Of a stretch of 64,000 bases of DNA, positions 1 to 64,000 are shown in pieces. The stretch spans positions 1,364,001 to 1,428,000 of the forward strand of contig NC_015957.1 of NCBI RefSeq assembly GCF_000147815.2, written 5' to 3'. The DNA is from Streptomyces violaceusniger Tu 4113 (GTDB lineage: Bacteria > Actinomycetota > Actinomycetes > Streptomycetales > Streptomycetaceae). The notes beneath the pieces are model-generated. The model did not search any database, was not told where the DNA came from, and was given only the letters and a program-made list of their open reading frames with translations. The translations under genes were made by a program, and so were the position numbers. The first letter of the stretch is position 1, and each line of letters starts with the position of its first letter.

Positions 1-34
1 CACCCAGCCAACCCACCAGGACCGGCGATCCAAC

Positions 35-3000
35 GTGAGCTCCTCCCCCTCGTCCCTTCCACGGCAGCGGCAGGCGCGGCAGCCCTCCTCACGGCAGTCG
101 TCCTCGGGCGTCTACCGCCTGCTCCGTCATCGGCCGGAGCCCGGAGCCCTTCCTGTCCTGGACGCACCGCAGCGCGCTGTGGCTGAGCATCGGGGCGGCC
201 CCTTGCTGGTGCTCGCCGGGCCCGGTACGGGCAAGACGACGACGCTCGTGGAGGCGGTGGCCCGCCGGGTGCGCGAGGGCGCGGACCCCGAGCGGCTCCT
301 TGTGCTCACCTTCAGCCGTAAGGCCGCCGTCGAACTGCGCGACCGCATGGCCGCGCGCCTGGGCGGCGCGAGCGCCCCACGGGCCACGACCTTCCACTCC
401 TACTGCTACGCCCTGGTCCGCGCCCACCAGGACGTCGATCTCTTCGTCGATCCGCTGCGGCTGCTCTCCGGGCCGGAGCAGGACGTCGTCGTCAGGGAGC
501 TGCTCGCCGGCCAGGCCGAGCTGGCGCGCGAGGGCCGGGCCTTCGTCCGCTGGCCCGACGACCTGCGCGCCTGCCTGACCACGCGGGGCTTCGCCGACGA
601 GGTGCGCGCGGTGCTCGCCCGCAGCCGGGAGCTGGGCCTGGGCCCACGGGCGCTGGGGGAGTTCGCCGAGCGCACCGGGCGCCCCGACTGGTCCGCCGCG
701 GCCGGTTTCCTCGCCGAGTACCTCGACGTCCTGGACGCCCAGGGGGTGCTGGACTACGCGGAGCTGGTGCACCGCGCGGTGCTGCTCGCCGGGCGGCCGG
801 AGGTCGCGGCCGAGCTGGCGGGGCGGTACGACGCCGTGTTCGTCGACGAGTACCAGGACACCGACGTGGCCCAGGGCCGGCTGCTGGGGGCGCTCGCGGG
901 CGGCGGCAGGACCCTGCTCGCCTTCGGCGACCCCGATCAGTCGATCTACGCCTTCCGCGGTGCCGACGTGGGCGGCATCCTCCGCTTCCGCGAGGACTTC
1001 CCGCGGGCGGACGGCCGGCCCGCCGACATGGAGGTCCTCACCGTCTCCCGCCGCTCGGGGGCCGTCCTGCTCGCGGCCACCCGGCGGATCACCGGCCGGA
1101 TGCCGCTCACCCGGCTGCCCGCGCGAGCCGTAAGGGCGCATCGGGAGCTCGCGGCCGTCCGCGACGGCGGCCGCGTCGAGGCGTACACGTACCCCACCGC
1201 GGGCGCCGAGCTCGACAACGTCGCCGACATCCTGCGCCGCGCCCATCTGGAGGACGGGGTGCCGTGGCGCGAGATGGCCGTCCTGGTGCGCGCCGGGGGG
1301 CGCTCGATCCCCGGTGTGCGCCGGGCGCTCACCTCGGCCGGAGTCCCCGTCGAGGTGGACGGCGATGACATCCCGCTGCGCCATGAGCCCGCCGTGGCCC
1401 CCCTGCTGACGGCGCTGCGGGCCGCCGCCACGGCCGCGCTGCCGGACAGCGGCGGGCTGTCCGCGGTCCTCGGCGTCGAGACCGCCCTGACCCTGCTCAC
1501 CTCGCCGCTCGGCGGGATGGACGCCGCCGATCTGCGCCGCCTGGGCCGTGCGCTGCGCGAGGAGGAGCGGTCCGCCGGACGCGCGGTGCCGCGCCCCTCC
1601 GACGTCCTGCTCGCCGAGGCGCTCGCCGAGCCCGAGCGGCTGGCCGTCCACGACCCGGCGTACGCACGCGGCGCCCAGCGGCTCGGGCCGCTGCTGCGCA
1701 CCGCCCGGGAGGCGCTGGCCCGGGGCGGCACCGCCGAACAGGCGCTGTGGCAGTTGTGGGACGGCACCTCCTGGCCCGGGCGGCTGGAGCGGGCCGCGCA
1801 GCGCGGCGGCACCGCCGGGCGGAACGCGGACCGTGACCTCGACGCGGTGTGCGCGCTGTTCGAGACCGCCGCCCGCGCCGAGGAGCGCACCGGCGGCCGC
1901 GGCGCCCTCAACTTCCTGGAGGAGATCGACGCCCAGGACATCGCCGCCGACACCCTCTCCCGCCGGATGGTCCGCCCCGACGCCGTACGGCTGATGACCG
2001 CCCACCGCGCCAAGGGGCTCGAATGGGCCCTGGTGGTCGTCGCGGGGGTGCAGGAGGGGCTGTGGCCCGATCTGCGGCGCCGCGGCTCGCTCCTGGAGGC
2101 CGACCGGATCGGCCGGGACGGACTGGCCGAGCCACTGCCGCCGGGCGCGCTGCTGGCCGAGGAGCGGCGGCTGTTCTACGTGGCGGCGACCCGCGCGAAG
2201 GAGCGGCTCGTGGTCACCGCCGTCAAGGCCGCCTCCGAGGACGGGGACCAGCCCTCCCGCTTCCTCACCGAACTCGGCGTCCCGCCCACCGACGTCACCC
2301 AGCGGCCGCGCCGCCCGCTGTCCGTCGCCGCGCTCGTCGCCGAGCTGCGCGCCACCACCGTCGACCCGGATGCCTCGGAGGCGCTGCGCGACGCCGCCGC
2401 GCGCCGGCTGGCGCGGCTCGCGGCGCTGCGCGACGAGGAGGGCCGGCCGCTGGTCCCGGCCGCCCATCCGCACCGCTGGTGGGGGCTGCACGAGCCGACA
2501 CACAGCGAGGTCCCGCTGCGCGACCGGGACCGGCCCGTGGCGCTGTCCGGCAGCGCCCTCGACCAGCTCGTCAACACCTGCTCGCTCCAGTGGTTCCTGG
2601 GGCGCGAGGTGAAGGCCGACGCGCCCTCGACGGCCGCCCAGGGCTTCGGCAACGTCGTGCACGTCCTGGCCGACGAGGTCGCCTCCGGACGCACCCCGGC
2701 CGATCTCGCGGTCCTCATGGAGCGCCTGGACTCCGTATGGGACGCGCTCGCCTTCGACGCCCCCTGGAAGTCACGGCAGGAGAAGGAGCAGGCACGGGCG
2801 GCCCTGGAGCGCTTTCTGCACTGGCATGTGATGGAGCGCGGCGGCCGCACCCCGGTCGCCACCGAGCACTCCTTCGACGTCACGCTCGAAGCCGACGTCT
2901 ATAAGGTGCGCATCCGCGGCAGCATGGACCGCGTCGAGACGGACGGCGAGGGGCACGCCTATGTCGTCGACTTCAAGACCGGCAAGCAGGCCGTGACCCG

Positions 3001-3337
3001 GGGCGATGTCGAGCACCATCCCCAACTGGCGGCCTATCAGTTGGCGGTGCGCGAGGGCGCCGTCGACGACCTCTTCGAGGGCGGGCGCCCCGAGGCGGGC
3101 GGCGCGGAGCTCGTCCAGCTACGGCAGGGCGCCGCCAAGAAGGACGGCGGCGACGACGTCCCCAAGGTCCAGGCCCAGGAGCCGCCGGACGGCGAGTGGG
3201 TGGGGCAGTTGCTCGCCACCGCGGCCGGGCGCGTCCTCGACGAGCGGTTCACCCCGACCACGGGCGACCACTGCGAGCGCTGCGCCTTCCGCGGCGCGTG
3301 CAGCGCCCGCGCGGAGGGGCGCCATGTGGTCGAGTGA
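35..3337 (+). CDS. adnA: AdnA-like UvrD/REP helicase-nuclease subunit
   Basis: This is a superfamily 1 helicase fused to a RecB-type nuclease, acting on DNA double-strand breaks in the cytoplasm. Visible motifs are Walker A GPGTGKTT (residues 62-69), Walker B DEYQDT (about 271), QSIYAFRG, the motif around TAHRAKGLEW and the motif VI-like YVAATRAKERL. The C-terminal PD-(D/E)XK nuclease shows VDFKTGK (about 978) and a terminal Cys cluster CERCAFRGAC. A further Cys near 848 completes an Fe-S-type set like that of AddB-class nucleases. At 1100 aa it matches AdnA size. It is followed by a paralogous helicase-nuclease, the AdnA-AdnB order of mycobacteria. GTG 35 is assumed; the frame stays open to the window edge, so the true start could lie upstream. 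The choice of AdnA rather than AdnB rests on gene order and motif flavour. Confidence 0.88.
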   Translation: MSSSPSSLPRQRQARQPSSRQSSSGVYRLLRHRPEPGALPVLDAPQRAVAEHRGGPLLVLAGPGTGKTTTLVEAVARRVREGADPERLLVLTFSRKAAVELRDRMAARLGGASAPRATTFHSYCYALVRAHQDVDLFVDPLRLLSGPEQDVVVRELLAGQAELAREGRAFVRWPDDLRACLTTRGFADEVRAVLARSRELGLGPRALGEFAERTGRPDWSAAAGFLAEYLDVLDAQGVLDYAELVHRAVLLAGRPEVAAELAGRYDAVFVDEYQDTDVAQGRLLGALAGGGRTLLAFGDPDQSIYAFRGADVGGILRFREDFPRADGRPADMEVLTVSRRSGAVLLAATRRITGRMPLTRLPARAVRAHRELAAVRDGGRVEAYTYPTAGAELDNVADILRRAHLEDGVPWREMAVLVRAGGRSIPGVRRALTSAGVPVEVDGDDIPLRHEPAVAPLLTALRAAATAALPDSGGLSAVLGVETALTLLTSPLGGMDAADLRRLGRALREEERSAGRAVPRPSDVLLAEALAEPERLAVHDPAYARGAQRLGPLLRTAREALARGGTAEQALWQLWDGTSWPGRLERAAQRGGTAGRNADRDLDAVCALFETAARAEERTGGRGALNFLEEIDAQDIAADTLSRRMVRPDAVRLMTAHRAKGLEWALVVVAGVQEGLWPDLRRRGSLLEADRIGRDGLAEPLPPGALLAEERRLFYVAATRAKERLVVTAVKAASEDGDQPSRFLTELGVPPTDVTQRPRRPLSVAALVAELRATTVDPDASEALRDAAARRLARLAALRDEEGRPLVPAAHPHRWWGLHEPTHSEVPLRDRDRPVALSGSALDQLVNTCSLQWFLGREVKADAPSTAAQGFGNVVHVLADEVASGRTPADLAVLMERLDSVWDALAFDAPWKSRQEKEQARAALERFLHWHVMERGGRTPVATEHSFDVTLEADVYKVRIRGSMDRVETDGEGHAYVVDFKTGKQAVTRGDVEHHPQLAAYQLAVREGAVDDLFEGGRPEAGGAELVQLRQGAAKKDGGDDVPKVQAQEPPDGEWVGQLLATAAGRVLDERFTPTTGDHCERCAFRGACSARAEGRHVVE

Positions 3338-3402
3338 CGCTTTCGCGTATCGGGCCCGGACCCCGGGGCCGCCGCCCACCGGGGCGGCGAGGGCGGCGGG
3401 GC

Positions 3403-6400
3403 ATGTCGGTGGGCACCGATAGCCTCACTGGAGTGGCAGCCCGCATCACCGATCCCGAGGAGCTCAAGGAACTCCTCGGGATCCCGTTCACCCCTGAGCA
3501 GGTGGCGTGCATCACCGCACGGCCCGCCCCGCAGGTGATCGTCGCCGGGGCGGGCTCCGGCAAGACCACGGTGATGGCCGCCCGCGTCGTCTGGCTGGTC
3601 GGCACCGGACAGGTCGCGCCCGACCGGGTGCTCGGCCTCACCTTCACCAACAAGGCCGCCGGAGAGCTGGCCGAGCGGGTCCGTAGGGCCCTCGTCACGG
3701 CGGGCATCGTGGACCAGGACCCGGATCCGGGCGCCACCGAGGAGGCCGCGGGCGAGCCCGTCATCTCCACGTACCACGCCTTCGCCGGACAGTTGCTCAA
3801 GGACCACGGGCTGCGCGTCGGCCTGGAGCCGAGCGCCCGGCTGCTCGCCGACGCCACCCGCTTCCAGCTCGCCGCGCGCGTCCTGCGCTCGGCCCCCGGC
3901 CCGTATCCGGCGCTCACCCGCCCCTTCTCCGACCTGGTCACCGATCTGCTCGCGCTCGACGCCGAGCTCGCCGAGCACCTCGTCCCCGCCGAGCGGCTGC
4001 GCGCGTACGACACCGAGCTGCTGCGGACCCTGGAGGGGGCGCGGCTCACCAACGAGGCGCTGCGCAAGGTGCCCGAGGCCGCCCGCGCCCGCCAGGAGCT
4101 GCTGGGCCTGGTCGAGGCGTACCGCGAGGAGAAGCGGCGCCGCGATCTGCTCGACTTCGGCGACCAGATCGCCCATTCGGCGACCCTGGCCCTCGACCAC
4201 CCGGAGGTCGGTCGGATCCTGCGCGAGCAGTTCGCGGTCGTCCTGCTCGACGAGTACCAGGACACCTCGGTCGCCCAGCGGCTGCTGCTGTCCGGTCTCT
4301 TCGGCGGCGGCACCGGACACCCCGTCACCGCCGTCGGCGACCCCTGCCAGGCCATCTACGGCTGGCGCGGCGCCTCCGTGGCCAACCTGGACGACTTCCC
4401 CGAGCACTTCCGGCACGCCGACAACAGCCCGGCGCGGCGGTTCGCGCTCAGCGAGAACCGGCGCAGCGGGGGCCGCCTCCTGGACCTCGCCAATGGGCTG
4501 GCCGCCCCGCTGCGCGCGATGCACGAGGGCGTCGAGGCACTGCGCCCCGCGCCCGGTGCCGAGCGGGACGGAGCGGTGCGCTGTGCGCTGTTGCCCACCC
4601 ACGCCGAGGAGCTGGCCTGGCTCGCCGACTCCATCGCCCACCTGGTGCGCACCGGCACCCCGCCCGGTGAGATCGCGGTCCTGTGCCGTACGGCGGGTGA
4701 CTTCGCGCAGATCCAGGGCGCCCTGGTGGAGCGGGACATTCCGGTGGAGGTGGTGGGCCTGTCGGGGCTGCTGCATCTGCCGGAGGTCGCCGATCTGGTG
4801 GCCGTCTGCGAGGTCCTCCAGGACCCGGGGGCCAACGCCGCGCTGGTCCGTCTGCTCACCGGGCCGCGCTGGCGGATCGGCCCCCGCGACCTCGCGCTGC
4901 TCGGCCGCCGCGCCCGCGCGCTGGTCTTCCACGGCGGGCCGGACGGGGCGGACGACGATCCGGACCTACGGCTCCCCGGGGCCGTCGAGGGCACCGACCC
5001 CTCCGAGGTGATCTCCCTCGCCGACGCCCTCGACACCTTCCTGGAGGCGGGCGGCGGCCCGGACGACGGGCTGCCCTTCTCGGCCGAGGCACGGATCCGG
5101 TTCGCCCGGCTCGCCGCCGAACTCCGCGAACTGCGCCGCTCGCTGGCCGATCCGCTGATGGACGTGCTCCACCGGGTGCTGGCCACCACGGGCCTCGAGG
5201 TCGAGCTGTCCGCCTCACCGCACGCCCTGGCCGCGCGCCGCCGCGAGACGCTCGGCAACTTCCTGGACGTCGCGGCCGCCTTCGCGGGCCGGGAGGGCGG
5301 CGCGGCCGTGGAGGGCGAGGCCACCCTGCAGGGCTTCCTCGGCTTCCTGCGCACCGCCGCGCAGTACGAGAAGGGGCTCGACAACGCCCTCCCCGGCGGT
5401 GAGAACACGGTCAAGGTGCTCACCGCCCACAAGTCCAAGGGGCTGGAGTGGGACGTGGTGGCGGTGCCGGGGCTGGTCGCCAAGCAGTTCCCGAGCGAGC
5501 AGTCCCGCGAGTCCTGGACGGCGAACGCGAAGGTCCTGCCGCATGAGCTGCGCGGGGACGCGCGGACCCTCCCGGACGTCACCGCCTGGGACAGCAAGGG
5601 GATCGCGGCCTTCAAGGACGCCATGAAGGGGCATCAGCGGACCGAGGAGCTCCGGCTTGGCTATGTGACGTTCACCCGGCCGCGGTCGCTGCTCCTGGGC
5701 TCCGGCCACTGGTGGGGCCCCACCCAGAAGCGGCCGCGCGGCCCGTCGGCCTTCCTGGACGCGCTGCGCGAGCACTGTGAGGCCGGGTACGGCGAGGTCG
5801 AGGCATGGGCCGAGCCGCCGGAGGAGGGCGCGGAGAACCCGGCCCTGCGGGCGTCGGCGGCCGACCGGGCCTGGCCGCTTCCGCTGGACCCGGCAGCGCT
5901 GCGCCACCGGCGGCGCGCCGCCGATGTGGTGCTCGCCCATCTGGCGCGCATCGAGACGGCGGGGGAGGGGCCGACCGCGCAGGACGGGGGGCACTCCTCG
6001 GCTGACGGGGGTCCGTTCCCGGAGCCCATGGACGATCTGGAGCCACCGGAGGAGCCTGAACCCCTGGAGGACCCGGAGTGGCCCGCGCCTCCGGAGGACC
6101 CTTACGAGGACGCGGACGCGTACGGAGCTGCCGACGACTCGTACGAGCCATACGAGGACGAGCCGTACGGCGACGGGCCACACGCCGATCCTTACGGCGC
6201 ACCGGAACCCGGTGTGCCGGATATCACGCGAGAACCGGCCGAGGACGAGCTGGCACCCGAGGAGGCCCGGCTGGCGAGTTCCTGGGACCGCGATCTGGAC
6301 GCGCTCGCCGGGGAGCTGCGCCGCGCCCGCGAGACCGTGCACGAGGTGCCCCTGCCGGGGACGCTGACCGCCTCCCAGCTGCTGCGCCTCGCCGACGACC

Positions 6401-7101
6401 CGGACGCTTTCGCACGGGAGCTGGCCCGCCCCATGCCCCGCCCGCCGCGCCCCGCCGCGCGGCGCGGCACCCGCTTCCACGCCTGGGTCGAAGCGCGCTT
6501 CGAGGCGCTGTCGCTGCCCTTCCTCGGCCCCGACGAGCTGCCTGGCGGCGAGGAGGACGAGGCGGAGATCGCCGACGAGCGGGATCTGACCGCGCTCAAG
6601 GAGGCGTTCGCGCGCACGCCGTACGCCCGTCGCACCCCTTACCGCGTGGAGGTGCCGGTCCAGCTGACCCTGGCGGGCCGCATCATCCGCGGCCGGATCG
6701 ACGCGGTGTACCGCGCGTCCGGAAGCGGCCCCGACGGCGGCCCGCGCTACGAGATCGTCGACTGGAAGACCGGCCGCTCCCAGGACGCCGACCCGCTCCA
6801 GCTGGCCATCTACCGCCTCGCCTGGGCCGAGCAGCATGGACTGCCCCTGTCGGCGGTCACGGCGGCGTTCGTGTACGTGCGCAGCGGTGAGGTCGTGCGC
6901 CCCGCCGGACTGCCCGGCCGGGCCGGGCTCGAGCGCGTCCTGCTCGGGGAGCCGGGCGGCGGGACCGGCGGCGGTCCGCTCGGCGAGCCGGATGAGGGGG
7001 ATGGGGGCGCGGAGGCGGACGTGGCCGGGGACGGGGCCGAGGGCGCGGCCGGAAATGACCATACCGACGCCGAAGCCGTCACCGAGAGCGAGCGCTCATG
7101 A
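3403..7101 (+). CDS. adnB: AdnB-like UvrD/REP helicase-nuclease subunit
   Basis: This is the second subunit of the inferred AdnAB break-resection machine. Walker A is AGAGSGKTT (about 49-57), followed by LLDEYQDT (about 280), QAIYGWRG and TAHKSKGLEWD. The C-terminal nuclease core is IVDWKTGR (about 1118), followed by QLAIYRLAW, the usual RecB QxxxY element. ATG 3403 (MSVGTDS) is the first plausible start after the upstream gene, only 65 bp downstream, so the two are probably one operon. At 1232 aa it is longer than mycobacterial AdnB. Much of the excess is an acidic Pro/Tyr/Glu-rich insert (about residues 874-940, 6020-6220) between helicase and nuclease, plus a Gly/Asp-rich C-terminal tail. 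Helicase-nuclease identity is certain; the subunit name is inferred. Confidence 0.88.
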   Translation: MSVGTDSLTGVAARITDPEELKELLGIPFTPEQVACITARPAPQVIVAGAGSGKTTVMAARVVWLVGTGQVAPDRVLGLTFTNKAAGELAERVRRALVTAGIVDQDPDPGATEEAAGEPVISTYHAFAGQLLKDHGLRVGLEPSARLLADATRFQLAARVLRSAPGPYPALTRPFSDLVTDLLALDAELAEHLVPAERLRAYDTELLRTLEGARLTNEALRKVPEAARARQELLGLVEAYREEKRRRDLLDFGDQIAHSATLALDHPEVGRILREQFAVVLLDEYQDTSVAQRLLLSGLFGGGTGHPVTAVGDPCQAIYGWRGASVANLDDFPEHFRHADNSPARRFALSENRRSGGRLLDLANGLAAPLRAMHEGVEALRPAPGAERDGAVRCALLPTHAEELAWLADSIAHLVRTGTPPGEIAVLCRTAGDFAQIQGALVERDIPVEVVGLSGLLHLPEVADLVAVCEVLQDPGANAALVRLLTGPRWRIGPRDLALLGRRARALVFHGGPDGADDDPDLRLPGAVEGTDPSEVISLADALDTFLEAGGGPDDGLPFSAEARIRFARLAAELRELRRSLADPLMDVLHRVLATTGLEVELSASPHALAARRRETLGNFLDVAAAFAGREGGAAVEGEATLQGFLGFLRTAAQYEKGLDNALPGGENTVKVLTAHKSKGLEWDVVAVPGLVAKQFPSEQSRESWTANAKVLPHELRGDARTLPDVTAWDSKGIAAFKDAMKGHQRTEELRLGYVTFTRPRSLLLGSGHWWGPTQKRPRGPSAFLDALREHCEAGYGEVEAWAEPPEEGAENPALRASAADRAWPLPLDPAALRHRRRAADVVLAHLARIETAGEGPTAQDGGHSSADGGPFPEPMDDLEPPEEPEPLEDPEWPAPPEDPYEDADAYGAADDSYEPYEDEPYGDGPHADPYGAPEPGVPDITREPAEDELAPEEARLASSWDRDLDALAGELRRARETVHEVPLPGTLTASQLLRLADDPDAFARELARPMPRPPRPAARRGTRFHAWVEARFEALSLPFLGPDELPGGEEDEAEIADERDLTALKEAFARTPYARRTPYRVEVPVQLTLAGRIIRGRIDAVYRASGSGPDGGPRYEIVDWKTGRSQDADPLQLAIYRLAWAEQHGLPLSAVTAAFVYVRSGEVVRPAGLPGRAGLERVLLGEPGGGTGGGPLGEPDEGDGGAEADVAGDGAEGAAGNDHTDAEAVTESERS

Positions 7102-7155
7102 GCGCCCCGGCGGCCCCCGCCCTCGTCCCGGCGCGGGCCGGATAGGCTCACATGC

Positions 7156-8559
7156 ATGAGCAACACCCCGGACACGGACAACGCCGTCCGCGCCTATGTG
7201 GACGACCATCGCGCCGCCTTTCTCGCCGAACTCTCCGAGTGGCTGCGCATCCCGTCCGTATCCGCCGACCCGGCCCGCGCCGACGACGTCCGGCGCAGCG
7301 CCGAGTGGCTGAGGGGCCATCTGGCCGCGACGGGCTTCCCGGTGGCTGAGATATGGGACACACCGGGCGCCCCGGCCGTCTTCGCCGAATGGCCGTCCGG
7401 CGATCCCGACGCCCTTACGGTGCTCGTCTACGGCCACCACGACGTCCAGCCCGCCGACCGCGAGGACGGCTGGCGCACCGACCCCTTCGAGCCCGTCATC
7501 GAGGACGGCAGGCTCTACGCCCGCGGCGCCGCCGACGACAAGGGGCAGGTCCTTTTCCACACCCTGGGGATACGCGCGCATCTGGCCGTGACCGGCCGTG
7601 GCGCGCCCGCGGTGAACCTCAAGCTGCTGATCGAGGGCGAGGAGGAGTCCGGTTCCCCGCACTTCTCCGAGCTGATCCGCGCGCACGCCGACCGGCTGGC
7701 CTGCGACACCGTGATCGTCTCCGACACCGGGATGTGGTCCGAGGACACCCCGACCGTCTGTACCGGCATGCGGGGCCTCGTCGAATGCCAGATCGATCTC
7801 CACGGGCCCGCCCAGGACATCCACTCCGGCTCCTTCGGCGGCGCGGTCCCCAACCCGGCCACCGAGGCCGCCCGTCTGGCCGCCGCGCTGCACGACGCCG
7901 ACCGTAAGGTGGCCATCCCCGGCTTCTACGACGGTGTCGTGGAGCTGACCGACCGTGAGCGCGAGCTCTTCGCCGAGCTGCCCTTCGACGAGGCGGGCTG
8001 GCTGCGGACCGCGCATTCGCGGGCCTCGCTCGGCGAGGCGGGGTACTCCACCCTGGAGCGGATCTGGGCCCGTCCGACCGCCGAGGTCAACGGCATCGGC
8101 GGAGGCTATCAAGGGCCGGGCGGAAAGACCATCGTGCCCTCGGCCGCCCAGTTGAAGCTGTCCTTCCGGCTGGTGGCCGGGCAGGACGTGGAGAAGGTCC
8201 AGTCGGCCGTACGGGACTGGGTCGCCGCCCGGCTCCCGGCCGGTATCCGCCATGAGATCACCTATTGGGGCGCCACCCGCCCCTGTCTGACCCCGCTGGA
8301 CCACCCCGCGCTCCAGTCGGTCGTCCGGGCCATGGGGCGCGCCTTCGGCCAGGAGGTCCGCTTCACCCGCGAGGGCGGATCGGGCCCCGCCGCCGATCTC
8401 CAGGACGTCCTCGGCGCCCCGGTGCTCTTCCTGGGCATCTCGGTGCCGTCCGACGGCTGGCACGCGCCCAACGAGAAGGTCGAGCTCGGCCTGCTCATGA
8501 AGGGTGCCGAGACGGCCGCCCATCTCTGGGACGATCTCGCCGAGAATGGGCGGGAATAG
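7156..8559 (+). CDS. M20 family dipeptidase
   Basis: This is a cytoplasmic zinc aminoacylase/dipeptidase of the M20/M25/M40 family, 467 aa. Metal-site signatures are in order: VYGHHDVQP (first His and Asp-Val-Gln-Pro), GAADDKGQ (bridging Asp), EGEEESGS (catalytic and metal Glu pair) and SDTG. A lid/dimerisation domain with the GGYQGPGGKTIVPS region sits mid-protein. A C-terminal metal-binding region ends with HAPNEK, as in the dipeptidase branch. ATG 7156 gives MSNTPDTDN; another ATG 4 bp upstream is out of frame. It lies 54 bp after adnB on the same strand and could be read through from it, with no evident functional link. The exact peptide substrate cannot be read from sequence. Confidence 0.9.
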   Translation: MSNTPDTDNAVRAYVDDHRAAFLAELSEWLRIPSVSADPARADDVRRSAEWLRGHLAATGFPVAEIWDTPGAPAVFAEWPSGDPDALTVLVYGHHDVQPADREDGWRTDPFEPVIEDGRLYARGAADDKGQVLFHTLGIRAHLAVTGRGAPAVNLKLLIEGEEESGSPHFSELIRAHADRLACDTVIVSDTGMWSEDTPTVCTGMRGLVECQIDLHGPAQDIHSGSFGGAVPNPATEAARLAAALHDADRKVAIPGFYDGVVELTDRERELFAELPFDEAGWLRTAHSRASLGEAGYSTLERIWARPTAEVNGIGGGYQGPGGKTIVPSAAQLKLSFRLVAGQDVEKVQSAVRDWVAARLPAGIRHEITYWGATRPCLTPLDHPALQSVVRAMGRAFGQEVRFTREGGSGPAADLQDVLGAPVLFLGISVPSDGWHAPNEKVELGLLMKGAETAAHLWDDLAENGRE

Positions 8560-8610
8560 CTCGCTCATGTACGTAAACCACCCATTTCGCTGGGGGAGTT
8601 GGAAGCAACC

Positions 8611-9546
8611 GTGACCACCTGGACCGACCACGCCACCGACCGGCCGATCACGCTCGCTGCCCCGAGCGGCATCGACCGCTCCGCGCATCACCGCCTGGAC
8701 GAGGCGTGGCTGGCGGCGGCGTGGAGTCACCCGACGACGCGTGTCTTCGTGGTCTCCGGCGGCCAGGCCCTGGTCGACGACACCCCGGACGGCCGCACCG
8801 AGCTCGTCATGACCCCGTCCTTCGAGGCCCCGCCCACCGAGAACCACCGCTACTTCCTGGGCACCGACCAGGAGGGCGTGCGCTACTTCGCGCTGCAGAA
8901 GGACTCCCTGCCGGGGCGGATGGACCAGTCGGCACGCCCCGCCGGGCTGCGCGAGGCGGGCGCGCTGCTGTCCGAGCGCGACGCGGGGCTGCTGGTGCAC
9001 GCGGTCGCGTTGGAGAACTGGCAGCGGCTGCACCGCTTCTGCTCACGCTGCGGTGAGCGCACGATGATCGCGGCGGCGGGTCATATCCGCCGCTGCCCCG
9101 CGTGCGGCGCCGAGCACTACCCGCGGACCGACCCTGCCGTGATCATGCTGGTGCGGGACGAGCAGGACCGTGCGCTGCTGGGGCGGCAGGTGCACTGGCC
9201 GGAGGGGCGCTTCTCGACGCTGGCGGGCTTCGTGGAGCCGGGCGAGTCGATCGAGCAGGCCGTGGTCCGCGAGGTGGCGGAGGAGGCGGGCGTCACGGTC
9301 GGCGAGGTCGAGTACGTGGCCAGCCAGCCGTGGCCGTTCCCGTCCAGCCTGATGCTCGGCTTCATGGCACAGGCCACGTCCTCCCTGATCCAGGTGGACG
9401 GGGAGGAGATCCACGAGGCGCGCTGGTTCTCCCGGGACGACCTGCGGGCCGCGATCGAGTCCGGGGAGGTCCTGCCTCCGTCCGGTATCTCGATCGCGGC
9501 CCGGCTGATCGAACTCTGGTACGGCGAGCCCTTGCCGCGAGGCTGA
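8611..9546 (+). CDS. nudC: NAD(+) diphosphatase / NADH pyrophosphatase NudC
   Basis: This Nudix hydrolase cleaves NAD(H) to NMN(H) and AMP and, in this family, can remove NAD caps from RNA. A four-Cys zinc ribbon (CSRCGER ... CPACGAEHYPR) precedes the Nudix box GFVEPGESIEQAVVREVAEE. The NudC-specific SQPWPFPSS motif follows it, separating the protein from other Nudix enzymes. I prefer GTG 8611, with a GGAAG site 5-10 bases upstream. TTG 8599 is in frame but leaves its purine-rich site almost abutting the start codon. It is convergent with the mycoredoxin gene, with one base between the two stop codons. NudC and mycoredoxin are also neighbours in mycobacteria. Confidence 0.93.
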   Translation: MTTWTDHATDRPITLAAPSGIDRSAHHRLDEAWLAAAWSHPTTRVFVVSGGQALVDDTPDGRTELVMTPSFEAPPTENHRYFLGTDQEGVRYFALQKDSLPGRMDQSARPAGLREAGALLSERDAGLLVHAVALENWQRLHRFCSRCGERTMIAAAGHIRRCPACGAEHYPRTDPAVIMLVRDEQDRALLGRQVHWPEGRFSTLAGFVEPGESIEQAVVREVAEEAGVTVGEVEYVASQPWPFPSSLMLGFMAQATSSLIQVDGEEIHEARWFSRDDLRAAIESGEVLPPSGISIAARLIELWYGEPLPRG

Positions 9547-9547
9547 C

Positions 9548-9790
9548 TCAGCCGCCGACCTTGGCCTTGACCTGCGCCAAGGACGGGTTGGTCAGGGTCG
9601 ACCCATCGGGGAAGAGAACGGTCGGCACCGTCTGGTTGCCGCCGTTCGCCTTCTCGACGAAGGCCGCGGACTCCGGGTCCTGCTCGATGTTGATCTCGGT
9701 GTAGGCGATGCCCTCGCGGTCCATCTGCCCCTTCAGACGGCGGCAGTAGCCGCACCAGGTGGTGCTGTACATCGTCACAGTGCCGGACAT
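9548..9790 (-). CDS. mrx1: mycoredoxin (glutaredoxin-fold, CxxC)
   Basis: This is an 80-aa thioredoxin-fold oxidoreductase with active site WCGYC (Cys13 and Cys16). It also has the conserved TVPTVLFPDGSTLTNPS stretch containing the cis-Pro. Mycoredoxins reduce mycothiol mixed disulfides on proteins in actinobacteria. The gene is divergent from uvrD2 and convergent with nudC, the arrangement seen in mycobacteria. On its own strand a near-consensus SigR promoter (GGGAAT at 9861-9856, GTT at 9837-9835, spacer 18) lies about 45 bp before the ATG, fitting disulfide-stress control. Family assignment is firm; the SigR link is inference from the promoter. Confidence 0.92.
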   Translation of the reverse strand: MSGTVTMYSTTWCGYCRRLKGQMDREGIAYTEINIEQDPESAAFVEKANGGNQTVPTVLFPDGSTLTNPSLAQVKAKVGG

Positions 9791-9834
9791 CGGTCTTCGC
9801 TCTCCTCGGGGTCGTGTTGGGTGGGCAGAAGGTG

Positions 9835-9861
9835 AACGCTCACCCTCCGCCGGTCATTCCC
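9835..9861 (-). promoter_or_regulatory. candidate SigR promoter for mycoredoxin
   Basis: Reading the minus strand, GGGAAT (9861-9856) is followed after exactly 18 bases by GTT (9837-9835). This is the published SigR-type consensus GGGAAT-N18/19-GTT. The start codon at 9790 is about 45 bp downstream, leaving room for a short leader with a purine-rich site. Confidence 0.65.
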
Positions 9862-9888
9862 GGATTCATATGACCGGAAGGCCACGGC

Positions 9889-9897
9889 TGTGGACAA
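9889..9897 (-). promoter_or_regulatory. DnaA-box match (TTGTCCACA)
   Basis: The plus strand reads TGTGGACAA, so the minus strand carries TTGTCCACA, the preferred Streptomyces DnaA box. It is a single copy in the mrx1-uvrD2 intergenic region, 40 bp before the uvrD2 start. A lone 9-mer could be chance. Confidence 0.35.
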
Positions 9898-9936
9898 CCG
9901 GCACGGGGGTCCCAGGGGACCTGGCAGCATGGCGGG

Positions 9937-12231
9937 GTGACTGCAGCAACGTCCTCCACTCTGTTCCCGCAGGGCTCCACACCGGGTTCCTACGCGGCCA
10001 CGCCGCGTGACGCCGACGCGGTGCTCGACGGGCTCGACCCCGAGCAGCGCGAGGTGGCGACGTCCCTGCACGGCGCGGTGTGCGTGCTGGCCGGGGCCGG
10101 CACCGGCAAGACCCGCGCCATCACCCACCGGATCGCCTATGGGGTGCGCGCGGGCATGCTCCAGCCCGCCAGTGTGCTGGCCGTCACCTTCACCAACCGG
10201 GCGGCGGGGGAGATGCGCGGCCGGCTGCGGCAGCTCGGCGCGGGCGGGGTGCAGGCGCGCACCTTCCACTCGGCGGCCCTGCGGCAGTTGCAGTATTTCT
10301 GGCCCAAGGCGGTCGGCGGTGAGGTGCCGCGGCTGGTCGAGCGCAAGGTGCAGCTCGTGGCAGAGGCCGCCACGCGGTGCCGGGTCCGGCTGGACCGCAA
10401 TGAGCTGCGGGACGTGACCGGCGAGATCGAATGGTCGAAGGTCACCCAGACCGTGCCCGAGGACTATCCGGCCGTGGCCGCCAAATCCGGCCGGGAGGCC
10501 CCCCGCGACGCCGCCGAGATCGGCCGGATCTACGCCACCTATGAGCAGTTGAAGCGCGACCGCGGCGTCATCGACTTCGAGGATGTGCTGCTCCTCACGG
10601 TCGGTGTGCTCCAGGAGCGGCACGACATCGCCGATCAGGTGCGCCGTCAGTACCAGCACTTCGTGGTCGACGAGTACCAGGACGTCAGCCCGCTGCAGCA
10701 GCGGCTGCTGGAGCTGTGGCTGGGCGACCGGGACAGCCTGTGCGTGGTCGGGGACGCCAGCCAGACCATCTACTCCTTCACCGGCGCCACCCCCGACCAT
10801 CTGCTGGACTTCCGCACCCGCCACCCCGGGGCCACGGTGGTCAAGCTGATCCGGGACTACCGCTCCACCCCGCAGGTGGTCCACCTGGCCAATGGGCTGC
10901 TCTCCCAGGCCCGCGGCCGGGCCGCCGAGCACCGGCTGGAGCTGGTCTCCCAGCGGGAGGCGGGCCCCGACCCGGTCTACGCCGCCTATGCGGACGAGCC
11001 GGCCGAGGCCGAGGGCACCGCCCGCCGGATCCGCGAGCTGATCACCCCGGTCGAGCAGGGGGGCGGCGGCGTCCCGGCGAGCCAGATCGCGGTCCTCTAC
11101 CGGGTCAACGCCCAGTCGGAGCTCTATGAGCAGGCGCTGGCCGATGCCCAGGTGCCCTATCAGCTCCGCGGCGCCGAGCGGTTCTTCGAGCGGCCCGAGG
11201 TGCGCGAGGCGGGGCTGCTGCTGCGCGGCGCGGCCCGCGGCAGAAGTACCGACCCGGCGCTGGCGGATGCCGACATCCCGTCCCAGGTGCGGGCCGTGCT
11301 GGGCACGCGTGGCTGGACGCCCGAGCCCCCGGCGGGGTCGGGCGCGGTGCGCGACCGCTGGGAGTCCCTGGCCGCCCTGGTGCGGCTCGCCGAGGACTTC
11401 GCGGGCAGCCGCCCCGGGGCCACGCTTTCCGATCTGGTGGCGGAGCTCGACGAGCGGGCGGCGGCGCAGCACGCCCCGACCGTCGAGGGTGTGACCCTCG
11501 CCTCACTCCACGCGGCCAAGGGCCTCGAATGGGACGCCGTCTTCCTGGTCGGTCTCACCGAGGGGATGGTGCCGATCACCTACGCCAAGACGGACCAGCA
11601 GATCGAGGAGGAGCGTCGGCTGCTCTATGTGGGGGTCACCCGCGCCCGTCACCATCTGACGCTGTCCTGGGCGCTCTCGCGGGCTCCGGGCGGCCGGGCC
11701 TCCCGTCGCCCCACCCGCTTTCTCAACGGGCTGCGGCCCGGCTCCCAGGCCGTGGGCGCCCGCACCCTCGGCGGGGCCGGCGGAATCGAGCGCGGGGCGG
11801 CGGCCCCGGGCGGGGGCGGCGGGGTGCGCAGGCGGCGCGGTCCGGTCCACTGCCGGGTGTGCGGCCGGGCGCTGACCGACGCGGGCGAGATGAAGCTGAT
11901 GCGCTGCGAGGGCTGCCCGTCCGAGCTGGACGAGGCGCTCTATGAGCGGCTGCGCGACTGGCGGGCGGAGCAGGCGGGGCTGCTGGGACAGCCGGCCTAT
12001 TGCGTGTTCACCGACAAGACACTGCTCGCGATCGCCGAGGCCGTTCCGGGAACCGGATCGGAGCTCGCCCGCATCGCCGGTGTCGGACGACGCAAGCTCG
12101 ACCGGTTCGGAGCCGACGTTCTCGCGCTGTGCGAGGGGCGGGAACTGCCCTCGGCAGTCGATGGCGAGGGGGACGACGGTGCCGGGGGAAGCCATTCGGG
12201 TGACCCTTGGCAAAACTCGACGGAAAAATAG
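9937..12231 (+). CDS. uvrD2: UvrD2-type ATP-dependent DNA helicase with HRDC domain
   Basis: This is a 3'-5' SF1 helicase of 764 aa. Motifs are GAGTGKT (about 54-60), VDEYQDV, DASQTIYSFTGA and LHAAKGLEWDAVFLVGL, followed by ERRLLYVGVTRAR. The C-terminal half has a four-Cys zinc element (CRVCGRALTDAGEMK and then CEGC) and an HRDC domain (about residues 665-745). Both are diagnostic of actinobacterial UvrD2 rather than UvrD1/PcrA. It starts at GTG 9937. The gene sits immediately upstream of wblC, as uvrD2 sits upstream of whiB7 in mycobacteria. The candidate wblC promoter begins at its stop codon, so the coding end overlaps a regulatory region. Confidence 0.93.
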   Translation: MTAATSSTLFPQGSTPGSYAATPRDADAVLDGLDPEQREVATSLHGAVCVLAGAGTGKTRAITHRIAYGVRAGMLQPASVLAVTFTNRAAGEMRGRLRQLGAGGVQARTFHSAALRQLQYFWPKAVGGEVPRLVERKVQLVAEAATRCRVRLDRNELRDVTGEIEWSKVTQTVPEDYPAVAAKSGREAPRDAAEIGRIYATYEQLKRDRGVIDFEDVLLLTVGVLQERHDIADQVRRQYQHFVVDEYQDVSPLQQRLLELWLGDRDSLCVVGDASQTIYSFTGATPDHLLDFRTRHPGATVVKLIRDYRSTPQVVHLANGLLSQARGRAAEHRLELVSQREAGPDPVYAAYADEPAEAEGTARRIRELITPVEQGGGGVPASQIAVLYRVNAQSELYEQALADAQVPYQLRGAERFFERPEVREAGLLLRGAARGRSTDPALADADIPSQVRAVLGTRGWTPEPPAGSGAVRDRWESLAALVRLAEDFAGSRPGATLSDLVAELDERAAAQHAPTVEGVTLASLHAAKGLEWDAVFLVGLTEGMVPITYAKTDQQIEEERRLLYVGVTRARHHLTLSWALSRAPGGRASRRPTRFLNGLRPGSQAVGARTLGGAGGIERGAAAPGGGGGVRRRRGPVHCRVCGRALTDAGEMKLMRCEGCPSELDEALYERLRDWRAEQAGLLGQPAYCVFTDKTLLAIAEAVPGTGSELARIAGVGRRKLDRFGADVLALCEGRELPSAVDGEGDDGAGGSHSGDPWQNSTEK

Positions 12232-12262
12232 TTTGCGCGCGCGGAGGCCATACCCATAGCCT
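12221..12262 (+). promoter_or_regulatory. candidate WblC-autoregulated promoter
   Basis: An A-rich block GGAAAAATAG (12222-12231) directly precedes a TTGCGC -35 (12233-12238). After an 18-bp spacer comes TAGCCT (12257-12262), a TAnnnT -10. An AT-rich element touching the -35 is the hallmark of WhiB7/WblC-activated promoters. It overlaps the uvrD2 stop and would drive the long wblC leader. Confidence 0.5.
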
Positions 12263-12371
12263 TCCGAACACGGAGACAACGGCCCTTCCAGGAGCCGAGG
12301 ATTCCGTGTTGTACTGAACACCCGGACTGGTTTCGATCGGTCCCTGAGACGCCGAGAGGAGGCGAAGACCA

Positions 12372-12638
12372 GTGATCACCTTCATCAACACCATCAAAAA
12401 GGCCGATCGATCGGTCGTCGCCACCTGCCTGCTCGGCTCCGCGCTTCCTGGCACCGGTATGCCCGGCGTCAATGAGGAGCGCCTCAGTGAGCGACCGATC
12501 CAGGCACCTGCGGTAACGGCAGTGGCACAGGCAATGGCCTATGCCTTTGCGGCCAATGGTGCCGAATCCCGGGCGACGCAGCAGCACCACAAGACGTGGG
12601 CCTTCCGCAGGCTCGAACCCTGGAGTTATCCAGCCTGA
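12372..12638 (+). CDS. wblC leader ORF (regulatory uORF candidate)
   Basis: This is an 88-codon ORF in the wblC leader, starting at GTG 12372 with a GAGGAGG-type site about 10 bases upstream. It resembles no enzyme family I know. It ends RRLEPWSYPA just before an intrinsic terminator. Its last codons (CCC TGG A, 12618-12624) can pair with TCCAGGG (12660-12666), which is the foot of the terminator's 5' arm. Its stop codon lies inside a small hairpin (12634-12650). This is the layout expected of a translated leader sensing ribosome stalling. WhiB7/WblC genes are known to be induced by ribosome-targeting antibiotics through leader uORFs. The start codon is less certain than the 3' end; a shorter uORF could be the functional one. 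Confidence 0.6.
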   Translation: MITFINTIKKADRSVVATCLLGSALPGTGMPGVNEERLSERPIQAPAVTAVAQAMAYAFAANGAESRATQQHHKTWAFRRLEPWSYPA

Positions 12639-12705
12639 TCCAGGATCAGGTCGGCACCTTCCAGGGCCGCGGAACCCACACCGGGATCCGCGGCCCTTTT
12701 GATTT
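12618..12705 (+). promoter_or_regulatory. wblC transcription attenuator (terminator/antiterminator)
   Basis: An 11-bp perfect stem (12663-12673 with 12687-12697, GC-rich, 13-nt loop) ends in TTTT then GATTT, a textbook intrinsic terminator 50 bp before the wblC start. A competing 7-bp helix pairs CCCTGGA (12618-12624, inside the uORF) with TCCAGGG (12660-12666). It would break the base of the terminator. A third hairpin CCTGAT/ATCAGG (12634-12650) covers the uORF stop. Confidence 0.7.
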
Positions 12706-12753
12706 GCCAGAGCCCGGCCACCAGCCGGACCAAAGAGACGAGGACCACACACC

Positions 12754-13116
12754 GTGCAACTCAACGCACACGCCCCGTCCGCATCGACCGACCTGAACCC
12801 ACCGCCTGACTCCTCGGAGGACTCCTTGACCCCGCTCACCGCCCTCACCGAACTCGATGACGCCATCGAGAACCTGGGTGTAGCTGTTCCGTGCCGTTCG
12901 TACGACCCGGAGGTCTTCTTCGCCGAGTCCCCGGCCGACGTCGAGTACGCGAAGTCGCTGTGCCAGACCTGCCCGCTGCGTGAGGCCTGCCTCGCCGGTG
13001 CCAAGGACCGTCGCGAGCCCTGGGGCGTCTGGGGCGGGGAGCTCTTCGTCCAGGGCGTGGTGGTCGCCCGCAAGCGGCCGCGTGGCCGCCCGCGTAAGAA
13101 CCCGGTTGCGGCATGA
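12754..13116 (+). CDS. wblC: WblC / WhiB7-type Fe-S regulator of intrinsic antibiotic resistance
   Basis: This is a 120-aa WhiB-family protein. The four cluster Cys are 47, 70, 73 and 79 (C-X22-C-X2-C-X5-C). The turn motif is EPWGVWGGE (88-96); the EPW form is typical of WhiB7. A C-terminal AT-hook, RGRPRK (110-115), is the feature that distinguishes WhiB7/WblC from other Wbl proteins. The family binds the primary sigma factor and activates resistance genes after ribosome-targeting antibiotics, including its own gene. It starts at GTG 12754 downstream of the attenuator. Its stop overlaps the next ORF by 4 bp. Position after uvrD2 agrees with the mycobacterial whiB7 locus. Confidence 0.95.
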   Translation: MQLNAHAPSASTDLNPPPDSSEDSLTPLTALTELDDAIENLGVAVPCRSYDPEVFFAESPADVEYAKSLCQTCPLREACLAGAKDRREPWGVWGGELFVQGVVVARKRPRGRPRKNPVAA

Positions 13117-13424
13117 GCACCACCGGCACCATCGATCGCCCAGCGACGCACGACCCCATGAAGCAGGTCCCGACGATGACCCCACCGGTCTCCGACACCC
13201 CAGCACCCGAAACGTCCGGCGCGCCCGAGTCGCGCCAGAACAGGAACCGAGAGATGCAACTCATCCAAGAAGCCCTGGCGCGTGCGCATATGCACGACCG
13301 GCTTCAGGAGGCAGAGTCCGAACGGCCCGCCGCTCGGCTCGCCGCCGCCCGCCGGATGCAGCGCCGCGCGGAGCGTGCCTCGCTCCGCGCCCGCCGTGCC
13401 CTGGCCATGGCGCTCATGCAGTGA
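13113..13424 (+). CDS. hypothetical 103-aa protein translationally coupled to wblC
   Basis: The start ATG overlaps the wblC stop (ATGA), so the two genes are almost certainly translated from one mRNA. The N-terminal 45 residues are Pro/Thr/Ser-rich and probably disordered. The C-terminal half (about 48-103) is a strongly charged Arg/Ala/Glu helix without Cys, a candidate coiled coil or nucleic-acid-binding helix. I recognise no family. Because it is co-expressed with WblC after antibiotic stress, a role near the ribosome, RNA or WblC itself is possible but unproven. A strong terminator follows at 13509. Confidence 0.75.
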   Translation: MSTTGTIDRPATHDPMKQVPTMTPPVSDTPAPETSGAPESRQNRNREMQLIQEALARAHMHDRLQEAESERPAARLAAARRMQRRAERASLRARRALAMALMQ

Positions 13425-13508
13425 CCACCAGGTGCGGTACCGGCCAGAGCCGGGGCTGACAGCACCACACGCCGACGGGTCATACGCCGACCCGTCACGT
13501 GACCACAG

Positions 13509-13536
13509 AGGGCCGGTCCGATCGGACCGGCCCTTT
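13509..13536. terminator. bidirectional intrinsic terminator
   Basis: A perfect palindrome runs from 13509 to 13534 (12-bp GC-rich arms around a central AT) and is followed by TTT. It ends the wblC transcript and, in the opposite direction, lies downstream of the convergent ABC1 kinase gene. Confidence 0.85.
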
Positions 13537-13609
13537 GGCTACCCCGAAGCGCCTGCGCTCCGGGGCGACACCACCCGGCGGCAGAGGCGCGGCCGGGTGC
13601 CGCGCGTGC

Positions 13610-15142
13610 TCAGGCCGAGGTCTCCGCGGCCTCGGACTTCTCCTCGGTGCCCTGTGCGGCACCTTCTCCGGCTTTGGCGGCTTCCCCGGTTCCGGCGGCT
13701 TCTTTGGCTTCGGCGCCTTCTTCGATACCGGCGAGTTCTTCGGCTTCGACGGCTTCTCCGGTTGCGGCGCCTTCTTCAGCTTCGGCGCCGTCCTCGGGTT
13801 CCGGGCTCTTGGCGAAGCCGGGGACCCATGCCTCGAGTTCATCCCGCAGCCGCACCGTGGCGCCCAACTGGCACAGCACCCCGATGGTGCTCAGGGTCAC
13901 CCGGTGGATCAGCAGATAGGCGGGCGGCAGATTCAGCTGATTGCCCAGCTCATGGACGGGGGAGTGACGGTCGGCCATCCGCGCCGCCTGGCTGCGCAGC
14001 CACTGCCGGTCGAAGACGAACGCGTCGACCTGGGCCGGTTCGAGGATCGGCAGCAGAAAGTCCAGCAGGTCGTCCGGGTCCATCTCGATGGTCGGCTTGA
14101 CGAAGCCCTCCCCGCGCATCAGCTCGTAGACCCCCATGGCGTCGCCCTGGAGTGCCATGCGCAGTGCGATGCCGATGGGCTCCGGAAGCCCTTCCGGGAG
14201 CCGGTTCACCGAACCGAAGTCCAGCACCCCCAGCTTCCACCGCTCCGGCGGTCCGTCCGGGGCGTCACCGGTCAGCAGCCGGAAGTTTCCCGGATGCGGA
14301 TCGGCGTGCAGCAGTCCGGTGCGGGACGCCCCCGAGAACAGGAAGCGGGCCAGTAGCTGCCCGGCGCGGCCCCGCTCCTCCTGGGTGCCGTCGGCGATCA
14401 CCTCGGAGAGCGGTATCCCCTCGAGCCATTCGGTGATCAGTATCTGATCGCTCTGGTGCACCACCGCGGGCACCACGATCTCCGCGTCCTGCGCGTACTC
14501 CTCCGCATGGGCCCGCTGGGACGCCGCCTCCAGTTCGTAGTCCAGCTCCTCGGCGACCCGGTCGCGCAACTCCGCGATCAGCGGCTTGATGTCCAGCCCC
14601 GGTACCAGCGGCCCCAGCACCCGGGCGAAGCGGCTCAGTTGGTTGAGGTCGGACAGCAGCGCCTCGCCCGCGCCCGGGTACTGCACCTTGACCGCCACCG
14701 TGCGCCCGTCGTGCCAGACCGCCCGATGCACCTGCCCGATCGAGGCGGCCGCCGCCGGCTTGTCCTCGAACTCCTGGAACAGCTCCGGCCAGTCCGGGCC
14801 CAGCCGCTCCTCCAGAGCCGCGTGGACCGTGCGGCTGGGCATGGGAGGGGCCGCTTCCTGGAGCTTGGTCAGGGCCGCTCGGTAGGGCCTGGCTATCTCC
14901 TCGGGCAGCGCCGACTCGAAGACCGACATGGCCTGCCCGAGCTTCATGGCCCCGCCCTTGAGCTCACCGAGGACCTTGAACATCTGCTCGGCGGTGCGCT
15001 GCTGTACCTCGCGCGCGACCATCTCCGCCGGCCGTCCCCCTATCCGCTTCCCGAGCCCCCACGTGGCGCGCCCCGCGAATCCCAAGGGCAGCGCCGCCAG
15101 TTTGGCGGTACGGGTGATCGCCTTGCGCGGCAGATCGGTCAT
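13610..15142 (-). CDS. ABC1/AarF (UbiB-like) atypical kinase
   Basis: This is an AarF/ABC1-family protein-kinase-like protein of about 510 aa. Family marks include the KxGQ-type segment (GGAMKLGQAMSVFE), the Ala-rich loop region (SIGQVHRAVWHDGRTVAVKVQYPG), the HADPHPGNF catalytic loop and the LDFG metal-binding motif. Such proteins support lipid or quinone-linked pathways, usually at membranes. ATG 15142 is chosen because GGAGGGG lies just upstream; the longer TTG start would be made of that site. The C-terminal 60 residues are a low-complexity Glu/Ala/Gly/Lys tail outside the kinase fold. Conserved next to uvrD2-whiB7 in mycobacteria. Substrate unknown. Confidence 0.88.
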   Translation of the reverse strand: MTDLPRKAITRTAKLAALPLGFAGRATWGLGKRIGGRPAEMVAREVQQRTAEQMFKVLGELKGGAMKLGQAMSVFESALPEEIARPYRAALTKLQEAAPPMPSRTVHAALEERLGPDWPELFQEFEDKPAAAASIGQVHRAVWHDGRTVAVKVQYPGAGEALLSDLNQLSRFARVLGPLVPGLDIKPLIAELRDRVAEELDYELEAASQRAHAEEYAQDAEIVVPAVVHQSDQILITEWLEGIPLSEVIADGTQEERGRAGQLLARFLFSGASRTGLLHADPHPGNFRLLTGDAPDGPPERWKLGVLDFGSVNRLPEGLPEPIGIALRMALQGDAMGVYELMRGEGFVKPTIEMDPDDLLDFLLPILEPAQVDAFVFDRQWLRSQAARMADRHSPVHELGNQLNLPPAYLLIHRVTLSTIGVLCQLGATVRLRDELEAWVPGFAKSPEPEDGAEAEEGAATGEAVEAEELAGIEEGAEAKEAAGTGEAAKAGEGAAQGTEEKSEAAETSA

Positions 15143-15217
15143 GCGCCCCTCCAACTACAGCCGTGCCATCCCGGAGGGTGGCCCCCGGGCCCCCGTCGCC
15201 CACTCCACGGACGTGGG

Positions 15218-16357
15218 TCACCCGGACATTGTCGCGTGCGGTGCCTCTGCGGCCGAGGCATATACGGCATCCTCCTCCCCGGCTGCTCCGCAGCCGCATC
15301 CGGGATGTGCTACGACCGGACGCGCCTCCCAGACGAGGGAGGGAAGCGCCAACTCCCACCGGACCCCCGCGCCCCCGGAGGGCCGGCCGTCGAGGAAGGC
15401 CAGCGCCTGCACCGCGGTGAGCCCCGCCACCACCATCGCCAGCGCCGCGTCACAGGCCGGGGCGGTCCGCCGCCGCCCGGACCGCCACTGCGCGAGCATC
15501 CGCGGCCAGACGGGCTCCCGCTCGGCACGGCCCGCCGCGGCACAGCCCGCGCAGGGCGTCATGCCCGGCACCACCAGGGGCCCCACGACCCCCGTCGCCT
15601 CGAGGACTCCCGCATAGAGATGGGGTGTCCCGGAGGCGAGCAGCGGCTGGGCCGACTCCGGATCCGGTGCGTATGCGGCGAGGCCGTCACGCGGGGCGAT
15701 CACCACAAGCGCCAGACCGGGCTCTCCCGAGGGGACCTGCTCTTCTGCGCAGGTCCGCTCACGCACGGACCGGCGCGGCAGCGGACCGGGCGCGGTCTGT
15801 CGCACCACGCGACGCGCGGCCACATCCCTGCGCTCCCCGATCTGCTCGGCCGACAGCCCGCCGGGAGCCACATCCCAGGGCTCGACACGGCCTCCGTCCA
15901 CCACATCGACCCGGCCGATCCCCGAGCCCGACAGCGCGGCCGCGACCGCCGCCCCGACCCGGCCGGCGCCTCGCACCTGAACCCGCATCGCCCGCCGTGC
16001 GGCGAGCAGCCGCGCCGCCGCCCCGGGCTCGGGATGCAGCACCGACAGGGCCCCCGCGTCGGGCCGCAGCCGGTCCAGGGCCGCGGCGGGCTCACCGCCG
16101 TCCCTCGGCTCGTCCAGCAGACCGGCCGCCGCCAGCCGGTCCACCAGTGCGTCGGCCCGGCCCTCCGGCAGCCCGATGGCCCGGGCCTCCTGCCGCAGCA
16201 GCGGCAGACCGCGTGTGCCGTCCAGCAGCTCCAGAAAGCTGCCCGTGGCCGTGTCCACCGGCCCCATCACCACCGCATGCGCCCGGGCCACCCCGAACTG
16301 GATCGTGTCCCGGCTCCGCCAGCCGCGCCGCAGCGCGGGCTTGAGCATCGGATGCAT
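15218..16357 (-). CDS. ThiF/E1-like adenylyltransferase-fold protein (TOMM leader-binding type)
   Basis: This is a 379-aa protein. Its N-terminal part (about 1-90) resembles the peptide-binding domain of cyclodehydratase partners. A Rossmann E1-like domain starting VRGAGRVGAAVAAAL (about 120) follows, with VDVVDGG as the next strand. A downstream PCAGCAAAG pair of Cys is typical of a zinc site in this group. ThiF-like proteins in azole/azoline peptide clusters bind the leader peptide for cyclisation. Here there is no precursor, YcaO or dehydrogenase nearby, so the assignment is by fold only. ATG 16357 has a G-rich site; the 26 upstream codons look non-coding. Divergent from the metallopeptidase gene. 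Confidence 0.7.
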   Translation of the reverse strand: MHPMLKPALRRGWRSRDTIQFGVARAHAVVMGPVDTATGSFLELLDGTRGLPLLRQEARAIGLPEGRADALVDRLAAAGLLDEPRDGGEPAAALDRLRPDAGALSVLHPEPGAAARLLAARRAMRVQVRGAGRVGAAVAAALSGSGIGRVDVVDGGRVEPWDVAPGGLSAEQIGERRDVAARRVVRQTAPGPLPRRSVRERTCAEEQVPSGEPGLALVVIAPRDGLAAYAPDPESAQPLLASGTPHLYAGVLEATGVVGPLVVPGMTPCAGCAAAGRAEREPVWPRMLAQWRSGRRRTAPACDAALAMVVAGLTAVQALAFLDGRPSGGAGVRWELALPSLVWEARPVVAHPGCGCGAAGEEDAVYASAAEAPHATMSG

Positions 16358-16495
16358 CGCCGCCCCCCCGTGTGATGTTCTGTGGATCTTCGTGTCTGTA
16401 CTTACCTGTTCATGACTTTTCGCGTTGAGTTGCACCGGTTCGCTTCCGTTGCACCGCCCTCAGCATGCGGGCCGGCACCCGAAGCCCGCAGAGCG

Positions 16496-16504
16496 TTATC
16501 CACA
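16496..16504 (+). promoter_or_regulatory. DnaA-box match (TTATCCACA)
   Basis: A perfect 9-mer DnaA consensus lies in the divergent promoter region between the ThiF-like and metallopeptidase genes. It is single-copy in this gap and may be fortuitous. It is the second perfect DnaA-box match in intergenic DNA of this window. Confidence 0.3.
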
Positions 16505-16623
16505 GGCGGTGGAATAAGTCGTACGAACGCCGGTCGTACAAGCCGTGCACACCGTGGAGTGGTTCGGTCCGCAACAAGGTGCGGGGCGGGACTTCCCCGG
16601 CGGCCACCGGGTAACGTCGGGGC

Positions 16624-17250
16624 GTGCCCGCCGATCCGTCCTCTCGCACCGCGGGGGAGAACCCCCGCAGCGCCGCGAGCGCACCGCGCACCGTCCCGAG
16701 CCCGCAGAGCCGAGGCTCGGGCGCGAGCGCGGTCGAGGTCCGCCGGAGCAGCCGGCGGCGCAGGACGGTCTCCGCCTATCGCGAGGGCGACCGCACCGTC
16801 GTCCTCATCCCCGCCCGGATGTCCGAGGCCGAGGAGCAGCGCTGGGTGAGCGTCATGCTGGACAAGCTGGCCGCGCAGGAGAGCAAGCGGATGCTGGGCG
16901 ACGCGGAGCTGGCCGCCCGCGCCGAGCTGCTCTCCGGCCAGTACCTGGGCGGGCGGGCCCGGCCCGCCTCCGTCCGCTGGGTCACCAACCAGAACACCCG
17001 CTGGGGGTCGTGCACCCCCGCCGAGGGCAGCATCCGGCTCTCGCACCGGCTCCAGGGCATGCCCGAGTACGTCGTGGACTATGTGCTCCTCCACGAGCTG
17101 GCCCATCTGCTGGTGCCGGGTCACGGCCGGCGCTTCTGGCAGCTTCTGGAGGCGTATCCGCGGACCGAGCGGGCGCGGGGCTATCTCGAAGGGGTGGTCG
17201 CCGCCGGGCGGTTGCCGCATCTTTCCGGGCCCGGGGACGACCAGCCGTAG
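16624..17250 (+). CDS. YgjP-type (DUF45, M48-like) metallopeptidase
   Basis: This is a 208-aa protein whose core ends in the zinc motif HELAHLLVPGHGRRFW, that is HExxH with a third His six residues further on, about residue 157 onward. The preceding NQNTRWGSCTPAEGSIRLS stretch is the characteristic YgjP/WLM family strand. The first 50 residues are Ser/Arg/Pro-rich and likely disordered. GTG 16624 follows GTCGGGGC. The family comprises cytoplasmic zinc metallopeptidases of poorly defined substrate. It stands alone between divergent and downstream transcription units. Confidence 0.85.
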   Translation: MPADPSSRTAGENPRSAASAPRTVPSPQSRGSGASAVEVRRSSRRRRTVSAYREGDRTVVLIPARMSEAEEQRWVSVMLDKLAAQESKRMLGDAELAARAELLSGQYLGGRARPASVRWVTNQNTRWGSCTPAEGSIRLSHRLQGMPEYVVDYVLLHELAHLLVPGHGRRFWQLLEAYPRTERARGYLEGVVAAGRLPHLSGPGDDQP

Positions 17251-17415
17251 GGGACCACGCGCGGCCGTGGGGCCACGCGTGTGCCGTAACGGAACCACCC
17301 CCGTGCCGTAACGGAACCACACCCGTGTTCCTTGGCGTCGCTCATAGTCGGCGGCAGCGGTTAGCCTGGCGCGCAATGCACTCACCGGTACGGCGATGGG
17401 GGACGGTCCTAACGT

Positions 17416-19188
17416 ATGGCCAGGGAATTCCAGCGCGGCCACAAGGCCAGGATCAGTGATCTGACGGCCGGGAGGGATCTGTACGTCGGGGTGCAGATCG
17501 CCGGGCCCGGCCTGACGTTCGACATCAGCTGCTTCGGGCTCGACGCGAACGAGCGGCTGTCGGACGACCGCTACTTCATCTTCTTCAACCAGCCGAAATC
17601 CCCTGAAGAAGCGATACAGCAACTCGGGGCGCAGGCCGGTGACACGGATTCGTTCCGTGTCACGCTCGACAGCATCCCCTCCGCCATCCAGAAGCTCTCC
17701 TTCACCGCGACCCTCGACGGCGCCGGGCAGATGTCGCAGATCGGCCCCGGCTACATCCGGATCGTCGCGGGCGGCGAGGAGGTGGCCCGGTATTCCTTCA
17801 CCGGTTCGGAGTTCAGCACCGAACGCGCGGTGATGCTGGGCGACTTCTACCTCAAGGACGTCTGGCGGTTCGCCGCCGTCGGGCAGGGCTTCGACGGGGG
17901 ACTGGACGCGCTGCTCAAGAACTTCGGCGGTGAAGTGGCCGAGGAGGAGCCCGCCCCCGCCCAGGGCGCCGCGCCCGGTTTCGCGCCGCCCGGCCAGGCA
18001 GCCCCCGCCCCGGGCTTCGCAGCCCCGGCCGCGACCGCTGCCCCGGCCGCCCCGGCGCCGCCCGCACCGCAGCCCGCCCCCGCCTTCGGCGCTCCCCAGG
18101 GAACGCCGCCGCAGGGGATGCCGCCCCAGGGGATGCCCCCGCAGGGGATGCCGCCCCAAGGGATGCCCGCCCCGGGTACGCCTCCGCAGGGAACGCCCCA
18201 GGGCACGCCCCCTCAGGGCGTTCAGCCGCCCGCCCCCGGCACCCCGCAGATGCACGGCGCCCCGACCATCGCCGCACCCATCGCGCCGCCCGGTCAGGTG
18301 CCGCCCCCTGGGCAGGTGCCCCCGCCCGGCCAGGTGCCGCCGCCCCCGCCTCCGGGCCAGCAGGCCCCCTTCGGACAGCCGCCGGGCCAGACCCCGCCCG
18401 CCCCCGCGCCGTACGGTCAGCCGCCCGCCCAGCCGTACCCCGGCCAGGCCGGTCAGCCAGGCCACCCCGGTCAGCCCGCTCCTTACGGTCAGCCGCAGGC
18501 CATGGGCGTCCCCCAGGGCGGTGGCGCGCCCGGGCTCCAGGCCGCGCTCGTCCAGTACCGCGAGGCGCCCACCGGCCAGCGCTGGACGCCGCAGAACCCC
18601 CGGCTGATGCGGGTCGACCTCGGCGTCGGCGGGCAGCCCGTGCTCGCCCGCCAGGGCACGATGGTGCTCTACCAGGGCAAGGTCGACTTCAGCTACAAGG
18701 GCGCCGGTTTCCGCGGCCGGATCGTCGGCAACGCGACCGGCCAGGAGATGCAGCTGATGCGCTGCACCGGCCAGGGCCAGGTCTTCCTCGCCGAGAACGC
18801 CGCCGAACTCCACCCGATCGAGCTCCAGGGCGACGCCATCTGTGTCGCCGCCGAGAACGTGCTCGCCTTCGACGAGTCGCTGCACCACGAGGTGCGCCGG
18901 ATCGAGGGTCACGGCATCCCCGGTGGCGCGCTGTTCACCATGCAGTTCCAGGGCACCGGCACCGTCGTGGTGAAGACCGAGGGCACGCCGGTCGTCCTCC
19001 CCGTCACCCCGACCACCTTCGCCGACAGCAACGCCATCGTGGCCTGGTCCGCCGGATCCCAGGTGATCATCTCCAGCCAGGTGCGGCTGCGCCGCAGCGC
19101 CTATCCCGGCCACAGCGGGGAGACCGTGAACCTCCAGTTCCGTGGCGCGCCCGGCAACTTCATCGTCGTCCAGCCCTACGAGGTCTGA
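17416..19188 (+). CDS. TerD-AIM24 fusion protein with Pro/Gln-rich linker
   Basis: This is a 590-aa three-part protein. Residues 1-175 form a TerD domain: the FGLDANERLSDDRYFIFFN segment is the Asp-rich Ca-binding signature, and TerD proteins serve in tellurite, phage and envelope stress. Residues about 175-375 are a Pro/Ala/Gln/Gly linker with runs of PPQGM and PPGQV repeats. Residues about 376-590 are an AIM24-type beta-helix domain (PVLARQGTMVLYQGKVDF ... GAPGNFIVVQPYEV). ATG 17416 is the natural start. Two stand-alone AIM24 genes follow at 11 and 16 bp, so this is a three-gene operon of AIM24 paralogs with the TerD domain only on the first. Confidence 0.88.
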   Translation: MAREFQRGHKARISDLTAGRDLYVGVQIAGPGLTFDISCFGLDANERLSDDRYFIFFNQPKSPEEAIQQLGAQAGDTDSFRVTLDSIPSAIQKLSFTATLDGAGQMSQIGPGYIRIVAGGEEVARYSFTGSEFSTERAVMLGDFYLKDVWRFAAVGQGFDGGLDALLKNFGGEVAEEEPAPAQGAAPGFAPPGQAAPAPGFAAPAATAAPAAPAPPAPQPAPAFGAPQGTPPQGMPPQGMPPQGMPPQGMPAPGTPPQGTPQGTPPQGVQPPAPGTPQMHGAPTIAAPIAPPGQVPPPGQVPPPGQVPPPPPPGQQAPFGQPPGQTPPAPAPYGQPPAQPYPGQAGQPGHPGQPAPYGQPQAMGVPQGGGAPGLQAALVQYREAPTGQRWTPQNPRLMRVDLGVGGQPVLARQGTMVLYQGKVDFSYKGAGFRGRIVGNATGQEMQLMRCTGQGQVFLAENAAELHPIELQGDAICVAAENVLAFDESLHHEVRRIEGHGIPGGALFTMQFQGTGTVVVKTEGTPVVLPVTPTTFADSNAIVAWSAGSQVIISSQVRLRRSAYPGHSGETVNLQFRGAPGNFIVVQPYEV

Positions 19189-19199
19189 AGGAGCCCGTC

Positions 19200-19883
19200 A
19201 TGGACCAGCAAATGATCTCGGGCTTCGCACCCGCCCCGGTCGCCGCCCGTATGGAGAACCACGGCGCCAGCATGCTCAAGGTCGCCATGCAGAGCGGCCA
19301 GGACCTCTTCGCCCGCACCGGCTCGATGGTGGCCTATGAGGGCTTCGTCCAGTACGAGCCCAACCCGCCGGCGGTACGTCAGATGGCCTCCCAGTGGCTG
19401 ACCGGCGAGGGCGCCCCGCTGATGCGGTGCAGCGGCGACGGGCTGCTCTACCTCGCCGACTACGGGGCCAACGTCGTGTGCATCAACCTCAACGGCGACG
19501 CGCTGTCGGTCAACGGCACCAACCTCCTCGCCTTCGACGCACACCTCCAGTGGGGCGTCGAACGGGTCAAGGGCATCGCCAAGTTCGCCGGGCAGGGCCT
19601 GTTCAACGTGGGCGTCTCCGGCACCGGCTGGGTCGCCCTGACCTCCCGCGGCACCCCCATCGTGGTCGACTGCGGCCGCGGTGAGGACGAGACCTATGTG
19701 GACCCGGACGCGCTCGTGGCCTGGTCCTCGGGGCTCAAGGTGAAGGGCAAGCGCAGCTTCAAGGCGTCGTCCCTGATCGGCCGGGGCAGCGGCGAGGCAT
19801 ATCAGCTCGGATTCTCCGGGCAGGGCTTCGTCGTCGTACAGCCCAGTGAGGACAGCACCGACCGGCTCCGGGCCCGGGGCTGA
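19200..19883 (+). CDS. AIM24 family protein (operon copy 2)
   Basis: This is a 227-aa stand-alone AIM24-domain protein, paralogous to the C-terminal domain of its neighbour. It shares the order DLFARTGSMVAYEG, LMRCSGDGLLYLAD, LLAFDAHLQW, GVSGTGWVALTSRGTP and FVVVQPSE. AIM24 was named for a mitochondrial inner-membrane organiser in yeast; bacterial members are of unknown function and are often linked to TerD-type stress genes. ATG 19200 lies 11 bp after the preceding stop with GGAG between. No signal peptide or membrane segment is visible. Confidence 0.87.
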   Translation: MDQQMISGFAPAPVAARMENHGASMLKVAMQSGQDLFARTGSMVAYEGFVQYEPNPPAVRQMASQWLTGEGAPLMRCSGDGLLYLADYGANVVCINLNGDALSVNGTNLLAFDAHLQWGVERVKGIAKFAGQGLFNVGVSGTGWVALTSRGTPIVVDCGRGEDETYVDPDALVAWSSGLKVKGKRSFKASSLIGRGSGEAYQLGFSGQGFVVVQPSEDSTDRLRARG

Positions 19884-19899
19884 GGGGGAGGGACACCAG

Positions 19900-20658
19900 A
19901 TGCAGAGCCCGCTTTTCGCCTTCACCGAGGCCCAGACGCAGGACCGCTACGCGCTGCAGAACCCGCAGCTGCTGCGGGTCGCCCTGAGCGGCCATGAGGA
20001 TGTGCTCGCCCGTAAGGGCAGCATGGTCGCCTATCAGGGGCTCATCGAGTTCGACGGCGAGTACCAGACGCCGGGGCAGCGCATGACCCGCAGCCGCGCC
20101 GGTGAGGGCCTGGACCTGATGCGCTGCTCCGGGCAGGGCACCGTCTACCTCGCCAACCTCGCCCAGCACATCCATGTGATGGACGTGGACCACGACGGGC
20201 TGACCGTCGACAGCTCCTATGTGCTCGCGCTCGACTCCACGCTGCACTGGGAGACGATCGCGGTGGACAGCCAGTACGGGATCTCCGGCTCCGGCAAGTA
20301 CAACCTCAACATCTCCGGCCACGGCAAGGTCGCGCTGATGACCTCGGGGCAGCCGCTGCTGCTCCAGGTCACCCCCGACAAGTACGTCAACGTCGACGCG
20401 GACGCCATCGTCGCCTGGTCCAGCTCACTGCGGGTCCAGATGCAGGCGCAGACGCACTCCTCGGGCGTCTGGCGGCGGCGCGGCAACACCGGCGAGGGCT
20501 GGGAGCTCAGCTTCCTCGGCCAGGGCTACGCCCTGGTGCAGCCCAGCGAGCTGCTCCCGCCGCAGAACGCGGTGGTCGGGGGCGGCATGGCCGCGCAGTT
20601 CGGCATGGGCCAGCAGGGCGCCCGTGGTCAGAACCAGGGCAATATCTTCAGCAACTGA
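19900..20658 (+). CDS. AIM24 family protein (operon copy 3)
   Basis: This 252-aa AIM24 protein is the third in a row. It carries RVALSGHEDVLARKGSMVAY, DLMRCSGQGTVYLAN, YVLALDSTLHWE and YALVQPSE. ATG 19900 follows GGGGGAGGGA; an upstream in-frame start would overlap the previous gene. The C-terminal tail (Gly/Gln/Asn-rich, about 220-252) is not part of the fold. Three tandem domains of one family suggest a heteromeric assembly, possibly with the TerD part as sensor. That is inference. Confidence 0.87.
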   Translation: MQSPLFAFTEAQTQDRYALQNPQLLRVALSGHEDVLARKGSMVAYQGLIEFDGEYQTPGQRMTRSRAGEGLDLMRCSGQGTVYLANLAQHIHVMDVDHDGLTVDSSYVLALDSTLHWETIAVDSQYGISGSGKYNLNISGHGKVALMTSGQPLLLQVTPDKYVNVDADAIVAWSSSLRVQMQAQTHSSGVWRRRGNTGEGWELSFLGQGYALVQPSELLPPQNAVVGGGMAAQFGMGQQGARGQNQGNIFSN

Positions 20659-20693
20659 CCGCGGTCACGTTGATCACGTCGATGGAGCACGGC

Positions 20694-20719
20694 GGCCGCG
20701 GACTCCCCGGTTCGCGGCC
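20694..20719. terminator. hairpin between convergent genes
   Basis: GGCCGCG (20694-20700) pairs with CGCGGCC (20713-20719) around a 12-nt loop, between the AIM24 operon and the convergent Nudix gene. There is no T-tract, so efficiency is uncertain. Confidence 0.45.
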
Positions 20720-20729
20720 GGCGCGCTCC

Positions 20730-21257
20730 TCACAACAGCGCGCGGGTGCGCGTCACCAGGTGCCGCACCGACTCATCGGCCACATCCGCCACCTCGTCGT
20801 AGCCGAACCAGCGCAGATCCAGTGACTCGTCGCTGATCGCCGCCACCGCGCCTTGGGGCGCGACCGCCGCGTACTGGACGTCCAGATGCCAGGCGCAGGG
20901 GGTGTGGTGCCGGTCGAGGCGCACCGGGCCGCCAGGCAGCAGCGTCAGCCCCTCGATCCCGGACTCCTCGGTGGCCTCGCGCAGCGCCGCGCCCGCGAGC
21001 GTGCTGTCGTCCGGCTCGCAGTGGCCGCCCATCTGCAGCCACATCCGCAGCTTCCGGTGCAGGGTGAGCAGCACGCGCTTCGAGTCCGGGTCGACCACCA
21101 GGGCGCTCGCCGTGATGTGGCCGTCCCCGCACGCCTTCCACATGCCGTCCGGATACGCGGCCAGATGGTCGCCGTAATGCCGCCGCAGCCGCTCCTGGGC
21201 GGCATCGGGCGCGGGCCACTCGGTGAGCACCCGCGCCGCGTCCTGGTGCAGACTCAC
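20730..21257 (-). CDS. Nudix hydrolase
   Basis: This is a 175-aa Nudix-fold pyrophosphohydrolase with the box GGHCEPDDSTLAGAALREAT followed by EESGI. The usual GxxxxxExxxxxxxREUxEExGU pattern is kept, with GGHCEPD opening. There are no accessory domains. ATG 21257 overlaps the TGA of the upstream DUF2342 gene by 4 bp (ATGA), so the two are translationally coupled. Substrate unknown; house-cleaning of nucleoside or nucleotide-sugar diphosphates is the family default. Confidence 0.88.
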   Translation of the reverse strand: MSLHQDAARVLTEWPAPDAAQERLRRHYGDHLAAYPDGMWKACGDGHITASALVVDPDSKRVLLTLHRKLRMWLQMGGHCEPDDSTLAGAALREATEESGIEGLTLLPGGPVRLDRHHTPCAWHLDVQYAAVAPQGAVAAISDESLDLRWFGYDEVADVADESVRHLVTRTRALL

Positions 21258-22738
21258 TTCTCGCCGTCGCCCCGGTCGTCGTCCTCGCCGCTCTCGCTGT
21301 CCTTACGGAGGTCGGGACGGTCGGGGTCGTCCTTACGGAGGTCGGGGCGCTCGGGGCCGTCCTTACGGTCCTCACCGCCCGCCGCCTCGCCGAGCATCTT
21401 GTCCAGCTCGGAGAAGTCAAGCTGCTCGCCGTGGACGAAGCCGTCCGGGTCGTCGAGGTCCTGCGCCGTCGGCAGCATGTCCGGATGCGCCCACAGCCCG
21501 TCGCGCCCCTCCAGGCCCCGGGCGTCGGTCAGCGAGGCCCACAGCCGGGAGGCGTCCCGCAGCCGGCGCGGCCGCAGCTCCAGGCCGATCAGCGTGGCGA
21601 AGGTCTGCTCGGCGGGGCCGCCGCTCGCCCGGCGCCGCCGCAGCGTCTCGCGCAGGGCGTCGGCGGACGGCAGATGCGGCTTGGCGGCGGCGTGCACCAC
21701 CGCGTCCACCCAGCCCTCGACCAGCGCCAGAGCGGTCTCCAGGCGCGCCAGCGCGGCCTTCTGCTCGGGGGTGTCCTCGGGCTGGAACATGCCCTGCTGC
21801 AGTGCCTCCTGCAGCTGCTCGGGGTGGGTCGGGTCGAGCTGGCCGACCGCGTCCTCCAGCTTGGCGGTGTCGACCTTGATACCGCGGGCGTACCCCTCGA
21901 CCGCGCCGAAGAGGTGCGAGCGCAGCCACGGCACATGGGCGAAGAGCCGCTGGTGGGCCGCCTCGCGCAGGGCCAGATACAGCCGGACCTCTTCCTTGGG
22001 CACGCCGAGGCCGGAGCCGAGCGCCGCGATGTTGACCGGCAGCAGGGCCGCCTTGCCCGCCGGGCCCAGCGGCAGCCCGATATCGGTCGAGCCGACCACC
22101 TCGCCGGCCAGCACGCCCAGCGCCTGCCCGATCTGGGTGCCGAACATGGCGCCGCCCATCGAGCGCATCATCCCGAGCAGCGGGCCGGCCATGGCCTGCA
22201 TCTCCTCGGGCAGCACATCGCCCATGGCGGCGCCGACCCGCTCGGCGACCGGGTCCACCAGGTCCTTCCACACCGGCAGGGTCGCCTCGACCCATTCGGC
22301 GCGGCTCCAGGCCACGGCGCTCCCGGAGCCCGAGGGCAGCGAGGTGACGCCGTCCAGCCACAGGTCCGCCAGGCGCACGGCCTCCTGGACCGCGGCACGG
22401 TCGGCGGGGCCGACGCTCTCGTCCTTACTGCCGTCGGCGGTGCCGCGCGCCACGGTCTGGCGCGCGATGTCCTTGGCCATGTCCCAGTTCACCGGGCCGC
22501 CCTCGTAGGAGAGCATCTGCCCGAGCTGCTGGAAGGCGGCGCCCAGGTCGCCCGGATTCAGCGAACCGAACATCGCGGCGAACGGATTGTCCGCGCCGCC
22601 CGCTCCGCCGGGTCCGCCTCCGAACCCGAGGGGATTCGCGGGGCCCTGCTCGCCGCCCTGGCCGCCCTTCTTCTTGCCGTCGTCGCCGTCCTCCGGCTCC
22701 TCCGGCGGAAGGCCGAATCCGAATGGGGTGTCACTCAC
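21254..22738 (-). CDS. DUF2342 zincin-like protein (putative zinc-dependent metalloprotease)
   Basis: This 494-aa protein belongs to the actinobacterial DUF2342/zincin_2 group, recognised by long helical stretches and the REAAHQRLFAHVPWLRSHL segment (about 245-265). The canonical HExxH is not visible; the family's protease activity is presumed. The N-terminal 60 residues are Gly/Pro/Asp-rich. The C-terminal 45 residues carry a repeat of the type PDLRKD in a highly acidic tail. GTG 22738 (VSDTPFGFG) is chosen over a much longer frame reaching past the divergent SDR promoter. Coupled to the Nudix gene. A homologous gene lies near UvrD2 and PDZ-Lon genes in mycobacteria. Confidence 0.82.
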   Translation of the reverse strand: MSDTPFGFGLPPEEPEDGDDGKKKGGQGGEQGPANPLGFGGGPGGAGGADNPFAAMFGSLNPGDLGAAFQQLGQMLSYEGGPVNWDMAKDIARQTVARGTADGSKDESVGPADRAAVQEAVRLADLWLDGVTSLPSGSGSAVAWSRAEWVEATLPVWKDLVDPVAERVGAAMGDVLPEEMQAMAGPLLGMMRSMGGAMFGTQIGQALGVLAGEVVGSTDIGLPLGPAGKAALLPVNIAALGSGLGVPKEEVRLYLALREAAHQRLFAHVPWLRSHLFGAVEGYARGIKVDTAKLEDAVGQLDPTHPEQLQEALQQGMFQPEDTPEQKAALARLETALALVEGWVDAVVHAAAKPHLPSADALRETLRRRRASGGPAEQTFATLIGLELRPRRLRDASRLWASLTDARGLEGRDGLWAHPDMLPTAQDLDDPDGFVHGEQLDFSELDKMLGEAAGGEDRKDGPERPDLRKDDPDRPDLRKDSESGEDDDRGDGEK

Positions 22739-22930
22739 GGGTTTCCTCGGCTCGTTGGGCCACCGGCTCCCGGGCCGGTGGCGGATGCCCGACATCACCA
22801 CCCAGCCTAGACACCTCGCCGGTTTCCGGGCTCGGTGCTTCGCTGATCGCCGCCCTGCGGCAGGATGGACGTCACCTGGTACGTATGCGTGCATGCGCTC
22901 CGTACTGAAGACAACCGCTGGAGACGCCCG

Positions 22931-24046
22931 GTGAGTTCCCCAGACCGAGAAGTTCGCGCTGCGCGAAACGATACGGCTCGCGCCGCACGACGACCCGTCG
23001 TGGCGGTGACCGGTGCCGCCTCGGGCCCAGGTGCCCTGCTCACGCAGCGGCTCGCGGAGTCCGAAGAGGTCAAGCAGGTCCTGGCCATCGATGAACGCCG
23101 CGGTGAGGTGACCGAGGCGCAGTGGCATGTGCTGGACGTCCGCGATCCGGCCATCGCCGAGAAGCTGCGCGGCGCGGACGTGGTGGTCCACCTCGCCGTC
23201 GACCTGGACCTGGGCACCGACTCCGCCGCCCGCACGGCCTACAACGTGCGCGGCACCCAGACCGTCCTTACGGCCGCCGCGGCGGCCGGGGTGCGCCGGG
23301 TGGTGCTGTGCACCTCCGCGATGGTCTACGGGGCGCTCCCGGACAACGCCGTGCCGCTCGCCGAGGACGCGGAGCTGCGGGCGACCGCCGAGGCCACCGG
23401 CGTCGGCGACCTCCTGGAGATCGAGCGGCTCGGGGAGCGCGCGCCCCGGGCGCATCCGGGGCTGAATGTGACCATCGTGCGCCCGGCGATCCTGGTCGGT
23501 GGCACGGACACCGCGCTCACCCGCTACTTCGAGTCACCGCGGCTGCTGGTCGTCGCCGGATCCCGTCCCACCTGGCAGTTCTGCCATGTGGAGGACCTGG
23601 TCGGCGCGCTGGAGTACGCCGCTCTGGAGAAGGTCGAGGGTGAGCTGGCGGTCGGTTGCGAGGGCTGGCTGGAGCAGGAGGAGGTCGAGGAGCTGTCCGG
23701 AATCCGGCGCATGGAATTGCCCTCGGCGGTCGCGTTGGGCGCCGCCTCCCGGCTGCACCGGCTCGGTCTGACGCCGTCCCCGGCCGGCGATCTCGCGTAC
23801 ACGATGCACCCGTGGGCGATCAGCGGCAGCAGGCTGCACGCGGCGGGCTGGCGGCCGCGCTGGACCAACGAGGAGGTCCTGGCGGAGCTGCTGGAGGAGG
23901 TCTCCGGCCGCCATACGGTCGCCGGCCGACGCCTGGGCCGTAAGGACGCCACGACGCTCGGCGCCACTGCCGCGGGCGCGACCGTGGCCCTGGTGGGCAC
24001 CGCGGCGATCGTGCGCCGCGCCCGTAAGGCGCGCCGCCGGGCCTGA
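22931..24046 (+). CDS. NAD(P)-dependent SDR / epimerase-dehydratase
   Basis: This is a 371-aa extended short-chain dehydrogenase. It starts at GTG 22931 with TGGAG 8 bases upstream. The nucleotide-binding GxxGxxG-type turn is VTGAASGPGALL (about 24-35). DVRD and a VVVHLAVD strand follow, then TSAMVYG with the active-site Tyr environment. The Lys of the canonical YxxxK is not evident, so catalysis is uncertain. The C-terminus has a hydrophobic stretch (about 345-365, GATAAGATVALVGTAAIV) before a basic tail, suggesting membrane attachment. An 11-bp repeat array begins at the stop codon. Confidence 0.82.
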   Translation: MSSPDREVRAARNDTARAARRPVVAVTGAASGPGALLTQRLAESEEVKQVLAIDERRGEVTEAQWHVLDVRDPAIAEKLRGADVVVHLAVDLDLGTDSAARTAYNVRGTQTVLTAAAAAGVRRVVLCTSAMVYGALPDNAVPLAEDAELRATAEATGVGDLLEIERLGERAPRAHPGLNVTIVRPAILVGGTDTALTRYFESPRLLVVAGSRPTWQFCHVEDLVGALEYAALEKVEGELAVGCEGWLEQEEVEELSGIRRMELPSAVALGAASRLHRLGLTPSPAGDLAYTMHPWAISGSRLHAAGWRPRWTNEEVLAELLEEVSGRHTVAGRRLGRKDATTLGATAAGATVALVGTAAIVRRARKARRRA

Positions 24047-24122
24047 GACAAGGCCTGAGACGGGCCTGGTCCGGGCCTGCGACGCGCCTGCCACGGGCCT
24101 GTACCGGAAGGCGCCTTCCGGG
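24041..24122 (+). repeat. 11-bp tandem repeat across SDR stop codon plus palindrome
   Basis: GCCTG begins at 24041, 24053, 24064, 24075, 24086 and 24097, giving six degenerate copies of an 11-12 bp unit (GCCTGAGACGG-like). The first copy contains the TGA stop of the SDR gene. An 18-nt perfect palindrome (24104-24121) follows and could serve as a terminator stem. Confidence 0.8.
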
Positions 24123-24158
24123 ATCCGGTATTACGCGAGGACGGGACGGTGCGGCACG

Positions 24159-24626
24159 ATGGACGGCATGGCACATTCGTACGATCATCCCGGCGAACTC
24201 GCGGCCGCCAACCCCATCCGGCTGCTCGCCGTCCGTGACAGGCCCCTGTCCGTGGACGAGGTGTTCGGGGCGGTGGGGGATGCCGCGGCGGGCGGTACGG
24301 CGCTGTTCGTGGGCACCGTGCGCAACCACGACGGAGGCGCGGAGGTCGGCGCCCTCGGCTACTCCGCGCATCCGACCGCCGAGGCCGAGCTGCGCCGGGT
24401 GGCCGAGAAGGTCGTGGCCGACTTCCCGGTCCGCGCGCTGGCCGCCGTGCACCGGGTGGGCGATCTGGTGATCGGCGATCTGGCCGTGGTGGTGGCCGTC
24501 TCCTGCCCGCACCGCGCGGAGGCGTTCGCCGCCTGCCGCCGTCTGATCGACGACCTCAAGCGTGAGGTGCCGATCTGGAAGCACCAGTCATTCGCGGATG
24601 GCACCGAGGAATGGGTGGGCGCGTAG
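24159..24626 (+). CDS. moaE: molybdopterin synthase catalytic subunit MoaE
   Basis: This is a 155-aa MoaE protein, the large subunit that transfers sulfur from MoaD thiocarboxylate to precursor Z in molybdenum cofactor synthesis. Family marks are GTALFVGTVRNHDGG, ALGYSAHPTAEAELRR, AVHRVGDLVIGD and SCPHRAEAFAACR. The C-terminal LKREVPIWKHQSFADG carries the active-site Lys pair. No moaD is next to it, so its partner must be elsewhere. ATG 24159 is used; ATG 24168 is an in-frame alternative. The last codons and the stop lie inside a 52-bp tandem duplication. Confidence 0.94.
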   Translation: MDGMAHSYDHPGELAAANPIRLLAVRDRPLSVDEVFGAVGDAAAGGTALFVGTVRNHDGGAEVGALGYSAHPTAEAELRRVAEKVVADFPVRALAAVHRVGDLVIGDLAVVVAVSCPHRAEAFAACRRLIDDLKREVPIWKHQSFADGTEEWVGA

Positions 24627-24716
24627 TGCCTCGTTGAGGGGTGGTGGTCGGGTGACGGGAGGGCGGGTGGGCGCGTAGTGCCTCGTTGAGGGGTGGTGGT
24701 CGGGCGACGGGAGGGC
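24613..24716 (+). repeat. 52-bp tandem duplication across moaE stop codon
   Basis: Bases 24613-24664 and 24665-24716 are identical except for one change (T24652 versus C24704). The first copy contains the final codons and TAG of moaE. A degenerate partial third copy follows from about 24717. Confidence 0.92.
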
Positions 24717-24874
24717 CGGTGGGCGGGTAGCGGGAATGCGGTTGGGCACGGAAGGGTGTACTCCACTTGCGTAACCCCCACCCTGCCGTGAGCGTTGACC
24801 TGGCAGAGGACTAATCTGCTCATCTGTCAGTCGCGGTCGTGAGCCGCGATTTTTCCAGGGGTCGGGAGGCTGCT

Positions 24875-25057
24875 GTGGGTGCGCTTCTCTGGTTGCTGAT
24901 TCCGCTGTTCGCGGCGATAGCCGCGGCGATATACGCGGGCATAGCCGCCCGGGCCGTAAAACGGAAGTCCGGGGGGGACGTAGCTGAGTTGGCCGGATAC
25001 GCCCGCTTCCGCGAGGCGATGGAGCGCCGGTCCTCCGATTCGGACGCCGCGGCCTGA
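24875..25057 (+). CDS. small single-pass membrane protein
   Basis: This 60-aa ORF starts at GTG 24875 with GGGAGG five bases upstream. Residues 2-25 form one hydrophobic membrane helix (ALLWLLIPLFAAIAAAIYAG), followed by a basic stop-transfer ARAVKRK and a short polar tail. No family is recognised beyond a small actinobacterial hypothetical. The strong ribosome site supports expression. It lies upstream of the PDZ-Lon protease gene on the same strand. Confidence 0.7.
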   Translation: MGALLWLLIPLFAAIAAAIYAGIAARAVKRKSGGDVAELAGYARFREAMERRSSDSDAAA

Positions 25058-25134
25058 CCGCGCCCCGTCCCCGCCGCCCCTCGTACGGACGGCCCCGACA
25101 GTGGACTGACGGACGGGTCCCGTACTGTCGTTCC

Positions 25135-26229
25135 ATGCCACGCCGCACCGCGACGATGCTCGCCTCCCTTCTGATGCTGATCGCGCTGCTCTGCGCCGGA
25201 GTGCTGATCCCGGTGCCGTACGCGGAGATGTCTCCCGGGCCGACGTACAACACCCTGGGCGAGCACAACGGGGAGTGCGTGCTGCAGATCTCGGGCCGTA
25301 AGAGCTGTGAGACCACGGGTGGCCATCTGAACATGACCACGGTCCGCGTCACCGGCTCCGAGTACCGGATGAACCTCGTGGAGGCCGTCTACGGCTGGCT
25401 GGCGCACGATGACGTGGTCGTGCCGCACAGCACCCTCTACCCGGACGACAAGACCCCGGACCAGGTCGACCAGCAGAACGCCGAGGAGTTCACCCAGTCC
25501 CAGGCGTCCGCCAAGGTCGCCGCGCTGCGGGCGCTGAAGAAGCCGGTCACCGCGCATGTCATCGTGGGCGCCGTCCAGAAGGGCGCCCCGGCCCAGGGCA
25601 AGCTGCACGCGGGCGATGTGATCAAGTCGGTGGACGGCACGGCGGTGCGCGAGCCCGATGACGTCGCCAAACTGGTCACCAAGCACAAGCCGGGCCAGAA
25701 GGTGGCCTTCTCGGTCGTCCCGGCCAAGGATGTGGCCGCGGCGGAGAAGCGCGGCAAGCAGCCCACCGGCGAGGAGCGCGTCACGATCACCACCGCTAAG
25801 GCGGACCAGGGCCCCTCCCGCGCCATCGTGGGCATCCAGGCCGGGGTCGACTACACCTTCCCGTTCCGGATCGACATCAAGCTGGCGGACGTGGGCGGGC
25901 CCAGCGCGGGTCTGATGTTCGCGCTCGGGATCGTGGACCGGCTGTCGCCCGGCGATCTCACCGGCGGGAAGTACATCGCGGGCACCGGCACCATCGACGA
26001 CAAGGGCACGGTCGGTCCGATCGGCGGGATCGAGATGAAGACGATCGGCGCGCGCGACGCGGGCGCCCGCTACTTCCTCACGCCCAAGGAGAACTGCGCG
26101 GCCGCCGCCAAGGACGTGCCGGGCGGCCTGCGGCTGGTCAAGGTGCACACGATCGACGACGCCCTCAAGGCGCTCGAGAAGATCCGTAAGGGGGACACCG
26201 CCGGTCTGCCGAAGTGCACGACGGGCTGA
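25135..26229 (+). CDS. membrane-anchored PDZ and Lon-type (S16) serine protease, YlbL family
   Basis: This is a 364-aa protein. A signal-anchor occupies residues 5-25 (TMLASLLMLIALLCAGVLIP). A PDZ domain follows (about 145-220, HAGDVIKSVDGTAVREPDDV), then a Lon-type proteolytic domain. The catalytic Ser is in DVGGPSAGLMFALG and the catalytic Lys in GGIEMKTIGARDAGA. There is no ATPase domain, so it resembles the secreted YlbL group acting outside the membrane, probably in envelope quality control. ATG 25135. Conserved beside UPF0182 in actinobacteria. Confidence 0.92.
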   Translation: MPRRTATMLASLLMLIALLCAGVLIPVPYAEMSPGPTYNTLGEHNGECVLQISGRKSCETTGGHLNMTTVRVTGSEYRMNLVEAVYGWLAHDDVVVPHSTLYPDDKTPDQVDQQNAEEFTQSQASAKVAALRALKKPVTAHVIVGAVQKGAPAQGKLHAGDVIKSVDGTAVREPDDVAKLVTKHKPGQKVAFSVVPAKDVAAAEKRGKQPTGEERVTITTAKADQGPSRAIVGIQAGVDYTFPFRIDIKLADVGGPSAGLMFALGIVDRLSPGDLTGGKYIAGTGTIDDKGTVGPIGGIEMKTIGARDAGARYFLTPKENCAAAAKDVPGGLRLVKVHTIDDALKALEKIRKGDTAGLPKCTTG

Positions 26230-26250
26230 GCGGCGCCCCCCGCTCAGCGG

Positions 26251-26814
26251 TCAGTCGGTGGCGAAGGTGGCGGTGAGCGCCTCCGCCAGGCCCGGCACCA
26301 GGCCGGCACCGGTGAGCACCTCGGTCGGGGAGTCCTTCTCCCGCAGCCGCAGGGCCGACTCACGCGTGCCGTTCCGCAGCACGGCGACGGTCATCCGGAC
26401 CTCCTGGCGGTCCGGGTGCTCGGCGACCCACTTGGCCAGCTCGGCGTCGGCCAGGCCCTTGGGCACGGAGCCCTCGGCGGACGGCGGCAGCATCTGCCGC
26501 TCGACGGTCAGGGCGCAGCCGGTCACGGCGTCGGGCCAGGCGATGGTGGCGAGGAACTCGTCCAGCGGGGCGCCGGAGGGCAGCTCGTCCTGCTCGATGG
26601 GGGTCAGGGCGGCGATTACCTCGCCGCCCTCGTCAAGGCCGAGCTGGGAGGCGAGGCCGGGCTCCTCGGCGCGCAGCCGGGCGGTGTCGACGAGGGCGAA
26701 GAGCCGGGCGGGCTGGTCCCAGCCGAGCCCTGAGGCGTACTCGTCGATTTCGAGGACGGCTCGGGTCAGAGGATTCGAGGCCAGCGGGTCGGTGCCGGGG
26801 GTTGCGTTGGACAT
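26251..26814 (-). CDS. PPA1309 family protein
   Basis: This 187-aa soluble protein is typical of the actinobacterial PPA1309 family. It begins NPLTRAVLEIDEYASGLGWDQPARLFALVDT and contains LAWPDAVTGCALTVER-like and DRQEVRMTVAVLRNGTRESALRLR segments. No catalytic motif or membrane segment is visible. Function unknown. It is convergent with PDZ-Lon and divergent from UPF0182, a neighbourhood kept across actinobacteria. Confidence 0.85.
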   Translation of the reverse strand: MSNATPGTDPLASNPLTRAVLEIDEYASGLGWDQPARLFALVDTARLRAEEPGLASQLGLDEGGEVIAALTPIEQDELPSGAPLDEFLATIAWPDAVTGCALTVERQMLPPSAEGSVPKGLADAELAKWVAEHPDRQEVRMTVAVLRNGTRESALRLREKDSPTEVLTGAGLVPGLAEALTATFATD

Positions 26815-26936
26815 GGTTCATATCGTGCCCTGTTCGGACCCGGAAACGGGAACTGAGTAAAGCCTGAGTAAGTTGCATCAGGTGGGCCCTGGAGTTCAGG
26901 GTCCCTCAATCGACAGCGAACTTCGAGGTGCGCACC

Positions 26937-29891
26937 TTGGCTTTCCAGATGCCGGACCGCGGCGGAGGCCCGACAGGGCCGCGGATGAGAGTCGGCCGAC
27001 CGTCCCGGCGTGCCAGAACCCTGCTCATGACCCTGGGCGTGCTGGCCGTCTTGGCCATGCTCTTTGTCATGTTTGCCGGGTTTTGGACGGATTGGCTCTG
27101 GTATCGCTCGCTTCATTACTCGTCCGTCTTCAGTACGACCCTGAAGACGAAGATCGGGCTGTTCTTCGTCTTCGGCGTGCTGATGGCCACGGCGGTGGGG
27201 ATCAACATCTGGCTGGCGCACCGGCTGCGGCCGCCGCTCAGCGCGATGTCCATGGAGCAGCAGAGCCTGGACCGCTACCGGATGGGCATCGCCCCGTTCA
27301 AGAAGTGGGTGCTGCTCGCGGTCACCGCCCTGGTCGGGCTGATCGCGGGCGCCTCGGCGGCCGGCCAGTGGCAGATCTGGCTGCTGTGGGTCAACGGAGT
27401 GCCGTTCGGCCAGAAGGACCCGCAGTTCCACAAGGACGTGGCCTTCTACGCCTTCGATCTGCCCTGGTACCGCTTTCTGCTGAGCTTCGGCTTCGCGGCC
27501 ACGGTGCTCTCGCTCATCGCCGCCGCCCTGGTGCACTACCTCTACGGGGGCCTGCGGGTCACCAGCCCGGGCGCCCGCGCGACCGCCGCGGCCACCGGTC
27601 ATCTGTCGGTGCTGCTGGGCGTCTTCGTCGCACTCAAGGCGGTGGCGTACTGGCTGGATCGCTACGGGCTCGCGGTGAAGTCCAGCGACTTCAAGGCGAC
27701 GGGCAACTGGACGGGTCTGCGCTATGTGGACGCCAACGCCTATCTGCCCGCCAAGACGATCCTGTTCTGCATCGCGGCCATCTGCGCGGTGCTCTTCTTC
27801 GCGACGCTGTGGCGCCGCACCTGGCAGCTGCCGGTCATCGGCTTCGGGCTGATGGTGCTGTCGGCGATCCTCATCGGCGGGCTCTACCCGGCGATCGTGC
27901 AGAAGTTCCAGGTCCAGCCGAACGAGCAGGCCAAGGAGGCGCCGTACATCCAGAAGAACATCGAGGCCACGCGCCAGGCGTACGGCATCGACGACTCCAA
28001 GGTGGCGGACTACTCCGGCAAGAACGGCAGCGAGGGCGGCGAGAAGCTCCGTAAGGACGCCAATACGACGGCCAGTTACCGGCTGATCGACCCCAGCGTC
28101 ATCTCGCCGACCTTCCAGCAGCTCCAGCAGGAGCGGAAGTACTACCAGTTCCCCTCGACGCTCGACGTCGACCGCTACAAGGGCGCGGACGGCAAGGATC
28201 AGGACACCGTCGTCGGTGTCCGCGAGCTGAACCTCAACGGCATCCCCAAGCGGAACTGGATCAACGACCACTTCACCTACACCCACGGCTACGGCATGGT
28301 GGCGGCGAAGGGCACCACGACCGATCCCAACGCGGACCCGGCCGGCTCGCCGGACTTCACCGAGTCCGGGCTGCCCACCAAGAGCTCCAGCGGCGGCGGG
28401 GTCGGCACCTACAAGCAGCAGGTCTACTACGGCGAGAAGACCGATCAGTACTCGATAGTCGGTGGTCCCCAGAAGGAGCTCGACTACGAGAAGAACGGCG
28501 AGAAGACCACCAGCTACAAGGGCAAGAGCGGGGTCAGCCTCTCCAACCCGGTCAACCGCGCCGCCTACGCGGTGGCGTTCGGCGAGCCCCAGATCCTCTA
28601 CTCGGGCGCGATCGGCGACGGTTCGCGGATCCTGTACAACCGCACCCCCAAGGAGCGCGTCGAGAAGGTCGCCCCCTGGCTGACCATCGACGGCGACGCC
28701 TATCCGGCGGTGGTCGGCGGCCGGATCAAGTGGGTCGTCGACGCCTACACCACGACCAACGGCTATCCGTACGCCTCGCGCACGACCCTGGGCGACAGTA
28801 CGGCCGACTCGCTGAGCGACGGAGACCGCTCGGTGGTCGCGCAGCAGAACAAGGTCAACTACATCCGCAACTCGGTGAAGGCGACCGTGGACGCCTACGA
28901 CGGCACGGTCAAGCTCTACGAGTGGGACACCAAGGACCCGGTCCTGAAGACCTGGGAGAAGGCGTTCCCGGGGACGGTCGAGCCCAAGGAGAAGATCAGC
29001 AAGGACCTGATGGAGCATCTGCGGTATCCGCAGGACCTCTTCAAGGTCCAGCGCGAGCTGCTGACCCGCTACCACGTCACCGACCCGACGCAGTTCTACA
29101 GCGGCAGTGACGCCTGGCAGGTCCCCGAGGACCCGACCCACAAGGACGGGAACGCGGTGCCGCCGTACTACCTGAGCATGAAGATGCCCGACCAGAAGGG
29201 GCAGACGTTCTCGCTGACGACGACGTTCACCCCCAACGGGCGTCCCAACCTGGGCGCGTTCATGTCGATCGACGCGGATGCCAACAGCAAGGACTACGGC
29301 ACGATAAGACTGCTGAAGGTCACCTCCAACGTGCCAGGGCCACAACAGGTGCAGAGCGAGCTCAACGGTGATCCGGAGGTCGCCGAGTTCGTCCGGAACC
29401 TCAGAGGCACCGACTCCGACATCGAGTACGGCAATCTGCTCACCGTGCCACTGGACAACGGCTTCCTGTATATCGAGCCGGTCTACGCCCGCGGCGGCAG
29501 CGCCAACTACCCGCTGCTGAAGAAGGTGGGCGTCTCCTACGGCAAGGAGACCGTCTTCAAGGACACGCTGGGCGAGGCCCTGGACGCGGTCTTCGGCAAG
29601 TCGTCCGAGCAGCAGCCACCGAGCGACGGCGGGCAGGAGCCACCGTCGAGCGCCAACCCCACGGTGAAAGAAGCCCTCAAGGACGCCCAGAAGGCGTATC
29701 AGGACGGCCAGGACGCGCTCCAGAAGCAGCCGCAGGACTGGCAGGCGTACGGCAGGGCCCAGGACGATCTGAGGAACGCTCTGAACCGCGCCGCCAAGGC
29801 GGAGGCGAAGGCGGGCGACAAGCCGGGGCAGAAGCAGAACCAGCCACAGAGCCAGAGCGCCGGTGACGGCTCCGGCAAGAAGGGCGGCTGA
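26937..29891 (+). CDS. UPF0182 (COG1615) large membrane protein
   Basis: This is a protein of about 984 aa. Its N-terminal third has about seven hydrophobic segments, for example [40 protein letters not shown] and [20 protein letters not shown] large extracytoplasmic domain with many Tyr/Asp/Asn follows, including [15 protein letters not shown] and [15 protein letters not shown] elements. The C-terminus is an Ala/Gln/Lys-rich, probably coiled-coil and disordered tail. TTG 26937 is favoured because GAGG lies 8 bases upstream; GTG 26928 and ATG 26949 are in-frame alternatives. The family is conserved in actinobacteria and cyanobacteria; its function is unknown. Confidence 0.88.
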
Positions 29892-29961
29892 CCCTCTGAC
29901 GACCTGCGAGAACGGCCGGGCGGCCGACCCCGCGCACCGTGATACGGTGGTGACAACACAG

Positions 29962-30035
29962 CGCGGGGTGGAGCAGCTCGGTAGCTCGCTGGGCTCATAA
30001 CCCAGAGGTCGCAGGTTCAAATCCTGTCCCCGCTA
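29962..30035 (+). tRNA. initiator tRNA-Met (CAT), copy 1
   Basis: A 74-nt cloverleaf with anticodon CAT. The anticodon stem has three consecutive G-C pairs (GGG before CTCATAA, CCC after) and position 1 C faces T72. Both are hallmarks of the initiator tRNA. The T-arm is GGTTCAAATCC. CCA is not encoded (the sequence continues CTG). Confidence 0.95.
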
Positions 30036-30046
30036 CTGACAGACAC

Positions 30047-30072
30047 GGCCCGGATCCGCAAGGATCCGGGCC
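30047..30072 (+). terminator. intrinsic terminator of tRNA-fMet copy 1
   Basis: An 11-bp stem GGCCCGGATCC / GGATCCGGGCC with GCAA loop is followed by a T/G-rich tail (TTGTTGTG). Confidence 0.88.
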
Positions 30073-30101
30073 TTGTTGTGTGTTCTGCGAGCGTCCACTC
30101 G

Positions 30102-30128
30102 GGGAATGCGGATACAAGCGTTTGGGTT
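30102..30128 (+). promoter_or_regulatory. candidate SigR promoter for Sel1-repeat gene
   Basis: GGGAAT (30102-30107), an 18-base spacer, then GTTG (30126-30129) reproduce the SigR consensus and match the sigR promoter at 42044 in both boxes and spacing. The predicted start would be about 80 bases before ATG 30217. Confidence 0.6.
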
Positions 30129-30216
30129 GTCTCTCTGTGGGCATGTCGACAAAACGCTGAAGTGACCTCCTCGGCTGCGGTATACCAGGTGTACGCCGGA
30201 TGCGGGTGATGTCACG

Positions 30217-32064
30217 ATGGGATTTATGGGGGACAGGGTCAGTCTGTTGGAGACAGGGCGTTTTGTGCACACGCATGACGATGCCGAGGAGGAGACCCGG
30301 CACCGTCGTGCCGCCGAGGCCGGTGACACCGCCGCGATGAGCGCACTGGGCGCGCTGCTGCTGCGCCGCGGTGACGTCGACGGTGCGGAACCGCATCTGC
30401 GGGGAGCCACCGCGGCGGGCGATCGCGCCGCCGCCAACAACCTCGGCGTCCTGCTGCACCAGCGCGGCTACGCCGACGAGGCGGCCGGCTGGTGGCGCAT
30501 AGCCGCCGTCGCCGGATCCGCCGCCGCGGCCCACGCCCTGGGCCGGCACCACCGTGAGCGGGGCGATGAGCCCGCCGCCGAGTACTGGCTGCGCCAGTCC
30601 GCCGAATCCGGCCACACCCTGGGCGCGTACGCGCTGGGCGATCTGCTGGAGCACCGTAGCGACATCGGCGCCGAGCGCTGGTTCCGCACGGCCGCCGAGC
30701 GCGGCCACCGCGAGGCCGCGTACCGGCTCGCCCGCATCCTGGACGACCGCGGCGACGAGGGCGACGAGCCGGTGGCCGAGCGCCGCCGCGGCGCCGAGGG
30801 GGCCGGGCCGCAGGAGGCCGAGCAGTGGTACCGGCAGGCCGCCGCGCGCGGCCACCGGCGCGCCGCGCTCCACCTCGGCACGCTGCTGGAGAAGCGCGGT
30901 GAGACCAAGGAGGCCGGCCGCTGGTACCTGATGTCCGCCAAGGACGGTGAGTCCCGCGCCGCCTGTGCGCTCGGCTTCCTGCTGCGCGACGCGGGCGACA
31001 CGGACAGCGCGGCCGTCTGGTGGCACCGGGCGGCCCAGGACGGCGACGGCAACGCCGCCAACGCGCTCGGCGCGCTGCACGCCGACCGGGGCGAGACCCA
31101 GACCGCCGAGCGCTGGTACCGCGCCGCGCTCGACGCCGGGGACATCAACGGCGCCTACAACCTCGGGCTGCTCTGCGCCGAGCAGGGCCGCACCGCACAG
31201 GCCGAGCAGTGGTACCGCCGCGCCGCCTACGCGGGCCACCGCGAGGCCGCCAACGCGGTCGCCGTCATGCTGCTGCAGCGCGGCGACGCGGCGGGCGCCG
31301 AGCCGTGGTTCTCCAAGGCGGCCGAGGCGGGCAGCGTCGACGCCGCGTTCAACCTGGGGATCCTGTACGCGGGCCGGGGCGAGGGCCGGGCGGCCCGGCA
31401 GTGGTACGAGCGGGCCGCCGCCGCCGGGCACACCGAGGCGGCGCTGCAGGTCGGCCTCGCCCTGCAGCGGGACGGCGACCTCCAGGGCGCCGAGCGCCAT
31501 CTGCGCTGCGCTGCCGGAGGCGGCAGCGCCGAGGGCGCCTTCCGGCTGGCCGCGCTGCTGGACCGCTCGTCGGTCGGCGGCGATCCGGCGACCGGCACCG
31601 GCTTCGGCAGCTCGTCCGGGACGCGCTTCCCGACCCCGCCGTCCGACGACGGCTCCGGGCCGCACGTCCCCGAGTACGAGGAGTGGTACGAGCGTGCCGC
31701 GCGCCAGGGCCACCGGCGGGCCCAGGTGCGGGTGGGCATGTTCGCCGCCGCCCGCGGCGACGTGGTCGAGGCCGCGCGCTGGTACCGGGCGGCGGCCGAG
31801 GCAGGCAGCAGCAACGGCGCGTTCAACCTGGGGCTGCTGCTGGCCCGGGAGGGCAGCGAGCCGGAGGCCGCCCTGTGGTGGACGCGTGCCGCCGAGGCGG
31901 GGCACGGCCGGGCCGCGCTGCGGCTCGCGCTGCTCGCGGCCCGCCGCGGGGCGCTCACCGAGGGGCAGCGGTGGTGTGCGCGGGCGGTGGAGCTGGGGCC
32001 CGCGGAGGTCACCGAGCGCGCGGCGCGGCTGCGGGACGCGCTGCAGCAGGAGCTCACGGCGTAG
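30217..32064 (+). CDS. Sel1/TPR-like repeat protein
   Basis: This is a 615-aa protein built almost entirely of 35-36-residue Sel1-like helical hairpins. The consensus is A-x-x-LG-x-L-x-x-xxG-x-x-x-x-A-x-x-WY-x-x-AA-x-x-G, about 15 units from residue 30 to 600. One unit is interrupted by a Gly/Ser/Pro insert (about 455-490). There is no signal peptide or membrane segment, so it is probably a cytoplasmic scaffold for protein complexes. ATG 30217 is used (ATG 30226 also possible). It lies between two identical initiator tRNA genes and has a SigR-type promoter. The stop codon sits in a degenerate tandem repeat. Confidence 0.85.
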   Translation: MGFMGDRVSLLETGRFVHTHDDAEEETRHRRAAEAGDTAAMSALGALLLRRGDVDGAEPHLRGATAAGDRAAANNLGVLLHQRGYADEAAGWWRIAAVAGSAAAAHALGRHHRERGDEPAAEYWLRQSAESGHTLGAYALGDLLEHRSDIGAERWFRTAAERGHREAAYRLARILDDRGDEGDEPVAERRRGAEGAGPQEAEQWYRQAAARGHRRAALHLGTLLEKRGETKEAGRWYLMSAKDGESRAACALGFLLRDAGDTDSAAVWWHRAAQDGDGNAANALGALHADRGETQTAERWYRAALDAGDINGAYNLGLLCAEQGRTAQAEQWYRRAAYAGHREAANAVAVMLLQRGDAAGAEPWFSKAAEAGSVDAAFNLGILYAGRGEGRAARQWYERAAAAGHTEAALQVGLALQRDGDLQGAERHLRCAAGGGSAEGAFRLAALLDRSSVGGDPATGTGFGSSSGTRFPTPPSDDGSGPHVPEYEEWYERAARQGHRRAQVRVGMFAAARGDVVEAARWYRAAAEAGSSNGAFNLGLLLAREGSEPEAALWWTRAAEAGHGRAALRLALLAARRGALTEGQRWCARAVELGPAEVTERAARLRDALQQELTA

Positions 32065-32123
32065 CAGGAGCTCGTGGAGCAGGGGCAGCTCGCGCGTAGC
32101 AGGAGCTCGCGGCGTCGCGGGTA
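32046..32123 (+). repeat. degenerate tandem repeat across Sel1-gene stop codon
   Basis: Four imperfect copies of a GCAGGAGCTCxCGGCGTA-like unit start at about 32046, 32064, 32079 and 32099. The TAG stop (32062-32064) is in the first copy, and further copies restate it out of frame. Confidence 0.65.
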
Positions 32124-32237
32124 GCTCATGGCGTTGTGCTCCGGGCCGGAACCCCGGCCCGGAGCCACCGGCGGGCGTCCCGCCGGTAACCGATTTGCTC
32201 CTGCCGTCCACCCCGGGTTAAGGTTGCAACACAACGA

Positions 32238-32314
32238 CGCGGGGTGGAGCAGCTCGGTAGCTCGCTGGGCTCATAACCCAGAGGTCGCAGGTTCAAATCC
32301 TGTCCCCGCTACCA
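32238..32314 (+). tRNA. initiator tRNA-Met (CAT), copy 2, CCA encoded
   Basis: Identical over 74 nt to copy 1, with the same GGG/CCC anticodon stem and C1-T72 mismatch. Unlike copy 1, the gene is followed by CCA (32312-32314), so the acceptor end is encoded. Confidence 0.95.
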
Positions 32315-32317
32315 ATA

Positions 32318-32353
32318 CGAAAGGCCCGGATCCTCCAGGATCCGGGCCTTTCG
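32318..32353 (+). terminator. intrinsic terminator of tRNA-fMet copy 2
   Basis: A perfect 16-bp stem (32318-32333 with 32338-32353) and a 4-nt TCCA loop. The inner 11 bp are the same GGCCCGGATCC stem as behind copy 1. It also faces the convergent Fur-family gene. Confidence 0.88.
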
Positions 32354-32395
32354 CCTGTTGTGGCGGTCTGTCGTGGCCGTCTCTCGCGGTCGTTC

Positions 32396-32818
32396 TCAGG
32401 CCGCGCAGTCGGGGCAGAGCCCCCGGTAGGTCACCTCGACCGCGGAGATCGCGAAGCCGTAGCGCTCCTGCGTGGGCAGGTCGGCGAGCAGATCGCCGGA
32501 GGGGTGGACGTCGCGGATGGTGCCGCACTTCGCGCACACCAGGTGCTGATGCGCGTGGTGTGCGTTCGGGTCGTAGCGCTTGGCCCTGCCGTCCGTGGTG
32601 ACCTCGATCACCTCACCGAGCGAGACGAGCTCGCCGAGGGTGTTGTAGACGGTCGCGCGGGAGATCTCGGGCAGTCGCACGGCCGCCGCCGCGTGGACTT
32701 CGTCGGCGGTGTAGTGCACATGGTCCCCGTCGAGGACCTCGGCGACGACACGCCGCTGCGCCGTCAGCCTCCAGCCGCGTCCCCTGAGCCGTTCCAGCAG
32801 GTCACTCATGCCATTCAC
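32396..32818 (-). CDS. Fur-family peroxide/metal-responsive repressor
   Basis: This is a 140-aa Fur-superfamily regulator. It has an N-terminal winged helix (AQRRVVAEVLDGDHVHYTADEVHAAAAVRLPEISRATVYNTL) and the metal motif HHAHQHLVCAKCG. A C-terminal CPDC pair completes the structural zinc site. It is divergent from a catalase gene with a palindromic operator between them, the arrangement of CatR/PerR-type regulators that derepress catalase on peroxide. ATG 32818 is used; ATG 32809 is also possible. Distinguishing CatR from FurA by sequence alone is not safe. Confidence 0.88.
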   Translation of the reverse strand: MNGMSDLLERLRGRGWRLTAQRRVVAEVLDGDHVHYTADEVHAAAAVRLPEISRATVYNTLGELVSLGEVIEVTTDGRAKRYDPNAHHAHQHLVCAKCGTIRDVHPSGDLLADLPTQERYGFAISAVEVTYRGLCPDCAA

Positions 32819-32892
32819 CTATCAGTCAGATAAGGACAAGGGTAGCAGCGGACGGGTCCTTGGCCAGATCGGGTACGACTTTCCAATGCTTC

Positions 32893-32920
32893 TTGACTTA
32901 GACATTGTCCAATGTAGGAT
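32893..32920 (+). promoter_or_regulatory. catalase promoter with overlapping Fur-type operator
   Basis: TTGACT (32893-32898), a 16-bp spacer and TAGGAT (32915-32920) form a primary-sigma promoter. Within the spacer and reaching the -10 lies the inverted repeat ACATTG-TC-CAATGT (32902-32915), embedded in a longer TTAGACATTG-type half-site. A repressor bound there would block the catalase gene and could also affect the divergent Fur-family gene. Confidence 0.75.
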
Positions 32921-32971
32921 CGAGAACAGCCCCAGACCAAGGGACAGAATGCGAGTACGCAGGAGGCGCAT

Positions 32972-34438
32972 GTGACGGTCCAGGACAACATCACTGGTCC
33001 GCTGACCACGGAGTCCGGGGCTCCGGTGGCGGACAACCAGAACAGCGAGACGGCGGGCGTCGGCGGTCCGGTCCTCATCCAGGACCAGCACCTGATCGAG
33101 AAGCTCGCCCACTTCAACCGCGAGCGGATCCCGGAGCGGATCGTGCACGCGCGGGGCGCCGGTGCGTACGGCACCTTCACCGTGACCGCGGACGTGAGCA
33201 AGTACACCCGCGCGTCGTTCCTCTCCGAGGTCGGCAAGCAGACCGAGACGTTCCTGCGCTTCTCGACGGTCGCCGGCAACCTCGGCTCGGCGGACGCGGT
33301 GCGCGACCCGCGCGGCTTCGCGCTGAAGTTCTACACCGAGGACGGCAATTACGACCTGGTCGGGAACAACACCCCGGTGTTCTTCATCAAGGACGCCATC
33401 AAGTTCCCCGACTTCATCCACACCCAGAAGCGCGACCCGTACACCGGCTCGCAGGAGGCGGACAACGTCTGGGACTTCTGGGGGCTCTCGCCCGAGTCCA
33501 CCCACCAGGTGACCTGGCTGTTCGGCGACCGCGGCATCCCCGCCTCGTACCGCCACATGAACGGCTACGGGTCGCACACCTACCAGTGGAACAACGCCGC
33601 GGGCGAGGTCTTCTGGGTGAAGTACCACTTCAAGACCGACCAGGGGATCAAGAGCCTCACCACCGCCGAGGCGGCCGAGACCTCTGGTCTGGACCCGGAC
33701 AGCCACCAGCGCGATCTGCGCGAGGCCATCGAGCGCGGTGACTTCCCGACCTGGACCGTGCAGGTGCAGATCATGCCGGCGGCCGACGCGGCGAACTACC
33801 GCTTCAACCCGTTCGACCTGACCAAGGTCTGGCCGCACGAGGACTACCCGCCGATCGAGATCGGCAAGCTGGAGCTGAACCGCAACCCGCGGAACATCTT
33901 CGCCGAGGTCGAGCAGTCGATCTTCTCGCCGGCCCACTTCGTGCCGGGCATCGGCCCGTCCCCGGACAAGATGCTCCAGGGCCGCCTCTTCGCGTACGGC
34001 GACGCCCACCGCTACCGCGTCGGCATCAACGCCGACCACCTGCCGGTGAACCGTCCGCACGCGGCCGAGGCGCGCACCTACGGCCGGGACGGCTTCCTGT
34101 ACGACGGCCGTCACGCGGGCGCCAAGAACTACGAGCCCAACAGCTTCGGCGGCCCGGCGGAGACCGGCCGGCCACTGTGGCAGCCGTCCCCGGTCTCCGG
34201 CCGGACCGGTGACCACGAGGCCCCCTCGCATGCCGAGGACGACGACTTCGTCCAGGCGGGGAACCTCTACCGGCTGATGTCGGACGACGAGAAGGCGCGC
34301 CTGATCGAGAATCTGGCGCAGTTCATCGCCAAGGTCTCCCGCGATGACATCGCACAGCGGGCGATCGAGAACTTCCGCAAGGCGGACGCCGACTACGGCA
34401 AGCGGCTGGAGGCCGCGGTTCAGGCCCTGCGCGGCTGA
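32972..34438 (+). CDS. katA: monofunctional heme catalase
   Basis: This is a 488-aa small-subunit catalase that dismutates hydrogen peroxide. Clade marks are [14 protein letters not shown] with the distal His, [34 protein letters not shown] with the distal Asn, and the proximal heme-ligand region [12 protein letters not shown] with its Tyr. GTG 32972 has a perfect AGGAGG five bases upstream. It is divergent from a Fur-family gene and has a palindromic operator over its promoter, so peroxide induction is expected. The symbol is generic: Streptomyces have several catalases and I cannot say which paralog this is. Confidence 0.93.
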
Positions 34439-34458
34439 CGGACGCTTGCCGTATCAAC

Positions 34459-34495
34459 CGAAGAGGCCGGACGCCGTTGGGCTCCGGCCTCTTCG
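34459..34495 (+). terminator. catalase terminator
   Basis: A 13-bp stem (34459-34471 with 34483-34495, CGAAGAGGCCGGA and its complement) lies 20 bp after the catalase stop. A T/G-rich run follows. Confidence 0.8.
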
Positions 34496-34577
34496 TGTGC
34501 CGGGCGCGGTGTGCCGTGGGCGGGTGCGACGGATGCGGTGAGCCGGGTGCGAAGTCCGGTTCCGCTTCCGGTGCGCC

Positions 34578-34976
34578 TCAGGCCGGTACGGGCTGGGGGA
34601 TCGGGGCCCAGCAGCGGATGATGTCGCGCACCGACACCACTCCGACGGGGCCGTCCGCGTCGAGGACGACCAGATGGCGGAAGCCGCCCTGGGTCATCGT
34701 GCGGGCCGCCTCGTCCAGCGTCCACCCGGGGGCGGCGAAGACGACGTCGGCGGTGGTGTGGTCGTGCGCGGTCTCCTGATCGGGGTCCTGGCCCGCCCCC
34801 ACCGAGTTGAGGATGTCGCGCTCGGTGAGAATCCCCAGGCCGCAGGTGTCGGGATCGAGCACGATGGCCGATCCGACCCGGCGTGCGGACATCAGCCGGG
34901 CGGCCTGACGGAGCGTGTGCGCGGGGCCGATGGTGAGGACCACCGAGCTCATGGCGTCACGGACGTGCATGGGCAT
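34578..34976 (-). CDS. two-CBS-domain protein
   Basis: This 132-aa protein consists of two CBS modules (about 1-60 and 70-128). Motifs are VRDAMSSVVLTIGP, VGSAIVLDPD, GILTERDIL, GFRHLVVLDADGPVGVVSVRDI. Such tandem CBS pairs bind adenine nucleotides as energy sensors, and stand-alone versions are frequent in dormancy or redox responses of Streptomyces. ATG 34976 is supported by AAGGAGGT ten bases upstream; the longer frame is not. The upstream 60 bp are AT-rich with repeated GTTCACA, a likely regulated promoter. Confidence 0.88.
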   Translation of the reverse strand: MPMHVRDAMSSVVLTIGPAHTLRQAARLMSARRVGSAIVLDPDTCGLGILTERDILNSVGAGQDPDQETAHDHTTADVVFAAPGWTLDEAARTMTQGGFRHLVVLDADGPVGVVSVRDIIRCWAPIPQPVPA

Positions 34977-35162
34977 GGATGGAGCCACCTCCTTGGTGAA
35001 CCCATTCGAGAATAGATTCACAAGTTCACAAGGTCTTGGATTCTCATGTTCACATGCCTTGGTGGATCCAACAAGGGCGCGCGGTGGCCGACGGGCCGCC
35101 GAGCGCGCCCCGCGCTCCGGTTCACACTCCGGTTCTCGTCCGGCTCTCACACCGGTGGGCCC

Positions 35163-35960
35163 TCAGGAGGACCGCAGATAGTCCAGCATCGCCCCGTGCA
35201 GCAGCCCATTGGACGCCGCCGCGTCGCCGCTGTTCGGGCCGGGCACGCCGTCGAGCCCGGTGAAGCGGCCGCCCGCCTCCTGGACGATCACCGCGTTGGC
35301 CGCCATGTCCCACAGCGACAACTCCGGTTCGGCGCAGATGTCCACCGAGCCCTCGGCGACCATCATGTACGGCCAGAAGTCGCCGTAGCCACGGGTGCGC
35401 CAGCAGGCGCGCGTCAGATCGAGGAAGCCGTTCAGCTTGCCGCGCTCCTCCCAGCCGCTGAGCGAGGAGTACGCCAACGAGGCGTCGGAGAGGCTGTTCA
35501 CCTTCGAGACCGCAAGCCGCGACGCGGAGGACAGGCTGCGCCCGGTGTACGCCCCCAGCCCCTCGGCGGCCCACCAGCGGCGTCCCAGCGCCGGCGCGGA
35601 GACCACCCCGACCACCGGGCGGTCGCCGCCCTCACCGCGCTCCATGAGGGCGATCAGGGTGGCCCAGACCGGGACCCCGCGCACGTAGTTCTTGGTGCCG
35701 TCGATCGGGTCGATCACCCAGCGCCGCGGGCCGCTGCCCTCGCTGCCGAACTCCTCGCCGAGCACCGCGTCGCGCGGCCGGGCGCGCTGGAGGGAGCCGC
35801 GGATCAGCTCCTCGGCCGCCTTGTCGGCCTCGCTCACCGGCGTCATATCGGGTTTTGTCTCGACCTTGAGGTCGAGCGCCTTGAACCGCTCCATGGTGGT
35901 CGAGTCGGCGGCGTCGGCGAGGACGTGGCCGAGACGCAGGTCATCGTGGTAGTCGGGCAT
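35163..35960 (-). CDS. hisN: histidinol-phosphatase, inositol monophosphatase family
   Basis: This is a 265-aa Mg-dependent phosphatase of the IMPase fold. Metal motifs are LGEEFG (about 69), DPIDGTKNY (about 84-92) and the C-terminal [16 protein letters not shown]. The [18 protein letters not shown] segment is characteristic of the HisN branch, which in Streptomyces performs the histidinol phosphate step of histidine biosynthesis instead of the HisB-type enzyme. ATG 35960. No other his genes are near, consistent with its known dispersed location next to rsgA-aroA. Confidence 0.88.
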
Positions 35961-36094
35961 GGCCGAACAGTATCGAGCGGAAAAGACCGGGAGCCACGCG
36001 ACTCCACATGCCAGGGACGCGGGCCGTACGGGTCGGCCCGTGCGGGGCTCTTGACTTCATCTGGCGGCCCGTCAATTCTGTCGGGCACATGCCG

Positions 36095-36137
36095 CTGGGA
36101 GGCGGCGATGCCCGCTCTGGGAGGCGACGATGCCCGC
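36095..36137 (+). repeat. 21-bp duplication of RBS and start region before the TetR gene
   Basis: Two copies of a CTGGGAGGCGRCGATGCCCGC unit (21 bp, one mismatch) begin at 36095 and 36117, 22 bp apart. Each copy carries a GGGAGG site and an ATG (36108 and 36130). Confidence 0.88.
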
Positions 36138-36146
36138 AGCGCGTGA
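36108..36146 (+). CDS. 12-codon ORF overlapping the tetR start (possible leader peptide)
   Basis: The first copy of the duplicated ribosome site opens at ATG 36108 and encodes MPALGGDDARSA before TGA at 36144-36146. The stop overlaps the tetR reading frame 17 bp inside that gene in another phase. Whether it is translated is unknown. If so, it would couple to or compete with tetR initiation at 36130. Confidence 0.4.
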   Translation: MPALGGDDARSA

Positions 36147-36699
36147 ATCCTTACTCGACGCGGCCTTCGCCGCGCTCGAGGGCCGTCCGTGGCCGAGGGT
36201 CAAGATGGCCGAGGTCGCGGCGGCGGCCGGGGTCTCCCGGCAGACCCTCTACAACGAGTTCGGCAGCAAGGAGGGCCTCGCCCGTGCTCTGGTGCGGCGC
36301 GAGGCCGACGCGTATCTGAGCGGGGTCGAGCGGGCGCTGTCCGGGGCGTCCGGCGCGGCGGGCCCCAGGGAGCGGCTGGCCGCCGCGGCGGTGTGGACGG
36401 TCCGCTCGGCGACCGAGAATCCACTGGTGCGGGCGGTGCTCACGGGCTGCTGGAACGAGCGGCTGCCGACGTCCGTGACGTCCGTAAGGACGGCACCGCC
36501 CGGCCCGCTGCCCGCGCCGGGCGAGCTGCTCGGCGAGGCGCGGGACCGGGCGGTGCGGCTGCTGGCGGGCGACTGGCCGCCCGGTGCGGTCGAGCTGCCG
36601 CTGGCCTGCGAGGCGGTCGCCAGACTGGCCCTGTCGTACGTGGTGGCGCCCGCCCCGGTGGCTGATGTGGCCCGTATGGTGCGCACGGTGCTGGCCTGA
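36130..36699 (+). CDS. TetR/AcrR family regulator
   Basis: This 189-aa regulator has an N-terminal HTH (residues about 8-52). It reads LLDAAFAALEGRPWPRVKMAEVAAAAGVSRQTLYNEFGSKEGLARALV, the standard TetR recognition helix pattern. The C-terminal ligand domain is Ala/Leu-rich without recognisable specificity. Start ATG 36130 is the second of two duplicated RBS-ATG units. It is convergent with an SMR exporter 20 bp away, which is a plausible but untested target. Confidence 0.9.
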   Translation: MPAARESLLDAAFAALEGRPWPRVKMAEVAAAAGVSRQTLYNEFGSKEGLARALVRREADAYLSGVERALSGASGAAGPRERLAAAAVWTVRSATENPLVRAVLTGCWNERLPTSVTSVRTAPPGPLPAPGELLGEARDRAVRLLAGDWPPGAVELPLACEAVARLALSYVVAPAPVADVARMVRTVLA

Positions 36700-36719
36700 A
36701 CCCACCCGGGCGGCCGGGC

Positions 36720-37043
36720 TCAGTGGGCCGAGCCGGAGAGCTGGAGTCCTATCACGCCGATGATCACCAGGCTGATGGAGACGATCTTGAGCATGGAGAC
36801 GAGATCGTCGAGGAAGATCATGCCGTAGATCGCGGTCCCGGCGGCCCCGATCCCCGTCCACACCGCGTACGCGGGCCCCACGTCGAGCTTCTTCAGGGAC
36901 AGCGTCAGCAGTCCGAAACTGCCGAGCGCGAACGCGCAGAACGCGACCGTCGGCCAGAGGCGGGTGAAGCCGTGCGAGAGCTTGAGACAGACGGCGAAGC
37001 CCGTTTCGAGAAGCCCGGCGACCACGACCAGCAGCCACGCCAT
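36720..37043 (-). CDS. small multidrug resistance (SMR) exporter, SugE/Gdx-like
   Basis: This is a 107-aa four-helix protein of the SMR family. The first helix is MAWLLVVVAGLLETGFAVCLK with the essential Glu14, followed by the SugE/Gdx-type GFTRLWPT loop. Later helices include SFGLLTLSLKK, AYAVWTGIGAAGTAIYG and SLVIIGVIGLQL. GFTR after helix 1 favours the guanidinium/quaternary-ammonium exporter branch over EmrE. ATG 37043 follows GGGAGG. No guanidine riboswitch was found upstream. Convergent with the TetR gene. Confidence 0.87.
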   Translation of the reverse strand: MAWLLVVVAGLLETGFAVCLKLSHGFTRLWPTVAFCAFALGSFGLLTLSLKKLDVGPAYAVWTGIGAAGTAIYGMIFLDDLVSMLKIVSISLVIIGVIGLQLSGSAH

Positions 37044-37214
37044 AGAGATGCCCTCCCGTGCCGCCGTCGGCTGCCGCCGCCCGGGGCCCGCCCGGTCGCC
37101 TGGACTCCTTGATGCGATTATCCATTTACCGTCCCGGGTGGACGGCAAACACGCTCCCCAGGAGGTGTCCCGCGGATCTTGAGCGCCTATGGCGGGCTGC
37201 TCCCCGGACGGGCC

Positions 37215-38222
37215 CTAGTCGCCCTCCCGCCGCTCCCGGGTCGCCAGCAGCCGTCGCAGGGAGTACAGCCGGGCCGGTTCGGCGTGGCCGTCGGCCACCC
37301 ACTGGTCCAGCGCGCAGTCCGGCTCGTCGTGGCTGCAGGCGCGCGGGCAGCCCTCGGTGCCCGGCTCCAGGTCCGGGAAGGCGTGGATGACCCGCGCCGG
37401 GTCCACATGGTGCAGCCCGAAGGACCGTACGCCCGGGGTGTCGATCACCCACCCCTTGGTGTCCGGCAGGGGCAGCGCGAGCGCGGAGGTGGTGGTGTGG
37501 CGGCCGCGGCCGGTGACCGCGTTCACCCGGCCGGTGGCCCGCTGGTGGTCCGGGACCAGCGCGTTCACCAGCGTCGTCTTGCCCACGCCCGAATGGCCGA
37601 CGAAGACCGTGATCCGGTCCGTCAGCTGCTCCCGCACCCGGTCGGCGGTGTCCCCGTCGGCCAGCTCGTCACGGCTGGTGACGACAAAGGGGACGCCGAG
37701 CGGCTCATAGGTCTTCAGCATCTCCTCGGCGGGTGCCAGATCGGACTTGGTGAGCACGAGCAGCGGTTCGAGCCCCGCGTCGAAGGCGGCCACCAGACAC
37801 CGGTCGATCAGGCGCGGGCGCGGTTCCGGATCGGCGAGCGCGGTCACGATCGCTAGCTGGTCGGCGTTGGCGACCACGACCCGCTCGTACGGATCGTCGT
37901 CGTCGGCGGTCCGGCGCAGGACGGAGGAGCGCTCCTCGACCCGGACGATCCGGGCGAGCGTGTCCTTGTCGCCGGTCAGATCCCCGACGACCGCGACCCG
38001 GTCGCCGACCACGACGCCCTTACGGCCGAGCTCGCGGGCCTTCATGGCGGTGATGGTGCGGTCCTCGACCAGGACCGTGAGCCGGCCGCGGTCGATCGTC
38101 AGCACGAACCCCTCGGCGGCGTCCTCGTGCTTGGGGCGGATGTTGGAGCGCGGCCGGTTGCCCTTGCGGTTGGGGCGGACCCGAACGTCATCCTCGTCGG
38201 TGTGCTTGCCGTAGCGGCGCAT
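37215..38222 (-). CDS. rsgA: ribosome biogenesis GTPase RsgA
   Basis: This is a 335-aa circularly permuted GTPase that matures the 30S subunit. In order it has an OB-fold (about 35-100), the permuted G4 LTKSDL (about 158), G1 GHSGVGKTTL (about 218-227) and G3 DTPGVRSFGL. A C-terminal zinc element (CPRACSHDEPDCALD) closes the protein. The first 35 residues are basic, as expected for rRNA contact. ATG 38222 is 12 bp after the aroA stop on the same strand, so aroA-rsgA is an operon, the conserved Streptomyces order. Confidence 0.95.
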   Translation of the reverse strand: MRRYGKHTDEDDVRVRPNRKGNRPRSNIRPKHEDAAEGFVLTIDRGRLTVLVEDRTITAMKARELGRKGVVVGDRVAVVGDLTGDKDTLARIVRVEERSSVLRRTADDDDPYERVVVANADQLAIVTALADPEPRPRLIDRCLVAAFDAGLEPLLVLTKSDLAPAEEMLKTYEPLGVPFVVTSRDELADGDTADRVREQLTDRITVFVGHSGVGKTTLVNALVPDHQRATGRVNAVTGRGRHTTTSALALPLPDTKGWVIDTPGVRSFGLHHVDPARVIHAFPDLEPGTEGCPRACSHDEPDCALDQWVADGHAEPARLYSLRRLLATRERREGD

Positions 38223-38234
38223 GAGTCCAGGCTC

Positions 38235-39611
38235 TCAGGATCTCCGCGCCGAGGTCGTCGTCGCGTCGAGCATGCCGGTCCACAGACCGGGGAAGTCGGG
38301 AAGGGTCTTGGCGGTGGTGGACACGTTCTCGACCAGCACACCGTCGACGGCGAGGCCCAGTACGGCGGCGGCGGTGGCCAGCCGGTGGTCCTCGTAGGTG
38401 TGGAAGATCCCGCCGTGCAGCGGCCGGGGGCGGATCCGCAGTCCGTCCTCGGTCTCGGCGACGTCCCCGCCGAGCTCGTTGATCTCCTTGGCGAGGGCGG
38501 CGAGCCGGTCGGTCTCATGGAGCCGCAGATGCGCGATGCCGCGCAGCACCGACTCGGAGTCGGCCAGCGCCGCGACCGCCGCGATCACAGGGGTGAGCTC
38601 GCCGACCTCGTGCAGATCGGCGTCGATCCCGGTGATCCGGCCCGTTCCGGTGAAGGTCAGACCGGCGTCGGTGAGGTCGTAGGAACCGCCCATCTCGGTG
38701 AAGATGCGGCGCAGTTCGTCCCCGGGCTGGGTGGTGCGGTCCGGCCAGTCGGGGATGGTCACCCGGCCGCCGGTGACCAGGGCGGCGGCCAGGAACGGCG
38801 CCGCGTTGGACAGATCGGGCTCGACGACCAGGTCGCGGCCGAGCAGCGCGCTCGGCGCCACCCGCCAGACGCCCCGCTCGCCGCCCGCCTCCGCGGTGTC
38901 CACCCGTGCGCCCGCCGCGCGCAGCATGTCGACGGTCATCCGGATGTGCGGCAGGGAGGGCAGCGCGGCGCCGATGTGGCGCACCTCGACGCCCTGGTTG
39001 AAGCGCGGCGCGGACAGCAGCAGCGCGCTCACGAACTGGGAGGACGACGAGGCGTCGATGCGGACCGGGCCGCCGTCCAGCGCCCCGCCGCCGTGCACGG
39101 TCATCGGCAGCGCGCCGCGGCCGTCGTCGTCGATGCGGGCGCCGAGGGCGCGCAGCGCGTCGATCACGCCGTGCAGCGGGCGCTCATGGGAGCGGGGGTC
39201 GCCGTCGAAGTGGACGGGGCCGTCGGCCAGGGCGGCGACCGGGGGCAGGAAGCGCATCACGGTGCCGGCGTTGCCGACGTCGATGGTGGCCGGGCCGTGC
39301 AGCCCCGCCGGGATGACCCGCCATGCCTCTCCGCCGCCGGAGGGGCCGCCCGAGCCGAGGGCGCCGTCGGACACCGTCTCCTCGATGCCGACGCCCATGG
39401 CGCGCAGCGCGGCGGCCATCAGGAGGGTGTCGCGGGAGCGGAGCGGGCGGCGCAGCCAGCCGGGTTCGGCGGCGAGCGCGGCCAGGATCAGACCGCGGTT
39501 GGTAACCGACTTGGATCCGGGCACGGTGACGGTCGCGGCCACCGCTCCATCGGCGGTCGGAGCGGGCCAGAGGGCGGTGTGATCGCCCGGGGAGGTCTCA
39601 ATGCCGGTCAT
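38235..39611 (-). CDS. aroA: 3-phosphoshikimate 1-carboxyvinyltransferase (EPSP synthase)
   Basis: This 458-aa enzyme joins PEP and shikimate-3-phosphate in the chorismate pathway. It contains [17 protein letters not shown] (about 26-42), the [14 protein letters not shown] loop, [16 protein letters not shown] and [16 protein letters not shown] with the catalytic Glu. ATG 39611 gives the N-terminus [10 protein letters not shown]; the 23 codons upstream are likely leader. It is followed 12 bp later by rsgA. Length and motifs are ordinary for the family. Confidence 0.95.
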
Positions 39612-39749
39612 GGGTCTCACTTTAGTGGTTCGCCCGGAGTGCCAATCTTGATCGAAAGTGGCGAAACCCAGTCGAAACACGGCGCTGCTACCGCGCGCCG
39701 AGGGTCGCGCACTATGCGCCGGGGGTGGCGCGCCGGACGCGCGTACGGG

Positions 39750-40463
39750 TCACAGCCCCAGCAGCCAGCGCCCGCCGGCGAGCAGCGAACACAGCGAGAC
39801 CACGTGGAAGAGCAGCAGCCAGGCGCCGGCCGGAATGCCCGTCAGCCGGGCCAGTTGGTCGGGGTCGGAGTCGTACGCGCCCTGGTGCCGGCGCTTGCGC
39901 TGGAGCTCGAAGGGCGGGCGCACACCCCCCAGGAGGAGGAACCAGACCACGGCATACGCGAACCCCGCCTGGACGTCCGGCCCGGTCAGCCAGGAGACGA
40001 GGAAGAAGGCGGCCCCGCTGATGACGACCGTAAGGACGCCATACGCGTTGCGGATCATCACCAGCATCGCGACCAGCAGCGCCGTCGTCCCCCACAGCAG
40101 CAGGGTGATGTGGTTCGCCGCCAGCAGCCAGGCGCCGCCGAGGCCCAGCAGGGAGGGGGCGGTGTAGCCGGACGCCGCCGTGAGGATCATGCCCAGGCCC
40201 GTGGGCTTGCCGCGGGAGACGGTCAGCCCCGAGGTGTCCGAGTGCAGCCGTATGCCGTCCAGCCGCCGCCCGCTGAGCAGGGCGACCAGGGCGTGGCCGC
40301 CCTCGTGGGCGATCGTGACGGCGTTACGGGCTATTCGCCAGGCGGTACGGAAGACGACGACCGCGAGCGCGACCACACCGGTGGAGACGACCAGCCAGGT
40401 GGTGGGGTCGGGCTGGGCGCCGGTCACCCGGTCCCACAGATCGGCGGCGTTCGTTGCGTCCAT
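39750..40463 (-). CDS. M50-family membrane metalloprotease
   Basis: This 237-aa integral membrane protein has the site-2-protease zinc motif HEGGH (residues 53-57) in its second hydrophobic segment. About six membrane helices follow. A region beginning SGYTAPSLLGLGGAWLLA replaces the usual LDG motif, so catalytic competence is uncertain. ATG 40463 follows GAGGAG. Divergent from the SRAP gene across 48 bp. Members of this actinobacterial M50 group are of unknown function. Confidence 0.82.
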   Translation of the reverse strand: MDATNAADLWDRVTGAQPDPTTWLVVSTGVVALAVVVFRTAWRIARNAVTIAHEGGHALVALLSGRRLDGIRLHSDTSGLTVSRGKPTGLGMILTAASGYTAPSLLGLGGAWLLAANHITLLLWGTTALLVAMLVMIRNAYGVLTVVISGAAFFLVSWLTGPDVQAGFAYAVVWFLLLGGVRPPFELQRKRRHQGAYDSDPDQLARLTGIPAGAWLLLFHVVSLCSLLAGGRWLLGL

Positions 40464-40511
40464 GTGCTGGCGGCTCCTCGCGTCGGTAGGGGTCGTGGCA
40501 GTGTGGCACCT

Positions 40512-41327
40512 ATGTGCGGTCGATATGCAGCGAGCCGGAAGCCGGAGGATCTCGTCGGCATCTTCGGAGTGGAGAAGTGGGAACCGGAGGAGACTCTGGC
40601 GCCGGACTGGAACGTCGCGCCCACCAAGGACGTGTACGCGGTGCTCGAACGCCCTCTTAAAGACGCAGACGAGCCGCGCCCGGTTCGCCAGCTCAGGGCG
40701 CTGAAGTGGGGGCTCGTGCCCTCCTGGGCGAAGTCGCCCGAGGGCGGCGCGAAGATGATCAACGCACGGGCCGAGACCGTGCACGAGAAGCCCTCCTACC
40801 GGCGCCCGTTCGCCTCCCGGCGCTGCATCCTGCCCGCCGACGGCTACTACGAGTGGGTCACCGCGGCGCAGGAGCGGCAGCTCGAGGAGAAGGGCAAGCG
40901 CAGGCCCCGCAAGCAGCCGTACTTCGTGACCCCGGTGGACGGCTCGGTGATGGCCATGGCCGGGCTGTACGAGTTCTGGCGGGACCGGACGCTGCCGGAC
41001 GATCATCCGCGCTCGTGGTGGGTGACCTGCACGGTGATCACGACCGAGGCGGACAAGGAGCCCTTCGGGGGCGTGGGCCACGACGAGGGACCGCGGTCGC
41101 TGGCCGAGATCCATCCCCGGATGCCGCTGGTTCTCACCGAGGACCGCTGGGCCTCCTGGCTGGATCCCGCCCGCACCGACCCCGACGACCTGCTGCCGCT
41201 GCTGGCGCCGCCGCCCTCCGGGCTGCTGCGGGCCTATCCGGTGGCGACCGGGGTGAGTGATGTCCGTAACAACGGCCCCGAGCTGCTGGAGGAACTCGAG
41301 GCCCCGGAGGAGGGCACGCTGTTCTGA
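40512..41327 (+). CDS. SRAP (YedK/HMCES-like) abasic-site protein crosslinker
   Basis: This 271-aa SOS-response-associated peptidase-domain protein shields abasic sites in single-stranded DNA by thiazolidine crosslink. The catalytic Cys is residue 2 (MCGRYAAS), exposed after Met removal. Other marks are WNVAPT with the conserved Asn, MINARAETV, the Glu in DGYYEW and the His in IHPRMPLVL. ATG 40512 is fixed by the requirement for Cys2. The stop overlaps the ATG of the next gene (TGATG). Function fits the repair theme of the window. Confidence 0.93.
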   Translation: MCGRYAASRKPEDLVGIFGVEKWEPEETLAPDWNVAPTKDVYAVLERPLKDADEPRPVRQLRALKWGLVPSWAKSPEGGAKMINARAETVHEKPSYRRPFASRRCILPADGYYEWVTAAQERQLEEKGKRRPRKQPYFVTPVDGSVMAMAGLYEFWRDRTLPDDHPRSWWVTCTVITTEADKEPFGGVGHDEGPRSLAEIHPRMPLVLTEDRWASWLDPARTDPDDLLPLLAPPPSGLLRAYPVATGVSDVRNNGPELLEELEAPEEGTLF

Positions 41328-42010
41328 TGGCCGCCAAGAAGACGGAATCGCCCGAGGTGACGACCGAGACGGTGACGACCGAGACGGTGCCGACCCCGGC
41401 CGGGGACGCCCGGATCACCTGGCATCACGCGCCCGGCGCCCATGCCCTGCTCGCCGCGAGCCACGGCGCCGGCGGGGGCATCGAGGCGCGCGACCTGCGC
41501 GCGCTGGCCGCGGTGCTCCCCGGGCGCGGGGTGAGCGTGGCGCTGGTCGAGCAGCCGTGGCGGGTGGCGGGCAAGAAGATCGCGCCCGCGCCCTCGACCC
41601 TGGACACCGGATGGCGCGCCCTGTGGCCCGCGCTGGAGAAGGCCGGGCTGCCGATCGTGGCGGGCGGCCGCAGCGCCGGGGCGCGGGTGGCCTGCCGGAC
41701 CGGCCGGGAGCTGGGCGCGAAGGCCGTGCTGGCGTTGTCGTTCCCGCTGCACCCACCGGGCAAGCCGGAGCGGTCCCGGGCCGATGAGCTGCTGGCCACG
41801 GGGGTGCCGACGCTGATCGTCCAGGGCGGCCGGGACCCTTTCGGACGGCCGGAGGAGTTCCCCGAGCTGCCCGCGGACATGGAGCTCGTGACGGTGCCGT
41901 ACGGCGATCACGTCTTCGGCCTGCCGAAATCGGCGGACCTCGACGAGCCCGCGGCGCTCGCCCTGATCACCGGCGCCGTCGCCGACTGGCTGCCGCGCGC
42001 CCTGGCCTGA
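41327..42010 (+). CDS. alpha/beta hydrolase, KANL3/Tex30-like
   Basis: This 227-aa single-domain alpha/beta-hydrolase contains ASHGAGGGIEARDL as oxyanion region and GGRSAGARVACR as nucleophile elbow (Ser about 108). VPTLIVQGGRDPFGRPEEF carries the acid and GDHVFGL the terminal His. The short lidless form matches the KANL3/Tex30 group, often annotated hypothetical. It starts in the TGATG overlap with the SRAP gene, so the two are coupled; the functional reason is unknown. Substrate unknown. Confidence 0.85.
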   Translation: MAAKKTESPEVTTETVTTETVPTPAGDARITWHHAPGAHALLAASHGAGGGIEARDLRALAAVLPGRGVSVALVEQPWRVAGKKIAPAPSTLDTGWRALWPALEKAGLPIVAGGRSAGARVACRTGRELGAKAVLALSFPLHPPGKPERSRADELLATGVPTLIVQGGRDPFGRPEEFPELPADMELVTVPYGDHVFGLPKSADLDEPAALALITGAVADWLPRALA

Positions 42011-42043
42011 CCTGGGCGGGCCGGGGGAGCCGGGGCCGGGCGC

Positions 42044-42070
42044 GGGAATGCGACGGAGGGGTCCCGTGTT
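42044..42070 (+). promoter_or_regulatory. SigR-dependent sigR promoter (p2 type)
   Basis: GGGAAT (42044-42049), an 18-bp spacer and GTT (42068-42070, then G) match the SigR consensus. It lies about 75 bp before the long-isoform start. Positive autoregulation of sigR from such a promoter, producing the longer SigR' protein, is established in S. coelicolor. Confidence 0.85.
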
Positions 42071-42140
42071 GTAAGGGCCGTTGGTACTCACCGTGTAAGA
42101 GGCACTGATACGCGGAATACGAGGAAAGGGAGATTCCCGC

Positions 42141-42995
42141 ATGGGTTCGCTTGCTTGCCCGGCCCGTCCGCACGGCGCTGACCTCGACTGGTCGCAGCTC
42201 CAGGCGGCACAGGCTGTGAAGATCGGAGCGGCGGGCGCACCGGATCGTCGTCTATTCTCCGATTCGAGCGGGTCCACATCCGGACCCGACGCGAAGCTGG
42301 AGGAGGTGGGTCAGGTCACTGGGACCGACGCAGGGACCGACGGCGTTACCGAGGGAGAGCCGGTCGAGCGGTCGCAGGAGACGTCCTCGGAGCGCAACGC
42401 GCGCTTTGAGCGGGACGCCCTTGCCTTCCTGGACCAGATGTACTCGGCCGCGCTGCGGATGACGCGGAACCCGGCCGACGCCGAGGACTTGGTGCAGGAG
42501 ATGTACGCCAAGGCGTACGGGTCCTTCCACCAGTTCCGTGAGGGCACCAACCTCAAGGCGTGGCTGTACCGCATCCTGACCAACACCTTCATCAACTCGT
42601 ACCGCAAGAAGCAGCGGGAGCCCCAGCGCAGCGCGGCCGAGGAGATCGAGGACTGGCAGCTCGCGCGCGCCGAGTCGCATATGTCGACCGGTCTGCGGTC
42701 CGCCGAGTCGCAGGCCCTCGACCACCTGCCCGACTCCGATGTCAAGGCAGCCCTTCAGGCCATCCCCGAGGAGTTCCGCATCGCGGTCTATCTCGCGGAT
42801 GTCGAGGGCTTTGCCTACAAGGAGATCGCGGACATCATGGGTACACCCATCGGTACGGTGATGTCCCGACTGCACCGTGGGCGCCGCCAGCTTCGCGATC
42901 TGCTGGAGGACTACGCCCGTGGGCGCGGGCTGGTCCCCGCGGGCGCGGCCGCCGGGGCGGACGAGTCGCACGATCGGAAAGGCGCGGACTCATGA
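42141..42995 (+). CDS. sigR: ECF sigma factor SigR (long SigR' form; short start at 42306)
   Basis: This is the thiol-oxidative-stress sigma factor controlling thioredoxin, mycothiol and protein quality genes. Region 2 spans [44 protein letters not shown]. Region 4 spans [48 protein letters not shown] 42141 (GAGGAAAGGGAG site) gives 284 aa, while GTG 42306 at codon 56 gives 229 aa. A 55-residue N-terminal extension is exactly the known unstable SigR' isoform made from the inducible promoter. It is overlapped by rsrA (ATGA). Oxidised RsrA releases SigR. Confidence 0.95.
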
Positions 42996-43309
42996 GCTGC
43001 GGAGAGCCGCATGAGACGGACTGCTCCGAGGTTCTCGATCACCTCTACGAGTTCCTCGACCACGAGATGCCGGACGGCGACTGCGCCAAGTTCGAGGTGC
43101 ATTTCGACGAGTGCTCTCCCTGCCTGGAGAAGTACGGCCTCGAGAAGGCCGTGAAGAAGCTCGTGGCGCGGTGCTGCGGCCAGGACGACGTGCCCAGCGA
43201 CCTCCGTTCGAAGGTCATGGGGCGGATCGAGCTGATCCGCGCCGGGCAGGTGGTGCCCGAGCGTGAGGTCACCGCGGAGACGAACGCTCCGAGCACCGCC
43301 CAGGAGTGA
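42992..43309 (+). CDS. rsrA: zinc redox-sensing anti-sigma factor RsrA
   Basis: This 105-aa ZAS-family anti-sigma factor inhibits SigR when reduced and releases it after disulfide formation. Cysteines 3, 11, 31, 41, 44, 61 and 62 and histidines 7 and 37 are all in the positions known for S. coelicolor RsrA, including the H37-x3-C41-x2-C44 zinc motif. The ATG overlaps the sigR stop. The TGA stop lies in the first copy of a 17-bp tandem repeat. Confidence 0.97.
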
Positions 43310-43371
43310 CCACCGCCCAGGAGTGACCACCGCCCAGGAGTGACCCCCGGCCAGGAGTGACCCCCGGCCTT
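43294..43371 (+). repeat. 17-bp tandem repeat across rsrA stop codon
   Basis: Copies of CACCGCCCAGGAGTGAC start at 43294, 43311 and 43328. A variant CCCCGGCCAGGAGTGAC starts at 43345, and a partial fifth at 43362. The rsrA TGA is in copy 1; every copy restates GAGTGA. Confidence 0.92.
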
Positions 43372-43664
43372 GAGCGCCGGTGGATCGTCCCTCGATGACC
43401 GTTCGTCGATGGGGCGCGTTGAACGACTGCCCGTCGACCGTCCGTCGATTGATCGTCAGCCGATCCTCGACCGGTTGGTTGATCGTCAACGAGCCTGGCG
43501 GGTTCCCGGCCCCACCTTCGGTGATCAGATCATCACTCGAAGGGGTGTAATCGGACAGTCCCTCCGATCTCATCCGCCCCAGTCCGGCCTAAGCTCCCCA
43601 ACCACCTGACCCGCCCCCGTCCTGGAGGGGCGGCGCAACGGACGTGGATGGGGAGGAGGACACC
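43372..43664. promoter_or_regulatory. gene-free region with operator-like repeats before the HD operon
   Basis: No gene seen. The stretch 43383-43495 is crowded with GTCGAT/GATCGTC words. TTGATCGTCA occurs at 43449 and 43479, exactly 30 bp (three helical turns) apart. A 10-bp inverted repeat with a single bulged base, CTTCG-GTGAT (43516-43525) against ATCACTCGAAG (43532-43541), precedes the HD-GYP gene. These are candidate regulator sites; no known consensus is recognised. Confidence 0.45.
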
Positions 43665-45125
43665 GTGCGGGCACTTCCCCACGGGGCGCGCGCCTATGTC
43701 CTGTGCGCCGTGCTCGCCGGGGGGCTCTGTGCCGCCCCGGCCGTACGGCCCGGAGCGGCCGTCCCCTGGGCCACGGCCGCCCTGCTCGCCGTGGTGCACG
43801 CGGTGGGCTCCAGGGTCCGCGCCCGCTGGCCCGAATGGTGCAGCCCCGTCCTTCTGGCCGGGGCTTTTCTGCTGCCGCCCGCCGCCGCGGCGCTGGTCGC
43901 CGTGCCGGGTGCGCTGCTCGCCCGCGTCGAGCGGCCCCCGGCCGGGACACGGCGGGCCTGGCGCGCCGCACGGCTCTCGCTGGCCGTCTGGGCCGCCTCG
44001 TGCGCCTTCGCGGCTCTGGGCGGCTCTCGGGCCCTCAGCGCCCTGTGGGCGCTCGGTGGCGGCGCACAGGACCCCGCTGCGCAGCTTGCCGTCGCCGAGG
44101 CATCCGGTACGCCCGGCTTTGCGTACGCCCTGGCGGCCGCCGTCGCCGCCGCGCTCGTTCTGGGCCTGACCGCCACCGCCCTGGAGGGCGGGGTGCTGGT
44201 CACCGCCGAGCGCCACTCCCCGCGCGCCGCCTGGTGCGGCCGGCTGCCCGGTGCGCTCGCCCCGTATCTGGTGCACGGGCCCGCCGGGCTCGCCATGGCG
44301 GTGCTCTGGCGCAGCCCTTACGGACCGGCGGCGGCCCTGCTGGTGCTGCTGCCGATGTACGTCTGCGCCTGCGGATTCGTGCTCTACCGCCGCGAGAGCG
44401 CCGCCCATCAGGCCACCATCCGGGCCCTGGTCCAGGCGGTCGACATCAAGGACCGCTACACCCGGGGCCACAGCGAGCGTGTCGGCCGGGCCTCCGCGAT
44501 GATCGCCCGCGAGCTGGGCATGAGCGGCGACCGGCTGGAGGTGGTGCGGATCGCGGGCATCCTCCACGACGTGGGCAAGCTCGGCGTGCCCACCCGGCTG
44601 CTGCGGAAGAACGGCCCGCTCACCCCCGATGAGCGCCGGGTGATCGAGCTCCACCCCGAGTACGGCGACGAGATGGTGCGCGGCATCGGCTTCCTGGGCG
44701 AGGCGCGGGCCGCGATCCTCCACCACCATGAGCGGCTGGACGGCAGCGGCTATCCGTACGGGCTCGCCGGGGCGCAGATCCCGGAGTTCGCCCGGGTGGT
44801 CGCGGTGGCGGACGCCTTCGACGCGATGACCTCCACGCGTACGTACCGCAGGGCCCGGCCGGTGGACACGGCCGTGGAGGAGCTGAAGCGGTGTGCGGGG
44901 TCGCAGTTCGACCCCCGGATGGTGCGGGCCCTCAGCACCGCCCTGGACCGCCACGGCTGGCATGCGGCGGTCACCGCGGACGCCCCCGAGGAGCGCGGAA
45001 ACGTCCCGCCAGATCCTTTGAGCCCGCCGCTGGAGCTGCCGCCCCTGGTACGCGCGGCGGCTTCCGGCTCGGCTGACGGCCCCGAGCCCCGTCCTGGCCT
45101 CGGCGCCCCCGGCGGTGGGCCATGA
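43665..45125 (+). CDS. membrane HD-GYP domain phosphodiesterase
   Basis: This 486-aa protein has an N-terminal half of about seven hydrophobic helices (about 5-245). A cytoplasmic HD-GYP domain follows (about 260-440). Catalytic marks are GHSERVGRAS, AGILHDVGKLGVP, HPEYGDEM, HHHERLDGSGYPYGL (the GYP motif), and VADAFDAMTSTRTYR. HD-GYP enzymes degrade cyclic di-GMP or related dinucleotides, so this is probably a signalling phosphodiesterase with a membrane sensor. GTG 43665 has GGGGAGGAGG five bases upstream. It overlaps the next gene by 4 bp. Confidence 0.88.
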   Translation: MRALPHGARAYVLCAVLAGGLCAAPAVRPGAAVPWATAALLAVVHAVGSRVRARWPEWCSPVLLAGAFLLPPAAAALVAVPGALLARVERPPAGTRRAWRAARLSLAVWAASCAFAALGGSRALSALWALGGGAQDPAAQLAVAEASGTPGFAYALAAAVAAALVLGLTATALEGGVLVTAERHSPRAAWCGRLPGALAPYLVHGPAGLAMAVLWRSPYGPAAALLVLLPMYVCACGFVLYRRESAAHQATIRALVQAVDIKDRYTRGHSERVGRASAMIARELGMSGDRLEVVRIAGILHDVGKLGVPTRLLRKNGPLTPDERRVIELHPEYGDEMVRGIGFLGEARAAILHHHERLDGSGYPYGLAGAQIPEFARVVAVADAFDAMTSTRTYRRARPVDTAVEELKRCAGSQFDPRMVRALSTALDRHGWHAAVTADAPEERGNVPPDPLSPPLELPPLVRAAASGSADGPEPRPGLGAPGGGP

Positions 45126-47563
45126 GCCCCAAGCAGGACCCGCCCACCGCCCCCGGCGGCTCGGACCGGGACCCCCGGCCCGCCCGGCGTCCCCGCCGCG
45201 CCGCCCCGGACGGCCCCGGGGTGGCCCCGGCACGGGCCGGAGGAGAGCCAGTCTCGCCGGACGCAGCAGTCGCCCCGGGTGGCCCGGAAGCCTCGGGCGG
45301 GGGCGGGGGCCGTGGCACGACCCGCCCCGGACCGGGTGACCGGGACGAGAGCGCGGCCCAGTGGCCATCCCGGGCGGCCCGCTCCACCCCGGCACCGGCC
45401 GCACCTCGCCTCCCGAAGGCCCTCCGCGGCAGCCTCGGCTGGCTCGCGGAACGACACGACCGGGCCCTCCGCCGCGCCGCCCCGGACGGCCCCGGGGTGG
45501 CCCCGGGACGGGCCGGGGGAGAGCCCGTCTCGCCGGACGCAGCAGTCGCCCCGGGTGGCCCGGAAGCCTCGGGCGGGGGCGGGGGCCGTGGCACGACCCG
45601 CCCCGGACGGGGTGACCGGGACGAGAGCGCGGCCCAGTGGCCATCCGGGGCGGCCCGCTCCGTCCCGGCACCGGCCGCACCTCGCCTCCCGAAGGCCCTC
45701 CGCGGCAGCCTCGGCTGGCTCGCGGAACGACACGACCGGGCCCTTGACCGCGCCCGCGGACAGCAAGGCGAGCCCGCGACCGCCCGTAAGGAGGCCCGGC
45801 CCACGGCCGCCGACGCGGGCGGTGGTCCGGCTGCGGACCGCGAGGAGGGCCGCGGCGGGGGCGTCCGTAAGGGAGGCCGGGGCGAGAACGTCCACGAGGA
45901 GGGCCGGGCTGCGGGCCTCCCCGGGGGAGACCAGGGCGCAGGCGCCCGCCAGGCGAGCCGTAGCGCGCGCGTTAGCGGGAAGGGCCGTGGCGCGGGCCTC
46001 CCCGAGAGAGGCAGGGACGCGGGCGGTCGCGAGGAAGGGCGGGGCGCGGCCGTCCGTAAGGGCGGCGTGGGCGTCCGCGAAGAGGGGCGGAGAGCGGGTG
46101 TCCGCAAGGGCGGTCCAGGCGTCCGCCGGGCGGGCCGCGGCGCGGGTGTCCGTAAGGGCGGCGTGGGCGTCCGCTGGACGAGCCGCGGCGCGGGTGTCCG
46201 TAAGGGAAGCCGGGGCGCGGGCTACCGCGAAGACGGCGTGGGTGCCCGGGCCCGGGAGCGCATATCGGGGCGCCGTTATGGCGGCCTTACCGTTGTCGCC
46301 GTGTATGGCGCGGCCGGGGCGCTTGCCGTGGTCGCGCTCGTGTGGACCGAGTGGCACGGGGTGCGGCAGCCGGAGGCGGCGTTGGCCTTCGGGGCGCTCA
46401 TCGCCGTAGGGGAGGCGATCCGGTGCGTGGAGGCTCCGCCCGCCCTTCCGGGGGGTAGTGGGGTGCCCGATCCGCGTGGGGAGCCCGCGCCCGTCGCCGC
46501 CGCGGGTGCCCTCGGCTACGCCCTGCTGGGGCGGCTCGGCGGGGAGCCGACCACACACGGTGTCCTCCAGGTGGTCACCGTCGTCGTGGCCGCCTCCCTG
46601 GCCGGGCTGGTGGCGCCGCTGGCGCTGGGCTGCCCGGTCGACCCCGGCCACACCGCCCGCCGGGTGCTCACCGTCGCGTTCGCCGCCATCTGTTTCCAAC
46701 CGCTGCACCGGACCGGCCTCTTGGGCTCCTGGTTCGGCCACAGCCCGTATCTCGTCGGCTATTTGCTCGCCCTGCTGGCCCTCACCGCCCTGTGTGACGC
46801 CGTCCTGGCCGCCGCGCTCGCCCGCGCCCGTACCGGCTGGCCTTACGGACCGCTGCTCCGCGACGAGCTGCGGTCGCTGCCGGGCGTTGCGGCGGCGGTC
46901 TGCGCGACCGCGGTGGTGATGCCGCTCACCGTGGCCGTCGCCGGGCTGTGGCCGGTGCCGGTGCTGGCGGTGCCGCTGCTGCTGATCCAGTACTCCTACC
47001 GCCGCTACGCGGGGATACGGGCCACCTACCGCCAGACCATCGCCTCCCTGGCCCGGTCGACCGAGATAGCCGGGTACACCCCGACGGGCCACGCCCGTGA
47101 GGTGGCCGCGCTCAGCCGGGCGGTGGGGCGTGAGCTGGGGCTCTCCGAGCCGCGGCTGACCGTGCTGGAGTACGCGGCGCTGATGCACGACATCGGCCAG
47201 CTCTCGCTGCTGGACCCGGTGCCCGCCGGGGCCACCGAGCCGCTGCCCGCCGCCGAGCAGCGCAAAATCGCGCTGCTCGGCGGCGCTGTGGTCCGCCAGA
47301 CCGGGGTACCCGCCGAGGTGGCACAGGTCGTGGAGCGCCAGGCGGACCCGTACCGCGAGCAGCCACTCGCCGCGCGTATCGTGCGCGCGGTGAACGCGTA
47401 TACCGAGCTGGTCAGCGGGCCAGGGGCCGAGGGTGCGGCCGGGGCGGCCGCCCTGCGCGCCCTGGAGCGGCTGCGGCTGGCCACGGCGCGCGACTTCGAC
47501 CCCATCGTGGTCGAGACGCTCGCCACGGTGCTGTCGCACCAGGTGTACGGCCGGCCCCGGTGA
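45122..47563 (+). CDS. membrane HD-domain protein with duplicated low-complexity N-terminus
   Basis: This 813-aa partner of the upstream HD-GYP protein is coupled by ATGA. Residues 1-380 are low-complexity Arg/Gly/Ala/Pro, including a nearly perfect 92-residue tandem duplication and a run of GAGVRKGG-like motifs. About eight membrane helices follow (about 385-630), then a degenerate HD domain (about 650-800). It keeps LMHDIGQLS but lacks the GYP segment and several metal-site residues. It may therefore be a regulatory rather than catalytic subunit. The true functional start might be internal; the ATGA overlap argues for 45122. Confidence 0.75.
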   Translation: MSPKQDPPTAPGGSDRDPRPARRPRRAAPDGPGVAPARAGGEPVSPDAAVAPGGPEASGGGGGRGTTRPGPGDRDESAAQWPSRAARSTPAPAAPRLPKALRGSLGWLAERHDRALRRAAPDGPGVAPGRAGGEPVSPDAAVAPGGPEASGGGGGRGTTRPGRGDRDESAAQWPSGAARSVPAPAAPRLPKALRGSLGWLAERHDRALDRARGQQGEPATARKEARPTAADAGGGPAADREEGRGGGVRKGGRGENVHEEGRAAGLPGGDQGAGARQASRSARVSGKGRGAGLPERGRDAGGREEGRGAAVRKGGVGVREEGRRAGVRKGGPGVRRAGRGAGVRKGGVGVRWTSRGAGVRKGSRGAGYREDGVGARARERISGRRYGGLTVVAVYGAAGALAVVALVWTEWHGVRQPEAALAFGALIAVGEAIRCVEAPPALPGGSGVPDPRGEPAPVAAAGALGYALLGRLGGEPTTHGVLQVVTVVVAASLAGLVAPLALGCPVDPGHTARRVLTVAFAAICFQPLHRTGLLGSWFGHSPYLVGYLLALLALTALCDAVLAAALARARTGWPYGPLLRDELRSLPGVAAAVCATAVVMPLTVAVAGLWPVPVLAVPLLLIQYSYRRYAGIRATYRQTIASLARSTEIAGYTPTGHAREVAALSRAVGRELGLSEPRLTVLEYAALMHDIGQLSLLDPVPAGATEPLPAAEQRKIALLGGAVVRQTGVPAEVAQVVERQADPYREQPLAARIVRAVNAYTELVSGPGAEGAAGAAALRALERLRLATARDFDPIVVETLATVLSHQVYGRPR
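45195..45746 (+). repeat. 276-bp in-frame tandem duplication inside the HD gene
   Basis: 45195-45470 and 45471-45746 are near-identical 276-bp units (92 codons), differing at a few bases. Each encodes a Pro/Gly/Ala-rich segment ending in LRGSLGWLAERHDRAL. The array continues into short Arg/Gly/Lys repeats to about 46260. Confidence 0.9.
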
Positions 47564-47604
47564 GAACTCGCCGGTAATAAGCGGGCCTCCCGAGGGGCAT
47601 GGTT

Positions 47605-47693
47605 GGATGCGAGGAGAGGGGTGCCAGGCCGAATGGCCGGTGGCAAGGAGGTGTGGAGGGCTTCGCATCCCGGCCGGAGGGTGAGGGGCCGGG
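47605..47693 (+). ncRNA. candidate structured leader RNA before the TPR gene
   Basis: In the 233-bp gap after the HD operon an 8-bp closing stem GGATGCGA (47605-47612) / TCGCATCC (47663-47670) encloses a 9-bp hairpin. That hairpin pairs TGCCA with TGGCA and GGCC with GGCC around a GAAT loop at 47631-47634. A further stem CCCGGCC (47669-47675) / GGCCGGG (47687-47693) overlaps the 3' strand of the closing stem, so the two are mutually exclusive, as in a switch. No known riboswitch class is matched. Confidence 0.4.
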
Positions 47694-47796
47694 CTGAGAT
47701 GTCCGCGAATGTGTGGCAGGTTGTCTTCGAGGGAGGGCGACGCCGTCCGCGAAGGCATCTGGTACGGGACGACTTCGATACCGGCAGGCGGGAATC

Positions 47797-48783
47797 GTGA
47801 AGATCTTCGGCAAGGTACGGCACCGGCCGTCCGCCTCATGGCGGCAGGCCACGGACCGTGCGTTCACGCTCATCGGCGACGGCCGGTACGAGGACGCGGG
47901 AGCGCTGCTGACCCGCGCCGCCGACCTGGAGCCGTGGCTGTCGGAGTCCTGGTTCAACCTGGCGCTGCTGCACAAGTTCCGGCACGACTGGGAGCAGGCG
48001 CGCGCCGCGGGGCTGCGGGCGGTCGCGCTGCTGGACCGCGAGACGGGCGCTCCGGACTGGTGGAACGTGGGAATCGCGGCCACCGCGCTGCAGGACTGGC
48101 CGCTGGCCCGCCGCGCCTGGCAGGCGTACGGGCTGAAGGTGCCCGGAGAGGCGTCCGCGTCCGGGGAGCCGCTCGGCATGGAGCTGGGCAGCGCGGCGGT
48201 AAGGCTGTCCCCGGAGGGCGAGGCCGAGGTCGTCTGGGGCCGCCGGCTGGACCCGGCCCGGATCGAGGTGCTGTCCATCCCGCTGCCGTCGTCCGGGCGG
48301 CGCTGGGGCGAGGTGGTGCTGCACGACGGCGTACCGCACGGTGAGCGCGTGACCTCCGCGGGTCCCTCGTACCCGGTCTTCGACGAGATCGAGCTGTGGG
48401 CGCCGTCCCCGGTGCCGACCTGGGTGGTGCTGCTGGAGGCGGCCACCGAGGCCGACCGGGACGCCCTGGAGCGGCTCGCGGCGGACGCGGGCTTCGCGGC
48501 CGAGGACTGGTCGTCGTCGGTGCGGCTGCTGTGCCGCTCCTGCTCGGAGAGCCGGATGCCCAGCGACGAGGGCGAGGGCGAGCATCTGGACCCGCACGAC
48601 CACAGCGAACCGGGCCACCCCGGGCCGCTGGGCCACCGTATGGCGGGCTCGGGTTCGCTGTGGGTCCCCGAGCGCGAATGCGGGATCGCGGCGCCCGGTG
48701 GGCTGGTGCGGGGGCTGCTGGACGGCTGGGTCGCCGACAGCCCGGACACCCGCGAGTGGCGGGATCTGGAAGAGGTCTGCTGA
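47797..48783 (+). CDS. tetratricopeptide-repeat protein, cytoplasmic
   Basis: This 328-aa protein has two or three TPR units near the N-terminus (about 15-115), reading AFTLIGDGRYEDAGALLTRAADLEPWLSESWFNLALLHKF, then DWEQARAAGLRAVALLD. The remaining 200 residues form an uncharacterised beta-rich domain. It carries a Cys pair (LLCRSCSES) and a His-rich loop (HLDPHDHSEPGHPGPLGH) that could bind metal. GTG 47797 follows GGCGGGAA. No signal peptide. Preceded by a potentially structured leader. Function unknown. Confidence 0.75.
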   Translation: MKIFGKVRHRPSASWRQATDRAFTLIGDGRYEDAGALLTRAADLEPWLSESWFNLALLHKFRHDWEQARAAGLRAVALLDRETGAPDWWNVGIAATALQDWPLARRAWQAYGLKVPGEASASGEPLGMELGSAAVRLSPEGEAEVVWGRRLDPARIEVLSIPLPSSGRRWGEVVLHDGVPHGERVTSAGPSYPVFDEIELWAPSPVPTWVVLLEAATEADRDALERLAADAGFAAEDWSSSVRLLCRSCSESRMPSDEGEGEHLDPHDHSEPGHPGPLGHRMAGSGSLWVPERECGIAAPGGLVRGLLDGWVADSPDTREWRDLEEVC

Positions 48784-48879
48784 CCGCCTGGCGGCTGGCG
48801 GCTGCCCTGGGGGCCTAGGGGGCTCGGCGGGCCGTGACGCCTGCGGCGGGCTGTCCCCTCCCCGCCCCTTCCCGAAACC

Positions 48880-49013
48880 GGGGCTCTGCGCCGGGCTCCG
48901 GATTGGGGCTCTGCCTCGGGCTCCGGATTGGGGCTCTGCCTCGGGCTCCGGATTGGGGCTCTGCCTCGGGCTCCGGATTGGGGCTCTGCCCCGGGCCCCG
49001 GATTGGGGCTCTG
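48880..49013 (+). repeat. 25-bp tandem array, about five copies
   Basis: GATTGGGGCT recurs at 48901, 48926, 48951, 48976 and 49001, exactly 25 bp apart. The unit is a GC-rich GGGGCTCTGCCTCGGGCTCC followed by GGATT, with rare substitutions. There are no variable spacers, so this is not CRISPR. It resembles the GGGCTCCGCCC-type hairpin words common after Streptomyces genes. Confidence 0.93.
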
Positions 49014-49217
49014 CCCCTTCCCGAAGCATCGATGTGCGGCTCCGCCTCGTGGTGGGACGCCGCCCCAGACTCCGGCCGGGCGACGCGGATGTGCGCGGGC
49101 CTCCGCCCGGCCATCCGCTGCCGCGACGATCGCCTCCTCGGCAGCCGGGGTCCAGAGGCGGAGCCCTGCCACGCGGCGGAGCCGCATATCGATGCTGCGG
49201 GAAGGGGCGGGGAGGGG
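49012..49217. repeat. imperfect long inverted repeat (about 40-bp arms)
   Basis: The left arm (about 49012-49053) and right arm (about 49173-49217) are reverse complements with few mismatches. Each contains CCCCTTCCCG, GCATCGAT and TGCGGCTCCGCC. The enclosed 120 bp is Arg/Ala-type GC-rich sequence with no ORF of its own. It could be a miniature element remnant or a complex terminator. Confidence 0.75.
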
Positions 49218-49370
49218 AGAGACCCGCCGGATACCCCCTAGCCGACCTGTACGCCCCACCAGGGCCCGTGGAGGCCCGCTCACAGCGCGTAAGCACACCG
49301 CGCCCGGGCGCGTCGTGCCCGTACCCTGTAGGGCAACGCATCACGGTTGAGGGAAGGCACACGGCGGACG

Positions 49371-50000
49371 ATGTCGCAGCAAGGGACGAAACAACAGGTG
49401 GTCGACGATTTCGTCGTGGACACGGAGGACTGCGAGGAGCGTGAGCGGGCCTTCCGCGAGCGCGGCACCGCCCGCCCGATCACCGTTTACGGCAACCCGG
49501 TCCTGCACAAGGAGTGCCGGGACGTGACCGTGTTCGACGAGGAGCTGGCGCGGCTCGTCGACGACATGTTCGCCAGCCAGCGGGCGGCGGAGGGCGTGGG
49601 CCTGGCCGCCAACCAGATCGGTGTCGACCTTAAGGTCTTCGTCTACGACTGCATGGACGACGAGGGCGTTCGCCATGTGGGCGCGGTGTGCAACCCGGTG
49701 CTGGAGGAGCTGCCCGCCGACCGCCGGGTGCTGGACGACTCCAATGAGGGCTGTCTGTCGGTCCCCACGGCCTATATGGAGCTGGCCCGCCCCGACTACG
49801 CGGTGGTGCGCGGCCAGGACCTCGACGGCGAGCCGATCGCGGTGCGCGGCACCGGCTACTTCGCGCGCTGTCTGCAGCACGAGACCGACCACCTGTACGG
49901 CTACCTGTACACCGACCGGCTCTCCAAGCGCGACCGTAAGGATGTGCTGAAGCAGATGGCCGAGGGCACCGCCCGCTACGAGACGGTGCCCAACGACTGA
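49371..50000 (+). CDS. def: peptide deformylase
   Basis: This 209-aa enzyme removes the formyl group from nascent proteins. The three family motifs are present: [10 protein letters not shown] (motif I), EGCLSVP with the metal Cys (motif II) and QHETDHLYG, the HExDH metal site (motif III). Residues 1-40 are an extra N-terminal charged segment, common in Streptomyces PDFs. ATG 49371. It stands alone, convergent with nrdB, with a strong hairpin between. Confidence 0.95.
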
Positions 50001-50013
50001 GTGTGCCGTACTT

Positions 50014-50056
50014 CACAGGGCGGGCCGGACCCAGGCGGGGTCCGGCCCGCCCTGTG
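50014..50056. terminator. bidirectional hairpin between def and nrdB
   Basis: A 19-bp perfect stem (50014-50032 with 50038-50056) with a 5-nt AGGCG loop fills almost the whole 59-bp gap between the convergent genes. There is no T-tract. Confidence 0.85.
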
Positions 50057-50059
50057 GCA

Positions 50060-51070
50060 TCAGAAGTCGTCGTCGAAGGCGACCGAGCCCTCGACCGCGA
50101 CCTGGTAGGCCGAGGCGCGGCGCTCGAAGAAGTTGGTCAGCTCCTGGACGTTCTGCAGCTCCATGAAGGAGAACGGGTTCTCCGAGCCGAAGACCGCGGG
50201 GAAGCCGAGGCGCATCAGGCGCTGGTCGGCAACGCACTGCAGATACTCCTGCATCGACGCGGTGTTCATGCCCGGCAGCCCGTCCCCGCACAGATCGCGG
50301 GCGAACTGCAGCTCCGCCTCGACGGCTTCCTTCAGCATGTCGGTGACCTGCTGCCGGAGCTCGTCGTCGAAGAGGTCCGGCTCCTCCTCGCGGACGGTGT
50401 CCACGACCGAGAAGGCGAACTCCATGTGCATCGACTCATCGCGGAACACCCAGTTGGTGCCCGTCGCCAGGCCGTGCAGCAGCCCGCGCGAGCGCAGCCA
50501 GTACACGTACGCGAAGGCGCCGTAGAAGAACAGCCCCTCGATGCAGGCCGCGAAGCAGATCAGGTTGAGCAGGAAGCGGCGGCGGTCCTGCTTGGTCTCC
50601 AGCCGGTCGATCTTCTCCACCGAGTCCATCCAGCGGAAGCAGAACTCCGCCTTCTCCCTGATGGAGGGGATGTTCTCGACGGCGGCGAAGGCCGCGGCGC
50701 GGTCGTCCGGGTCGGGGAGGTAGGTGTCCAGCAGCGTCAGATAGAACTGGACGTGCACCGCCTCCTCGAAGAGCTGCCGGGACAGATACAGCCGCGCCTC
50801 GGGGGAGTTGATGTGCTTGTAGAGCGTCAGCACCAGGTTGTTGGACACGATCGAGTCGCCGGTCGCGAAGAAGGCGACCAGACGGCCGATCAGATGCTGC
50901 TCACCGGGGGAGAGCTTGGCGAGGTCGGTGACGTCGGAGTGGAGGTCGACCTCCTCCACGGTCCAGGTGTTCTTGATCGCGTCGCGGTAGCGGTCGTAGA
51001 ACTCCGGGTACCGCATCGGCCGCAGGGTGAGTTCGAAGCCCGGGTCGAGCAGGTTCTTGGTGTCACTCAT
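50060..51070 (-). CDS. nrdB: ribonucleotide reductase class I beta subunit
   Basis: This 336-aa R2 subunit generates the radical used by NrdA to make deoxyribonucleotides. Diiron ligands are visible in LFEEAVHVQFY and DESMHMEFAFSVVD, with the first Asp/Glu in the FATGDSIVSNN region. The C-terminal tail ends in acidic residues for NrdA docking. ATG 51070 lies 2 bp after the nrdA stop; ATG 51082 overlaps nrdA and is also possible. In S. coelicolor a third gene nrdS follows; here a convergent def begins after 59 bp, so nrdS is absent. Confidence 0.95.
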   Translation of the reverse strand: MSDTKNLLDPGFELTLRPMRYPEFYDRYRDAIKNTWTVEEVDLHSDVTDLAKLSPGEQHLIGRLVAFFATGDSIVSNNLVLTLYKHINSPEARLYLSRQLFEEAVHVQFYLTLLDTYLPDPDDRAAAFAAVENIPSIREKAEFCFRWMDSVEKIDRLETKQDRRRFLLNLICFAACIEGLFFYGAFAYVYWLRSRGLLHGLATGTNWVFRDESMHMEFAFSVVDTVREEEPDLFDDELRQQVTDMLKEAVEAELQFARDLCGDGLPGMNTASMQEYLQCVADQRLMRLGFPAVFGSENPFSFMELQNVQELTNFFERRASAYQVAVEGSVAFDDDF

Positions 51071-51072
51071 GG

Positions 51073-53487
51073 TTACTGGCATGCCTCGCAGGACTCGGGG
51101 TTTTCCAGGGAGCAGGCGATGGCGTCGGCCTCGGCCGGAGCCTGCTGTACGGGGATGAGGGCAGGGGCGGGCGCGGTGGCGGCGGCGCCGCCGCCACGGG
51201 CGCTCTGGGCGATCCGGGTGGCCGGACGCGAGCGCAGGTAGTACGTGGTCTTGATGCCGCGCTTCCAGGCGTACGCGTACATCGAGCTGAGCTTGCCGAT
51301 GGTCGGCGAGGCCATGAAGAGGTTCAGCGACTGGCTCTGGTCGAGGTACGGGGTGCGGGCCGCCGCCATCTCGATCAGGGCGCGCTGCGGGATCTCCCAC
51401 GCGGTGCGGTACAGGTCCCGTACGTCCGCGGGCACCCAGGAGAACTCCTGGACCGAGCCGTTGGACTCGCGCAGCGCCTCGCGGGTATGGGCGTCCCAGA
51501 CGCCCAGCTTCTTGAGGTCGTCCACCAGATACGAGTTGACCTGCAGGAACTCCCCGCTGAGCGTTTCGCGCTTGAAGAGGTTGGAGACCTGCGGCTCGAT
51601 GCATTCGTAGACGCCCGCGATGGAGGCGATGGTCGCGGTCGGCGCGATCGCCAGCAGCAGCGAGTTCCGCATCCCGGACTTCGCCATCCGGGTGCGCAGC
51701 GCCTCCCAGCGCTCCGGCCAGGTGGCCACCGCGTCCGTGTAGTGGTCCGGGTGCAGCACACCGCGCGCGGTGCGGGTCTCGGACCAGGCCGGGTGCGGGC
51801 CGTGGCGCTCGGCGAGCTCGCAGGACGCCTCGTACGCGGCGAGCATGATGCGCTCGGAGATCCGCGTGGAGAGCGCCTTGGCCTCGGGCGAGTCGAACGG
51901 CAGCCGCAGCCGGAAGAAGACGTCCTGCAGCCCCATCAGGCCCAGACCCACCGGGCGCCAGCGGGAGTTGGAGGCCCCGGCCTCGTCCGTGGGGTAGAAG
52001 TTGATGTCCACCACGCGGTCGAGGAAGGTCACGGCGGTGTGGACGGTGGCGTCCAGGCGCTCCCAGTCCACCTGCCCGTCCTCGTCCAGGTGCGCGGCGA
52101 GGTTGACCGAGCCGAGGTTGCACACGGCGGTCTCGCCGTCGTTGGTGACCTCCAGGATCTCGGTGCACAGGTTCGAGGAGTGGACGACCCTGCCGGGCTC
52201 GGCGGTCTGGTTGGCGGTGCGGTTGGCGGCGTCCTTGAACGTCATCCAGCCGTTGCCGGTCTGCGCGAGGGTGCGCATCATCCGGGCGTACAACTGCCGC
52301 GCCGGGACCTGCTTGACCGCCCGCCCCTCGGCCTCGGCCTTCCGGTACGCGGCGTCGAACTCGTCGCCCCACAGGTCCACCAGAGCGGGCGCGTCGACCG
52401 GGGAGAACAGCGACCAGTCGGCGTCCGCCTCGACCCGGCGCATGAACTCGTCCGGGATCCAGTGGGCGATGTTCAGGTTGTGGGTACGGCGGGCCTCCTC
52501 GCCCGTGTTGTCCCGCAGCTCCAGGAACTCCTCGAGGTCCGCGTGCCAGGTCTCCAGGTAGACGCAGGCCGCGCCCTTGCGCCGGCCGCCCTGGTTGACG
52601 GCGGCCACCGAGGCGTCGAGCGTGCGCAGGAACGGCACGATGCCGTTGGAGTGCCCGTTGGTGCCCCGGATCAGCGAACCGCGCGCCCGGATACGGGAGT
52701 AGGACAGGCCGATGCCGCCCGCGTGCTTCGACAGCCGCGCCACCTGGTGGTAGCGGTTGTAGATCGAGTCCAGCTCGTCCAGCGGCGAGTCCAGCAGATA
52801 GCAGGACGACATCTGCGGATGCCGGGTGCCGGAGTTGAACAGCGTGGGGGAGCTGGGCAGATACGACAGCGTGCTGGTCAGCCGGTACAGCTCGGCCACG
52901 TCGTCCAGCGCCCGCTCCGAGAGGTCCTCGGCGAGCCCGCAGGCCACCCGCAGCAGGAAGTGCTGCGGGGTCTCGATCACCTGACGGGTGATGGGGTGGC
53001 GCAGCAGATAGCGGCTGTAGAGGGTGCGCAGTCCGAAGTAGCCGAAGCGCTTGTCGGCGCCGTCGGCCAGGGCCCGCTCCACCAGCGCGTCCAGCCGTGC
53101 GGCGTGGGCGGCGGCGAACTCCGCGGTGGAGTCGGCGAGCAGGCCCTCACGGTGGCCCACCTGGACGGAGGTGGAGAAGGAGACCGCGCCCTGCCCGGCC
53201 GCCTCCTCCGTGATGGTGAGCGCCAGCAGCCGCGCGGCCAGCCGCGAGTACTCCGGCTCCTCGGCGATCAGCCCGGCGGCCGCCTCAATCGCCAGGCCGC
53301 GCAACTCCGCCTCGTCCGAGCCGGGATGGCGGCCGCGCAGGGCGGCGGCCGCGACCTTACCGGGGTCGGTGGCAGGCAGGTCGGCGGTGAGTCCGGTGAG
53401 GGTCCGCAGCAGGGCGGTTCCGGGCGCGTCGTGCGCTGCCTGAGAAACCGCCTGCTCTGAAACCGGATCTGCGGGCGCGATGGTCAC
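51073..53487 (-). CDS. nrdA: ribonucleotide reductase class I alpha subunit
   Basis: This 804-aa catalytic subunit has an N-terminal cone-like region and a ten-stranded barrel containing SCYLLDSPLDEL, NLNIAHWIPDEFM, NLCTEILE, CNLGSVNLA and a Tyr-Tyr radical path. The C-terminal CEACQ pair re-reduces the active site. GTG 53487 has GGAGAG seven bases upstream. The upstream region contains NrdR boxes and a cobalamin riboswitch. Expression is therefore low when B12 allows the class II enzyme NrdJ to work, as established for the Streptomyces nrdABS operon. Confidence 0.95.
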   Translation of the reverse strand: MTIAPADPVSEQAVSQAAHDAPGTALLRTLTGLTADLPATDPGKVAAAALRGRHPGSDEAELRGLAIEAAAGLIAEEPEYSRLAARLLALTITEEAAGQGAVSFSTSVQVGHREGLLADSTAEFAAAHAARLDALVERALADGADKRFGYFGLRTLYSRYLLRHPITRQVIETPQHFLLRVACGLAEDLSERALDDVAELYRLTSTLSYLPSSPTLFNSGTRHPQMSSCYLLDSPLDELDSIYNRYHQVARLSKHAGGIGLSYSRIRARGSLIRGTNGHSNGIVPFLRTLDASVAAVNQGGRRKGAACVYLETWHADLEEFLELRDNTGEEARRTHNLNIAHWIPDEFMRRVEADADWSLFSPVDAPALVDLWGDEFDAAYRKAEAEGRAVKQVPARQLYARMMRTLAQTGNGWMTFKDAANRTANQTAEPGRVVHSSNLCTEILEVTNDGETAVCNLGSVNLAAHLDEDGQVDWERLDATVHTAVTFLDRVVDINFYPTDEAGASNSRWRPVGLGLMGLQDVFFRLRLPFDSPEAKALSTRISERIMLAAYEASCELAERHGPHPAWSETRTARGVLHPDHYTDAVATWPERWEALRTRMAKSGMRNSLLLAIAPTATIASIAGVYECIEPQVSNLFKRETLSGEFLQVNSYLVDDLKKLGVWDAHTREALRESNGSVQEFSWVPADVRDLYRTAWEIPQRALIEMAAARTPYLDQSQSLNLFMASPTIGKLSSMYAYAWKRGIKTTYYLRSRPATRIAQSARGGGAAATAPAPALIPVQQAPAEADAIACSLENPESCEACQ

Positions 53488-53629
53488 TGAGGTGCTCTCC
53501 CTCGCTCGGCCGGGGCCACGAGGGGGTGCGATGGGCGCGTACGGGCATGCCGATGCCGTACTCCTCGTACGTCAGGCACACCACGCAGCGTCCATCGGCC
53601 CAACCCTCGAGGCCGGGGGACGTGTTCAC

Positions 53630-53740
53630 ACAGGGCTGTCGGCAGGTGCTCGGACTTACGGGCACGCCGCATAAGCGCACACGTACACCGTTGCGGGACA
53701 GTTCCGGATTCCCACCGGATTTCCCTGCGGCGGCAGCGAG
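53630..53740 (-). ncRNA. cobalamin riboswitch upstream of nrdA
   Basis: On the minus strand the core GGGAAATCCGGTGGGAATCC, then ACTGTCCCGCAACGGTG, and finally AGTCCGAGCACCTGCCGACA match the conserved B12-aptamer blocks in order. It lies about 140 bp before the nrdA start. In Streptomyces this class represses nrdAB when adenosylcobalamin is plentiful. Confidence 0.93.
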
Positions 53741-53744
53741 GACG

Positions 53745-53793
53745 AGCATACATCTTGTGTCGGCCGACGCACGCACCCCCATATCTTGTGTCG
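53745..53793 (-). promoter_or_regulatory. two NrdR boxes and -10 region of nrdA promoter
   Basis: On the minus strand ACACAAGATATGGG (53791-53778) and ACACAAGATGTATG (53760-53747) are two NrdR-box-like elements spaced 31 bp, three helical turns. The second overlaps TATGCT (53750-53745), a likely -10. NrdR repression through paired boxes is established for RNR genes. Confidence 0.85.
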
Positions 53794-53870
53794 CGAGGTG
53801 CGGAGTTTCGCATGAATGTGCTAATGCGTTCCGAAGGTGGCCCGTGACCTGGGGCCCGTGGCGGGGCGTG

Positions 53871-53938
53871 GCCCGGCGCGCACGCGAGTCCGTAGCCCGG
53901 CGCGCGAGAGCCCGTTGCCCGGCGCGCGAGAGCCCATG
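53871..53938 (+). repeat. three short GCCCGGCGCGCGAGAGCCC-type repeats
   Basis: GCCCGGCGCG recurs at 53871, 53895 and 53917; the last two copies agree over 19 bp. They lie between the nrdA control region and the 3' end of the acetyltransferase gene, in non-coding DNA. Confidence 0.7.
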
Positions 53939-53963
53939 GGCCCAGGGCGCGCGCCGCCGGTCG

Positions 53964-54470
53964 TCACAGCTCCACGGTGAACGCCCACAGGGTGAGCTCC
54001 AACTTGGCTATCGGCGACCAGTCCCGCTCCGGGGCTCGTACGAACCCCAGCCGACCGTACAGCCGGTGGGCGGCGGTCATGGACTGCTGGCTGCTGATCA
54101 CGATCCGCCGCAGCCCCAGCGCGCGCCCCCGGTCCAGGCAGGCGCGCACCAGCGCCTCGGCCGCCCCGCGCCGCCGCGACTCCGCCCGCACGGCCAGCAT
54201 CCGGAACTCGCCCTCGCCGGGCCGGGCCAGCTCCGCATACGCCCCGCCGTACACGGCGAACGCCACGGCCCCCAGCACCTCGTCACTCGCCGCGTCCGCC
54301 GCGACCAGCAGCTCGGCCTCGGCGGCCCGGCGCCGGGCGTCGCGCAGGGTGGTGAGATATGGATCACTGTCGCCGAAGTCCAGGAGCCCGTCCCCGAGAT
54401 ACACCTGCGCGGTGAGCTCGCCGATTCCGTCCAGTTCCTCGTCCCGCGCGCGTCTGATCGTGATGTCCAT
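53964..54470 (-). CDS. GNAT family N-acetyltransferase
   Basis: This 168-aa protein has the GNAT fold: MDITIRRARDEELDGI at strand 1, GEFRMLAVRAESRRRGAAEAL as acetyl-CoA-binding motif A (R-x-x-G-x-A type), and MTAAHRLYGRLGFVRAP as motif B. ATG 54470 gives a compact N-terminus; an in-frame start at 54488 adds six residues. Substrate cannot be predicted. Single gene, no evident operon partner. Confidence 0.87.
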   Translation of the reverse strand: MDITIRRARDEELDGIGELTAQVYLGDGLLDFGDSDPYLTTLRDARRRAAEAELLVAADAASDEVLGAVAFAVYGGAYAELARPGEGEFRMLAVRAESRRRGAAEALVRACLDRGRALGLRRIVISSQQSMTAAHRLYGRLGFVRAPERDWSPIAKLELTLWAFTVEL

Positions 54471-54554
54471 GTCCGCAGTCTGCCGCACACCACTGACAGC
54501 GGGGCCGCCATGCCGCCGGCGCCGGTCTTCGGCGTTACTCGCCGCGCTTCGCCG

Positions 54555-54719
54555 TCACTGGACGGCGGTGTTGATCACTCCGGTGGAGCCCGCGCGCTTA
54601 TTGGCGGCGTCGGCCTCCTGATAGGTGAAATAGCGCCGGACCGTGCCGTCCGGCAGCGTCAACTCATAGACGACAACGGGTCGCGGGCCACGTGCCCCTC
54701 CGCCGCAGTTGCAGGCCAT
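54555..54719 (-). CDS. 54-aa MACNCGG-type small protein (phage-like)
   Basis: This short ORF begins MACNCGGGARGPRPVVVYEL and contains TYQEADAANKRAGS before ending TAVQ. A Cys pair near the N-terminus followed by a small ubiquitin-like or beta-hairpin segment is typical of small actinophage proteins of this shape. I believe it belongs to a DUF7196-like group, from memory only. An in-frame TGA ends it at 54555. It sits 51 bp downstream of the DUF1360 gene on the same strand and may be co-transcribed with it. Confidence 0.65.
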   Translation of the reverse strand: MACNCGGGARGPRPVVVYELTLPDGTVRRYFTYQEADAANKRAGSTGVINTAVQ

Positions 54720-54770
54720 GGCTGCCGTTCCTTTCCCTCGAGTCTCCCTCGAGCCCAGTGCAGGTCGGTG

Positions 54771-55058
54771 TCAGTCCAGCCACCGCGAGGCGACCCCGGC
54801 GAGGTAGGAGAGCGTCAGGGCGGTGGCCGGGAGGTGGAACCACGCGGTGGTGTGCAGCAAGGAGGCGTAGACGGCGATGGCTGCGGCGACCCAGGTGCTG
54901 GTGCACCAGCCGCAGTTGACGAGGTAGGAGGGCCGGGAGTCGTCGCCGAAGCGGTCGGCGACCCAGGTTCTGAACCCCGCCGCCAGCGTGTCCTTGGTGA
55001 TGAAGCGGGTGATACGGCAGGTGGTGCCGAGGGCGAGGAGGAACGCGGCGAGGCTCAT
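54771..55058 (-). CDS. DUF1360 small membrane protein
   Basis: This 95-aa protein matches the DUF1360 pattern: LAAFLLALGTTCRITRFITKDTLAAGFRTWV, then YLVNCGWCTSTWVAAAIAVYA. The CGWCTSxW motif sits at the start of a membrane helix, and a second C-terminal helix follows. DUF1360 proteins occur in actinophages and Streptomyces chromosomes. ATG 55058 has GGGAGGGAG upstream; an upstream ATG at 55115 lacks a site. Function unknown. Confidence 0.82.
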   Translation of the reverse strand: MSLAAFLLALGTTCRITRFITKDTLAAGFRTWVADRFGDDSRPSYLVNCGWCTSTWVAAAIAVYASLLHTTAWFHLPATALTLSYLAGVASRWLD

Positions 55059-55530
55059 CGGATCGCTCCCTCCCCGGGTGGTCCCGCACGGGTTGGCACT
55101 GCCGATGTCACTCATTAGAGGCACGGTGGAGGACGGCAGGCCATACTCCGGCCGCGCGTTCCCCCGAATAGCGGAGCGCTTGTCATACAAGCTCGCCGCC
55201 GGGCGCGCCCAGATGCGCCAAACGAGTGATGGCAGCCCTGGAACCTTGAGCGACGGGGGTGGGCGTGGATAACTGGAAACGTGCCGCCGAGGGTGCCCCA
55301 TACCTCGTAGGCCATCCAGGAGCCGGGCGTTCGTCCCGTAGTTCCGCTCTCATTCGGCGCATCGCTTCCGCGCCCTGACCGGCCGCCCGGCGGCTTTCCG
55401 TTCCTCCGGTGCCGGCCTGCCTCGACCGCGCCTGCCACGACGCGGCGACGACGAGGCGTTGACCAGCGGCCTGCCCACGACATCGGCATGCCGTCGGCGC
55501 ACACCCGACCCCTCCCCGGGAGGACCAACC
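55059..55530. other. 472-bp divergent intergenic region without gene
   Basis: No supported ORF, RNA or repeat seen. It separates the DUF1360 gene (minus) from the IPT/TIG gene (plus) and must hold both promoters. Base composition is slightly lower in GC than flanking coding DNA around 55150-55290. Confidence 0.5.
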
Positions 55531-56445
55531 ATGACCTCGACCGCTCTCGCGACCGCCGCCCCCACCGCGGCCAACTGGCCCCCGTCGCAGGTGGGGCCGC
55601 CGTTGCTGCTGTCCGTGGTGCCCAACTCGGGCCCCGCCGCCGGTGGGAACCTCGTCCAGCTCAACGGGCAGAACCTGCGCAATGTCATCAGCGTGACCTT
55701 CGGCGGCGTGCCCGCCCAGATCGTCAGCCAGAGCAGTTCCGGTGGCGGTGACTGGGGCGGCGGCTGGGGCGGCGGTGGCTGGCCCGGTGGCGGCTGGCCG
55801 GGCAACCCCACCAACGACGTCATCGTGGTGATAGCCCCGCCGCACGCGCCCGGGTCCGTCCAGGTCCTGGTCACCACCACCGCCGGCACCAGCAACAGCC
55901 AGGTGTACACCTACGTGGCGCCGACGCCGCCCACCGCCTTCTCCATCACTCCGACCGTGGGGCCGACCACCGGCGGCACCCTGTACCTGATCACGGGCAC
56001 CAACCTGACCGGTGTCACCAGTGTCACCTTCGGCGGGGTCCCGTCGGCCATCCTGACCATCAACCCGGGCGGGACCAGCCTGATCGGCATCACCCCGGCA
56101 GGCCCGCCCGGGGGCGGCACCGTCGCTGTGGTGCTGAGCGGCCCGAACGGCACCGCCGCCGTCCCCGGCGGTTTCACCTACTTCGTCGCGCCGCCCGCCC
56201 CGGCGCCCACCAACATCACGCCCGCCACCGGACCCGCCGCCGGCGGCACCGCGTTCACCATCAACGGCACCAACCTCGGCAGCGTGCTGGGCGTGCTGTT
56301 CAACGGCGTTCCCGCCACGGGTGTGACCGCCACCGCCACCACGGTCACCGGCACCACCCCGCCCGGGGTGCCCGGCACCGCGACCGTCACGCTGGTGACG
56401 GCCACCGGGACCGTCACCGTCCCCGGCGGCTTCCTCTACGTCTGA
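55531..56445 (+). CDS. three-domain IPT/TIG protein with Gly/Trp-rich loop
   Basis: This 304-aa protein consists of three IPT/TIG immunoglobulin-like domains, each opening with P-x-x-GP-x-x-GG (SVVPNSGPAAGGNLVQLNG, ITPTVGPTTGGTLYLITG, ITPATGPAAGGTAFTING). Each contains VTFGGVPA-like strands. Domain 1 carries a striking Gly/Trp insert (about residues 72-92). There is no signal peptide or membrane helix, so secretion by the general pathway is not predicted. ATG 55531 follows GGGAGGA. IPT repeats usually mediate binding at surfaces; phage tails also use them. Function unknown. Confidence 0.82.
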   Translation: MTSTALATAAPTAANWPPSQVGPPLLLSVVPNSGPAAGGNLVQLNGQNLRNVISVTFGGVPAQIVSQSSSGGGDWGGGWGGGGWPGGGWPGNPTNDVIVVIAPPHAPGSVQVLVTTTAGTSNSQVYTYVAPTPPTAFSITPTVGPTTGGTLYLITGTNLTGVTSVTFGGVPSAILTINPGGTSLIGITPAGPPGGGTVAVVLSGPNGTAAVPGGFTYFVAPPAPAPTNITPATGPAAGGTAFTINGTNLGSVLGVLFNGVPATGVTATATTVTGTTPPGVPGTATVTLVTATGTVTVPGGFLYV

Positions 56446-56648
56446 CGCGCACATCCGGCCGAACCGTGCCGGTCATCGGGCCCCTTCCATCAGGGCCCGG
56501 TGACCGGCGACGTCCGTTCGAACTGCTGAGGACTCACCGGTCACCTTCCGTGAGCACCGCGCCGGGGCCGCCGAGCGGCACTATGCCGCCTCCGCGCCGA
56601 GGGGCTGGTCCCCAAGGCCGTACTGGGCCCCTATGGGCCGTCTTGAGC

Positions 56649-57806
56649 TCAGCGGCAGAACGCCCGGTCCACGTCCGTGTCCACGTGCCGCATGACCGCC
56701 GGGTCGCCCGGCTGCGTGGTCACCGCGAGCTCGGCGGCGCGGCCGTCGTCGGTGGCCCCGCCCCGGGTTTCGTAGCCCGTGGTGCTGCCGCCGTGGCCCC
56801 AGTAGACGCCGCCGCACGACAGCGGCTTGCTCACCAGGCCCAGCCCGTAGCGGGCACCGGGACCGAAGTACGCGGCGGGGACGGTCGTGCGCATCTGGGC
56901 GAGCTGGGCCGCCGGGAGGAGACGCCCGGACAGCAGCCCGGAGAAGAAGCGGTTGAGGTCGGAGTTGGTGGACACCATCTGCCCGGCCGCCCAGCCCCAG
57001 GAGGGGTTGAGCTCCGTGACGTCCTGCCAGGGTGCGTCGGCCGAACTCCGGTCGTAACCGTGGGGGTGGCGCTCGCGGATGTCCACCTCGCCGGGCTTCG
57101 GGAAGTAGGTGTGGCGCAGCGCCAGGCGCTTGATGACGCGCCGGTCGACCTCCTCGGCGTACGAGTGTCCGGTGACCTTCTCGATCAGCATGCCGGCGAG
57201 GACGTAGTTGGTGTTGCTGTACCGCCAGCTCGTTCCGGGTTCGAAGTCGGCCTTGTGCCGGAGGGCGGCGGCGAGCAGCTCGGGCGGGGTGTAGGAGCGG
57301 GGCTCGTCGTCGAGGTACGGGACGTAGTCGGGCAACCCACTGGTGTGCTGCAGCAGGTGGCGAACCGTGATGCGACGCCCGTCGATGCCTTCGCCGCGCA
57401 CCAGGCCGGGCAGGTAGGTCTCGATCGGCGTGTCGAGGCCGACCTTCCCCTCGGCGACCAGCTGCAACACGACCACGGCGGTGAACGTCTTGGTGTTGCT
57501 GCCGATGCGCACCTGTCCGTCCGGGGGCACCTCGGCGCCGGTGGCCAGGTCGCCGATCCCGGCGGTGTAGGTACGGGTGTGACCGTGCCGGTCCCGCACG
57601 CTCGCCAGCGCGGCGGGGACTCCATCGGCATGTACCAGCGCGTTCAGTCCCTGCTGGACGCCGCGGTCCGGGCGGGCGCCGGCGAAGGCCGCCTGCGGCG
57701 CCAGGGCGCCGATCATCACGGCCCCCACGGCGACAGCGGCACCGGCCCCGCGCCACCCGTGCCCGCATCGGGCCGAACGAACCTTTTGACCTGCCTGTTT
57801 GCGCAC
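56649..57806 (-). CDS. secreted beta-lactamase-fold serine hydrolase (DD-peptidase-like)
   Basis: This 385-aa exported enzyme has a basic n-region (MRKQAGQKVRSARCGHGWRG), a hydrophobic core and an APQAAFA-type cleavage site near residue 42. The class C beta-lactamase/D-Ala-D-Ala carboxypeptidase fold follows, with nucleophile SNTK (103-106), YSN in WRYSNTNYVLAG, and WGHGGSTTGYE as the KTG-equivalent HGG. Such enzymes act on cell-wall peptides or related esters outside the cell. ATG 57806. It is followed downstream by the large sortase-anchored gene in the same orientation upstream of it, 344 bp away. Confidence 0.9.
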   Translation of the reverse strand: MRKQAGQKVRSARCGHGWRGAGAAVAVGAVMIGALAPQAAFAGARPDRGVQQGLNALVHADGVPAALASVRDRHGHTRTYTAGIGDLATGAEVPPDGQVRIGSNTKTFTAVVVLQLVAEGKVGLDTPIETYLPGLVRGEGIDGRRITVRHLLQHTSGLPDYVPYLDDEPRSYTPPELLAAALRHKADFEPGTSWRYSNTNYVLAGMLIEKVTGHSYAEEVDRRVIKRLALRHTYFPKPGEVDIRERHPHGYDRSSADAPWQDVTELNPSWGWAAGQMVSTNSDLNRFFSGLLSGRLLPAAQLAQMRTTVPAAYFGPGARYGLGLVSKPLSCGGVYWGHGGSTTGYETRGGATDDGRAAELAVTTQPGDPAVMRHVDTDVDRAFCR

Positions 57807-58150
57807 GAGTGAACTCCTGGGAAGTCTCGCGAAACCGGCCTTCAGCTTTTCCGATCACGATCGCTCGGGGCGATCCTGCTGTCCCGCCGGATCAGCGTCC
57901 GGCTGCCTGTAACGAACGTGGTGGGGACAGCCCCCGGGTCAGCACCGGCTCGACGTCGGAAGCGGTCGCCCGGGCCGCCTCCGGCACATGGCCGGTCAGC
58001 GCCTCACCTGGGATGCCGGCGGCAGGTCGCGGGTTGTCGGCCGGCTCGCCGGCCGGAGCCCCTTTTCGGGGCCCCGGCCGCGTGCTGATGTGCTCGCACG
58101 ATCGAGGAGCCGTCCCCGGATCAACGAGCCACCGATTCCAGCGAAACCGA
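57807..58150 (-). terminator. 344-bp gap with terminator-like hairpin (58051-58079)
   Basis: No gene seen. On the minus strand GGCCGGGGCCCCG, then AAAA, then GGGGCTCCGGCC (58079-58051) forms a GC-rich hairpin 70 bp after the stop of the LAXTG gene, a likely terminator. The rest would contain the promoter of the serine hydrolase gene. Confidence 0.5.
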
Positions 58151-60520
58151 CTAGCCGTCCTGGGTGGTCTTGCGGCGCCGCATCCACCACACCAGCGTTC
58201 CGCCGACCGCTGCGAGAGCCGCGGCGATGCCCGCGATCAGAGCCACAGGGGTGTCGGATCCGGTGTGGGCGAGGTTTCCGTCCGGGTCCTTGGTGGCGGG
58301 GGGCTGGCTGCCGTCGCCGCCGCCCGGGGTGGACGGGTCGGGCGCCGGAGTGGTCGGCTGGTCGGTCGGTTTGTCCGTGGGCTTATCGGTTGGCGTCGGC
58401 GTCGGTGTCGGAGTGGGCGTCGGGGTGGGGTCGTCGCCGGGGAGCTTGCCGGAGGTGCCTCCGAGATAGGTGGTCTCGGTGTCCCGGTAGGTCGTTTCGG
58501 CACCGGTGGAGGTCTTGGTGGTCTTGTCCAGGCCGCGGTGCTCGAGGTTGAACTGGGTGCGGCTGATGTTCCGCTTGGGGGCCTTGGAGAAGTCCACGCC
58601 GCCGACGGTGATCACCCAGACCTCCTGGCCCTTGGTGAGTTCGTACTTGAACTCGCCCTCGGTGAAGATCTTCCGGTACTTGTCGAAGACCTGCTGTTTG
58701 TCCCAGTCCTGGTGCGGGGCGCGCAGCGGCCACCGCTTGACGTCGTTGCTGTTGATGATGTTGTGGAAGTCCGTCGGCGACACCGCGTCCTTACGGCGGA
58801 TGTACTCGGCCGCGACGCGGGCGTTGTAGACCCGGCGCAGGTCGGCGTACTGCGGCTCGGTGTTGATCCACTTCTCGACGAGCGGGACCACGGTGTTGTG
58901 GAGGACGCGTTCGTTCTGCTCGATCTCGGCCTTGGTGAGGTCCTTGGCACAGGAGTTGCCGCCGCCGGGGCCGGGAGTGTTGATGTCCATGTACTCCGAC
59001 TGGAGCTTCAGCGGCGCGTCGAGGATGTAGACGCCGCCGTCCTGCTCACGGACCTTGGCCGTCTTGGGCTCGATCCAGTTGCGGCCGGAGTTCAGGCAAG
59101 GCCAGCCGTTGCGCTTGACCAGGCCGTCCCACGCCGCCTTGCCGGTTTCGGTCTTGGGGTCCATGGCCTTGAAGAAGTCGTGCTTGAGGCGAAGGTCGGC
59201 CTCCAGCAGCACACGGCCCGCGTCGGTGGACGCGAACTTGCTGTCCATGATCGTCTCGGGCTGGTCCGGGTTGAGGTTGACCCAGAACTTGTCCGGCGTC
59301 AGCGCGAGCCAGGTGAACATGGCGTCCGAGGACATCGACAGCTTGGCGTCCCCGCCGTAACCCGGTTTGCTGTCGGGGTCCTTGGCGTAGTCGGCTTTCA
59401 TCGAGTAGTTGAAGCCCTTGCCCTTCACGGGGGCGCCCACGTAGCTGAGTTCGAGGCTGGAGAAGTCGATGCCGCCGGGGCCGCGCATGAAGTACCCGCG
59501 CGAGTTGTTCCCGTTGTAGATGCGCTGGAGCTTCTGGGCCTCTTCCAGGGACTTCCCCGACCGGAGTGCCTGGTCGATGATCGGGCCGCGCATGCCGTTC
59601 TTGCGCGGGTCGGGGTTGAACCGCGGGTCGTAGCGCGTGTAGTTGTTCGGGTTCTGGGTGCGCTCGATCGCGTTCGAACGGCGCTCATTGATCCCGGCCA
59701 CCGTGCGGGTGGTCTGGCGGTCCTGCTGGATGTCCTTGTTGAGCTGGGCGATCCGCCCCTTCGTGGCCTGGTCGGTCCGCGCACCGGTCAGATACCGGTT
59801 GGTGACGTCCTTGTTCTGCTTGGCGATCTGCCGGTCGGCGTCGACCTGCTTCTGCTGGACCTCGCCGTTGGACTTGCCCTCGACGTGCACGTCGGTTCGC
59901 CGGTTACGGGCGTCGACCCAGCGGCGCTTCTTGTTGCCGTTTTCGTCGGTGTAGTCGACGGGGTCCTCACACCACCAGTCGGGGCCGATCATGTTGTACT
60001 TCTTGACCATGCGCCCCATGAAGGCTTCGCCGCGGTAGTTGTTGCCGGGCTTGCCGATGTACTTCACGTCCAGATAGCGCCTGAAGTCCGTGTATCCGCC
60101 CCGCTTAAGCTGCTCCTGGTAGCGGGCGTAGATCTCCATGACGCGGTCGGCCGGCTTGCCGGACTTGTTGGCGATCCGCTGCCACTTGCGGTAGTCCGTG
60201 CCCGCCTTCTCGAGTTGCTTCTCCGTGGGCGGGAGGACGCCGTCGTATGCCTTGGCCGGGTTGTCGTAGGTGTAGGTCTCGTCGTTGGGCCAGGCGTCGT
60301 ACTCCAGGTTGTCCGGGGGTCCGGAGTTCGCCGGAGTGCGGTCGAATTTCTGGCCCAGGTACTTCTCGTCACAGCGCTGCGTGCGGGGCTTGGCCTCGGC
60401 CTCGTCGGTGTGGAGGCCGGGCAGACCGGTCAGCGTCACGGCGCTCGCCGCGGTGAACGCGACCACCAGGCGCGCCCAGAGGCGCCGTGGATGCGTGGGT
60501 TTGGATATGAGGCTGTTCAA
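58151..60520 (-). CDS. large secreted protein with LAHTG sortase E anchor
   Basis: This 789-aa exported protein has a signal peptide at about residues 1-43 (basic start, VVAFTAASAVTLTGLPGL core). A charged, Lys/Asp/Asn-rich body of about 650 residues follows, including a coiled-coil-prone segment (about 215-300). A Thr/Pro spacer (repeated PTPTP, about 680-740) leads to LAHTG at 750-754, then a membrane helix and RRRK tail. LAxTG is the class E sortase signal of Streptomyces, so the protein should be covalently attached to peptidoglycan. No enzymatic domain is recognised. GC appears lower than neighbours. Confidence 0.82.
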   Translation of the reverse strand: MNSLISKPTHPRRLWARLVVAFTAASAVTLTGLPGLHTDEAEAKPRTQRCDEKYLGQKFDRTPANSGPPDNLEYDAWPNDETYTYDNPAKAYDGVLPPTEKQLEKAGTDYRKWQRIANKSGKPADRVMEIYARYQEQLKRGGYTDFRRYLDVKYIGKPGNNYRGEAFMGRMVKKYNMIGPDWWCEDPVDYTDENGNKKRRWVDARNRRTDVHVEGKSNGEVQQKQVDADRQIAKQNKDVTNRYLTGARTDQATKGRIAQLNKDIQQDRQTTRTVAGINERRSNAIERTQNPNNYTRYDPRFNPDPRKNGMRGPIIDQALRSGKSLEEAQKLQRIYNGNNSRGYFMRGPGGIDFSSLELSYVGAPVKGKGFNYSMKADYAKDPDSKPGYGGDAKLSMSSDAMFTWLALTPDKFWVNLNPDQPETIMDSKFASTDAGRVLLEADLRLKHDFFKAMDPKTETGKAAWDGLVKRNGWPCLNSGRNWIEPKTAKVREQDGGVYILDAPLKLQSEYMDINTPGPGGGNSCAKDLTKAEIEQNERVLHNTVVPLVEKWINTEPQYADLRRVYNARVAAEYIRRKDAVSPTDFHNIINSNDVKRWPLRAPHQDWDKQQVFDKYRKIFTEGEFKYELTKGQEVWVITVGGVDFSKAPKRNISRTQFNLEHRGLDKTTKTSTGAETTYRDTETTYLGGTSGKLPGDDPTPTPTPTPTPTPTDKPTDKPTDQPTTPAPDPSTPGGGDGSQPPATKDPDGNLAHTGSDTPVALIAGIAAALAAVGGTLVWWMRRRKTTQDG

Positions 60521-60692
60521 CGTGCGCCCTCCCCCTGAGAGCCCCCGTTCAAGACCGCGGCGCGCAAGAGGGCTCCGAGACTGCGTCTAGGTGTTGGTTG
60601 CGCCGACGACGCTTCACGTTAAGGGGCGGGGCGCGTGGTGTTCCGGGTTTTTTACGGCGTGTCCGCGTCAAGTTCTCCTGGTTCCCGAATCG

Positions 60693-61415
60693 TTACTGAT
60701 CGAACCAGGTGTCTTCCATCGAAACGACGGCATCCTCGGTGCGCCGCACACGGAAGACGGAAGCCGTCAGGCCGCGCCGGTCGGTGGGCGACACAGCCTT
60801 GAGCGCAAGACCCGCGAGGGCGTCCCACGCGAAGCTTCCCGGCGCGTGGGCCGGGTCGACCCCGGCAGCGGCGGCCTGCTCCGGGGTGATCCCGAAGGCA
60901 TCGAGAACCGCGGTCACCTCGCCCACGACATCCCAGTCCTCCTCACCGGCGAAACCGGCCGCGAAGATGCGGGCGCCGCCGGGGTGCACGATCTTCCAGG
61001 TGCCGTAGTCGGCGCCGGGAAGGTCCATGTCGGCGGCGGCGACGATGACCGCGTCGGGGTAGCGCTCGGCGAGCGCTTCGGCCTGCTCCTCGATGGGGAA
61101 GCTCTCGGACAGGCCGATCAGGGCAGGGTCGTTGATCTGGATGACGCCGCCCCAGCAGCCGACCCGGATCACATCCAGGTCGGCGCGGGTGTCCACGTCG
61201 ATGAGTTCGGTGGCGGGAATCGCCCCTTGGTACTCCAGGACCCGCTGTACGGTGCCGAACGCTTCCGCGAACGACCGCGCTCCGGCCTCGTCGTGGGCCT
61301 CCAGCACGCCCTCTGGGCCGGGGAACGGCGGCTGTACGACGGTCAGGGTGAACTCGCCGTGCCGCTCCACGGGTTCATCGGCGGGGTAGTCCCACAGGGT
61401 CTCCTCGTCAGACAT
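60693..61415 (-). CDS. hypothetical protein (DUF6333-like)
   Basis: This 240-aa soluble acidic protein contains FTLTVVQPPFPGPEGVLEAHDEAGARSFAEAFG and DTRADLDVIRVGCWGGVIQINDPAL. I associate this architecture with the DUF6333 group of Streptomyces, from memory only. No catalytic residues, signal or membrane segment. ATG 61415 is used; GTG 61424 is in frame. Possibly co-transcribed with nothing; the DUF397 genes follow upstream on the same strand. Confidence 0.65.
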   Translation of the reverse strand: MSDEETLWDYPADEPVERHGEFTLTVVQPPFPGPEGVLEAHDEAGARSFAEAFGTVQRVLEYQGAIPATELIDVDTRADLDVIRVGCWGGVIQINDPALIGLSESFPIEEQAEALAERYPDAVIVAAADMDLPGADYGTWKIVHPGGARIFAAGFAGEEDWDVVGEVTAVLDAFGITPEQAAAAGVDPAHAPGSFAWDALAGLALKAVSPTDRRGLTASVFRVRRTEDAVVSMEDTWFDQ

Positions 61416-61445
61416 GGATGACACCGTAGCGGGCCGCCCCCGCCC

Positions 61446-61646
61446 TCACGCTCTGCCGAGGTGGTCGAGTCGCCCGGACTTGGCGCTGCGTATGAGGGCG
61501 TCCAGGGCGTGGGGGGTGGTGGTGAGGATCGTGTCGGGTTCGTCGCTCTCGCGGAGTCGGATGGTGGCGTTGTCGGGTACGGAGACGTACAGGCAGGCGT
61601 TGCCTGCGGAGCTGTACGAGGACTTCTGCCAGTGGTGGGTGCGCAT
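61446..61646 (-). CDS. DUF397 protein, copy 1
   Basis: This 66-aa DUF397 protein (MRTHHWQKSSYSSAGNACLYV, then RLRESDEP and a C-terminal ALIRSAKSGRLDHL) is a small protein of the type always found beside XRE/DUF5753 regulators in Streptomyces. Some act as antitoxin-like or developmental partners. It is about 75 percent identical by eye to the adjacent copy, indicating a recent tandem duplication. ATG 61646 with stop at 61446. Confidence 0.9.
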   Translation of the reverse strand: MRTHHWQKSSYSSAGNACLYVSVPDNATIRLRESDEPDTILTTTPHALDALIRSAKSGRLDHLGRA

Positions 61647-61656
61647 TCGGCCCGCC

Positions 61657-61857
61657 CTATGCCTTGGCGAGGTGGTCGAGTTGCCCGGCCTTGGCGCTGC
61701 GTATGAGGGCGCTCAGGGCGGTGGGGGTGGTGGTGAGGATGGTGTTGGGTTCGTCGCTCTCGCGCAGTCGGATCGTGGCGTTGTCGGATGCGGAGACGTA
61801 GAGGCAGTTGGCCCCTTGGGAGCTGTACGAGGACTTCCGCCAGTGGTGGGTGCGCAT
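61657..61857 (-). CDS. DUF397 protein, copy 2
   Basis: This 66-aa paralog of the neighbouring gene (MRTHHWRKSSYSSQGANCLYV) lies 10 bp upstream of it. The first ATG consistent with the family is 61857; a longer frame overlaps the XRE gene's end. It follows the XRE/DUF5753 gene by 10 bp, so XRE-DUF397-DUF397 is one operon. Confidence 0.9.
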   Translation of the reverse strand: MRTHHWRKSSYSSQGANCLYVSASDNATIRLRESDEPNTILTTTPTALSALIRSAKAGQLDHLAKA

Positions 61858-61867
61858 GTGTTCCCTC

Positions 61868-62719
61868 TCAGGTGTCCTGCGCGATGTCATGGATCAGGTT
61901 GCGCGACTTCGCGGGCTCAAGGGCGCAGCTTTCCATCCGGTCCAGCACCGAGCGATACATCACCAACTTGGCCTCCGCGTCGATGAACTCGCAACCGTGG
62001 TCCGTGTCCAACTGGACGGTATCGAGCTGCGGCACCGGGCCGTGAGCATAGACGATGGGCTGGCCCGAGCCGGGGAACGTGCCGCCGCCGAAGGGGATCA
62101 CCAGGATGGTGATGTGGTCGTGTTCGCTCATCTCGATGAGGTGGTCGAGCTGCTCGCGGGTTGTCTCCGGGCCACCGAAACCCATGCGCAGGGCGGCCTC
62201 GTGGAGGACGACCGTCAGCGGGATCGGCTGGTCCCCGTAGAGGACCGCCTGCCGCTTGATGCGAAACGAGACCCGGTGCTCCACTTCGTATCCCGCCAGG
62301 GGAGGAATGGCCTCGCTGAAGATGGTGCGCGCGTGCTGGGTGGTTTGCAGCAGGCCGGGCATGTGGACCACCGATGCGATGCGCAGGTCCGCCGCGTGGT
62401 GCTCCAGTTCGGCAAGGTCGAGCAAGCCGGGGACGAGGATCTCCCGGTATTCCTCCCACCAGCCACGGGTACGGCCTCCGGTCATGGCGGCCAACTCATC
62501 GACCAGCCGAGTGTCCGCGCAGGTGTAGTTGCACGCCATGGTGCGGACGCGATCGGCGCCCACGGCGTACCGCCCGGCCTCGATGTTGCTGATGCGGGAT
62601 TGGTTGACGCCGAGGAGCGAGGCGGCCGCGGTGGTCGACAGGCCGGCGCGATCGCGGAGTTTGCGCAGCTCGGCGCCCAGTCGTTGCTGACGCAGCGTCG
62701 GGGTGGTGCTCGACGGCAT
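61868..62719 (-). CDS. XRE-family regulator with DUF5753 domain
   Basis: This 283-aa regulator has an N-terminal HTH_31-type helix-turn-helix (about 10-65, RQQRLGAELRKLRDRAGLST, then VNQSRISNIEAGRY). The DUF5753 domain follows (about 100-275, VPGLLDLAELEHHAADLRIASVVHMPGLLQT). ATG 62719 has AGGAGG 8 bases upstream. It is the regulator of a WhiJ/AbaA-like module with two DUF397 genes downstream and a divergent ATPase. Binding partners are presumably the DUF397 proteins. Confidence 0.92.
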   Translation of the reverse strand: MPSSTTPTLRQQRLGAELRKLRDRAGLSTTAAASLLGVNQSRISNIEAGRYAVGADRVRTMACNYTCADTRLVDELAAMTGGRTRGWWEEYREILVPGLLDLAELEHHAADLRIASVVHMPGLLQTTQHARTIFSEAIPPLAGYEVEHRVSFRIKRQAVLYGDQPIPLTVVLHEAALRMGFGGPETTREQLDHLIEMSEHDHITILVIPFGGGTFPGSGQPIVYAHGPVPQLDTVQLDTDHGCEFIDAEAKLVMYRSVLDRMESCALEPAKSRNLIHDIAQDT

Positions 62720-62737
62720 GGTTCGTCCTCCTGGTCG

Positions 62738-62750
62738 GCACACAGTGTGC
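62738..62750. promoter_or_regulatory. palindromic operator candidate of the XRE/DUF397 module
   Basis: GCACACAGTGTGC is a 13-bp perfect palindrome 19 bp before the XRE start in the divergent promoter region. Flanking CACGTGTC and CACAC words extend it. It suits dimeric HTH binding. Confidence 0.5.
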
Positions 62751-62872
62751 ACGTGTCACCCACACAGGGCAACTTGGCCCGCATTTCGTCGCCTGAATGG
62801 AATATAGGCCATTGCAAGCTCTACGGTGTGTGCCCGGACACAGCCCAACTCCACGCACAGACCGAAGACTTC

Positions 62873-63364
62873 ATGCCCACCCCACCCCCGGAAAACCCCT
62901 GGTCGTACTCGCTGCGCCTGCCCCACGACCCCCGCGCCGCCGCCATCGCGAGGACCACCCTCCGTGCGGTCCTCGCCCGGCACGGCATGGGTGGCCTCAC
63001 CGACCCCGCGACCCTCGTGACCAGTGAGGTGGTCACGAACGCCTACCGCCACACCACGGGTCCGGCCGAAATGCGCATCCGCGCCGTGGAGGGGCGTCTG
63101 CGGATCAGCGTGTGGGACACGAATCCGGATATCCCGCCGCCCTTCGACAAGCCCCCGGCCCTCTTCGACCGCTCGTCCGCCCTCGCCGAGGCCGCCGCGA
63201 ACACCGAGGCCACGTACGGGCGCGGCCTGCTCATCGTCCGGATCTGCGCCGACAACTGGGGCGGCTACGCCCTCGCCGACGAGCTGTTCGGCAGGAGCGG
63301 CAAGCTGCTCTGGTTCGAACTCGCACCCCAGCCGCCCCGCGACGCCTACGAGATCGCCGCCTGA
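62873..63364 (+). CDS. RsbW-like ATP-binding anti-sigma factor homolog (HATPase_c_2)
   Basis: This 163-aa GHKL-fold protein has an N-box VTSEVVTNAYRHT (ExxxNAxxH), the WDTNPDIPP D-box region and GRGLLIVRICADNWG as the G2 lid. Such proteins bind ATP and may partner anti-anti-sigma factors or other signalling proteins. ATG 62873 is consistent with the family N-terminus PW(S)YSLRLPHDPRAA. It is divergent from the XRE-DUF397 genes, the usual three-part arrangement in Streptomyces. Confidence 0.9.
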   Translation: MPTPPPENPWSYSLRLPHDPRAAAIARTTLRAVLARHGMGGLTDPATLVTSEVVTNAYRHTTGPAEMRIRAVEGRLRISVWDTNPDIPPPFDKPPALFDRSSALAEAAANTEATYGRGLLIVRICADNWGGYALADELFGRSGKLLWFELAPQPPRDAYEIAA

Positions 63365-63393
63365 AACGCGCGGACATGGGCGGGGTCGGCGAA

Positions 63394-63452
63394 ACGGCGA
63401 ACGGGCCGTCGGCTCCCCGTCAGTCAGGGGGAGCCGACGGCCCGTTCGCCGT
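63394..63452. terminator. bidirectional terminator, 25-bp perfect stem
   Basis: 63394-63418 and 63428-63452 are perfect reverse complements of 25 bp with a 9-nt loop (GTCAGTCAG). The hairpin lies between the convergent ATPase and symporter genes. Confidence 0.92.
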
Positions 63453-63477
63453 CAGTCGGCGCAGACCGCCGCAGGCG

Positions 63478-64000
63478 TCAGTGGCCGCCCGGGGAGCCCG
63501 CCGTGGCCGGCGGGAGGTCGGCCTGGACGCCCGGGTCGCCCGCGTCCGCCTTGTAGTCCGCGGCGGTGGTCTCGTCGATGCCGTCGGGGGCCTTGAGCGC
63601 GCGCAGCACCACCGTCAGGACGACGGTCACCAGCACGTTGAGCGCGATCGCGGTGAAACCGATGTAGCCGATCTCCCCGATGGCGGGCATATCGGCGGTG
63701 TTGCCGAAGTGCTTCTGGGTGCCGCTCGGGGTGTCGTACGCCTTCCACGTTCCGTAGACCATGCCGACCGCCCAGCCCGCCAGCAGCGCCCAGCGGTGGA
63801 ACCAGCGGGTGAACAGGCCGCCCACCAGGGCCGGGAAGGTCTGGAGGATCCAGATACCGCCCAGGAGCTGGAAGTTGATCGCGACGGTCTTGTCCATGCC
63901 CAGCACGAAGATCAGCGCGCCGACCTTCACCAGCAGCGAGACCAGCTTGGAGACCTTGGTCTCCTCCTCCGGCGTGGCGTTCGGCCGCAGGAAGTCCTTG
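63478..64000 (-). CDS. mctP: sodium:solute symporter, C-terminal part (MctP-like)
   Basis: The 3' end of a longer gene whose start lies beyond the window. The visible 173 residues contain DFLRPNATPEEETKVSKLVSLLVKVGALIFVLG, then helices GGIWILQTFPALVGGLFTRWFHRWALLAGWAVGMVYG and GYIGFTAIALNVLVTVVLTVVLRAL. This pattern fits the SSS-family monocarboxylate uptake permease MctP. A Asp/Glu/Ala-rich cytoplasmic tail closes the protein. Stop at 63478. The symbol is inferred from remembered family sequence. Confidence 0.72.
   Translation of the reverse strand, partial: KDFLRPNATPEEETKVSKLVSLLVKVGALIFVLGMDKTVAINFQLLGGIWILQTFPALVGGLFTRWFHRWALLAGWAVGMVYGTWKAYDTPSGTQKHFGNTADMPAIGEIGYIGFTAIALNVLVTVVLTVVLRALKAPDGIDETTAADYKADAGDPGVQADLPPATAGSPGGH

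Follow-up and report, generated by a model that had tools for sequence, protein, structure and literature searches.

In actinomycetes, intrinsic resistance to many antibiotics that target the ribosome is governed by WblC/WhiB7, which is why it matters how its leader reads ribosome stalling. For whiB7/wblC, a uORF, a terminator, an antiterminator, and induction by drugs and starvation are in print (Lee, Lee and Roe 2022, Mol Microbiol 117:179, as represented in the available parts of PMC11550727, PMC9618640, PMC12421871, PMC13393426, and PMC7157823). The available texts citing that study give the same logic, from stalling to antitermination, the accessible parts of whiB7/wblC papers describe premature termination, and a review, in its accessible part, adds that wblC and whiB7 also answer to amino-acid starvation. 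In the ilvB1 leader of Mycobacterium tuberculosis, completed uORF translation similarly masks about 26 nt and the terminator forms; that leader contains four branched-chain amino-acid control codons, whereas no single-amino-acid run was established in the wblC uORF (excerpts of PMC13236596). Drug stalling in the uORF is also thought to switch the terminator to an antiterminator in the Streptomyces ARE-ABCF leaders are5sc and tiaA, but their uORFs have 3-9 codons, the ribosome stalls on the start codon, and the antiterminator overlaps their ribosome binding sites (excerpts of PMC12421871). In contrast, the wblC uORF has 88 codons and carries an antiterminator strand at its end.

We analyzed a window of 64,000 nt from Streptomyces violaceusniger Tu 4113 (GCF_000147815.2, NC_015957.1, positions 1,364,001-1,428,000, forward strand). 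Its wblC leader is an orthologue of the published ribosome-mediated transcription attenuation system of whiB7/wblC, and the mechanism is thus already known. Compared with the system of Lee 2022, as far as it is described in the accessible sources, the gene, the uORF before an intrinsic terminator, the stall-formed antiterminator, and WblC autoregulation are shared, and there is no difference in kind; AT2, AT1, and P2, with class-wide covariation, are resolved here. The present analysis mainly contributes a fuller map of the parts and the breadth of conservation, not the mechanism: the map tells which pairs can be broken and restored, and a covariance model recognizes the element across many class genera. 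A previous sequence-only reading had listed a promoter, a uORF, a terminator, a 7-bp helix, wblC, and a coupled ORF, all of which are present. Its attenuation logic, including the statement that this role of WhiB7-type uORFs is established, was right in outline and already in print, but its antiterminator was incomplete and the ribosome states that it distinguished are hardly separated by static folding of this sequence.

Layout of the wblC operon

The following features were located around wblC.

12223..12262, + strand: WblC-type promoter (AT-rich box, -35, and -10 pattern)
12357..12362, + strand: uORF Shine-Dalgarno (SD) sequence AGGAGG, read directly, ending 9 nt upstream of the start
12372..12638, + strand: uORF, 88 codons, GTG start, TGA stop at 12636-12638
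12663..12706, + strand: predicted intrinsic terminator, 11 bp (12663-12673 with 12687-12697), an A.A mismatch, 3 bp, and a T-rich tail
12754..13116, + strand: wblC (WhiB7 orthologue), 120 aa, GTG start
13113..13424, + strand: conserved small ORF, 103 aa, starting within the wblC stop
13510..13536, + strand: likely end-of-operon hairpin GGGCCGGTCC-GATC-GGACCGGCCC-TTT, read directly in the window only

The WblC protein matched PF02467 with 55.7 bits (cut-off 23.6), which places a WhiB-type product downstream of the leader, and was 98% identical to that of three named Streptomyces; its AT-hook score was 15.4 bits, below its own cut-off of 17.4. An Rfam search of 11000-15000 gave two matches, both far below the gathering scores and neither within the leader.

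The AT-rich promoter claimed in the sequence-only reading was found as a GAAAAAT box, 3 nt (AGT), -35 TTGCGC (12233-12238), an 18-nt spacer, and -10 TAGCCT (12257-12262). This layout agrees with the WblC spacing rule given in the available part of PMC7157823 (box 3 nt before -35, spacer 16-19), although the box printed there is GAAAWY and that of the window AAAAAT, the first base differing. A strict promoter pattern was applied to 147 Streptomyces leaders and recovered 93 distinct sites, with identical sites merged and the remaining leaders outside the strict pattern; the 147 loci include the window's own locus three times (window, L081, and L111).

The uORF, an open frame with an SD sequence, is putatively translatable, and its extent and position just ahead of the terminator were as previously read. 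Of 139 unique Streptomyces uORFs, 137 had a full SD ahead of the start that was selected, a count that is not independent because the starts themselves were picked by SD. Database homologues of the uORF numbered 39, all from Streptomyces or its close kin Actinacidiphila wherever named. For a hairpin pair early in the uORF, inspection of the relatives' listing gave no clear compensation.

Predicted terminator and antiterminator

The predicted terminator lies between the uORF and wblC, with the two arms claimed earlier, and combines a conserved hairpin with a T-rich tail. Its helix was paired in 99.9% of cells in 115 Streptomyces cores, and a near-identical hairpin, usually with a T-rich tail, occurred in 49 of 60 class leaders. 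The 3 bp are followed by TTTTGATTTG, an interrupted T-tract; a generic terminator scan with a loop limit of 8, asking for 5 T, did not list the terminator, nor did the scan list the hairpin at 13510..13536.

The 3' end of the uORF and the 5' arm of the terminator are predicted to form a mutually exclusive antiterminator from the following parts.

12603..12611, + strand: AT2 5' strand UUCCGC-(A)-GG, inside the uORF, from the minimum-free-energy fold of 12590-12677
12618..12625, + strand: AT1 5' strand CCCUGGA(G), inside the uORF, from the fold and conservation
12620..12633, + strand: P1, a possible competing hairpin CUGGA-GUUA-UCCAG
12633..12651, + strand: P2 inner stem, 12633-12640 with 12644-12651, plus CC:GG 12630-12631 with 12653-12654
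12659..12674, + strand: antiterminator 3' strand, AT1 12659-12666 then AT2 12667-12674, overlapping the terminator 5' arm

The 7-bp antiterminator proposed before does pair as claimed (12618-12624 with 12660-12666), its 5' strand lying within the last uORF codons, but as a lone helix it is incomplete: the antiterminator is rather predicted to be a composite hairpin, AT2+AT1+P2, of which the 7-bp helix is only the middle. The co-transcriptional intermediate 12590-12677 folded as AT2+AT1+P2 at -39.9 kcal/mol. Every one of 119 distinct Streptomyces cores showed both the AT1 and the AT2 pairings, and in 117 of them the stop codon, which P2 includes in Streptomyces, was paired; the two pairings also occurred together in 40 of 49 class cores, the other 9 folding without AT1 or AT2. 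Among 43 class representatives, the distance from the start of the AT1 strand to the stop codon was 17 or 18 nt in 24, and the best 6-bp P2 helix overlapped the stop codon in 16, ending just before it in the rest.

P1 was paired in 97.6% of cells in the 115 Streptomyces cores, with zero pairs showing two-sided change, and its rare codons AGN-GAT-CCA were retained in most relatives. The attenuator model does not account for P1 and the conserved rare mid-uORF codons, which were counted against it.

Covariation was one of the checks proposed along with the sequence-only reading. The samples comprised the 115 distinct cores left after 32 of 147 Streptomyces cores were dropped as duplicates, and 49 class cores, 11 of 60 class loci having given no parsable core; for the A3 alignment, 12 of 49 were left out, then 7 of the remaining 37 as register-shifted or near-duplicate, and the window was added. 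The 43 representatives (hand-labelled) consisted of 4 Streptomyces and 39 others. In permutation tests on these, AT1 reached z 7.0 (0/2000 permutations reaching its score), P2 z 7.2 (0/5000), and AT2 z 2.7 (8/2000). The class-wide covariation backs AT1 and P2, and AT2 more weakly; for AT1 and P2, the refuting condition set along with the sequence-only reading, a lack of covariation, did not come true. Altered yet still pairing strands included CCTCGAG with CTCGAGG, GCACTGAC with GTCAGTGC, and GTCCGC with GCGGAC. Within Streptomyces, two-sided change was seen in 4 of 10 P2 pairs and in no AT1 pair, and additional pair types over the whole structure were not above shuffles (71/500). In the class alignment, pairs with two-sided change were likewise not above shuffles (232/500), and sliding by -1 gave 23 two-sided cells versus 19 in the true register. 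The terminator and, within Streptomyces, AT1 lacked covariation because they are too invariant; in L089, the terminator 5' arm, 3' arm, and AT2 strand were all altered together.

Of 197 class genomes searched with the covariance model R1, 89 gave a match (21 of these being sources of the model) and 108 gave none; 87 of 90 matches were located 7-321 nt upstream of a wblC match. In the same genome as the window, the second-best hit (E 0.06) fell within a coding gene and was not accepted as another copy of the element, and hits 3-8 had E above 3.

Probable ribosome-mediated switching and rival explanations

We consider it highly probable that the wblC operon is controlled by a ribosome-mediated transcription attenuator. 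Transcription would start at the WblC-dependent promoter, and the 88-codon uORF would be translated behind RNA polymerase. With an assumed ribosome footprint of 30 nt, a ribosome keeping pace to the stop codon would mask P2 together with the greater part of the AT1 5' strand; the terminator arms would then pair and transcription would halt ahead of wblC. If a drug or a shortage of charged tRNA stalled the ribosome no later than about codon 73, the closing codons of the uORF would pair with the incoming terminator 5' arm to form the composite hairpin, the terminator would come too late, and wblC and the overlapping ORF would be transcribed; the WblC made would boost its own promoter. We suggest that the Pro codons before the uORF stop may time the switch.

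In the finished leader, the terminator fold (-56.4 kcal/mol) was preferred over the antiterminator (-50.6 kcal/mol) at equilibrium even without a ribosome; hence antitermination would have to be kinetic, a competition between the two hairpins during transcription. In the static fold of the window leader, the sequestration of the terminator arm was 0.89 without a ribosome, 0.99 when one was placed 26 codons upstream, and 0.87 when it was placed at the stop, and repeating the mask with another form of constraint gave nearly equal values. Folding of the window leader alone therefore hardly separates the modeled ribosome states, although sequestration did fall in 25 of the 29 representatives used for ribosome-mask folding and not in 4.

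Two rivals concern the pairings themselves. Complementarity arising by chance, both the uORF and the terminator arm being GC-rich, is in keeping with a duplex test in which native partners averaged -20.8 and swapped partners -18.7 kcal/mol, and the native partner ranked among the top 10% for just 23% of 48 cores (8 mis-anchored: L166-L172 and L181). That test was superseded by the AT1 and P2 permutation tests, whose scores were never reached; moreover, the antiterminator was paired in 97.3% of cells over the 115 Streptomyces cores versus 23.8-49.0% with the partner slid by 1-3 columns, and nearly all model matches sit just upstream of wblC, so that chance appears extremely improbable. Alternatively, the pairings could govern how accessible the wblC start is or how stable the RNA is, with the hairpin being no working terminator, as the interrupted T-tract and the empty generic scan would allow. 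We regard this as very improbable in view of the near-identical hairpin in most class leaders, usually with its T-rich tail, a conserved alternative that pairs the terminator 5' arm rather than the wblC start, and the premature termination reported in the accessible whiB7/wblC texts.

Two others concern the uORF sequence. In a trp-type attenuator, a single amino acid, e.g., alanine, would be sensed through its codons and drugs would act only indirectly. The middle of the uORF is Ala-rich, rare GCA is kept there (119 of 136 Ala at 12504 and 89 of 113 at 12525), and the starvation response cited above fits; however, the Ala share (16/88 in the window; median 0.17 in Streptomyces) is about the class background (0.15, taken over the final 80 codons of class uORFs), and the rare A/T-ending codons GTA, TTT, TAT, GGA, and GAA are likewise kept, which makes this explanation unlikely. 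For an arrest peptide of the ErmCL type, a specific nascent chain would stall the drug-bound ribosome and the switch would depend on peptide sequence. Its support comes from the conserved C-terminal end, EPW.DPA in most Streptomyces and often W.PPV elsewhere: 136 of the 139 Streptomyces uORFs carry Pro at position -2, and 33 of the 49 class cores carry Pro-Pro at -3,-2, all four Pro codons being used. Apart from this end the peptide is weakly constrained: dN/dS was 0.75 over 47 non-overlapping pairs, versus 0.13 for wblC in those of the same pairs with equal wblC length. By eye, the peptides of different families showed no likeness beyond the last codons, and the conserved end coincides with the AT1 and P2 strands. 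Beyond those last codons, a conserved nascent-peptide sequence, as expected of an ErmCL-type leader, was not found in the wblC uORF, and we judge an arrest peptide quite unlikely.

The ORF downstream of wblC

The wblC stop and the start of the small ORF share ATGA at 13113-13116. The two genes adjoined each other in all 147 Streptomyces loci, and the conserved 4-nt overlap, found in 141 of them, supports the earlier claim that the ORF is translationally coupled to wblC, as predicted from the sequence; it would be co-induced with wblC. Only 2 weak matches were found in 15 other genomes of the order, and Pfam, NCBIfam, and PDB sequence searches gave no match. From gene order, SCO5191 is probably its orthologue; the available portion of the main text of PMC7157823 does not contain SCO5191. 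AlphaFold2 predicted one long basic helix at residues 37-102 (mean pLDDT 75.2, pTM 0.35).

A wider proposal, which we consider rather doubtful when taken jointly, is that of a class-wide element with an inner stem that includes or borders the uORF stop and with a Pro or Pro-Pro brake that makes termination the default, together with a helical WblC partner in Streptomyces and tuning of ribosome arrival by rare codons. If it held, the Pro brake would hold the terminating ribosome over the element, the block of rare mid-uORF codons would set the timing of its arrival, and the same switch in Streptomyces would deliver an unrecognized partner of WblC, the 103-aa helical protein.

Anatomy of the wblC leader

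All features that a sequence-only reading had named at the locus of wblC, the gene of a WhiB7-type antibiotic-resistance regulator, were found where it had placed them. Along the locus, the order is:

ending at 12231: helicase-type gene, upstream flank of the wblC leader
12223-12262: wblC promoter (GAAAAAT, 3 nt, TTGCGC, 18 nt, TAGCCT)
12372-12638: leader ORF (uORF) of 88 codons, between promoter and terminator
12663-12706: terminator in the leader, upstream of wblC
starting at 12754: wblC, a WhiB protein by PF02467
starting at 13113: downstream ORF, 103 aa, its start overlapping the wblC stop codon

Its WblC is 98% identical to those of S. antioxidans, S. rugosispiralis and S. himastatinicus, which places the window near these species. 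For comparison within the genus, 147 Streptomyces loci were assembled from four search sets (80 + 30 + 16 + 20) and the window, whose own locus was counted three times (window, L081 and L111); they yielded 115 distinct core segments. According to the available part of PMC7157823, S. coelicolor WblC promoters carry a GAAAWY box 3 nt upstream of the -35 element and a spacer of 16-19 bp. The window promoter fits this rule, but the six bases at the box spacing are AAAAAT, not GAAAWY. A strict pattern recovered 93 distinct sites of the same form in the 147 leaders, identical sites being taken once; the remaining leaders did not match it. Because the promoter agrees with the rule and recurs across Streptomyces leaders, WblC likely regulates its own gene in this strain.

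In the parts available of three papers, translation of the whiB7/wblC uORF promotes a Rho-independent terminator, and antibiotics or amino-acid shortage disrupt this translation, leading to an antiterminator (PMC11550727, PMC9618640 and PMC13393426); WblC attenuation is also covered in PMC12421871 and PMC7157823. The sequence-only reading had proposed attenuation of this kind. Since the logic of uORF, terminator and antiterminator is the same as that published, the finding adds one more species to this known system.

A predicted composite antiterminator and its conservation

We folded the segment 12590-12677, in which the 5' arm of the terminator is already made and the 3' arm still absent. 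Its minimum-free-energy structure (-39.9 kcal/mol) consisted of an outer helix AT2 (UUCCGC-(A)-GG with CC-GCGGAA), a middle helix AT1 (CCCUGGAG with UUCCAGGG) and an inner stem P2 (12633-12640 with 12644-12651), which holds the uORF stop codon. AT2 and AT1 jointly occupied the terminator 5' arm. The 7-bp helix previously taken as the antiterminator was therefore present, but as the middle part of a larger fold. The abstract of Lee 2022 is said to mention conserved antiterminator structures in actinomycete sub-clades; within the limited literature collection that was searched, no description of the wblC/whiB7 antiterminator fold was found. A hairpin at 12620-12633 (CUGGA-GNNA-UCCAG), which would compete with AT1, is kept in most Streptomyces with the rare codons AGN GAT CCA.

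Among the 115 Streptomyces cores, the composite antiterminator was 97.3% paired, compared with 23.8-49.0% in slid versions. Two-sided changes occurred at 5 of 25 pairs (2.2 in shuffles) and in 14 cells (3.6 in shuffles), and further pair types showed no excess over shuffles (71/500). Of the five pairs, P2 accounted for four and AT2 for one; AT1 was hardly variable, and the terminator was 99.9% paired and almost invariant. In one locus, L089, a base of the terminator 5' arm was altered, with matching changes in the 3' arm and in the AT2 strand alike, although a neighbouring substitution within that codon disrupted another AT2 pair.

Sixty loci were fetched from other genera of the class Actinomycetes, 49 of which had a parsable core. 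In the intermediate folds, AT2 was paired in 45 cores, AT1 in 44, and the two together in 40. Among 43 representatives, native partners beat all 2000 permutations for AT1 (z 7.0), all but 8 of 2000 for AT2 (z 2.7) and all 5000 for P2 (z 7.2), these z values being too optimistic because the permutations ignore kinship. Altered yet paired helices were found in AT1 (CCTCGAG with CTCGAGG or CTTGAGG) and P2 (GCACTG with CAGTGC; CCGGAT with ATCCGG). In an alignment of 31 class sequences, pairing of the structure reached 77.4%, compared with 74.5% for shuffles and 26.7-55.9% for slid versions; the covariation score exceeded all 500 shuffles and the cells with two-sided change all but one, and the number of pairs with such change was not above shuffles (232/500). 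Sliding by -1 gave more double-changed cells than the native register (23 vs 19), perhaps because some leaders have one extra G. Covariation, the check proposed for the helices, spoke for AT1 and P2 in the class permutations and not for the antiterminator by pair count on the class alignment; within Streptomyces, AT1 and the terminator varied too little to covary. The stop codon lay inside the P2 stem in 117 of 119 distinct Streptomyces cores, compared with 16 of 43 representatives for the best 6-bp P2 helix, which otherwise ended before the stop; this position is therefore a Streptomyces feature, not a class-wide one.

A covariance model built on AT2+AT1+P2 and applied with strict filters matched 89 of 197 class genomes (21 of them model sources) in 43 of 90 genera, and found no match in 108; 26 of the 197 had no WblC match either. 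Of its 90 matches, 87 shared the strand of a wblC match and sat 7-321 nt upstream of it; three lay elsewhere. AT1 was absent from the folds of some terminator-bearing leaders (for example L212, L213 and L218), and the composite fold is not universal among whiB7 relatives. The wblC leader was the only convincing match in the window's own genome; the second best (E 0.06) was rejected, as it falls inside a coding gene.

Ribosome position and the uORF peptide

In the full leader, the terminator conformer (-56.4 kcal/mol) was favored over the antiterminator conformer (-50.6 kcal/mol), and 12590-12706, folded without constraints, had the terminator in its minimum-energy structure as well (-56.8 kcal/mol), so the choice must fall during transcription. 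If a ribosome is assumed to protect 30 nt, one whose A site holds the stop codon would cover 12621-12650 and thereby mask almost the whole of P2 and the greater part of the AT1 strand, and one at or before codon 73 would leave all three helices free. When the shorter core was masked for a ribosome at the stop, the intermediate lost its antiterminator (-39.9 to -18.7 kcal/mol), part of AT2 being still possible. In the static intermediate of the window, the uORF sequestered the terminator arm to 0.99 when the ribosome stood 26 codons upstream, to 0.89 when there was no ribosome and to 0.87 when it stood at the stop, which hardly distinguishes the states; over 29 representatives, mean sequestration was 0.76 for the upstream position and 0.59 for the stop, with a drop in 25 of them. 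The mid-uORF sequence GCGGCC (12549-12554) is likewise complementary to the terminator 5' arm (GGCCGC), and such pairing may have blurred the static test.

The dN/dS of the uORF was 0.75 (47 non-overlapping pairs), compared with 0.13 for wblC, computed on those pairs whose two wblC genes are equal in length; judged from these sequences, the peptide is under weak constraint. By eye, peptides of different families shared only the end, often W.PPV-stop and, in Streptomyces, EPW.DPA-stop, which overlaps the AT1 and P2 strands. Proline occupied position -2 in 136 of 139 Streptomyces uORFs and 40 of 49 class cores, with Pro-Pro at -3,-2 in 33 of the latter. All four proline codons were used there, so the amino acid itself may be under selection; these prolines could possibly delay ribosomes that have reached the stop codon. 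As for the main body of the uORF, it resembles a stretch of track that gauges ribosome pace more than a specific arrest peptide, and the length of the Streptomyces uORFs (median 107 codons, n = 139) fits this reading.

Several codon patterns were also observed. A mid-uORF block of rare codons (12486-12566: AAT, CGA, GCA, GAA, GTA, TAT, TTT, GGT, GGA), far upstream of the antiterminator, is kept among Streptomyces relatives, with CGA at 136 of 138 arginines, and the window deviates at some positions; slow translation, RNA structure or a pause site are possible causes. In the first third, AAA ATG ACC GAT CGC TCG GTC (12396-12420, most relatives) and GGC ACC GGT (12450-12458) are conserved; both are complementary to later stretches, and no clear compensatory change was seen. 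At the wblC start (12754-12840), rare CAA, GAA, GTA, CCT and TTG are kept in 80 equal-length Streptomyces orthologues, a set that excludes the window's own shorter wblC.

The ORF downstream of wblC

The downstream ORF was present in all 101 genomes of the genus sample and adjoined wblC in all 147 Streptomyces loci (the window's own locus three times among them), sharing the 4-nt ATGA with it in 141 and standing 11-32 nt away in the other six. Outside Streptomyces, a search confined to the order gave weak partial matches in 2 of 15 genomes. A protein search returned 1445 relatives, and all named ones among the 120 matches listed were Streptomyces; Pfam, NCBIfam and PDB sequence searches gave no relative. 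The product was predicted to be a single long helix. In the available part of PMC4398421, the genes flanking wblC in S. coelicolor, SCO5189 and SCO5191, rise together with it in a dasR mutant; by gene order alone, SCO5191 should be the counterpart of the downstream ORF. The simplest guess is that the ORF encodes an accessory of the WblC response. In one Streptomyces genome of the sample (G079), a further, partial relative lies at another locus, matching residues 49-99 at 53% (E 1.5e-4).
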